Assembly (NCBI GenBank): GCA_016193565.1
Contig: JACPRY010000007.1
Span: forward strand, 1-35,467
DNA: 35,467 bases
Direction of reading: 5' to 3'
From: Armatimonadota bacterium
GTDB taxonomy: Bacteria; Sysuimicrobiota; Sysuimicrobiia; Sysuimicrobiales; Kaftiobacteriaceae
The translations under genes and the position numbers were made by a program. The first letter of the stretch is position 1. Every line of letters starts with the position of its first letter. The notes beneath the pieces were generated by a model. It was not told where the DNA came from. It ran no database searches and saw only the letters and a list, made by a program, of their open reading frames with translations. Of the stretch, positions 1 to 35,467 are shown piece after piece.

Positions 1-1
1 G

Positions 2-373
2 ACGGACGTTGCGGGCGATCTGGCCTTCCACGCCATGGTGGCAGAAGCGACCGGCAATCCCGTCATGCTGAGCGTCATGCGGCATCTGAACGTGATGTGG
101 CTCCAGGCGCGCGAGCGAACGGGACGGCGACCGACGAGTCCCATCAAAGCCCATCGCTTTCATCGACAGATCCTGGAGGCACTGCGCCGGCGGCTGCCGC
201 CCGCGGCTCGACGGGCGCTGCGCAAACACCTGCAGGATATGCGGGCGGACATATTGGCGGAGCTCCCGGTAACGCGGCAACGCGACAACGCGACAACGCG
301 AAAATTACAGAAGCGAACGTCAGGAGGTCTATCCGATGGCAGCAGAAGCGCGAAAAACCAGAATCGAGCGTGA
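2..373 (+). CDS. GntR-family regulator, FCD ligand-binding domain, C-terminal fragment (5' truncated by window)
   Basis: Frame open from base 2 reads TDVAGDLAFHAMVAEATGNPVMLSVMRHL..., matching the FadR/FCD pattern D..FH..(I/V)AEATGNP. The tail overlaps the fumC start. Confidence 0.75.
   Translation, partial: TDVAGDLAFHAMVAEATGNPVMLSVMRHLNVMWLQARERTGRRPTSPIKAHRFHRQILEALRRRLPPAARRALRKHLQDMRADILAELPVTRQRDNATTRKLQKRTSGGLSDGSRSAKNQNRA
265..304. repeat. Degenerate 8-bp tandem repeat (CGCGACAA)n, about 5 units
   Basis: cccggtaa cgcggcaa cgcgacaa cgcgacaa cgcgaaaa read directly. Confidence 0.85.
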
Positions 374-1754
374 CTTCCTGGGGGAGATGGAGGTGCCGGT
401 CGATGCGTACTATGGCGCGCACACGGCCCGGGCGATCCGGAACTTTCCGATCAGCGGCCTGCGCTTCTCCCGCCCGTTCATCCGCGCCCTCGGTTTGATC
501 AAGCAGTCGGCGGCCGAGGTCAACATGGAGCTCGCTCTTCTGGATCGGCGCATCGGCGAGGCGATCGTCAGAGCCGCCGGCGAAGTGGCCGAAGGCCGGT
601 TCGACGAGCAATTTCCGATCGACATCTATCAGACCGGCTCGGGCACCTCGACGAACATGAATGCCAACGAGGTGATTAGTAACCGCGCTGCCGAGCTGCT
701 GGGCGGGCAGCGCGGGGGCAAGACCGTCCACCCCAACGACCACGTGAACATCTGCCAGTCCAGCAACGACGTCATCCCGACCGCGATCCACCTCGCGGCC
801 CTCATGGAAATCCGCAGCGCGCTCATCCCTGGTCTGGAACGCCTGCAGCGCTCGCTTGAAGCCAAGGCGAAAGGGTTCTACCCCATCGTCAAGACCGGCC
901 GCACCCACTTGATGGATGCGACGCCGATCCGGCTCGGCCAGGAGTTCGAAGGCTACGCGGGGCAGGTCGCTCGCGCGATCCGCAGGCTCCGCTACGCGCA
1001 GGATGAACTGCGCGAGGTCCCGCTGGGCGGCACCGCGGTCGGCACGGGGACCAACGCGCATCCCGAGTTCGCGCGCCGGGCGTGTGCCCGACTGTCGAAA
1101 CTCACGGGCATCGACATCCAAGAAACAGACGCCCATTTCCAGGCGCAGGCATCCCTCGATGCCCTCGTGTTCGCCTCGAGCGTACTGCGCACGTATGCGA
1201 CAGCGCTGATGAAGATGGCGAACGACATTCGTTGGATGGGGTCGGGCCCGCATGCGGGGCTCGGCGAACTCCAGCTGCCCGCGGTGCAGCCGGGCTCGTC
1301 GATCATGCCAGGCAAAGTGAACCCGGTCATCACGGAATCGGTCATCCAGGCCTGCGCGCAGGTCCAGGGCAACGACCTCGTCGTCGGGGTCGGCAACCAG
1401 TGGGGCAACTTCGAGCTCAATACGATGATGCCGGTCATCGCACACAACCTGCTCTGGTCGATCGAGCTGCTCGCGGCGGTCTCGCGCAACTTCGCGGAGC
1501 AGTGTATCGAGGGTCTCACGGCGACAGACCGCGGGCCGGAGCTAGTCGAACGCGGTTTGATGCTCGCCACCGCACTCGCGCCGGTCGTTGGCTACGACAA
1601 GGCCGCGGAAGTGGCGAAGACGGCCGCGGCCACCGGCCGCACGATTAGGCAGGTGGCGACGGAGACACGCGGGCTCAGCGACGCGCAGTTGAAGGAGATC
1701 CTCGACCCGGAAAAGATGACGGCAGCCGGCCTGCATGGAGGCGGGGGAGGTTGA
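336..1754 (+). CDS. fumC: Class II fumarate hydratase
   Basis: 472 aa with [33 protein letters not shown] and [12 protein letters not shown] signatures. Good SD (aggagg) upstream. Confidence 0.95.
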
Positions 1755-3532
1755 ACCCGTGGCAGAATACGAATAGCGCTGCGGATCAGATGCACGAGAT
1801 GCTCGAGCACGACATCCTCGTCATTGGGGGCGGCGCGGCCGGCCTGCGCGCCGCCATCGCCGCCGTCCAGACCAATCCCAGGCTGAATGTCGCGATCGTG
1901 TCGAAGGTCTACCCCATGCGCAGCCACACCGTCTCGGCTGAAGGCGGCGCCGCTGCGGTGATCAAGTCCAACGACAGCCTGGAGGAGCACATCAACGACA
2001 CGATCACAGGGTCGGACTGGCTGGCCGACCAGGACGTGGTCGAGGCGTTTGTCCGGGAAGCCCCGGACGAGCTGCTCCAGCTCGAGCATTGGGGCTGCCC
2101 GTGGAGCCGGGAGCCCGACGGCAGCATCGCCGTGCGGCCGTTCGGCGGTATGACGATCGAGCGCACCTGGTTCGCGGCGGACAAAGTCGGCTTCCACCTC
2201 CTGCATACCCTGTTCCAAACCTCCTTGAAGTTTGAGTCCCTGACACGCTACGACGAATGGTTCGCGACGAAACTTCTGGTCGAGAACGGAAGGTGTCAGG
2301 GAGTCTCAGCCATCGAGCTCCGCACCGGAGAGGTGCGGCTGCTCCTGGCGAAAGCGGTGATCCTCTGCACGGGCGGCGCCGGACGCATCTACCCGTTCAC
2401 GACCAACGGCGCGATCAAGACCGGCGACGGGATGGCGATGGCGTATCGGGCCGGCGTGCCGCTCAAGGACATGGAATTCGTGCAGTACCATCCCACGGGG
2501 CTCCCCGGCACCGGCATCCTCATCACGGAAGCCGCGCGCGGAGAAGGCGGCATTCTGGTCAACAAGGACGGGTATCGGTACCTGCAGGACTATGGTATGG
2601 GCCCGCCCGATCCCTGGCCGCGGCTGCGCGCCATGGAGCTCGGTCCCCGCGATAAGATCTCGCAGGCCTTTGTCCACGAGATGCGCAAGGGCCGCACGAT
2701 TGCGGGCCCGTACGGCGACGTGGTCCACCTGGACGTCCGGCACCTGGGCGAAACAAAGATCGACACCAAGATTCCGTTCGTGCGGGAACTGGCTCACCGC
2801 TACGCGGGTATCGACCCGGTGCACGAACCGATTCCCGTGCGGCCGGTCGTGCACTACATGATGGGCGGCGTGCACACCGATATCAACGGAGCTACGCCGA
2901 TCGCGGGATTATACGCGGCGGGCGAGTCGGCGTGTGTGAGCATCAATGGCGCGAACCGGTTGGGCTCGAACTCACTCACAGAGTGCCTCGTCTTTGGCGC
3001 CCGCGCGGGACGGCACGCCGCCGCATTTGCCGCACACCATCGCTCACTCGACCGCGCGGCGCTGGCCGCTCAGGCGCGCGACGAGGCGAAGCGAGTTGCG
3101 GGGCTCGACGGTACAGACGGTGGCACCGAGCGCATCGCCATGTTGCGGACCGAGATGACGCGGGCGATGGAGGAAGGCACCGGCATCTATCGTGATGAGG
3201 GATCGTTGTCAAAGGCCTGCGATGTCCTGCGCACGCTGCGCGACCGGTTTGCCCGTATCCGGCTCGACGATCGCACGCGCAGCTTCAACACGGAGCTGAT
3301 CGCCGCCCTCGAGCTCGAGTGCATGCTGGACGTGGCAGAGGCGGTGGCCCATTCCGCGCTCGCGCGCACGGAATCGCGCGGCTCGCACCAGCGGACCGAT
3401 CACCCCAAGCGCGACGATGCCCGGTTCCTGAAGCACACGCTGGCCTACAGCACGGATGGAGCGCCGAGGATTGACTACCTGGACGTCGTCATCACGCGCT
3501 GGCCGCCGGCCGAGCGCGTGTACGGGAGATGA
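1751..3532 (+). CDS. frdA: Fumarate reductase / succinate dehydrogenase flavoprotein subunit (FrdA type)
   Basis: FAD motif [89 protein letters not shown]. Start may be TTG 1751 (TTGA overlap with fumC) or ATG 1790/1799. Confidence 0.93.
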
Positions 3533-4287
3533 GGAACGGGATGGCTGAGCCCACCATTGCCCTTGAGATTTTTCGCTACCACCCCGAGCAGGGTGAGGCG
3601 CCCAGCTTCCGGCGCTACGAGATCCCCTACCGCGAGGATTGGGTGGTCCTCGACGGCATCAACTACATCAAGGATCAGATCGACGGCACCCTGGCCTACC
3701 GCTGGTCGTGCCGGATGGGCGTGTGCGGCAGCTGCGGCATGATGATCAATGGCACACCACGGCTCAGCTGCGCCGCTTTCTTGCGGGAATACTTTCCGAA
3801 CCCCGTGCGGGTCGAGCCGCTCGCGCATTTCCCTGTGGAACGCGATCTGGTCATCGTCATGGATGATTTCATGCACAAGCTACGGGAGGTCAAACCCTGG
3901 CTCATACGCGGACAAGAAACGCCGCTCTCCGAAGGCGAGTACCGGCAGACACCGGCCGAGGTCGACGAGTACAAACAGTACAGCATGTGCATCAACTGCA
4001 TGCTCTGCTACGCGGCCTGCCCGGTCTACGGCCTGGAGCCCCGCTTCCTCGGACCGGCCGCGATCGCGCTCGCTCAACGCTACAACCTGGATTCACGCGA
4101 TGAGGGACGGAGGGAGCGGCAGGAAGTCCTGAACACGGAGGAAGGCATCTGGGACTGCACCCTGGTGGGTGAATGCACGACCGCCTGCCCGGTGCATGTC
4201 GATCCTGCCGGGTCCATCCAGCGGGCGAAGGTGACGGCCACGGTGGACTGGTATAAGGACGTGCTCCTGCCGTGGGGGAAGCGGTGA
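3529..4287 (+). CDS. frdB: Fumarate reductase iron-sulfur subunit
   Basis: [15 protein letters not shown]...C (2Fe-2S), [12 protein letters not shown] and [17 protein letters not shown] clusters. Confidence 0.93.
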
Positions 4288-4664
4288 GCCGCCCTTATCG
4301 CCGAACCATGCCGGCCACCTGGTGGCTGACCAACCGCGCCTACTTCCTCTTCATGGTGCGCGAATTGACGAGCGTGTTCATCGCCATCTATCTCGTCTTG
4401 CTCCTCGTCCTGATCAGCAAGGTGGCGGCTGGGCGCGAGGCGTATGAGGCGTACCTCACGTTTCTCGGCACGCCCGCGGTGCTTGCGTTCCACGTCCTGG
4501 CGCTGGCCGCCGCACTCTACCACAGCATCACCTGGTTCAACCTGGCGCCGAAAGGGCTGGTGGTCCGCGTGAGGGAGCGCCGGGTGCCCGACGCGATCAT
4601 CGCCGGAAGCAACTACCTGGCGTGGATTGCAGTCTCGGCACTGCTGTGGTGGGTTGTGTTGTGA
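4272..4664 (+). CDS. frdC: Fumarate reductase membrane subunit C
   Basis: About 130 aa, 3 TM segments; [25 protein letters not shown] and [13 protein letters not shown] resemble FrdC; overlaps the frdB end. Confidence 0.85.
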
Positions 4665-5008
4665 GGCATTCGAGCGAACCCATCTGGTGGTCGCTCTTCG
4701 CGGCCGGCGGTGTGGTCGCGGCCCTGGTCGCTCCGGTGCAGATCGCGCTCACCGGGATCGCGGCGGCCCTGGGCTGGGCGGACGACGCATTCACCCACGC
4801 CCGAGTGCTGGCGCTGGTGTCGCACCCAATCAGCCGGCTGTACTTGTTTGTGCTGATTTCCCTCCCGCTGTTCCATTCGGCGCACCGGTTCCGGTTCACA
4901 CTGATCGACCTGGGGTTGAAGCAGGGCCGCGGTCTGGTGGCTGTCCTCTGCTACGGCGCCGCGGTCGCCGGCACGATCCTCGCGGCGCTGGTTCTCATCA
5001 GACTCTAG
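4661..5008 (+). CDS. frdD: Fumarate reductase membrane subunit D
   Basis: GTG start overlapping the frdC stop; SSEPIWWSLFAAGGVVAALVAPVQI resembles FrdD; 3 TM segments. The ORF track extends to 4622. Confidence 0.82.
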   Translation: MRHSSEPIWWSLFAAGGVVAALVAPVQIALTGIAAALGWADDAFTHARVLALVSHPISRLYLFVLISLPLFHSAHRFRFTLIDLGLKQGRGLVAVLCYGAAVAGTILAALVLIRL

Positions 5009-6297
5009 TCCGTGGCTCCTTCTGAAGCCGCGCGGCCGCTGTAGGCCACTCTGCGAGATCCCGATGCAGGATTGGTGACGTCAAGTTCAACAACCGCCCG
5101 GTTGCGCCAGGCGATGATCCCCACCGCCAGGCCCATCACGAGCCCGCTCAGCGCGATGGTCCACGGCGCGCCCAACACGTTCCCCAGCACACCGGCGATG
5201 AGACTGTTCAGCGGCCCGCTGCCGATCAGTGCCAGCGTGTAGAGGCTCATGATCCGCCCCCGCAACGCATCGGGCACGTGCGACTGAATCGTCGCGTTGC
5301 ATGTCGCGAGAAACGCCATGACGGATCCGCCGATCCCGACGCTCAGCACCATGGACAGTACGAGATGGCGGGACAGCGAGAACGCGATCAGGCACAGCAC
5401 GGCCGCGTAGCCGAACGACACGATGAGTTTCCCGGGACGGCGCGGCCGCAGCGTCGCCACCATCAACCCGCCGAGCGTCGCGCCGACGCCGGCGGCGCCC
5501 AGGAGGTAGCCGTTCTCCGCCGGCCCGCCGCCGAGCACCTGGCTCGCGACGACCGGCATCAGGACCACGTAGGTGAAGGCAAACGTCCCAACGAGGGAGA
5601 CCAGCAGAAGCAGGGTTCGCTCGATGGGATGCGTGCGCGCATAGTTCACACCTTCGGCCAGGTTCCGCCACAATGTCGCCTGGGTCACGCTCGGCCCGCC
5701 CCATCGAGGACGGATGATCCACAGTACATACAGGATTGCCGCAAATGAGACGGTGTTCACCGCGAAGCACCAGGCCGGGCCTGCGGCAGCGTACACGATC
5801 CCGGCGATCGGCGGTCCGACCACGCGGCTCGCGTTGAAGACTGTCGAGTTGAGGGCGATCGCGTTGCTAAGATCCTCGCGCTCGACGAGCGACGGCAGCA
5901 TCGACTGCCGCCCGGGGGAGTCGAATGCCATCACGATCCCGTTGCCCAGCGCCAGGAGATAGATCTGCCAGACCTCGATGGTGCCGGCGAGGGTGAGCCC
6001 TGTCATAGCGGCGGACTGCAGCATGAACAGGGACTGCGTCGTCAGCACCAGCTTGCGCCGGTCGATCCGGTCGGCGACCACGCCGCCGAGCAAGGACAGC
6101 ACGGTCGACGGCAGCGAGAAAAACAGTACGGTGAGTCCGGTCGCAAGCGCGGAGCCCGTGAGTTCCCAGACGAGGTAGCTCTGCGCCGTGCTCTGCATCC
6201 ACGTCCCAACCAGCGACACGAGCGACCCCGTCCAGAACAGGCGGTAATCGCGATGCCGCAGGGCCGAAAACGTGGACAGCTGCGTGAGCGCCGACAT
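5005..6297 (-). CDS. MFS transporter (MFS_3 / EntS-like)
   Basis: FSALRHRDYRLFWTGSLVSLVGTWMQSTAQSYLVWELTGSALATGL...VADRIDRRKLV; 430 aa, multi-TM. Confidence 0.9.
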   Translation of the reverse strand: MSALTQLSTFSALRHRDYRLFWTGSLVSLVGTWMQSTAQSYLVWELTGSALATGLTVLFFSLPSTVLSLLGGVVADRIDRRKLVLTTQSLFMLQSAAMTGLTLAGTIEVWQIYLLALGNGIVMAFDSPGRQSMLPSLVEREDLSNAIALNSTVFNASRVVGPPIAGIVYAAAGPAWCFAVNTVSFAAILYVLWIIRPRWGGPSVTQATLWRNLAEGVNYARTHPIERTLLLLVSLVGTFAFTYVVLMPVVASQVLGGGPAENGYLLGAAGVGATLGGLMVATLRPRRPGKLIVSFGYAAVLCLIAFSLSRHLVLSMVLSVGIGGSVMAFLATCNATIQSHVPDALRGRIMSLYTLALIGSGPLNSLIAGVLGNVLGAPWTIALSGLVMGLAVGIIAWRNRAVVELDVTNPASGSRRVAYSGRAASEGATD

Positions 6298-6476
6298 TAT
6301 GTCCCGTTGGTGCGCAGCGTGTCGAGTAGCGCCTCGACGTCCTTCCGGTAGATGCGGTACACTTTCCCGAGCTTTGCCGCGGGCAGCAGACCCGAGCGGA
6401 TGTACTTGTAGACAGTCACCTTGTGGATCTGTAAGTACTCGGCGGCCTGCTCGACCGTCAGAATTTCCCGCTCCAT
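6297..6476 (-). CDS. Excisionase-type helix-turn-helix DNA-binding protein
   Basis: MEREILTVEQAAEYLQIHKVTVYKYIRSGLLPAAKLGKVYRIYRKDVEALL; TAATG overlap with the MFS start. Confidence 0.85.
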   Translation of the reverse strand: MEREILTVEQAAEYLQIHKVTVYKYIRSGLLPAAKLGKVYRIYRKDVEALLDTLRTNGT

Positions 6477-6480
6477 CAGT

Positions 6481-7086
6481 TTAGTATTCCTGATTCCCAT
6501 GGTCCCAGATCACGTCGGGGCGGCCGGCCAGGTGATTCGCCCAGCGGGCCAGCACAAAGAGCAGGTCAGAAAGCCGGTTGAGGTAGCGGAGGATCTCCGC
6601 ATTGACCGATTCCTTGCGGGCGAGCGTGACGGTCCGCCGCTCGGCGCGGCGCGATGTCGTGCGCGCTGCGTGGAACGCGGCGGCAAGCGGCGTGCCGCCG
6701 GGCAGGATGAACGCCCGCAGCGGCGGCAGCAGCGCCTGGTAGCGGTCGATCGCTTCTTCCAGCGCGCGGACATGCGCCGTCGTCACGGCCGCAGCCCGGC
6801 GGGAGGGTGCGCCGGAGGGTGTGGCCAGTTCCGCACCGAGGTCAAACAGCCTGTGCTGAATGCCGTCGAGCAGAGACGCGACCGCGGTGTCTGAGAGCAG
6901 CGTCCGCACGATTCCGAGCTGAGCGTTCAATTCGTCGACGGCGCCGTACGCCTCGACCCTGGGATGGTCTTTGGGCACGCGGCGACCGCCGATGAGCCCG
7001 GTCTCTCCGCGATCCCCTGTGCGGGTGTAGATCCTCGGCGCCTGACCGGTGACTCTTCGTCCTGGCGCCGGCTGGCGCGGGGTCAC
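6481..7086 (-). CDS. PduO-type ATP:cob(I)alamin adenosyltransferase
   Basis: IYTRTGDRGETGLIGGRRVPKDHPRVEAYGAVDELNAQLG...FILPGGTPLAAAFHAARTTSRRAERR...LNRLSDLLFVLARW. GTG start overlaps the S9 peptidase stop (GTGA). Confidence 0.92.
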   Translation of the reverse strand: MTPRQPAPGRRVTGQAPRIYTRTGDRGETGLIGGRRVPKDHPRVEAYGAVDELNAQLGIVRTLLSDTAVASLLDGIQHRLFDLGAELATPSGAPSRRAAAVTTAHVRALEEAIDRYQALLPPLRAFILPGGTPLAAAFHAARTTSRRAERRTVTLARKESVNAEILRYLNRLSDLLFVLARWANHLAGRPDVIWDHGNQEY

Positions 7087-9149
7087 GCGTCCGATCCGCC
7101 GGCGACCGCGGCCTCTCGGACCGGCGCCGGCGCCGCCGTCCTGAGGTGGTCCACGAACCACCGCACGATCCAGCGCAGCCGCTCGAGACGGTGGGCCGGC
7201 TTGCCATTGCGCGACAGGTCGTGGCTCTCGTCTGGAAAGCGCACGAAGACCACTTCGCGGCGCAGCTTCTTGAGCGCAGCGAAGAGCTGCTCGGCCTCAC
7301 CGACGGGACAGCGAAGATCCTGCTCGCTGTGCAGGATCAAGAGCGGCGTCGTCACTTTCTCTACGTAGGCAAGCGGGGAGCGCTCCCAGTACCACGTGGG
7401 AGTCTCCCACGGATCGCCCGGAAACTCCCAGAAGCCCTTCATGAACGCGAGGTCGGACGTCCCCCACTGGCTGAGGTGGTTGCAGATCGAGCGCATCGTC
7501 ACCGCGGCTTTGAAGCGGTCGGTGTGACCGATCACCCAGTTCGTCATGAAACCGCCGTAACTGCCGCCGCCGACGCCCAGGCGCTCGGTGTCGATGAACG
7601 GGTACCGTGCGATGGCTGCATTCAGCCCCCGCATGATGTCCTCGTAGTCCTTGCCGCCCCAGTCGTGGTGCGTGGCGGAGGTGAACCGCTGTCCGTACCC
7701 CTGGCTGCCGCGAGGGTTGGTATAGACGACCACAAATCCCTGGGCGGCCAGGAGCTGGAACTCGTGGAAGAACGCTTCGCCATACGCGCTGTGCGGGCCG
7801 CCGTGAATCTCGAGCACCGTCGGATATTTCGCTCCATCGGTGAACTCTACAGGACGCATCACCCAGCCTTCGATCGGCCAGCCGTCCGCGCCCTCATACG
7901 CGAACCGTTCGGGCATGCTCAGCGCAACTGCATCAAACAGCGTCTGGTTCATCGCGGTCAGGCGCCGCTCGCGCCGCAGCGATGATCCGTCGACCTCGGC
8001 CGCGTACAGATCGCCTGGGTGTGCGGGATCTGACACGGCCAGGGCCGCAACCCGGCACGGACGGTCGAGCGAGTAGCCGAAGATCTCGCGGCGTGCGCTG
8101 GTGAGCGGCTGCATCGTGCCGTTGTGGACCGACACCGCACCGAGCTGATTCGTTGCGCCGTCGGCAATGAGCGTGAAGATCGTGGATCCGTCCGGGGACC
8201 ACACCGGACCGCCGACGTCGGGATGCGCGCGCATGTCTGTGATGATGTGGTGGCCGAGGCTGCGGTCGAACGAGCGGGTGAGGTTACTGGGCTCACCGCC
8301 GTCGACGGCCACCATCCAAAGGGCCGTGTTGGTCGCACTCATGCACGCGTTGTCGTGGCCGTAGTACGCGATGCGGCGGCCATCTGGCGACCAGGCGGGA
8401 TTGGTGGCGGGGCCCACCGACTTCGTGAGGCACCGGGGCTCCCCGCCGGATGCCGGGATAAGGTAAATGTCGGTAATGTTGGTGAAGTCGCCTGCTGGCG
8501 TCCGGTTCGAGGAACACGCAATCCAGCGGCCGTCCGGCGACCAGGCGGGATTGGCGTGATCGAAGTCGCCGGTCGTGAGTTGACCCGGCGCTCCAGCCCT
8601 CACGCCGGCCGGACCGATCTCGAATGTCTGGACGAAGATCTGCTTGTAGCGGCCGTCCCAGAAGCCTTCGCCGTCGAACTTGTACCGAACACGCTCGATG
8701 ACCTTGACGTCGCCGGCGTCTTTCTGATCGTACTCGGGCTTGCCCACAAACACAATCGACCGGCCGTCGCTGGACCAGTCCAGCTGGCTCGGCCGCAGAT
8801 TCCCACCTGTCAGCTGCACCGCTTCACCGCCGTCTGCGGGAATCAGGTAGAGCTGCTTGGGATTCTTCTTGTCGTCGCCGCCGGCCGCGCCTCGATCCGA
8901 GAGGAAGGCGATGTACCGGCCGTCCGGCGACCAACGAGGGTCGCTGTCCTTGTGCGCGCCTGAGGTGAACTGACGGGCCGGACCGCCGCCATCGAGCGGC
9001 GCGAGCCACAGGTGAGAGCGATACGTGTCGGCCTCTCTGTCGGCGATGGTCTGCACAAAGACGACCTTCGTGCCGTCGGGTGAGACCCGCGGGTCACTGA
9101 CCCACTTCAACGCGAGCAGATCCTCGATCGTGATCTTGCGCTTCGTCAT
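7083..9149 (-). CDS. S9 family peptidase (acylaminoacyl-peptidase / prolyl oligopeptidase-like)
   Basis: N-terminal beta-propeller repeats (WSPDGR), C-terminal GGGSYGGFMTNW nucleophile and downstream HSEQDLRCPV / DESHDLSRNGKP. Confidence 0.93.
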   Translation of the reverse strand: MTKRKITIEDLLALKWVSDPRVSPDGTKVVFVQTIADREADTYRSHLWLAPLDGGGPARQFTSGAHKDSDPRWSPDGRYIAFLSDRGAAGGDDKKNPKQLYLIPADGGEAVQLTGGNLRPSQLDWSSDGRSIVFVGKPEYDQKDAGDVKVIERVRYKFDGEGFWDGRYKQIFVQTFEIGPAGVRAGAPGQLTTGDFDHANPAWSPDGRWIACSSNRTPAGDFTNITDIYLIPASGGEPRCLTKSVGPATNPAWSPDGRRIAYYGHDNACMSATNTALWMVAVDGGEPSNLTRSFDRSLGHHIITDMRAHPDVGGPVWSPDGSTIFTLIADGATNQLGAVSVHNGTMQPLTSARREIFGYSLDRPCRVAALAVSDPAHPGDLYAAEVDGSSLRRERRLTAMNQTLFDAVALSMPERFAYEGADGWPIEGWVMRPVEFTDGAKYPTVLEIHGGPHSAYGEAFFHEFQLLAAQGFVVVYTNPRGSQGYGQRFTSATHHDWGGKDYEDIMRGLNAAIARYPFIDTERLGVGGGSYGGFMTNWVIGHTDRFKAAVTMRSICNHLSQWGTSDLAFMKGFWEFPGDPWETPTWYWERSPLAYVEKVTTPLLILHSEQDLRCPVGEAEQLFAALKKLRREVVFVRFPDESHDLSRNGKPAHRLERLRWIVRWFVDHLRTAAPAPVREAAVAGGSDA

Positions 9150-9176
9150 GGCGCTTGCTCCCGACATACCGAATTC

Positions 9177-9230
9177 GTGATTCGTGATGAGTGATTCGTC
9201 ACGATTCACCATTCACCATTCACCATTCAC
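9177..9230. repeat. Intergenic heptamer tandem repeat (ATTCACC)4 plus an adjacent imperfect inverted repeat
   Basis: attcacc x3 + attcac at 9204-9230; gtgattcgtga (9177-9187) pairs 10/11 with tcacgattcac (9199-9209). Confidence 0.85.
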
Positions 9231-9235
9231 GTCAG

Positions 9236-9967
9236 TCAGCGTCCATAGGCAAGGCGCTCGACCAGCATCGCGGGGAGTCCCGCCGCTTCCATCTTCTTCT
9301 GCGTCCGCTCCACCGGATACGCGAGGCGGAGGAGCGACACCGTTTGCGCGTCTTCATCGAACCACGCGTAGGCGGCGCGGGCGTCGCCGTCGCGGGGCTG
9401 GCCGACGCTGCCGACGTTGACGATGTACCGCCGCTCCGGCTGCAGGCGCAGCGGCTGTTCCGGCAACAACGGCGCCGCCGTCACCTTCTCGCCATCGAAG
9501 ACAAAGACGGCCGGCACGTGCGTGTGACCGACGAGACACACCCGGAACGGCGCGGCGTCGAAATTCGCCTGCGCCGTGTGCAGATCGAGGATGTACTCTT
9601 CAACGGGATCCCTGGCGCTCCCGTGCACGGCAAGAAACCCGTTCGGGGTGATCTGCTGCGGGAGATCGGTGAGATAGCGGCGGACCGGTGCGGTGAGCTG
9701 CTCGCGCGTCCAGAGGATCGCCGCCTGCGCGAGCGGATTGAAATCCGCGATATCGAGGGCGTCAACAGCCGCCAGGTCGTGGTTGCCGGCAACAGCGCCT
9801 GCCAGCGCGGGCCGCAGCCGTTCGACGCAGGTGACGGGGTCGGGCCCATAGCCGACAAAATCCCCCAGGCAGATGACAGCATCGGGGCGCCGGCGATCCA
9901 TGTCGCCGAGCACGACCTCGAGTGCCTCTAGATTCGCGTGGATGTCGGAGATGATTCCGTACTGCAT
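9236..9967 (-). CDS. Metallophosphoesterase family protein
   Basis: MQYGIISDIHANLEALEVVL...ICLGDFVGYGPDP...GNHDLA...VHGSARDP...GHTHVP. Confidence 0.92.
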   Translation of the reverse strand: MQYGIISDIHANLEALEVVLGDMDRRRPDAVICLGDFVGYGPDPVTCVERLRPALAGAVAGNHDLAAVDALDIADFNPLAQAAILWTREQLTAPVRRYLTDLPQQITPNGFLAVHGSARDPVEEYILDLHTAQANFDAAPFRVCLVGHTHVPAVFVFDGEKVTAAPLLPEQPLRLQPERRYIVNVGSVGQPRDGDARAAYAWFDEDAQTVSLLRLAYPVERTQKKMEAAGLPAMLVERLAYGR

Positions 9968-10058
9968 GTCACGTGCGAATAAAGAGGCACACCACGACTC
10001 GGAGCTGGTGGGTCCGGGGCATCGGGATATAATGTTCGAGGATATGTAGAGGCCTCCT

Positions 10059-11315
10059 GTGCAGCCCTTATTCTTCCGGTTCTCAGATCGGTTTGCGCTG
10101 CTGGTTCCGAAGAGCGCCCGCGCCAGCGCGAAGATCGACCTGATCGCAGCAATCCTCTATGGGTTGTTTGGTGGGCTCACCACTCCGTTCATCCCGGTGA
10201 TCGGACGGCGCATGGGTGCCTCCACGCTCCAGGTGTCGCTGCTCGTCGGCGCGCCTGCGCTCGTGCTGCTGCTGTCGCTGTGGTGGGCAAACCTGGTCAG
10301 ACGCTCGCATCCCGTGCGACTCATGGTGTGGGGCGCAACGGTCGGCCGGTGTCTCTTTCTCCTGATGCCGTGGGTCCGCAATCCATTCACGTACGTCTCA
10401 GTCGTCCTCGGCTACCACGCCGTCGCTTCGATCGGGCAGCTGGGGTACGCGCAGGTGATGCGCGCCGTCTATCCCGCCGAGGCGCGCGGCAGGATCATGG
10501 CCCTCGTGCGCATCGGCATGGCGCTCGCCTGGGTCGTCGGATCGCTGCTGGGCGGCCCGCTGATGGACGCCTTCGCATTTCACTGGGTGTTTGCCGGCGC
10601 CGCGGTGATCGGCGCTGCCAGCGCGCTGGTCTTCGCCCGACTCAACGCTCCGGCCGTCGAGGATGAAGAGGGCCGGATCACGCTGCGCGGCACCGTGTCC
10701 GTGCTGCGAGAGAACCGGAGCTTCGTCCGGTTCCTGACGGGATTCTTCATTTTCGGGTTCGGGGGCTGGATGCTCACCGCGGCGGTCCCGATTCTCCTCG
10801 TCGACGAGCTGCGGGCCAGCACGTTTCAGGTCGGCCTGCTGGGCGCGGTGACCTCAGGGATGTGGCTGGTCGCCTACTACGGCTGGGGACGGATGATCGA
10901 TCGGCGCGGGTCGGCGGGCGCGCTGCGCACGATCTTCCTCCTCGGCACGTTGACTCCGGTCATCTTCCTGCTGGCGCGCAACGCTTGGATGGCGCTCCCG
11001 GCAGGCATCACCGACGGATCCACGTCGGCCGGCGTGGACTTAGGCTGGCTGACCGCGATCCTGCAGTATGCGCCTGCGGGAGCGGTCCGTCACTATGTGG
11101 CGATCTTCAACACGCTGGTCGGAATCCGCGGGTCCGTCGCCCCGCTGCTGGCGTCGGCGCTCATCCCCTCAATTGGACCGAGAGGGATCTTTGTCATCTC
11201 GGCGGTGCTGATGCTGATCGGCGCCTGGGTCATGCACGCGGTGGCTTCTCAACGGCCGGGTGCTCGCCGCGCCTTGCCGGAAGAGGCCCAACCCGCTCCA
11301 TCCACGGACCGCTGA
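10059..11315 (+). CDS. MFS transporter
   Basis: 418 aa, about 12 TM segments; LLVGAPALVLLLSLWWANLVRR, AEARGRIMALVRIGMALAWVVGSLLGGPLMDAF. Confidence 0.85.
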   Translation: MQPLFFRFSDRFALLVPKSARASAKIDLIAAILYGLFGGLTTPFIPVIGRRMGASTLQVSLLVGAPALVLLLSLWWANLVRRSHPVRLMVWGATVGRCLFLLMPWVRNPFTYVSVVLGYHAVASIGQLGYAQVMRAVYPAEARGRIMALVRIGMALAWVVGSLLGGPLMDAFAFHWVFAGAAVIGAASALVFARLNAPAVEDEEGRITLRGTVSVLRENRSFVRFLTGFFIFGFGGWMLTAAVPILLVDELRASTFQVGLLGAVTSGMWLVAYYGWGRMIDRRGSAGALRTIFLLGTLTPVIFLLARNAWMALPAGITDGSTSAGVDLGWLTAILQYAPAGAVRHYVAIFNTLVGIRGSVAPLLASALIPSIGPRGIFVISAVLMLIGAWVMHAVASQRPGARRALPEEAQPAPSTDR

Positions 11316-11592
11316 GGATAGCGGCGAGGTCCGCGGCGGACTTTCGCCACAGCACAAGGCGCGTCAACTGCTCGCCCATGTGCAGCCGGTTGCGCCGCAC
11401 CTGCGTGTAGAACCGTCCCCAGAACGCATCCTCCGTGTCATCGAGCAGCGTCATCTGCCGGCCCTGGAGGCGGACCTCGAGACGGCAGCGGCCGCCGCCC
11501 GCCACCACCCAGGCATCCTGGCATCTAAAAGAACGGCGGAGCACGTCACGCAGCTCCCGCACGAGGCGCTGCTGTTGAGGCCAAACGAGCAC
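11230..11592 (-). CDS. Conserved-looking hypothetical protein
   Basis: 120 aa ORF immediately downstream of 11595..11867 on the same strand; overlaps the end of the convergent MFS gene. Confidence 0.5.
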   Translation of the reverse strand: MLVWPQQQRLVRELRDVLRRSFRCQDAWVVAGGGRCRLEVRLQGRQMTLLDDTEDAFWGRFYTQVRRNRLHMGEQLTRLVLWRKSAADLAAILSGPWMERVGPLPARRGEHPAVEKPPRA

Positions 11593-11594
11593 AG

Positions 11595-11867
11595 CTAGCG
11601 TTCGGCTCCGAGCCGGTTGGCGAGGTCGTCGAGGAATGCGCCCAAGTAGACCGCCCCGATCTCATCCGGATCGCGCAGATCGATCAGTGCGTTGCGGTTC
11701 ACGTCTAGCGTGGCGGCGACATCGGCCACCATCGGCCGCAGCGTCTGAATGTACGCCTGGACATGCTTCTGACCCGAGCGGGTGTGGGGGACCGGGATCA
11801 CGACTCCGTGCCGGCGAGATCCCGGCGGCATACGGCGATCCATTCGCGTCGCCTTCATGATCATCAC
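11595..11867 (-). CDS. Hypothetical protein
   Basis: 90 aa ORF with ATGA overlap to the ybaK-like stop; same-strand cluster. Confidence 0.55.
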   Translation of the reverse strand: MMIMKATRMDRRMPPGSRRHGVVIPVPHTRSGQKHVQAYIQTLRPMVADVAATLDVNRNALIDLRDPDEIGAVYLGAFLDDLANRLGAER

Positions 11868-12352
11868 GCTCCTCTGCGTACCTGCGGCTCGGTCGCGAAC
11901 TCTGCAACTCTCGGCTGCGCCAGCCGTTCGAAATCATGGTAGGACACTGTCATCGTTTCACGGTGGGTGCCTGCATTGAAGACGATCTTCGGATCCAGGG
12001 TCATGCTGCGGTCGACGACGACTGGCACGTTGTACAGGTTGCCAAACGGAGGCATCGCGCCCAGTTCGCAGTCGGGAAAGAGGTTCGCAAACTCCTCTTC
12101 TCTGGCCAGGCGGGCGTCGCGCGCGCCGAGCGCTGCGCGCAGGCGCGCGGTATCCACGCGGGCAGGCCCAGGCAGCACGAGCATCGTGAGCCGCCCGTCC
12201 ACATTGGCGATGACGACCTTCGCAAACAGGCGGCCCGGCACGTGTTCAACGGCGGCGACTTCCTGTGCGGTATAGACCTCGGGGTGTGAATGAGCCTCAA
12301 ACGTCACCTTCTGTTCCTTGAAATAGCGCTCCAGGCGCTCACGGCATGTCAC
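11864..12352 (-). CDS. YbaK/EbsC-type aminoacyl-tRNA deacylase domain protein
   Basis: YTAQEVAAVEHVPGRLFAKVVIANVDGRLTMLVLPGPARVDTARLRAALG...ELGAMPPFGNLYNVPVVVDRSM. Confidence 0.9.
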   Translation of the reverse strand: MTCRERLERYFKEQKVTFEAHSHPEVYTAQEVAAVEHVPGRLFAKVVIANVDGRLTMLVLPGPARVDTARLRAALGARDARLAREEEFANLFPDCELGAMPPFGNLYNVPVVVDRSMTLDPKIVFNAGTHRETMTVSYHDFERLAQPRVAEFATEPQVRRGA

Positions 12353-12358
12353 ACTCGG

Positions 12359-12790
12359 TCACCTCCCCAACGCACCTGTCGTATAGGCCCGGAGGACCAA
12401 CGCGGCCTGGGTGAGACAGATCAGCGCCACGAGGCGCGGCTCGCGGAAGGTCGTGGGGTCTCTCGCGATCGAGGGACGCAGAAAGCCGCCGGGGCGGATG
12501 CCGAACTGCACCAGCGCGGTTCCTGCCACCAGGACGCCATACAGGAAGTGCAACGCGGCTTTCGGACGAGACCCGCCGGCGGCCAGCGTGACTCCCGCAG
12601 CGACCTGAACGGCGAGCGCAACCAGCGCCAGCAGCAGCACCGTCCAGAAGGCTCGGGACAGCGCGCGCTGTCGCGTGAGCATCGCGGCGAATGCCCACAC
12701 TGCGAGCGCAACGTTCCCGACGACGACTGCGAGGATGAGTGGTGGGAAGGCGTGCAGGTCCACCAGGGACATCGTGGGGGTCTTCCACAC
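12359..12790 (-). CDS. Small integral membrane protein (about 4 TM), unknown function
   Basis: Hydrophobic segments LILAVVVGNVALAVWAFAAML, FWTVLLLALVALAVQVAAGV, LHFLYGVLVAGTALVQFGI; 7 nt upstream of the ybaK-like gene. Confidence 0.65.
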   Translation of the reverse strand: MWKTPTMSLVDLHAFPPLILAVVVGNVALAVWAFAAMLTRQRALSRAFWTVLLLALVALAVQVAAGVTLAAGGSRPKAALHFLYGVLVAGTALVQFGIRPGGFLRPSIARDPTTFREPRLVALICLTQAALVLRAYTTGALGR

Positions 12791-12809
12791 ACGGGCTAAT
12801 GGCCCCTTT

Positions 12810-12835
12810 CCACCTCACCTGTGGTGAGCCGGTGG
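12810..12835. promoter_or_regulatory. Inverted repeat in a divergent promoter region (possible operator)
   Basis: ctcacc-tgt-ggtgag (12814-12828) flanked by ccac...gtgg, between divergent genes. Confidence 0.35.
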
Positions 12836-12915
12836 AGCTAGCTTGTTGACGTAAGGTGAAGGGTGAGGCGCAGTGGGGGATGTATAGAATGAGAAGACCT
12901 CCCGGAGTGGCTCAG

Positions 12916-14313
12916 ATGGACCGCCGCATTGCGCTGCCCATGGTCATCGGGGCGATTGTCGCCGCCCTCGCTGCGGCCGGACTCGCCGCCGCGCCTCCGC
13001 GGACGATCGCCGTTGACGTCCTCGTCGTGGGCGGGACGCCCGCCGGCATCGCCGCCGCGGCGGGAGCCGCGCGGGCGGGCGCCCGCGTGCACATCGTCGA
13101 GCCACGGTCGAAACTGGGCGGCGACATCACGTGGGCGTGGCTCACGACCTTTGACATGAACCTCTCCCCGGACGGCATCCACCTGACCCGCGGCATCTTC
13201 TCCGACTACTACCGGCTGCTCGGACTGAGCTTCGATCTCGAAGAGGCCGTTCACAAGCTCACGTGGGCCGTCTACCGCGAGCGACTCGCGAACGTCACCG
13301 AGCACGCGCCCCTGCTGCGGCCGCTGCTGGACGGTACCCGCGTGATCGGCGCGGAGTTTGAAGACCGCGGGTTCAACCGGACGCTCACGGTGCGGGCGAA
13401 AGTCTCGATCGACGCCACCGACGACGCGGAGTTCGCCGCGGCGGCCGGCGTGCCTCATGTGCTGGGCCGCGAAGGTGCGGGCGGCGAGCGGTGGATGCAG
13501 CCGGCAACGCTGATCTTCCGCCTCTCGGGCGTCGATTGGGTTGAGCTCACCACCGCGATCATGGCGCGCCGGAACGGCGACACCGTCTCCTGGGGCGTGA
13601 ACGGGAAAGCGGCCTGGGGATTCTGGGAGGCGATGCGCGGCTACAAACCCAGCCAGCCCGATGCCGGCGTGCTCGGACTGAACCTCGCGCTGCAGCACGA
13701 CGGCAGCGTGCTCGTGAACACCCTGCAGATCTTCCGCGTAGACGGCACGGTCCCGGCTTCGCTCGAGGACGGCCTGGCCAAGGCGAAACGCGAGCTGCCG
13801 TCCCTCGTGCAGTTCATGCGGACGCACATCCCCGGCCTGGCGCAGGCGCAGCTCGCCGATCACGCACCGGCGCTCTACGTCCGCGAAACCCGGCACATCG
13901 CGGGGCTGCAGACGCTGACGGTCGATGACATTATCCTGCGGCGGGTCTTCCCCGACCGGATTGCCGTGGCCTCATATCCGATCGACATCCATCCGTACCG
14001 GCCCACGTGGACGAGTCCCTATGCGCTGGCGCGGCACGTGTACACGATCCCGCTGAAAACCCTCGTCCCCAAAGATGTGCAGGGGCTGCTCGTGGCCTCG
14101 CGGTCGTTCTCCGCCACCTCAGAGGCCGCCGGCTCGGCGCGGGTGATCCCGACGACGATGGCGATGGGGCAGGCCGCAGGCGTCGTCGCCGCGATCTGCG
14201 CGAGCGCGGGCTGCACGCCGGCGGCCGTGGCGCGCACGCCGGCGCTGGTGAAAAAGGTCCAGCTGACGTTGATGAAGCAGGGAGCGTATCTGGGGGCAGA
14301 ACCGCTGCCTTAG
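12916..14313 (+). CDS. FAD-dependent oxidoreductase (FAD_oxidored family), signal peptide-like N-terminus
   Basis: VDVLVVGGTPAGIAAAAGAARAGARVHIVEPRSKLGGDITW; C-terminal SRSFSATSEAAGSARVIPTTMAMGQAAGVVAAIC. Confidence 0.85.
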   Translation: MDRRIALPMVIGAIVAALAAAGLAAAPPRTIAVDVLVVGGTPAGIAAAAGAARAGARVHIVEPRSKLGGDITWAWLTTFDMNLSPDGIHLTRGIFSDYYRLLGLSFDLEEAVHKLTWAVYRERLANVTEHAPLLRPLLDGTRVIGAEFEDRGFNRTLTVRAKVSIDATDDAEFAAAAGVPHVLGREGAGGERWMQPATLIFRLSGVDWVELTTAIMARRNGDTVSWGVNGKAAWGFWEAMRGYKPSQPDAGVLGLNLALQHDGSVLVNTLQIFRVDGTVPASLEDGLAKAKRELPSLVQFMRTHIPGLAQAQLADHAPALYVRETRHIAGLQTLTVDDIILRRVFPDRIAVASYPIDIHPYRPTWTSPYALARHVYTIPLKTLVPKDVQGLLVASRSFSATSEAAGSARVIPTTMAMGQAAGVVAAICASAGCTPAAVARTPALVKKVQLTLMKQGAYLGAEPLP

Positions 14314-14352
14314 GAACATGTCCGAGAAATGTCGCTTCGCAAGGCCCGGGGC

Positions 14353-14381
14353 CCCCAAAAATTGCCCGGCAATTTTTGGGG
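14353..14381. terminator. Near-perfect palindrome, probable bidirectional terminator between convergent genes
   Basis: ccccaaaaattgcc-c-ggcaatttttgggg: 14-bp arms, A5/T5 tracts on the flanks of a GC core. Confidence 0.7.
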
Positions 14382-14385
14382 TGGG

Positions 14386-15903
14386 TTAGACTGGAGAGAG
14401 CAGCCCGACGTCGCGCAGCTGCTCGAGGATCTGCCGCATCTTCGCGAAGTCCCGGAAGCCACCGCTGAACTCGTCCGAGGTCTTGTAGCCGAGCTCTACG
14501 AACTTGTTCAACGCCACGAAGAACGCGTACTGGATCGTTGAGGCCATGCTCTCCGGCGCGTCCCGGTTCTTGTCGAGGTTGAGATCGATGATGTCGATCC
14601 GCGGGAGGTAGTCAGACTCCGTTCGCCCGGACTTGGCCTCGCCCTTCAGCAGTTCCTCCAGATTCTTCGTCGAGATCCAGTCCTTGGCCATGACCATCGC
14701 CACGTCGAGGTCGTACTCGAGGTCGCCGCTGCCCACGCAGTGGTGCATCGTCGGACGATAGAACTCCGAGACCTCATCGCCCGGCTTTTCGTCCAGCCGG
14801 CAGCCTTCCTTGTCGAGTGGAGAGATCGCGAACACCGGACAGTTCAGTTCCAGGCTCAGGTCGGCGAGTTTGGCCGAGATGAAGTCCGTGCGCGCCTTCT
14901 CGTCGTGCACGTTCTCCTCGAGGGGCACCCGCTGCAGGTAGTCGATGAAAATCACGCACTCGTCAGTCTGGAACGTGTGCATGAGGTTGTGGGCGCGAGC
15001 TCGAATTCGCTCGACGGTGTCTTGCCGGCCTCCCTCGAACAAGAACAGGGTCTGTAGCCCGGGTTCCATCTTGGCCCAGGTCTCCTTGACACGGCCCTGT
15101 ATCGTCGGCGCATTCGCCTCGGCCGACAACAGGGAGGCCGGGTTGACCAGGGCTTCGCGGCCGAGCAGACGCGCAAACAGCACGCGCCGCGTCTGTTCCC
15201 ATGAGTAGTACAGGATCGGGATCTTGTGCCGGCTGGCGATCGATGCGGCGAGTTCGAGCGCGAAGTTCGTCTTCCCCCGCCGCGGCGCCCCGGCAAGCCC
15301 GTAGTAGAATCCGCGCCGCAGCCCAGAGAGGATCTCGGTGAGCCGGTCAAACGGCGACAGCGAGTAGCCGAGCGTGGTGCCGGCGTGGCCGCGGATGATC
15401 TCACCCACGATGCGGGCGCCGATCTCGTTGGCCGGCGGGGACGTGCGGCTGAGGCGCTGCTGCTGGATCTCGAGGAGCGACGGGATCACGGCTCCGACAA
15501 AGTCTACGACGTCGCCGCCGTCCTGCCGCTCATTTTCCAGATAGTCGGAGATGCTCTTGTTGACCTCCACGAGGCGGAGCCGGCTCGCTCTCGCCTTGAG
15601 GAGGTCGACGTAGGCCATGACCTGCGAGGCGTCGGGCTCCGGCGCGGCGACGATGGCATCCAGGAACCGGCGCATCTCCGGCGACATCATCCCCCGCTCC
15701 TTGAGCATCGCCCCGACGGCGACCGGTTCGAGCGGCATCTCCGTGTTGCCGCAGACGTCGACGAGCGTGCGGGAAAGGACGCGCCCGAGGTTGTGAGGCA
15801 TCAGGTCGGGTTTGAAGCCCAATTCCATCGCCCGCCCGAGCAGATAACGGTCGCGAATGAAACCGCTTAGTAGGGATTGCTCAATCTCGGTTGCTTCTTC
15901 CAC
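14386..15903 (-). CDS. Divergent DnaB-like replicative helicase-family ATPase
   Basis: DnaB-N-like start EATEIEQSLLSGFI; Walker A GLAGAPRRGKTNFALELA; Walker B CVIFIDYLQRV; SGDLEYDLDVAMVMAKD and DKNRDAPES resemble DnaB C-terminal motifs. Confidence 0.75.
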   Translation of the reverse strand: MEEATEIEQSLLSGFIRDRYLLGRAMELGFKPDLMPHNLGRVLSRTLVDVCGNTEMPLEPVAVGAMLKERGMMSPEMRRFLDAIVAAPEPDASQVMAYVDLLKARASRLRLVEVNKSISDYLENERQDGGDVVDFVGAVIPSLLEIQQQRLSRTSPPANEIGARIVGEIIRGHAGTTLGYSLSPFDRLTEILSGLRRGFYYGLAGAPRRGKTNFALELAASIASRHKIPILYYSWEQTRRVLFARLLGREALVNPASLLSAEANAPTIQGRVKETWAKMEPGLQTLFLFEGGRQDTVERIRARAHNLMHTFQTDECVIFIDYLQRVPLEENVHDEKARTDFISAKLADLSLELNCPVFAISPLDKEGCRLDEKPGDEVSEFYRPTMHHCVGSGDLEYDLDVAMVMAKDWISTKNLEELLKGEAKSGRTESDYLPRIDIIDLNLDKNRDAPESMASTIQYAFFVALNKFVELGYKTSDEFSGGFRDFAKMRQILEQLRDVGLLSPV

Positions 15904-15987
15904 GAGAGGGCACTCTCCGCCGACGATCTGAACGGCTCATCTGGATATGCCACTCGTGGCGCAGCCCTAGACCGGCGTGAAAAACGG

Positions 15988-16264
15988 CTACGGCTTCTCT
16001 GCAGCAGAGAACGTGCCCACGGCGGCCTCACAGACCCAACCGCCTTCGGGCAACTCCACGCCGGCGTGCATCCTGAGCCGGAGGCCTCTCAGCACCAGCA
16101 CCGGGCGGCCGGCGGAGATCGCGGTGACACGCGCGCGTCCTGTTGCCAGCCGGTTGAGACTGCTCGGGGCAAAGGTCGCGCCCGTCACGCCGACTGTGCT
16201 GCCGTGCACTGAGAGCGTGTGGGCATACGCGAGCACGCGGCCCCGTAGATCGAGGAGCGTCACA
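15988..16264 (-). CDS. Possible small hypothetical protein
   Basis: In-frame GTG start (VTLLDLRGRVLAYAHTLSVHG...), about 91 aa, lies between tRNA-Arg and the DnaB-like gene. No recognised domain. Confidence 0.3.
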
Positions 16265-16328
16265 TCGTGATAACCGCAAGGGCGAATTCCTTGTTTGCGT
16301 GCGGGCACGGTTGATATAATCGGGCTGC

Positions 16329-16404
<76 letters not shown>

Positions 16405-16461
16405 CTTTCTTCTCTTTGACGAACCCCCCTCGAAATCCACACAACCTCGCCCCGGCACCAT

Positions 16462-16481
16462 GATAGCCCATTTGGGCTATC
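16462..16481. terminator. Inverted repeat downstream of tRNA-Arg
   Basis: gatagccca-tt-tgggctatc, 9-bp arms; no T-tract, so termination is uncertain. Confidence 0.4.
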
Positions 16482-16521
16482 GACCCGCCCTGGCCCCCCA
16501 TGTAAGAATTTGGCCGAAAAT

Positions 16522-16564
16522 CGGTGCCAGGCACCGTTTCTGGGCGGAAATGGTGCCAGGCACC
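16522..16564. repeat. Two REP-like palindromes GGTGCCAGGCACC
   Basis: Perfect 13-mers at 16523-16535 and 16552-16564, 29-bp period, immediately upstream of a RAYT gene. Confidence 0.9.
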
Positions 16565-16581
16565 GGATGTGGGGGAAAAGC

Positions 16582-17172
16582 GTGCCTCGAGATCCACGCA
16601 TCATTGTCGCAGGGGGCATCTACCACGTCTTTGCTCGTGGGAACAACAAGCAGAATATCTTCGTGGACACCGTGGATCGCTCAATTTACCTTCACGCGCT
16701 GACCGCCAGCTTCAAACTGCTCAAGGTCCGGCTCCTCGCGTACGTGTTGATGTCGAATCATGTCCATCTGGTGCTGCAGATCACTGAACCCAACATGGAT
16801 GAAGCCATGTACCGCCTCCACAGTCTTTACGCACATCGCTTCAACCGTCGCCATGGCCGAATCGGCCACACCTTCAACAACCGTTATAAGAGCCGAATCA
16901 TCGTTGATGATGCATACCTCCTTGAAGCAACTTGCTACGTCCACCTTAACCCTGTTGACGCAAGGCTAGTCGCGCATCCCCGGGACTACCCCTGGAGCAG
17001 TTATCGTCAGTACGTCGAGCCACCACGACGGAACCAGCTCATCGATCCGAATCCGGTGCTGTCGCTTCTCACCAATGACCACATCCGAAGTCGGGAGGTC
17101 TATGAGCAATTCGTCATGACGGAAATGCACCGCCAAGGGCGGCAGAGACAGTCAGTGGCCCGCCGTTCCTGA
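16582..17172 (+). mobile_element. REP-associated tyrosine transposase (RAYT / Y1_Tnp, TnpA_REP)
   Basis: GTG start; VPRDPRIIVAGGIYHVFARGNNKQNIF, YVLMSNHVHLVLQ (HUH-type), FNNRYKSRIIVDDAYLLEATCYVHLNPVDARLV, PWSSYRQY. Confidence 0.92.
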
Positions 17173-17180
17173 ACAGAGAA

Positions 17181-17204
17181 CGAGAGCCCGTCGCCGGGCT
17201 CTCG
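17181..17204. terminator. Perfect 10-bp stem hairpin after the RAYT gene
   Basis: cgagagcccg-tcgc-cgggctctcg; no poly-T. Confidence 0.5.
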
Positions 17205-17393
17205 TCGCAGTTGCACGTCGTCGACCTACGCTACCGCGTGCCGGAGTACTGTGCCAGCGCGGCCTTGATCGCCTCTAGGGTCATCGGAACCGGTAGGGTG
17301 TCGGCTGCCGCCCGATGGTCGGGCGCCGGTCGCGGCCCCCAGGTTGAGCCGGCAGGGAACGCGTGGCAAGGAGAGAACAGTCAGAGGACGCGA

Positions 17394-17813
17394 ATGGCGG
17401 CCTCAGCTCTCGACCGACTGAAGAAAGTGCCTATCTTCAGCGCGCTCCCCCCGAAAGAGCTGGAGTGGATCTCCCGCTCGATGAAAGAGCGCGTCTACGA
17501 GCCGGGCGCGGTGATCGTCAAGCAGGGCGATCCCGGTGTCGGCTTCTTCCTCGTCGCCGACGGTACGGTCGAGGTGACCCACGACGGGCACAAACTCCGC
17601 GAGATGGGCGCCGGCGAGTTCTTCGGCGAAATGGCGCTGATGGAAGAGCGTGTCCGCACCGCCACGGTGACCGCGAAGACGCAGACCCGCTGTCTGCAGC
17701 TGGTGCGCTGGGATTTCCGCGCGATGCTGAAAGAGAATCCTGATCTGGCCGTTCGGATGCTCGAAGTCGTCGTTCGCCGGCTCCGGGAGCATCCGCCCCG
17801 CGAACACGACTAA
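17394..17813 (+). CDS. Cyclic nucleotide-binding domain protein
   Basis: LKKVPIFSALPPKELEWIS...YEPGAVIVKQGDPGVGFFLVADGTVEV...GAGEFFGEMALMEERVRTATVTA; no HTH seen. Confidence 0.9.
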   Translation: MAASALDRLKKVPIFSALPPKELEWISRSMKERVYEPGAVIVKQGDPGVGFFLVADGTVEVTHDGHKLREMGAGEFFGEMALMEERVRTATVTAKTQTRCLQLVRWDFRAMLKENPDLAVRMLEVVVRRLREHPPREHD

Positions 17814-17867
17814 CCCCTCGTCGCATCCTCCGACTCTAACAGCAATGCGCCGGGCAGAAGCACGAGT

Positions 17868-18950
17868 GTGTTCACCTGCCCGAATGACCATAAGGCGCTG
17901 ACCCGCACTCCCGTACATCACGGAGTCGTCTGGGCGTGCGCGTCTTGCGGCGGACGCGCGGTCGGCATGGGCGTACTCCGGCGGAACGCGGCGGGGGAAC
18001 AGGTGACGGATCTGTGGACCCGCGCCCGGGACGGCGGCGCGCCCCGGGGGCGGGCCTGTCCCGTCTGTGATCAGCGTATGTCGCTCGTGTCCCTCAACGG
18101 GACTGGCCCCGCGGTCGACGTGTGCCGCGCGTGCCATTTCGTCTGGTTTGATCCGCAGGAGTTCGAGCACCTCCGTCCCCTGCCACCCCCGGCTCCAGAG
18201 CCCCCGCTGCCGGAGAAGGCGAGCGAGATCCTCGCCACGGCAGCGAACGAAGCGATCAAGGACCGCGCGAACCGCAGCTGGGGAACAGAGGCCCCAGACG
18301 AATACTGGAAGTACCTCCCGGCGTTCCTCGGCATGCCCGTGGAATACGATCAGTCGGCGCTCGCGCGCGCGCCGGTGCTCACCTGGACGCTGGTCGCATT
18401 CATCGTCGCGTTCAGCATCAGAGCGTTCTTCAACCTGGAGGTCGCCGTTCGGGAGTTCGGGTTGATTCCGGCGCAGGCCATGCGGGCCGGCGGGCTCACC
18501 TTTGTCACCTCATTTCTCCTCCACGGGAGTCTGCTGCATCTCATTGGGAACATGTACTTCCTGGTCGTCTTTGGAGATAACGTGGAGGACTACGTCGGCG
18601 GATGGCGGTACCTGCTGCTCATTGCCGGCGCCGCCCTCGTGGGAGATCTCGCGCACATCGCCTTGGATCCCCGGTCGGACATTCCGGTCATCGGCGCGAG
18701 TGGCGGGATCTCGGGCGTGCTGGCCTACTACATCCTGACGTTCCCGAAGGCGCGGCTGGGATTTCTGATGCGCTATTTCTTCTACTTCCAGTGGATCCGG
18801 CTGCCGGCGTACGGATGGGGGCTGATCTGGATCGCGTTTCAGCTGCTCGGCGCGTACCTCCAGGTCCGCGGCGCAAGCAACGTGTCGGCGTTGGCCCATC
18901 TCGGCGGAGCCGCCGTCGGGGTGGTGTTCTGGTGGGCCAGGCGGAACTGA
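17868..18950 (+). CDS. Rhomboid family intramembrane protease with N-terminal zf-TFIIB-like zinc ribbons
   Basis: CPNDHKALTRT...CASCGG and CPVCDQRM...CRACHFVWFDPQEFEHL; rhomboid HLIGNMYFLVVFGDNVED, GASGGISGVLAYY, AHLGGAAVGV. Confidence 0.9.
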   Translation: MFTCPNDHKALTRTPVHHGVVWACASCGGRAVGMGVLRRNAAGEQVTDLWTRARDGGAPRGRACPVCDQRMSLVSLNGTGPAVDVCRACHFVWFDPQEFEHLRPLPPPAPEPPLPEKASEILATAANEAIKDRANRSWGTEAPDEYWKYLPAFLGMPVEYDQSALARAPVLTWTLVAFIVAFSIRAFFNLEVAVREFGLIPAQAMRAGGLTFVTSFLLHGSLLHLIGNMYFLVVFGDNVEDYVGGWRYLLLIAGAALVGDLAHIALDPRSDIPVIGASGGISGVLAYYILTFPKARLGFLMRYFFYFQWIRLPAYGWGLIWIAFQLLGAYLQVRGASNVSALAHLGGAAVGVVFWWARRN

Positions 18951-18955
18951 CCGGT

Positions 18956-21900
18956 CTACTTCTCTTGCGGTTCTCCGTTCGACGCGCCGGCGACCGGCTG
19001 CATCGCGCCCGCCGGGGCGGCCTGACGCCCGCGCACGCGCAGCATCAGATCCTCGAGCAGCGTGTACATCACGGGGATGACAAATAACGTCAGGAAGGTC
19101 GAGGTCAGCATCCCGCCGAGTACGGCGATCCCGAGCGGCCGCCGCCATTCTGCACCGCTGGCGCCCAGACCGAGCGCCACGGGCAACCCGCCCATGATGG
19201 ACACGAGCGCTGTCATCAGGATCGGACGCAGGCGAGTGTGTCCCGCCTGCAACAGCGCCTCGCGCCGCGGCAAGCCGCGCGAGCGGAGCTGTGTGGTGAA
19301 CTCGATGAGCAGGATCGCATTGTTCACCACGATGCCGGCCAGCATGATGATGCCCAGCAACGACATGAGGTTCACGGTCGTACGGGTGACGAGCAGGATC
19401 AAGAATACGCCGATGCCCGCGAGCGGCACGCTGACCATGATGGCCAGCGGATTGCGCAGCGACTCAAACTGCGCTGCGATCGTCATGTAGACGAGCAACA
19501 TGCCCAGCGCCAGCGCGAAGAACATGTCGCGGAAGGTCTCCTGCTGAAACTCGGCCTCGCCGCCGAACCGCACACCATAGGCCGGCGGGATCGTCAGCGT
19601 CCGCAGTGTGGTTTGCACCTCTGAGACGACTGCGCCGAGCGGCCGTCCCGACAGTCCCGCGGTCACGTTGACCAACCGCTGGCGATTGAGCCGGTCGATG
19701 GTGACTGGACCGCGCCGCAGCTCGAGTTGAGCCACGTCGCTCAACCGGATCGAGGTGCCGTTCACGGCGCCGACGCGCATCTCGCCCAGCTTCTCGAGCG
19801 CGTCGCGGTCGGCCGGCTGCGCCCGGACCGTCATGTCGAACTCATCGCCACCCACGCGATACTGCGTCACCGGCGCGCCTTCGATATTCGTCCGCAGCTG
19901 CGCGCCGATCTCCGCCGTCGACAGCCCGAACTCCCCCAGCCGCGTGCGGTCCAGCCGCACCTGCACCTCGGTCTTCCCGGTGCGCAGGCTCGTGTCCACA
20001 TTGGTGGTGCCCGGGGTGGCCGCGACGATCGCCCTCACCCGCGCCGCCAGAGTCTCGAGCACCGCGGGATCCGGGCCGGTGACTTCAATCACGACCGGCG
20101 CCGTTCCGCCGGCGACCCCTTGCGAGCTGATCTTGATCGTGGCGGCGGCGACGTCGCGCACTCGCGCCCGCAGATCGTCCATGACCTGGTTGACAGATCG
20201 CGCCCGCTGTTCGCGCGGCACGAGATTGACGAAGATCTGCGCGCGCTGCGTGCCCACCTCGGAGAAGCCAAACCCCGTGTCTGAACCGCCCACGATCGTG
20301 AAGAACGCGTCCACCTCAGAGAGCTGCGCGATCCGCTGCTCCACCGCGGCGGTCGCCCGGTCGGTCTGTACGAGCGACACGCCCGGGGGCAGCGCGACGT
20401 CGACCTGGAACTGCCCGAAATCGCCGGTCGGGAAGAACTCCTTACCGATCAGGGGCGAGGCCACCAGCGCGAGGCTGGCCACAAAGAGGACCGCGGCGAT
20501 CAGCATGACGCGCCCGCGGTGCAACAGCGCCCACCCGAGCGCCGTACGGTACCGCGATCCAAGCCGGTCATACACGCGATCCCAGCGTGCGAAGAACCGA
20601 TCGACCCATCCGCGGATCCCCCCGGCCGGCTGGGCGTGTGCGACCGGCGGGCGGAGCGCGCGGCTCGAGAGCATCGGGGTCAGGGTGAACCCGACGAGGA
20701 TGCTGAACAGGTTGGCAAAAACGACGGTCAAGCCGAACTGGCGGAAAAACTGGCCGACCAGCCCCTGCATGAACGCGATGGGGATGAAGACCGCAACGTT
20801 GGCCAGGTTGCTCGCCATGACCGCGAGCTCGATCTCAGACGCGCCCCGGACGGCCGCCACCTTCGGATCCGGTTCCTCTTGCAGGTGGCGGCTGATGTTC
20901 TCGTTCACGACGATCGCGTTGTCGATCATCAAGCCGATCGCGATCGCGAGGCCCAGCAGGGAGAGCACATTCAGCGAGAATCCGGCAAAGAACATCGGGA
21001 TGTAGGTCGCGACGATCGCGGCCGGCAGCGCGAGCGCGATGATCGCCGTGCTGCGGATGTTGTGGAGGAACAGGAAGACCACGAGCGTGGCCAGGACCGA
21101 TCCCAGGATCAAGTTGCCCTGGACGTCGTTCACGGACTCCCGGATGAACAGCGAGTCGTCGCGCGCCACGGCGATCTCGACACCCCGCGGCAGCGCCGGG
21201 CGGAGCTGCGCAATGGCGGCCGTGACCCCGTCCGCGACGCTCACCGTATTGGCGCCGGCCTGCTTCTGCACCGCGATCCCCACGCTCTCCCGGCCGTTGA
21301 GCCGGGTGAGCCGGTCGGGATCCTTGAACGTATCACGGATCACCGCGACGTCGCCGAGACGGACCGGTGAGGCGCCGGTCCGGGTGATGCGCAGCTCGGC
21401 GATCTCCTCAAGGGACTTGAGCTCGCCGACGACGCGGACGAGAAACTCTTCCTGCCCCTGCCGGATGCGGCCGCTTGGGACGTTGAGGTTCTCCTTGCGC
21501 AGGAGATCGGCAATGTCGAGGGCCGACAGGCCGAGCGCGCGCAGCCGGTCCTGACTAATCTCGACGCGGATCTCGCGGGTCCGGCCGCCGGTGATCGTCA
21601 CCGCCGCGACTCCCTCCACGCGCTCGAGCCGCGGCTTGATCACGTTCTCCGCGAGCTGGCGCAGCTCATACCCGCCTAGCCGCCCGCCCATCCCGAGCAA
21701 CAGAATCGGCTGCGAGCTGAAGTCGAACTTCTGGACGGTCGGGTCGTTGGCGTCACGCGGGAACGAGCCTTTCACGAGGTCCACCCGCTGGCGGACGTCG
21801 GCGGTCACGGCTTCCAGGTTGGTGCCGAGGTTGAACTCGATCCCGACAATCGATGAGCCTTCGGCAGACGTCGAGAACACGCGCCGCACGTTCGTCAGCG

Positions 21901-22117
21901 AGCTCACCTGTTCTTCGAGCGGCCGCGTGATAAGCGTCTCGACCTCTTCCGGGCCGGCGCCAGTATAGGACGTGATGACCGTGACGAAGGGGAACTGCAC
22001 GCTCGGGAACAGCTCCACGGGCATGCGGCCGTAGGAGATGAGACCCATCACCGCGAGGAAGGCGATGAGCACCAGCACGAAGACGGGACGGCGAATGGCG
22101 AGCCGGGACAGCGACAT
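18956..22117 (-). CDS. RND efflux permease (HAE1/AcrB-like)
   Basis: 1053 aa; MSLSRLAIRRPVFVLVLIAFLAVMGLISYGRMPVELFPSVQFPFVTV; GLAIAIGLMIDNAIVVNENISRHL; LLGIIMLAGIVVNNAILLIEF. Confidence 0.96.
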   Translation of the reverse strand: MSLSRLAIRRPVFVLVLIAFLAVMGLISYGRMPVELFPSVQFPFVTVITSYTGAGPEEVETLITRPLEEQVSSLTNVRRVFSTSAEGSSIVGIEFNLGTNLEAVTADVRQRVDLVKGSFPRDANDPTVQKFDFSSQPILLLGMGGRLGGYELRQLAENVIKPRLERVEGVAAVTITGGRTREIRVEISQDRLRALGLSALDIADLLRKENLNVPSGRIRQGQEEFLVRVVGELKSLEEIAELRITRTGASPVRLGDVAVIRDTFKDPDRLTRLNGRESVGIAVQKQAGANTVSVADGVTAAIAQLRPALPRGVEIAVARDDSLFIRESVNDVQGNLILGSVLATLVVFLFLHNIRSTAIIALALPAAIVATYIPMFFAGFSLNVLSLLGLAIAIGLMIDNAIVVNENISRHLQEEPDPKVAAVRGASEIELAVMASNLANVAVFIPIAFMQGLVGQFFRQFGLTVVFANLFSILVGFTLTPMLSSRALRPPVAHAQPAGGIRGWVDRFFARWDRVYDRLGSRYRTALGWALLHRGRVMLIAAVLFVASLALVASPLIGKEFFPTGDFGQFQVDVALPPGVSLVQTDRATAAVEQRIAQLSEVDAFFTIVGGSDTGFGFSEVGTQRAQIFVNLVPREQRARSVNQVMDDLRARVRDVAAATIKISSQGVAGGTAPVVIEVTGPDPAVLETLAARVRAIVAATPGTTNVDTSLRTGKTEVQVRLDRTRLGEFGLSTAEIGAQLRTNIEGAPVTQYRVGGDEFDMTVRAQPADRDALEKLGEMRVGAVNGTSIRLSDVAQLELRRGPVTIDRLNRQRLVNVTAGLSGRPLGAVVSEVQTTLRTLTIPPAYGVRFGGEAEFQQETFRDMFFALALGMLLVYMTIAAQFESLRNPLAIMVSVPLAGIGVFLILLVTRTTVNLMSLLGIIMLAGIVVNNAILLIEFTTQLRSRGLPRREALLQAGHTRLRPILMTALVSIMGGLPVALGLGASGAEWRRPLGIAVLGGMLTSTFLTLFVIPVMYTLLEDLMLRVRGRQAAPAGAMQPVAGASNGEPQEK

Positions 22118-23406
22118 CAGCGGACCACCACCTTGACAGGTTGCCCGTCCCGCAGTGCCTCTGGTCCGAGCACGATCACCTGCTCGCCTCCACGCAATCC
22201 GGCCGTGACTTCGATCAGCGCCCCCTGCTCAAGTCCGGTCGTAACCGTCCGCAGCCGGGCGACGCCGCCCTCGACAATGGCGACCTCGCCGCCCGCCCGC
22301 AGTGCCTGGCGCGGAATCAGCAGCGTCTCGCTTCGCCGTTCAACTACGATCGCCGCGCGCACAAAGGTCCCGGGCAGCAGGCCGGTTGGCAGATCGATCA
22401 GCGTGATACGGGCCTTGGCCGTGCGGCTACTGGGATCGGCCGCCGGCAGCACCAGCCGCACCGCGCCGCGCAACGTGCGGCCCGGCAGGGCTTCGGGGGA
22501 CAGCGTGACAGCGGCCCCAGGCCGGACGAGGTGCAGATCGCGCTCGCCGACGGCGACTTCGACTTCGAGCCGCTGATCGTCATACAACGTAGCGATATTC
22601 ATGCCGGGCGCGACAAACTCGCCCACGGTCACGGGAATCTCTGCGATGCGGCCAGCAAACGGCGCGCGCACCGTCGCATCGCTCAACTGCGCGCGGGCAA
22701 GATTGAGTGACGCCACGGCAGCCGCATGAGCCGCGTCGGCCTGAACGACCTGGGCCCGGGCCGTGCGGAGATCTTCCTCTCGCGCGCCGGTCTGCACCAG
22801 GCTCAGCTGCTGCCTCGCTGACTCCAGCTGCGCGCTGGCGACATCGCGCTGCAGCACGGCTGCATCCAGCTCCTGCCGGCTGACCGCACCGGCCTCAAAA
22901 AGCTGCTGCAACCGGATCGCCGTCGCTTCCGCATTCTTGAGGTTGGCTTCCGCCTGCCGCACCGCGCTCTCGGCCAGAGCCCGCTCTTGTAATCGCGCCC
23001 CGGACTGCAGCGCCGCGAGGCGCGCCCGGGCGACTTCCTGTCCGGCCCGCGCCTGCTTTACCGCCTGCTCGGCCTGCGCGACCTGGGCGATCAACTCCGT
23101 CGCCTCCAGCCGCGCGACGGCCTGACCGCGCGCGATATGCGATCCTTCTCCGACCAGCAGGGCGGCGATCTTGCCAGCCATCCTCGGCGTCACGTGGACT
23201 TCCTGCGCGGAGATGATCGAGCCGCTCAGCTCGAGCGTGCGCTCGATCGTGCCGCGCCGGACGGCCACGACCTCGACCACCGCCGGCTCCTCAGTTGGCT
23301 GCGCGGCGGCCTGCGGGGACGTCGCGGCCGGACGCCGGCGGGATGCCAATACGCCCCCCGCCAGTACGACCGCGAGAATGACTATCACGACCACCCACTT
23401 CCTCAT
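22117..23406 (-). CDS. RND efflux periplasmic adaptor (membrane fusion protein)
   Basis: GSIISAQEVHVTPRMAGKIAALLVGEGSHIARGQAVARLEATEL; coiled-coil; ATVRAPFAGRIAEIPVTVGEFVAPG. Confidence 0.94.
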   Translation of the reverse strand: MRKWVVVIVILAVVLAGGVLASRRRPAATSPQAAAQPTEEPAVVEVVAVRRGTIERTLELSGSIISAQEVHVTPRMAGKIAALLVGEGSHIARGQAVARLEATELIAQVAQAEQAVKQARAGQEVARARLAALQSGARLQERALAESAVRQAEANLKNAEATAIRLQQLFEAGAVSRQELDAAVLQRDVASAQLESARQQLSLVQTGAREEDLRTARAQVVQADAAHAAAVASLNLARAQLSDATVRAPFAGRIAEIPVTVGEFVAPGMNIATLYDDQRLEVEVAVGERDLHLVRPGAAVTLSPEALPGRTLRGAVRLVLPAADPSSRTAKARITLIDLPTGLLPGTFVRAAIVVERRSETLLIPRQALRAGGEVAIVEGGVARLRTVTTGLEQGALIEVTAGLRGGEQVIVLGPEALRDGQPVKVVVR

Positions 23407-23421
23407 GTCTGTGCTCCGCCT

Positions 23422-24108
23422 TCAATCAAATTCCATGCCCTCTCCCTTTGAGGGAGAGGGAGGGGGGAGGGAAAGACCATCCGCGCGCGCACGCGGGGTG
23501 AGAATGCCCTCGAGCAAACCGTTTCGCAGCGTGGCCACCGCGCGCGTCCAATCCACCCGCGCCTTCGTCATACCTTCCTGCACCATAAGCCCATCGAACA
23601 TCGCCACGAGAATCGCGGCCAGTTCATCGGGATCGACCTCCGGCGTGATATGCCCGTCGGCGATCCCCTCGCGCAGCAGCCCAGCCAGAAACGCCCGCCA
23701 TCGCACATACCCGGCCGCGCACAGCGCATTCAGTTGCGGGTTCTTCGAAGCCTCGGCCCAGATCTCGATCAGCAGCTGCGGGGAATGCGCCGGGTCGGGC
23801 TCGCCGCCCGTGAGACGCGACAGCATCGTCGATGCGACCAGATCGAGTTTTTCCATCGCCGTCTGCTCCGCGCCCACCGCCTGCATCGCTTCGTCCAGGC
23901 CTCCCATGAAACTGTGCTCGACGACGGCGGCGAGCAATTCTTCTTTGGATTGGAAGTACGTGTACAGACCGCCCTTGCTGAGACCGGCTTCTTCGCAGAC
24001 GTCTTGAATCGTGGTGCGATGGTACCCGCGGCGGCAGAAACAGGCCGTCGCGGCTTGAAGAATCTTGTCACGCTGATGCTGCTCGTACTCTACGGTCACC
24101 TTCGGCAT
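23422..24108 (-). CDS. TetR family transcriptional regulator
   Basis: KILQAATACFCRRGYHRTTIQDVCEEAGLSKGGLYTYFQSKEELLAAVV; start ATG 24108 preferred. Confidence 0.93.
   Translation of the reverse strand: MPKVTVEYEQHQRDKILQAATACFCRRGYHRTTIQDVCEEAGLSKGGLYTYFQSKEELLAAVVEHSFMGGLDEAMQAVGAEQTAMEKLDLVASTMLSRLTGGEPDPAHSPQLLIEIWAEASKNPQLNALCAAGYVRWRAFLAGLLREGIADGHITPEVDPDELAAILVAMFDGLMVQEGMTKARVDWTRAVATLRNGLLEGILTPRARADGLSLPPPSPSKGEGMEFD
23438..23460. repeat. REP-like hairpin CCCTCTCCC-TTTGA-GGGAGAGGG overlapping the tetR 3' end
   Basis: Perfect 9-bp stem; encodes the TetR tail LPPPSPSKGEGMEFD. Confidence 0.75.
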
Positions 24109-24132
24109 CGTTATTCCTCTCTGCAAAAAAGG

Positions 24133-24170
24133 AAACCGGACGGTCAGTTTTACGCCGCCCAAAAGCGTAA
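24133..24170. promoter_or_regulatory. Candidate TetR operator(s) upstream of tetR
   Basis: Imperfect palindrome aaaccggacggtcagttt (24133-24150) and ttacgc-N9-gcgtaa (24150-24170). Confidence 0.4.
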
Positions 24171-24207
24171 CCGAGCGGGATGAACCTGTCAATCGGGAAA
24201 TGAAGGC

Positions 24208-25158
24208 CTAGGAACCAGAAGGCGGAGGTTGAATGGGGCGCCGCACGCGGTACGCAAGCAGGAGCACTGCTCCACCAATGCCCCATGTGACGGCGAGAAA
24301 GATCGCGAGCCACCCCACCCCGGGAATGAGCGCGAGCACGCCGAGCACGACGGCGCCGATCACTGTGTCTCCAACGGGACTGGTCTGGCGCCGCATCGCA
24401 TCTCCCAGCCGGTTTCCCAGCAGCATCGAACTCGCCGCGAACCCAAAGACGGCAAGCAGCCCGACCGTGAGCGGCATCAACACCAGGGCGGGGATCCCCA
24501 CGATGCTGACGGCCAGCGTGACGGCAAGAAGCGGAAGGACAACCCAGACACCCAGCCCGGCGAGCAGCGCCTGGCCGGGCATCGCCGAGAGGCCATCGGC
24601 GATCCGTCGCAGTTGGTTCGGAACGAGCAGCGCGATCAGTGCGGTAAGCACAATGAACCCGACCGTCGCCCAGGCAGCCACCACGCGGACGACCGGACCC
24701 GGCCAGGACCAGTCCCAGCTCCAGGGGCGCCATCGCTCCCGCCACGTCGGCTGCGGGGGCGGCGTCGGCTGCTCCGACTGCGGTGGTTCGCTTCGGAAGA
24801 TCGAGCCCTGCGCGATGCGCCCTCTGACGACAGCCCCGGCCTCTTGCTGAACACGGCCGTTCACGGCGGCGACGTCTCCCTCGACCCGGGCCGTGCGATG
24901 CAGCGTGACGTTGCCGTTGAAGGTACGGACAGATCCGGTCACGGTTCCGCTGACGACAATGTCGCCGTTCATCGTGACGGCGTCGCCGCGCAACGTCCCG
25001 TTGACCTGGACGCGGCCGTTCATCGTCATCGCGAGTCCTTCGTGAACGGTGCCGGCGGGGATGATGATGTCACCGTTCATTTTCATGGTGACCCCCGCCG
25101 CCCCGGCCGCATCGGCGAGACCAAGGACAACCAGCATGATCATGAACCCGGCGCGCAT
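24208..25158 (-). CDS. Polymer-forming (bactofilin-like) beta-repeat domain plus TM domain protein
   Basis: Repeated MNGDIIIPAGTV / MNGRVQVNGTL / MNGDIVVSGTVTG / FNGNVTLHRTARVEGDV, then several TM helices. Confidence 0.8.
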   Translation of the reverse strand: MRAGFMIMLVVLGLADAAGAAGVTMKMNGDIIIPAGTVHEGLAMTMNGRVQVNGTLRGDAVTMNGDIVVSGTVTGSVRTFNGNVTLHRTARVEGDVAAVNGRVQQEAGAVVRGRIAQGSIFRSEPPQSEQPTPPPQPTWRERWRPWSWDWSWPGPVVRVVAAWATVGFIVLTALIALLVPNQLRRIADGLSAMPGQALLAGLGVWVVLPLLAVTLAVSIVGIPALVLMPLTVGLLAVFGFAASSMLLGNRLGDAMRRQTSPVGDTVIGAVVLGVLALIPGVGWLAIFLAVTWGIGGAVLLLAYRVRRPIQPPPSGS

Positions 25159-25169
25159 AGCAGACCTCC

Positions 25170-25889
25170 TCAGGTCTCAGACTCGAGAATGACGAGTTCG
25201 CGTCCGAGTCTCGGCACCGCGCTGCTGCGGTCCCGCTCGGCGCAGTAGTCGACATCCTGGCTCAGCCCGAGCCGGATCACATTCTGTCCGGCCGCCGAGC
25301 GCCGGAACAGGACCAGCGGATCCGGTTCGCTGCGATACAGGCGCAGGGCTGCGTCGGTGCCGTCGGTCAGGGTCCACTCGTGAACGTCCATGAGGCGCGC
25401 GGCCAGATACCCGGCCGTGTAGGCGTCGTCGATTCCAAAGGCGCCCTCGCGTCCCGCGCACACGAGCGTGAGATCCGCGCGCTGCCCGGACGCCGCGTCC
25501 CACGCTTCCGAGCAGACCGCCGCGCCGTTGCGGAGTGCACCGACGAGCACGGGGCCATTCTGTTCCACCGCCCGGATCGCGGCCGTCCCGTTCGTGGTGA
25601 CAAAGATGACGGGGCGCCGCGCGACACTGGCCGTCGAGAGCTCGACGGGGGAGTTGCCATACTGAAACCCCGGTGGCGCGAGCCCTTCCAGCTCGCCGGC
25701 GAGCGCCGCGCCATCGTACCGCGACGCCATCCGCCGCGCCGCCGCGACGTCGGATGCGACGAGAATGCGCGAAGCGCCGCGCTCGACGAGTGTGATCAAC
25801 GAGGTGCTGGCCCGGATGACATCGATGACGATGCAGACTTGGCGGCCGGGCCGGACCAGTTGCGGCAGAAACGCCACATGGAGGTCCAC
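25170..25889 (-). CDS. 2-phosphosulfolactate phosphatase (ComB) family protein
   Basis: VCIVIDVIRASTSLITLVERGA...GELEGLAPPGFQYGNSPVEL...VIFVTTNGTAAI...CAGREGAFGIDDAYTAGYL. Confidence 0.88.
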   Translation of the reverse strand: MDLHVAFLPQLVRPGRQVCIVIDVIRASTSLITLVERGASRILVASDVAAARRMASRYDGAALAGELEGLAPPGFQYGNSPVELSTASVARRPVIFVTTNGTAAIRAVEQNGPVLVGALRNGAAVCSEAWDAASGQRADLTLVCAGREGAFGIDDAYTAGYLAARLMDVHEWTLTDGTDAALRLYRSEPDPLVLFRRSAAGQNVIRLGLSQDVDYCAERDRSSAVPRLGRELVILESET

Positions 25890-25896
25890 GGACGCG

Positions 25897-26994
25897 TTAT
25901 CCGTTGAGCTTTCGTGTGCGGATGTCCTGCTCGATGACCCAGCGCAGCTTCGCCTGGATCGACACGGCGGCATCCGCGGCCGTCGTCCCCAGGAATGCGG
26001 CGTCGCCCGGCGTGACGGTAATAACCAGGGCGCCCCCGCCGAAAATCCCGGGGCCTCCCTCGACGGCGCGCGAGGTCACCTCAAACGGCTGCGGGTCGGT
26101 ATTGAAGAACCGATCCAACCGTGCGGCGGCGGTCTGCACGCGATCCGGATCCGGCAGACGCAGCACCAACGTGTCGTTGACGAATAGTTCTCCGATGGGC
26201 CGGCCCTGCTCCGCGATCGTCCGCGTGGTCAGCCGGAGGTAGTTGGCCGCGATACGGCGGATGATGGGGATGCCGCGCCGGCGCAAATCGTCCTCGAGAT
26301 ACGCCACCCGTTCTTCGACCATCGGGTGGGCCCGGAAGATGCCGAGATCGACCTTGGGCTGCCATCGCTCGTCACGCAGCACGCGCTCCATGACGGTCAG
26401 GATGGCCACTGGAGTGTATCTCGTGTTCAGCAAGTAGGCGATTGAAGCGAGGTCGGCGTCGCGCTCGAGCTCTCGCGTGTAGCCGCTCAGCATGCTCGTC
26501 CCGACCAGTTGCGCGCCCTGCGCGAGGTTCGCATCCCGCGTGACCAGGGCGATGATCAACGTCCAGAACGCCGCCTGATTGCTGCGCCGGATCATCTCCA
26601 GCTGGTGCCGGTGCGCGGCGTGCGCAATCTCGTGCGCGAGGACCGCGGCGAGTTCGTGATCCGAGCGGACGAACGACAGCATCGCTTTCGTCACATAGAT
26701 GAAGCCGCCGGGAAGGGACACGGCATTCGCGAAATCGAGATCGATGACCTTGAACGTATACGGGAGGCCCGGGCGGTCGGACGCCGCGGCCACCTCGGTG
26801 CCGATGCGCGAGACGCGCTCGACGATCGCCGGGTCGGTGATGACCTTGTACTCTGCCTCCAGCTGCCGGGCATACACCCGGCCGAGCTGGACCTCCCGCT
26901 CATCGGCGTCCGCCGCGGCGGCGGGAAGCGATCCCAGGAGCAGGGCGACGATCAGCAGCAACCAGAACGCGTGATGGAATCTCAGTAGTTTCAT
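25897..26994 (-). CDS. M48 family metalloprotease
   Basis: LAAVLAHEIAHAAHRHQ (HExxH); signal peptide; GGFIYVTKAML. Confidence 0.92.
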   Translation of the reverse strand: MKLLRFHHAFWLLLIVALLLGSLPAAAADADEREVQLGRVYARQLEAEYKVITDPAIVERVSRIGTEVAAASDRPGLPYTFKVIDLDFANAVSLPGGFIYVTKAMLSFVRSDHELAAVLAHEIAHAAHRHQLEMIRRSNQAAFWTLIIALVTRDANLAQGAQLVGTSMLSGYTRELERDADLASIAYLLNTRYTPVAILTVMERVLRDERWQPKVDLGIFRAHPMVEERVAYLEDDLRRRGIPIIRRIAANYLRLTTRTIAEQGRPIGELFVNDTLVLRLPDPDRVQTAAARLDRFFNTDPQPFEVTSRAVEGGPGIFGGGALVITVTPGDAAFLGTTAADAAVSIQAKLRWVIEQDIRTRKLNG

Positions 26995-27006
26995 CTCGTA
27001 GAAAGT

Positions 27007-28950
27007 CTAACTGATCTTTGCTCCCTTCGGCGCGTCCTTTTCCACTGTTAGCAGGGCCACCTTGCCCTCCCACTCCGCCGCCAGCAGCATCCCCTGCGAC
27101 TGGATGCCGCGCACCCGGCGCGGTTCGAGGTTGGCGAGCACGATGATGCGTTTCCCCACGAGATCGTCCGGCTGGTAGAAGGGGATCAGTCCGGTTGCGA
27201 GTGTCCGCACGTCACCGCCGATATCCACCTTGATCTCGATGAGCTTGTCGGTCCCAGGCACGCGCGTGGCCGAGACGATCTCTCCCACGCGGATGTCGAG
27301 CTTCTTGAACTCTTCGATGTTGATCGTGTTGTCCACCTTGGGTCCTCCGATCTGCTGTGTCTTCTCCGCTGTGGTCCCCTTGGTTTCGATGCGCGGGAAC
27401 ACCGGCGCACCCGGTCGCACGGGCGTGCCCGCCTTGAGGCGGCTCCAGCGCGTCGCATCCTCGAGCCGCTGCGTGCCGAGCGGCGTCTCGATCCCGAGCT
27501 GCGTCCAGATGATGGCCGCCGCACTCGGCAGCCAGGGTGAGACCAGGATCGTCGCGATGCGCAACGCATCCAGCGTGTTGTAGAGCACCGTCCCGGCGCG
27601 CTCGCGGTCGGTGCGGACCGCGGTCCAGGGCGCCTCGGTGTCGATGTACTTGTTCGCCACGCCCAGCAGCCGCCAGATCTCTTCTAGTGCGCCTTTGAAG
27701 TCCTGGCGATCGATGTAGCCCCCGATCGCCGACGCGACGTTCACCGCGGTCTCGCGGAGCGAGCCATCCCCGCCGCGCTCGTCGCCTTGGGTGGGAACCT
27801 TGCCCTCAAAGTGCCGCTCAATCTGCGGCAGCGTGCGGTTCAGCAGGTTGCCGTAGTCGTTGGCCAGGTCGGCGTTGAACCGGTGCACCAGCGCTGCGCG
27901 GCTGAAGTCCCCATCCTCTCCGAACGGGATCTCGCGGAGCAGGAAGTACCGGATCGCATCGACGCACACCTCGATGGCCGCTCCGGAGGCCGCCGCGAGT
28001 TCCTTGGCCACCTGGCCGGGATCGATGACGTTGCCGAGCGTCTTGCTGATCTTCTGGCCCTCCACGGTGATGAACCCGTGGACCAGGACCTGGCGCGGCG
28101 GTTCCACGCCGGCCGAGATCAGCATGGCCGGCCACAGGAGCGAGTGGAAGCGGTTGATGTCCTTACCGATCAGGTGATGGCTGGCCTGCCACCAGGCGCC
28201 AAATGCCTCGTCCTTCCCCCCGAAACCGATGGCGGAGATGTAGTTGGTCAGCGCATCAAACCAGACGTAGATCACGTGCGTCGGATCGCCGGGCACCGGA
28301 ATGCCCCACGACAGTTTCTCGAGCGGCCGCGAGACCGAGATGTCCTCAAGGGAGTCGATCAAGTTCAGCATCTCGCCGTAGCGGCTGGCCGGGACTACGA
28401 AATCTCGGCGCTCTTCGAAGAGCCGGCGCAGCTGTGACCGGTATTTGGACAGACGGAAGAAGTAGTTCTCTTCTTCGATCACGATCGGCTCGGCGTCGTG
28501 GGCGGGACACTTGCCGTCCACCAGGTCGCTCTTCGTCACGAACGCCTCGTGACCGACGCAGTACAGCGCCTGGTAGTTCTTCTTGTAGAAATCGCCCGCG
28601 GCCGCCACGCGCTTCCAGATCGCCTCCACGCCCCGGGCGTGTCGGGGTTCTGTCGTACGGATAAAGTCATCGATGGAGAGATTCAACAGCGTCGCGAGTT
28701 CGCGGAACCGCCCCGCGTTCTCGTCCACGAATTCTCGCACAGGCTTGCCGGCCGCGGCCGCCGAGGTGGCGTTCTTCTGGCCGTGCTCATCGGTTCCGGT
28801 GAGGAAATAGACTTCGGCGCCCCGCAGCCGGTAAAATCTCGCGAGCACGTCGGCAATGATCTTCTCGTACGCGTGCCCGATGTGCGGGCTCGCGTTCACG
28901 TAGTCGATTGCGGTTGTGATGTAGTACCTGTTGTCGCTCACCGCACTCAC
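27007..28950 (-). CDS. metG: Methionine--tRNA ligase with C-terminal tRNA-binding (EMAP/Trbp-like) domain
   Basis: YYITTAIDYVNASPHIGHAYEKIIADVLARF (HIGH), KISKTLGNVIDPG (KMSKS-like), C-terminal LDIRVGEIVSATRVPGTDKLIEIKVDIGG. GTG 28941 is an alternative start with a better placed SD. Confidence 0.95.
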   Translation of the reverse strand: MSAVSDNRYYITTAIDYVNASPHIGHAYEKIIADVLARFYRLRGAEVYFLTGTDEHGQKNATSAAAAGKPVREFVDENAGRFRELATLLNLSIDDFIRTTEPRHARGVEAIWKRVAAAGDFYKKNYQALYCVGHEAFVTKSDLVDGKCPAHDAEPIVIEEENYFFRLSKYRSQLRRLFEERRDFVVPASRYGEMLNLIDSLEDISVSRPLEKLSWGIPVPGDPTHVIYVWFDALTNYISAIGFGGKDEAFGAWWQASHHLIGKDINRFHSLLWPAMLISAGVEPPRQVLVHGFITVEGQKISKTLGNVIDPGQVAKELAAASGAAIEVCVDAIRYFLLREIPFGEDGDFSRAALVHRFNADLANDYGNLLNRTLPQIERHFEGKVPTQGDERGGDGSLRETAVNVASAIGGYIDRQDFKGALEEIWRLLGVANKYIDTEAPWTAVRTDRERAGTVLYNTLDALRIATILVSPWLPSAAAIIWTQLGIETPLGTQRLEDATRWSRLKAGTPVRPGAPVFPRIETKGTTAEKTQQIGGPKVDNTINIEEFKKLDIRVGEIVSATRVPGTDKLIEIKVDIGGDVRTLATGLIPFYQPDDLVGKRIIVLANLEPRRVRGIQSQGMLLAAEWEGKVALLTVEKDAPKGAKIS

Positions 28951-28979
28951 CTCAACCCAAGAACCATTCGCTTGTCACC

Positions 28980-29007
28980 GTTCCCCGTTCCCGGTTCCCC
29001 GTTCCCG
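28980..29007. repeat. Heptamer tandem repeat (GTTCCCS)4 in the metG leader
   Basis: gttcccc gttcccg gttcccc gttcccg read directly; minus strand is ggga-rich. Confidence 0.9.
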
Positions 29008-29011
29008 GAAA

Positions 29012-29332
29012 ACAAAAGCCTCTCATCCCCATGGGACGAGAGGCAGTGCTCTCGTGGTACCACCCAAATCTCTGCTCGTCACAGGTACGGGGAACTCACT
29101 CCCGATACCCTGGCTCGTTCACGGTAGCCATCCGGCGGGCCCTACTTGGTGAATGGTGACTGGTGAATAGTGAATGGTCTTTGATTCACCATTCACGATT
29201 CACTATTCACTTTTTGGGGCCGCAGCTCTGGAGCCATGTTCACCGCCGACCTCCCGCCGGCTTTCACCTCTCCGGCTCGCTCTGAGGATCGGACGACGGC
29301 TACTCCCGCTCCGTCACCGCTTTGGCGCCATT
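29012..29332 (-). ncRNA. T-box leader (riboswitch), Met specifier, controlling metG
   Basis: Minus strand: stem I AGCGGGAGTAG...AGAGCGAGCCGGAGAGGTGAAAGCCGGC...GGTGAACATGG; T-box GGGTGGTACCACG (29053-29065); terminator cctctcgtcccATGGggatgagagg + cttttgtttt (29011-29043). Confidence 0.88.
29148..29210. repeat. Inverted pair of (GGTGAAT)n heptamer repeats inside the T-box leader
   Basis: gtgaatggtgactggtgaatagtgaat (29149-29175) pairs 23/27 with attcaccattcacgattcactattcac (29184-29210), 8-nt loop. Confidence 0.9.
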
Positions 29333-29480
29333 CTAGGAGGATGGGGTGCGGCTGTCAATCTCTGGGACTGTCTGATAGTGGGTCAATTTGAAGAACGGCG
29401 TGCGCTGCGAGTTCCCGAGTGCCTATGGCCCCGTGCCGTAACTCGTCCGGACCGAGTTCGTCTCAAAAACTGGCTCCACG

Positions 29481-30173
29481 TCACAGGCGTGAACCAACGG
29501 CAGGCAGCACCTCCCGCAGATCCGTGATCCGCAGGCAATCCACGCCGACGTGCCGTTCATCTCGATCGATGAAGATCGGCGAGATGCCGGCCTGCCGGGC
29601 TCCGACCACGTCGGCTTCGTAACTGTCTCCAATATGGACGGCTTCGTCCGGACGGCATCCAGCGCGGTCCAGCGCGAGCCGGAAGATCTTCGGGTCAGGC
29701 TTGTCGGCTCGCGCCTCTTGTGAATACGTCACCGTGTTGAAATCGCGCGTTAAGCCAAGCTGCTGCAGCCGCTCCAACATCTCGTCCACGTTATTGGAGA
29801 TGATGCCTAACTGATAACCATTCGACCGCAACGCCTGTAGGGTCTCGCGGACATCTGGATAGAGATGGTACCAGTCTGGCCGCCCGAATCCAGCGTTGAT
29901 CGCATCGGCCAGGACACCCCGCGGGTCATCGATTCCGAGTCGTTCAAAGATAAGTCCATCGTACCGACGCCAGTACTCCCGCATCCGGCCATGGTAGTCG
30001 TAGATGTTCAGCCTGCCCGCCGTCTCATTGGCGATCTGGAACGCCTCCCCAAATGCCGCGGGATTCGGAGTGAATCCCAGCTCCTTCAGCAGGTGGAGCC
30101 AAATCCGTTCCGGCGGCGGATCCACGTAGGCCAGCGTGCCGCCATAATCAAAGAAGATGACCTTCGGTCTCAA
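29481..30173 (-). CDS. HAD-superfamily hydrolase
   Basis: VIFFDYGGTLAYVDPP; LGIISNNVDEMLERLQQLGL; ARADKPDPKIFRLALDRAG; HIGDSYEADVVGARQAG. TTG start overlaps the preceding stop. Confidence 0.9.
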   Translation of the reverse strand: MRPKVIFFDYGGTLAYVDPPPERIWLHLLKELGFTPNPAAFGEAFQIANETAGRLNIYDYHGRMREYWRRYDGLIFERLGIDDPRGVLADAINAGFGRPDWYHLYPDVRETLQALRSNGYQLGIISNNVDEMLERLQQLGLTRDFNTVTYSQEARADKPDPKIFRLALDRAGCRPDEAVHIGDSYEADVVGARQAGISPIFIDRDERHVGVDCLRITDLREVLPAVGSRL

Positions 30174-31330
30174 AGCAACCCAGCGGACGTGAGAAGGGTC
30201 CGCAGCCGGCTCCGGCCTTCGTCGGTAAGCGGCGGCGCGGGAGCCCGGATGATGGGTTTAGGAATCAGGCCCAGGATGGCCATGGCCTCCTTCACCACGA
30301 CGAAGAAGGGCGCGTCGAGCTGGTACAGCGTTGCGAGTTCCAGGCGGGCGCGCATCAGGGCTGCGGCTTCCTCAATTCGCCCCTTCCGGTATGCCTCGTA
30401 CACGGCGACCGACAGCTGCGGAGCGAAGTTCGCGATCGCCGGGATCGCTCCGTCGCCGCCAGACAGCAGTGTGTTAAGCAAGTGAAATTCGAACCCGCAC
30501 AATACGCTGAACTCCGGCTTCACCGGTTTGAGCCGCGCAATCACCTCGTGGATGTGGCTCACGCTATCGATCGTCTCCTTGATCCCGAGCACGTTCGCGT
30601 GAACCTGCGCAAGCTTCGCCACGAGCGGCGCCGGAATGATGCGCCCGATGACGGCCGGGAAGTGATAGATGAGGACCGGAAGTTCGACCGCCCGGGCGAC
30701 TGCGCCGATGTGCGTCTCAATCGCCGTATCGTTCGGACTCCAGTAGTATGGCGGGATGACGACCACGCCGTCGGCGCCGATCTCCTGGACGTGGCGCGCC
30801 AGGGCGACGGCTTCGTCCGTGGAGGTGGATAGACAACCGACGAGCACCGGCACGCGGCCGTTCACCTGCCGGACCACCAGCCTCGCAAACTCCCGCCGCT
30901 CGTCCGCCGAGAGATGCATCGCCTCACCCGTGCTGCCGAGCGCCAAGATGCCGTGGACGCCGCCCGCGATGAGAAACTCGATCTGTCTCTCGCTGGCGGC
31001 GTCGTCGATGCGGCCGCCTTCATCAAAGAGAGTCACAAGCGGCGGAATCACCCCGCTAAATCGTGCCACCGACGTGCTCTCCTTCAGCGCGCGCAGGTGC
31101 TCCTGAACGTAGCGCTGTGCTTCCGTTTCATACGCTTTGGGAACCAGAATGTCCCCCCACACGCCGATGGCACCACGGATCACCTCGCCGTAACCCGGAA
31201 CCTGCCGGCTGCGGACCAGCACGGGGATACCGGTGTCTTCGAGGATCCGCTGCACCAGCAGCGCTTCGGATTCGCTGACCGCCTGGTGCACGCGGGCGTA
31301 GTCATCGGGCAGCGGGATCCAGCGTCGCAT
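30170..31330 (-). CDS. Dihydrodipicolinate synthase family protein with N-terminal DUF2007-like domain
   Basis: N-term VSESEALLVQRILEDTGIPVLVRSRQVPGYGEV...WGDILVPKAYETEAQRYVQEHL; then GVIPPLVTLFDEGGRIDDAASERQIEFLIAGGVHGILALGSTGEAMHLS and LGIKETIDS (Schiff-base Lys). Confidence 0.85.
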   Translation of the reverse strand: MRRWIPLPDDYARVHQAVSESEALLVQRILEDTGIPVLVRSRQVPGYGEVIRGAIGVWGDILVPKAYETEAQRYVQEHLRALKESTSVARFSGVIPPLVTLFDEGGRIDDAASERQIEFLIAGGVHGILALGSTGEAMHLSADERREFARLVVRQVNGRVPVLVGCLSTSTDEAVALARHVQEIGADGVVVIPPYYWSPNDTAIETHIGAVARAVELPVLIYHFPAVIGRIIPAPLVAKLAQVHANVLGIKETIDSVSHIHEVIARLKPVKPEFSVLCGFEFHLLNTLLSGGDGAIPAIANFAPQLSVAVYEAYRKGRIEEAAALMRARLELATLYQLDAPFFVVVKEAMAILGLIPKPIIRAPAPPLTDEGRSRLRTLLTSAGLL

Positions 31331-31331
31331 C

Positions 31332-32018
31332 TCAGCCCCGACGTCGCGTAGCCCCGGCTACCACGATCGTGAACTCGCCGCGAGGCTCGGTGCCGCTGAA
31401 ATGCTGAAGCACCTCGGTCACGGTTCCCCGAATCACTTCCTCGAATCGTTTCGTGAGTTCTCGCGTGATCGCGACCTGCCTGTCTCCGAGCACTTCGCGC
31501 AGATCCTCGAGCATGTCGCGCAGACGATGCAGTGATTCGAACAACACCAGCGTCCAGGGGACCGCGGCGATCTCTCCTAGGACCCGCTTCCGCTGGCCGG
31601 ATTTCCGTGGGAGAAATCCCAGAAAGACAAAGCGATCGGTCGGCAGCCCAGACACCGCCAGGGCCGCAGTGACGGCGCTGGGGCCGGGCACGGCGACCAC
31701 GGGTATTCCACGCGCCGTGGCCTCATGGACGATCACGTATCCGGGATCGGACAGCGCAGGCGTCCCGGCATCCGACACAAGCGCGATGGACGCGCCTGCT
31801 TCCAGCCGTGGCAGCAGTTCGGCCGTCCGCCGGCGCTCGTTGTGCTCATGGTAGCTCACCAACGGCTTCGCGATGCCGTAATGTGTGAGCAGTAGACGCG
31901 TGTGCCGGGTGTCCTCGCACGCGATGAGATCGACTTCGTTGAGGATGCGCAGCGCGCGCAGGGTGAGGTCTTCTAGATTGCCGATCGGCGTCCCGACAAC
32001 GTACAGGGTGCCGGCCAT
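31332..32018 (-). CDS. rsmI: 16S rRNA (cytidine(1402)-2'-O)-methyltransferase
   Basis: GTLYVVGTPIGNLEDLTLRALRILNEVDLIACEDTRHTRLLLTHYGI; VSDAGTPALSDPGYVIV; AVPGPSAVTAAL. Confidence 0.95.
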   Translation of the reverse strand: MAGTLYVVGTPIGNLEDLTLRALRILNEVDLIACEDTRHTRLLLTHYGIAKPLVSYHEHNERRRTAELLPRLEAGASIALVSDAGTPALSDPGYVIVHEATARGIPVVAVPGPSAVTAALAVSGLPTDRFVFLGFLPRKSGQRKRVLGEIAAVPWTLVLFESLHRLRDMLEDLREVLGDRQVAITRELTKRFEEVIRGTVTEVLQHFSGTEPRGEFTIVVAGATRRRG

Positions 32019-32029
32019 CTCTCGCCCGC

Positions 32030-32515
32030 TCAGCGGGTCGCGCGCCCCGCAAGCGCGCGCGAAACCTCGTCAAGCGCCTGCTGTGGCGTCTCCACCATGG
32101 TAATCGGCGCGCGTCGTCCAGCGCGAGAGACGTCCCACGTTCGCAATCCTATCACCGGCTTGCCGGCCCGCAGGGCGTGGCCAATCTCCGCAAGCGTCCC
32201 AAACCCGCCGCCAATCACGATGAGCACGTCTGCCGTCAGCGCGATAACCACGTTCCGTCCCTGGCCCATCCCCGTCGTGATAGCGATGTCGACGAACGAA
32301 TTCGCCTCGCGGGCCTCGGTGCCGGGAAGAATCCCGATGGTTTCTCCCCCCGCCGCCTTTGCGCCGCGGCACGCCGCCTCCATCACGCCCGACAGCCCGC
32401 CGCACACGAGCACGTAGCCTGCGCGGGCAATCAACCGGCCGACGTCTTCGGCCAGCGACTGATGCGCTGGATCGGAAAACTCGCTTTCGCCAATGACTCC
32501 GATCACGGGCTTCAC
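32030..32515 (-). CDS. TIGR00725 family (LOG/lysine decarboxylase-like Rossmann) protein
   Basis: MKPVIGVIGESE...GYVLVCGGLSGVMEAACRGAKAAGGETIGILPG...VIVIGGGFGTLAEIGHALRAGKPVIGL. Confidence 0.9.
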   Translation of the reverse strand: MKPVIGVIGESEFSDPAHQSLAEDVGRLIARAGYVLVCGGLSGVMEAACRGAKAAGGETIGILPGTEAREANSFVDIAITTGMGQGRNVVIALTADVLIVIGGGFGTLAEIGHALRAGKPVIGLRTWDVSRAGRRAPITMVETPQQALDEVSRALAGRATR

Positions 32516-32527
32516 ACGCGTGGCTGC

Positions 32528-34888
32528 CTATGGCCGGCGGCGGTGCAGACGCCGGCGGGGCGCATACGGGGGCGCGGTCGCCGTCCCCACCTGCGCGGAT
32601 GACTTCGCGGCCGCAGACTCGCGCCCCAGCAGGCCACGCAATAGCAGGATGGCCGCGGCTTTGTCGAGCGGCTCGTTCATGTTGCCGCACTTTGGGGATT
32701 GGATGCATGACGGGCATCCGGCCTCGCAGGGACAGGCCTCGATCGCTGCGAGCGTTGCCGCCATGAGATCGTCGAGCAGCCCGAAGCCCTTCTCGGTGAT
32801 GCCCACGCCTCCGGGATGCCCTTCGTAGATGAAGATCGCGGCGGCGCTCAGGTCCGGATACATAGGATACGAGACGCCGCCCAGATCCCACCGGTCGCAC
32901 ATGGCAAACAGTGGAAGGATGCCGATGGCCGCGTGCTCCACCGCATGGATGCCGCCGGCCAGATCGAGACCGCGGCGCCGTACCTCATCGTCGAGCCCCT
33001 GCGGGATCGGAAACCACAGCGCCGTTGTCTGCAGCCGCTCTTCAGGAAGATCGAGCGGTTCCTCGCTGAGGACCTCGTCACTGAAGAGCCGCTTGCGCGC
33101 GAAGGCGATGACCTGGGTGGTGACCTCAACCTCGCCGAAATACGCGGTGGTCGGACCCCACGGCCGCTGCTTGAGCGCTTCGAGAATCTCCAGGTCCGTG
33201 GTGGAACGGGGCTGCGTGTAGTAATCGGCATCGGAGGGCATGACCGTGGCCGTCCTCTGATCAAGGTCCAGCCGCTCCACCTGGTAGGGCTCACCCTGAT
33301 GCAGGTAGATCGCTCCCGGATGCACCTGCTCGAACGCCCGCGCTCCGTCCACTGTGCCGACGAGCCGCCCGCGCACGCCTTCGACGATACGGAAGGTATT
33401 GCCTGACACTGAGCGCACTTCGACCTCGTTGGCGGGGTAGCTTCGCTTCGCCCAGTACCAGCGGCCCAGGCGGGTCACGAGATCACCGTGCTCTTCGAGG
33501 ATCTTCGCGACCTCCGGCAGGCTCGCGCCAAATAGCTCCGCATCCTGCTCGACCAGCGGGACCTCCGCGGCGGCGCACCTGAGGTGACCGGCAAGGATGT
33601 ACGGATTCTCGGGATCAATCACGGCGTGCTCGACGGGCCGCTCGAACAGATAGTCGGGGTTGCGCATCAGGTACTGGTCGAGCGCGTCTTCGAGCGCGAT
33701 GAGCACGACCAGCGCCTCGTCGGTGCCCCGACCCGCGCGTCCCGCGCGCTGCCACGTACTGGCGATCGTACCGGGAAATCCGACGAGCACGGCCGCGTCG
33801 AGTCCCCCGACGTCGATCCCCAATTCCAGCGCGCTCGTGCTCACGACGCCCAGCAGATCACCGTGAAACAGCCTCCGTTCAATTGTGCGGCGCTCCTCGG
33901 GGAGATAGCCGGCGCGATAGGGACTGATCCGCGCCGCGAGATCGGGATGGGTCGACTCGAGATCCAGCCGGGCGTACCGGTAGACCAGCTCAGTAATCTT
34001 CCGCGCCTGCGTGAACGCGATCGTCCGCACCGCGCGACGGATGAGCTCCGTGAAGATCCCAGTCGCTTCCGAGTAGGCGCTTCGGCGGTGCGCTCGGGCT
34101 TCGTCGATGATCGGCGGGTTCCACAGCGTAAACCACCTCGAGCCGCTGGGGGAGCCGTCCACGTCGACCACCGTCATCGGCACGCCGACCAATGCTCCTG
34201 CGAACTCTTTCGGATTGGCGATCGTCGCCGACGTGCAGATAAAGATGGGGTTTGCGCCATGCAGGCGGCAGATCCGCCGCAGCCGGCGGATGATGTTCGC
34301 CACGTTGCTGCCGAAGACACCCCGATAGATGTGCACGTCGTCGATCACGACATAGCGGAGGTGGCGGAACAGCGTCGCCCACTTGTAATGCTGCGGCAGG
34401 ATCCCGATGTGCAGCATGTCGGGGTTCGTGAGGATGATCTGCGCGCGTTCCCGCAGCCGGCGCCGCTGCTCCTGCGGCGTATCACCGTCGTACGTCCCAC
34501 AGGCGAGCCCGGGCACGTCGAACTTGGCGAGCGCGTCGGCCTGATCCTGGGCGAGGGCTTTCGTCGGGAAGAGGTAGAGCGCGCGCGACCTCGGATCCGA
34601 AAGCAGGGTTTCCAATACCGGGAGGTTGTAGCACAGCGTCTTCCCGCTGGCCGTGGCCGTCACGACTACAACATGCTGGCCGCGCCGCACCGCGCCGATC
34701 GCCTCGACCTGGTGGCGGTAGAGGCGGGTGATGCCTCGCGTTGCGAGTGCATCCTTCAGCTGTTGAGGAATTGGTGGGCGCAGCTCGGCGAAGCGTGCCT
34801 TGCGGGGTGGAATGAAGCGTTCGTGGACGATCTGGCCGTCATAGCCCTGCTTGCGCTTCAGTTCGTCAAGGAATGCCCTCATGTCCAT
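32528..34888 (-). CDS. DEAD/DEAH-box helicase with DUF1998 (YprA/MrfA-like)
   Basis: Motif I ATASGKTLCYNLPVLE; VVIDDVHIYRGVFGSNVANIIRRL; LELGIDVGGLDAAVLVGFPGTIASTWQRAGRAGRG; C-terminal CPCEAGCPSCIQSPKCG. Confidence 0.93.
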   Translation of the reverse strand: MDMRAFLDELKRKQGYDGQIVHERFIPPRKARFAELRPPIPQQLKDALATRGITRLYRHQVEAIGAVRRGQHVVVVTATASGKTLCYNLPVLETLLSDPRSRALYLFPTKALAQDQADALAKFDVPGLACGTYDGDTPQEQRRRLRERAQIILTNPDMLHIGILPQHYKWATLFRHLRYVVIDDVHIYRGVFGSNVANIIRRLRRICRLHGANPIFICTSATIANPKEFAGALVGVPMTVVDVDGSPSGSRWFTLWNPPIIDEARAHRRSAYSEATGIFTELIRRAVRTIAFTQARKITELVYRYARLDLESTHPDLAARISPYRAGYLPEERRTIERRLFHGDLLGVVSTSALELGIDVGGLDAAVLVGFPGTIASTWQRAGRAGRGTDEALVVLIALEDALDQYLMRNPDYLFERPVEHAVIDPENPYILAGHLRCAAAEVPLVEQDAELFGASLPEVAKILEEHGDLVTRLGRWYWAKRSYPANEVEVRSVSGNTFRIVEGVRGRLVGTVDGARAFEQVHPGAIYLHQGEPYQVERLDLDQRTATVMPSDADYYTQPRSTTDLEILEALKQRPWGPTTAYFGEVEVTTQVIAFARKRLFSDEVLSEEPLDLPEERLQTTALWFPIPQGLDDEVRRRGLDLAGGIHAVEHAAIGILPLFAMCDRWDLGGVSYPMYPDLSAAAIFIYEGHPGGVGITEKGFGLLDDLMAATLAAIEACPCEAGCPSCIQSPKCGNMNEPLDKAAAILLLRGLLGRESAAAKSSAQVGTATAPPYAPRRRLHRRRP

Positions 34889-35012
34889 GCGATACGAACC
34901 TCGCCACCATAATTTAGGGCTCGCCTGAACGCTACCTGCCGAACGATGAGTGACCCGAATGAGTCAACTTGACCAATTGGAGTGCGCTAAGTATCGTAGA
35001 GAATGCCGGTTT

Positions 35013-35099
35013 GCGGAAGTGGCGGAACTGGCAGACGCGCAGGCCTCAGAAGCCTGTGGGGGAAACCCCGTGGGGGTTCAAATCCCTCCTTCCGCACCA
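35013..35099 (+). tRNA. tRNA-Leu (anticodon CAG), CCA encoded
   Basis: gcggaag/cttccgc acceptor; anticodon arm caggc-ctCAGaa-gcctg; long variable arm; T-loop ggttcaaatcc; 3' aCCA. Confidence 0.95.
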
Positions 35100-35352
35100 T
35101 GGTCTCAGGCTCATTTCTCTGGTGTATGGTGAATTGAACCCCCACGGGGGAGGGAGTGTGAGGGAGGGAATCCTCCCTCACGTGGTAGGGGGTGACATGG
35201 CTTCGCGCAAGCGAAGCCGTCCGAGGGGGCGAAGCCCCCTGAGGAGGAGCGAAGCCGCGACGTATGTTCCGCTGAGGGCCCCATGAGCTATAGGCTCATG
35301 GGGGGCGCGGCGAGCGACCCCGCGGCGGGTTCAAATCCCTCCTTCCGCACCA
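35074..35352. repeat. 26-bp direct repeat of the tRNA-Leu 3' end flanking a 227-bp noncoding insert
   Basis: gggttcaaatccctccttccgcacca at 35074-35099 and 35327-35352. Confidence 0.95.
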
Positions 35353-35356
35353 AAAT

Positions 35357-35391
35357 GAATGAGCCAGGATCCGGCAGATCCCGGCTCATTC
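35357..35391 (+). terminator. Intrinsic terminator-like hairpin after the second tRNA 3' copy
   Basis: gaatgagcc-a-ggatc-cggca-gatcc-c-ggctcattc followed by tctttcctcc. Confidence 0.7.
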
Positions 35392-35467
35392 TCTTTCCTC
35401 CTGCTCCGGTTCGCGGTCTGTCTCTCTGCCTGCCGTATCGCCGGTCAGTGGATGACGACTACGCTGT

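What the first reader, a model, noticed from the sequence alone, without database searches (positions are those of the whole stretch)
35074..35352. tRNA-Leu 3' end duplicated around a 227-bp noncoding, hairpin-dense insert
The last 26 nt of tRNA-Leu(CAG) (gggttcaaatccctccttccgcacca) recur perfectly 253 bp downstream. An intrinsic terminator-like hairpin follows the distal copy. This is the geometry left when an element integrates at a tRNA 3' end, but the insert is too small for an integrase and has no protein-like ORF. It could be a minimal trans-mobilised element, a deletion remnant of an island, or a structured RNA co-transcribed with the tRNA. Against pure integration, ggctcatttctct (35108-35120), just after the first copy, nearly matches ggctcattctct in the distal terminator. 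The homology also extends weakly upstream of the distal repeat. Partial tandem duplication of the tRNA end and terminator is therefore a real alternative.
Basis: partly seen in the sequence, partly recalled or inferred. Interest (0 to 1): 0.72.

Follow-up and report, generated by a model that had tools for sequence, protein, structure and literature searches.

The report
Self-matching noncoding repeats hitched to tRNA genes
The odd 227-bp stretch beside this tRNA gene is one copy of a family of small noncoding DNA elements that sit behind many different tRNA genes in this bacterial group, each carrying an inverted copy of a piece of whichever tRNA it sits next to.

Summary
The 26-nt repeat and 227-bp insert are real. 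The insert is not an island remnant or a one-off tandem duplication. It belongs to a dispersed noncoding family (57 model hits, 53 analysed) in 8 of 43 genomes of this phylum and none of about 340 outside it. Thirty-seven units lie directly 3' of intact tRNA genes of 12 amino acids; others follow tmRNA or form tandem arrays. Each unit is: tRNA 3' end, palindromic terminator that pairs with the tRNA's own CCA end, short linker, an inverted copy of the neighbouring tRNA's variable region and T-arm, a structured core, then a second tRNA copy identical from the T-loop to CCA. The inverted block matches its own tRNA, not others (permutation 0/20,000). Nearly identical cores at Ser and Val tRNAs carry different, locally correct blocks. 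A same-genus species has the orthologous site without the insert. No reverse transcriptase, Cas1 or dedicated integrase accounts for it in most carriers. E. coli RtT repeats share the layout but do not match as sequence or RNA model. Best reading: an RtT-like, tRNA-tethered mobile repeat; how the block is rewritten is inferred, not shown.

The parts
35013..35099 (+). tRNA-Leu(CAG), intact, host gene of the element
   Evidence: ARAGORN; Rfam tRNA 57.2 bits
35074..35099 (+). proximal copy of the 26-nt repeat (T-loop to CCA)
   Evidence: identity block starts at GGTTC across the family
35102..35124 (+). surviving right arm of the element's terminator palindrome, ending TGGTG (pairs with tRNA CACCA); left arm missing here, present in most other copies
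35125..35133 (+). linker of the recurrent GGNGNAT type; across the family it is not matched to the tRNA acceptor half
   Evidence: own 4.32 vs others 4.12
35134..35149 (+). inverted block: perfect reverse complement of the tRNA-Leu variable region and T-arm 5' strand into the T-loop
   Evidence: inverted repeat I1
35158..35181 (+). core hairpin Pb (GTGAGGGAGG/CCTCCCTCAC)
35199..35218 (+). core hairpin GGCTTCGC/GCGAAGCC; other subtypes carry a 33-37-nt hypervariable segment or nothing at this place
35224..35240 (+). core hairpin Pc
35254..35311 (+). core helix P2 (35254-35261 with 35304-35311) enclosing hairpin P4 (35279-35303); both show compensatory changes across the family
35312..35326 (+). 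element right end, weakly mimicking the tRNA variable region
35327..35352 (+). distal copy of the tRNA 3' end, 26/26 identical
35352..35396 (+). terminator-like hairpin after the distal copy
   Evidence: inverted repeat I2
35327..35467 (+). 141-bp exact overlap with the end of contig C78; the overlap begins exactly at the distal repeat, as if an assembly-graph fork lies at the element boundary

Best explanation
The insert is one unit of a noncoding, tRNA-tethered mobile repeat family with the layout of E. coli's RtT repeats. SHOWN: units of roughly 200-380 bp (mostly 225-285) lie directly 3' of tRNA and tmRNA genes. Each leaves an intact tRNA 3' end, in most copies adds a palindromic terminator, has a structured core, and ends in a second copy of the tRNA 3' end that is identical from the T-loop to CCA. 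The same core occurs at unrelated tRNAs, and the inverted T-arm block fits the local tRNA. INFERRED: units arrive by strand exchange or template switching at the universal T-loop sequence GGTTCRA, without a coding gene of their own, and the inverted block is then re-copied from, and kept identical to, the host tRNA because the two strands fold into one long bulged hairpin. In a read-through transcript that hairpin would unfold the tRNA, so the strong terminator in front of the block probably makes the element tolerable.
For: Family and position: 57 R2 hits; 37 of 53 analysed units have an intact tRNA just upstream in the same orientation, typically 50-60 nt before the model start. Local match: own-tRNA score 15.5 vs 7.8, permutation 0/20,000; 14-nt block 94.8% exactly complementary (27 mismatches in 518 cells); proximal tRNA fits better than the distal copy in 29/29 (one of the 29 distal copies is doubtful). 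Same core at different tRNAs: G004 Ser-CGA vs Val-TAC 95% core, 42% block (up to 0.99 over 102 aligned columns for Ser-CGA of G004 vs Val-TAC of G006). Orthologous site with and without the insert in one genus: G004/G006 filled, G008 empty, flanks 84-95% identical. Structure: 94% of cells paired and 15 double-change cells vs 4.2 shuffled; 64 vs 17.8 on 29 sequences. Tandem arrays at Val, Ala and tmRNA. Read-through fold pairs T-arm with block. Template switching that creates and maintains hairpin arms is documented (PMC8794818). E. coli RtT shows the same layout.
Against: The empty site could be a precise deletion between the 26-nt repeats rather than a site never filled. Simple template-switch correction should also homogenise the linker, which lies between two tRNA-matched stems, yet the linker shows no match to its tRNA. 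No excised form, RNA or mobility event was seen. All genomes are drafts. Both covariance models contain T-arm letters, which favours finding units near tRNAs, although adjacency and sense orientation were not imposed.
Confidence: 0.6

Rival explanations
1. Nucleic-acid-guided insertion: the inverted block is a guide of about 15 nt that base-pairs with the tRNA gene just 5' of the T-loop insertion point, and an unknown host or helper enzyme inserts the element there.
For: The block matches the target side (proximal tRNA) better than the element's own right end in 29/29 units; it has a fixed position beside a universal motif (T-loop) in class I and class II tRNAs alike; structured core with conserved helices; in P2+P4, G.T occurs at 11 pair positions against 4 for A.C, leaning to a top-strand RNA.
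Against: No enzyme identified. A fixed guide does not by itself explain how one core comes to carry a new guide. Reverse transcriptase is found in only 1 of the 8 carriers. The wobble count does not remove relatedness.
Confidence: 0.17
2. Miniature integrative element moved in trans by a tyrosine recombinase: ordinary T-loop attachment site in which the direct repeat is the att identity block and the inverted T-arm is an extra arm site or part of a folded attC-like hairpin.
For: The direct repeat runs from the T-loop to CCA, a geometry known from tRNA-gene integration (partial tRNA copies left by integration are described in PMC9897764); tandem arrays; orthologous empty site; large bulged hairpin with two stems and an internal loop.
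Against: G000, G004 and G008 have only two tyrosine-recombinase hits each, plausibly XerC and XerD (drafts 87-93% complete). Many distinct tRNAs are used, unlike integrases that are specific to one or a few tRNA genes (own knowledge).
Confidence: 0.13
3. Host-selected regulatory RNA or terminator module, old and mostly vertical: the block competes with tRNA folding in read-through transcripts, and apparent spread reflects gene conversion between units.
For: Strong terminator palindromes that include the tRNA CCA end; read-through fold disrupts the tRNA; some units are orthologous between G004 and G006 (Lys, Leu-CAA, tmRNA); E. coli RttR is annotated as a small RNA.
Against: Patchy occurrence within one genus and family; several truncated copies lacking the distal end; no transcript data.
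Confidence: 0.08
4. One-off partial tandem duplication of the tRNA end and terminator, or an assembly artefact.
For: Weak similarity of proximal and distal terminator arms in this window; a contig boundary falls at the distal repeat.
Against: The core recurs at 93% identity beside tRNA-Leu(GAG) in G001 and at 82-83% in G004 and G006, with further copies at other tRNAs in independent assemblies.
Confidence: 0.02

Closest known systems
E. coli tyrV/tyrT 178-bp repeats and RtT/RttR RNA (Rfam RF00391)
   Same: Noncoding tandem units directly behind a tRNA gene, each ending in a copy of the tRNA 3' end that begins in the T-loop (19 nt, three copies spaced 178); each also holds an inverted T-arm copy, 19/22, 0 of 2000 shuffles reach it.
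   Different: One tRNA locus was examined in E. coli; here many tRNAs and tmRNA carry units with locally matched blocks. No RtT covariance-model match in the window stretch or in the seven element loci scanned and no significant core similarity. The CCA-pairing terminator palindrome, P2/P4 domain and 33-37-nt segments were not seen in the E. coli unit.
Integrative elements at tRNA genes (T-loop attachment sites)
   Same: Direct repeat of the tRNA 3' end starting in the T-loop; tRNA left intact; tandem accretion; orthologous site without insert.
   Different: No gene, about 0.2-0.4 kb, many tRNA targets, inverted T-arm block, no dedicated integrase found.
Integron attC cassette arrays
   Same: Tandem units, each joined by a long imperfect palindrome with two stems and an internal loop (resemblance from own knowledge).
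   Different: The palindrome is built from the host tRNA; no coding cassettes; no integron integrase identified.
REP/RAYT and MITE-type small bacterial repeats
   Same: Small, structured, noncoding, dispersed and non-autonomous.
   Different: These units are tied to tRNA 3' ends and carry an inverted block that fits each site; a RAYT-type Y1 transposase gene is in the window but not next to this unit.

Membership tests
RtT RNA (RF00391) | Matches the Rfam covariance model | tested here: not met
   No RtT hit in the window stretch at E<=5 or in seven element loci at E<=1, while E. coli gives 134-138 bits
RtT RNA (RF00391) | Unit ends in a copy of the adjacent tRNA's 3' end beginning in the T-loop | tested here: met
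   (26/26 in most units) and for E. coli
RtT RNA (RF00391) | Inverted T-arm copy inside the unit (not a curated definition of the family as far as I know) | tested here: met
   here; for E. coli
RtT RNA (RF00391) | RNA released by processing of the tRNA transcript | not testable with these tools
   no RNA data
Tyrosine-recombinase integrative element | Direct repeat of tRNA 3' end at both ends | tested here: met
Tyrosine-recombinase integrative element | Integrase in the element | tested here: not met
   227-bp insert has no protein-like ORF
Tyrosine-recombinase integrative element | Integrase elsewhere in the genome beyond XerC/XerD | tested here: inconclusive
   two PF00589 hits in G000, G004, G008; three in G006, five in G001 and G014; drafts; Xer identity inferred
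Retroelement | Resident reverse transcriptase in carriers | tested here: not met
   PF00078 in 1 of 8 carriers
CRISPR-type spacer acquisition (for the 33-37-nt segments) | Cas1 in carriers | tested here: not met
   PF01867 absent from seven of eight carriers, present in G003
Integron attC array | IntI integrase and conserved R/L boxes | not tested
   only the general PF00589 count
IS110-type bridge RNA | DEDD recombinase and two guide loops | not tested

The most novel reading that the evidence does not exclude
A gene-free mobile element that retargets itself: its inverted T-arm block works as a guide for insertion at T-loops and is rewritten from each new tRNA, so one noncoding unit can colonise many tRNA genes of a genome; the 33-37-nt hypervariable segment in many units would be a second, exchangeable module.
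Probability: 0.2. Interest if true: 0.92.

Novelty: new variant of a known kind. Interest (0 to 1): 0.75.

Why it matters
It turns E. coli's isolated tyrT/RtT curiosity into one case of an architecture that, in another phylum, sits at tRNA genes of 12 amino acids and at tmRNA, and it poses a clean question: how does a noncoding element acquire a perfect inverted copy of whichever tRNA it lands beside? The answer bears on template switching as a force that builds hairpins, or on a new form of guided insertion, and it can be tested with a small laboratory construct.

Tried and rejected
Island deletion remnant and one-off tandem duplication: rejected by the family. Known RNA family: none at gathering level other than tRNA/tmRNA; the sX4 hit at 21.3 bits rests largely on the tRNA. 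Homology of the core to RtT: not significant, z about 2 at best. 33-37-nt segments as internal hairpins: mean z 0.1; as copies of chromosomal sequence: only the units themselves and their orthologues matched in 10 family genomes. Reverse transcriptase and Cas1 as drivers: mostly absent. Presence beyond the phylum: none among about 340 genomes, with stricter filters and few candidates scored per genome. Wobble asymmetry on the whole alignment (25 G.T vs 21 A.C) is not informative because Pc is misregistered; restricted to P2+P4 it is 11 vs 4 positions, suggestive only. Scans of genome contigs and viral contigs returned no answer, so the organism could not be named and named relatives were not fetched. 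Literature searches found no description of such units, within an open-access library only.

Full report
OBSERVATION. tRNA-Leu(CAG) lies at 35013-35099. Its last 26 nt recur exactly at 35327-35352 with 227 bp between the copies. The insert has no protein-like ORF and no Rfam match at gathering level beyond the tRNA itself. The window contig shares exactly 141 bp with the end of contig C78, and the overlap begins at the first base of the distal repeat. An overlap of that length is what a de Bruijn assembler run with k=141 would leave at a fork; this is inference, but it suggests that another path joins at the element boundary in the sampled population. The contig does not break at the proximal repeat, so that path is not proven to be the empty site.

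A FAMILY, NOT A SINGLETON. Searching relatives with the locus returned the insert at 93% identity beside tRNA-Leu(GAG) in a same-genus genome and at 82-83% beside tRNA-Leu(CAG) in two same-family genomes, plus partial matches at His, Ala, Val and tmRNA loci. Two covariance models were built, R1 for the 3' core and R2 for the 5' part. R1 found units in 7 and R2 in 8 of the 43 genomes held for the phylum; R2 found none in about 340 genomes outside it. R2 gave 57 hits in the collected loci, two of them counted twice through overlapping loci; 53 were analysed. For 37 of these ARAGORN finds an intact tRNA immediately upstream in the same orientation, typically 50-60 nt before the model start: Ala, Arg, Asn, Glu, Gly, His, Leu, Lys, Pro, Ser, Thr and Val, several with more than one anticodon. 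Others follow tmRNA or sit second or third in tandem arrays. By that table G000 has units at 4 of its 35 tRNA hits and G006 at 10 of 42, plus tmRNA.

ANATOMY. In order: tRNA ending NCCA; a palindromic terminator, 16-23 bp in 24 of 37 units, whose outer base pairs often are the tRNA's own last bases (CACCA with TGGTG, CTCCA with TGGAG, CCCCA with TGGGG); a linker with no tRNA-specific match; the inverted block; hairpin Pb; a region that is a hairpin, a bare junction, or a hypervariable 33-37-nt segment; hairpin Pc; in the longer class a helix P2 enclosing hairpin P4; and finally GGTTC...CCA identical to the host tRNA (26/26 in most units). The window copy lacks the left arm of its terminator. 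Helices are supported by compensatory change: 15 double-change cells against 4.2 in shuffles on 10 sequences, and 64 against 17.8 on 29. These counts do not remove relatedness, and the second alignment was fitted to the model.

THE INVERTED BLOCK FOLLOWS THE LOCAL tRNA. Scored against all 37 adjacent tRNAs, blocks match their own tRNA at 15.5 on average against 7.8 for tRNAs of other identity; no permutation of 20,000 reached the observed sum. Over a 14-nt window, 491 of 518 cells are exact complements. In 29 of 29 units with a distal copy (one of them doubtful), the block fits the proximal tRNA better than the distal copy. The block is independent of core ancestry: cores from Ser-CGA (G004) and Val-TAC (G004, G006) are about 95% identical over 55 nt while their blocks share 42%. 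The block therefore either is rewritten on arrival or is continually corrected.

MOBILITY. In one genus, G004 and G006 carry the unit at tRNA-Leu(CAG), while G008 has the tRNA CCA followed directly by the flank found after the distal copy in the others; flanks are 84-95% identical. Insertion or precise loss between the 26-nt repeats would look the same. Together with shared cores at unrelated tRNAs, this shows that units move or exchange; it does not show how.

MECHANISM. Shown: position, layout, local matching, presence/absence polymorphism, conserved helices. Inferred: entry or exchange at the T-loop motif, and rewriting of the block by foldback template switching, a process documented for RNA hairpins (PMC8794818). 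A difficulty is that the linker, flanked by two tRNA-matched stems, is not homogenised. The main rival is guided insertion, with the block as guide. Resident machinery does not decide it: reverse transcriptase in 1 of 8 carriers, Cas1 in 1 of 8, and only two tyrosine-recombinase hits in G000, G004 and G008, probably XerC and XerD (drafts). RNA folding of tRNA plus terminator plus block predicts that the block would capture the T-arm in a read-through transcript (for Asn -91.3 kcal/mol for the whole stretch against -31.5 for the tRNA alone; lengths differ, so this shows the preferred pairing, not a fair energy contrast).

COMPARISON WITH KNOWN SYSTEMS. I fetched the E. coli tyrV locus as a named control. 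Its three 178-bp units each end with 19 nt of the tRNA-Tyr 3' end, beginning in the T-loop, match Rfam RtT, and contain an inverted T-arm copy, 19 of 22 positions, which no shuffle of 2000 reached. So the layout is shared. The sequence family is not: no RtT match here, and core similarity is not significant. I therefore say it is built like RtT and do not file it as RtT. The classical description of the tyrT repeats (a 178-bp sequence repeated 3.14 times) is cited in PMC8144298's reference list.

OPEN POINTS. The 33-37-nt segments (23 of 23 within that range; 20 distinct sequences used as queries) have no internal structure and no other match in ten family genomes. The organism could not be named because the named-genome collection did not answer. 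The phylum restriction rests on filtered searches.

Noticed in passing
L035 (G006:C43:40500-41900) and L113 (G004:C133:4000-5300): Units follow the tmRNA gene; in G006 three in tandem, each with its own terminator palindrome and inverted T-arm.
   Followed up: partly
e.g. L056 (G000:C91:8126-8159), L078 (G000:C33:31508-31543), L060 (G000:C137:853-887): Hypervariable 33-37-nt unstructured segment between GGGGGCAGCGAGCG and CGCGAGCGATC in 23 units; no other copy found in ten family genomes; origin unknown.
   Followed up: partly
window 16510-17172: Y1/IS200-like transposase ORF (PF01797, RAYT type) just downstream of tRNA-Arg(CCG) at 16329-16404, with GGTGCCAGGCACC palindromes nearby; no unit of the tRNA family at that tRNA.
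   Followed up: partly
L004 (G000:C33:37538-37597): Solo right end of the element with a different tRNA 3' end (CCCGGCACCA), apparently joined to an interrupted alpha-hydroxy-acid dehydrogenase-like reading frame; a remnant.
   Followed up: no
L051 (G000:C51:4463-4642): Contig C51 ends where the distal tRNA-Val copy of its unit should begin; another possible assembly fork at an element boundary.
   Followed up: partly
L112/L034 (G006:C43:150900-153713): At tRNA-Val(GAC) the second unit carries T-arm and inverted block of Val-CAC type, as if a whole unit had moved between isoacceptors.
   Followed up: partly
L057 (G008:C260): Two tRNA-Ser(TGA) predictions in opposite orientation within 1 kb, one with a unit.
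   Followed up: no
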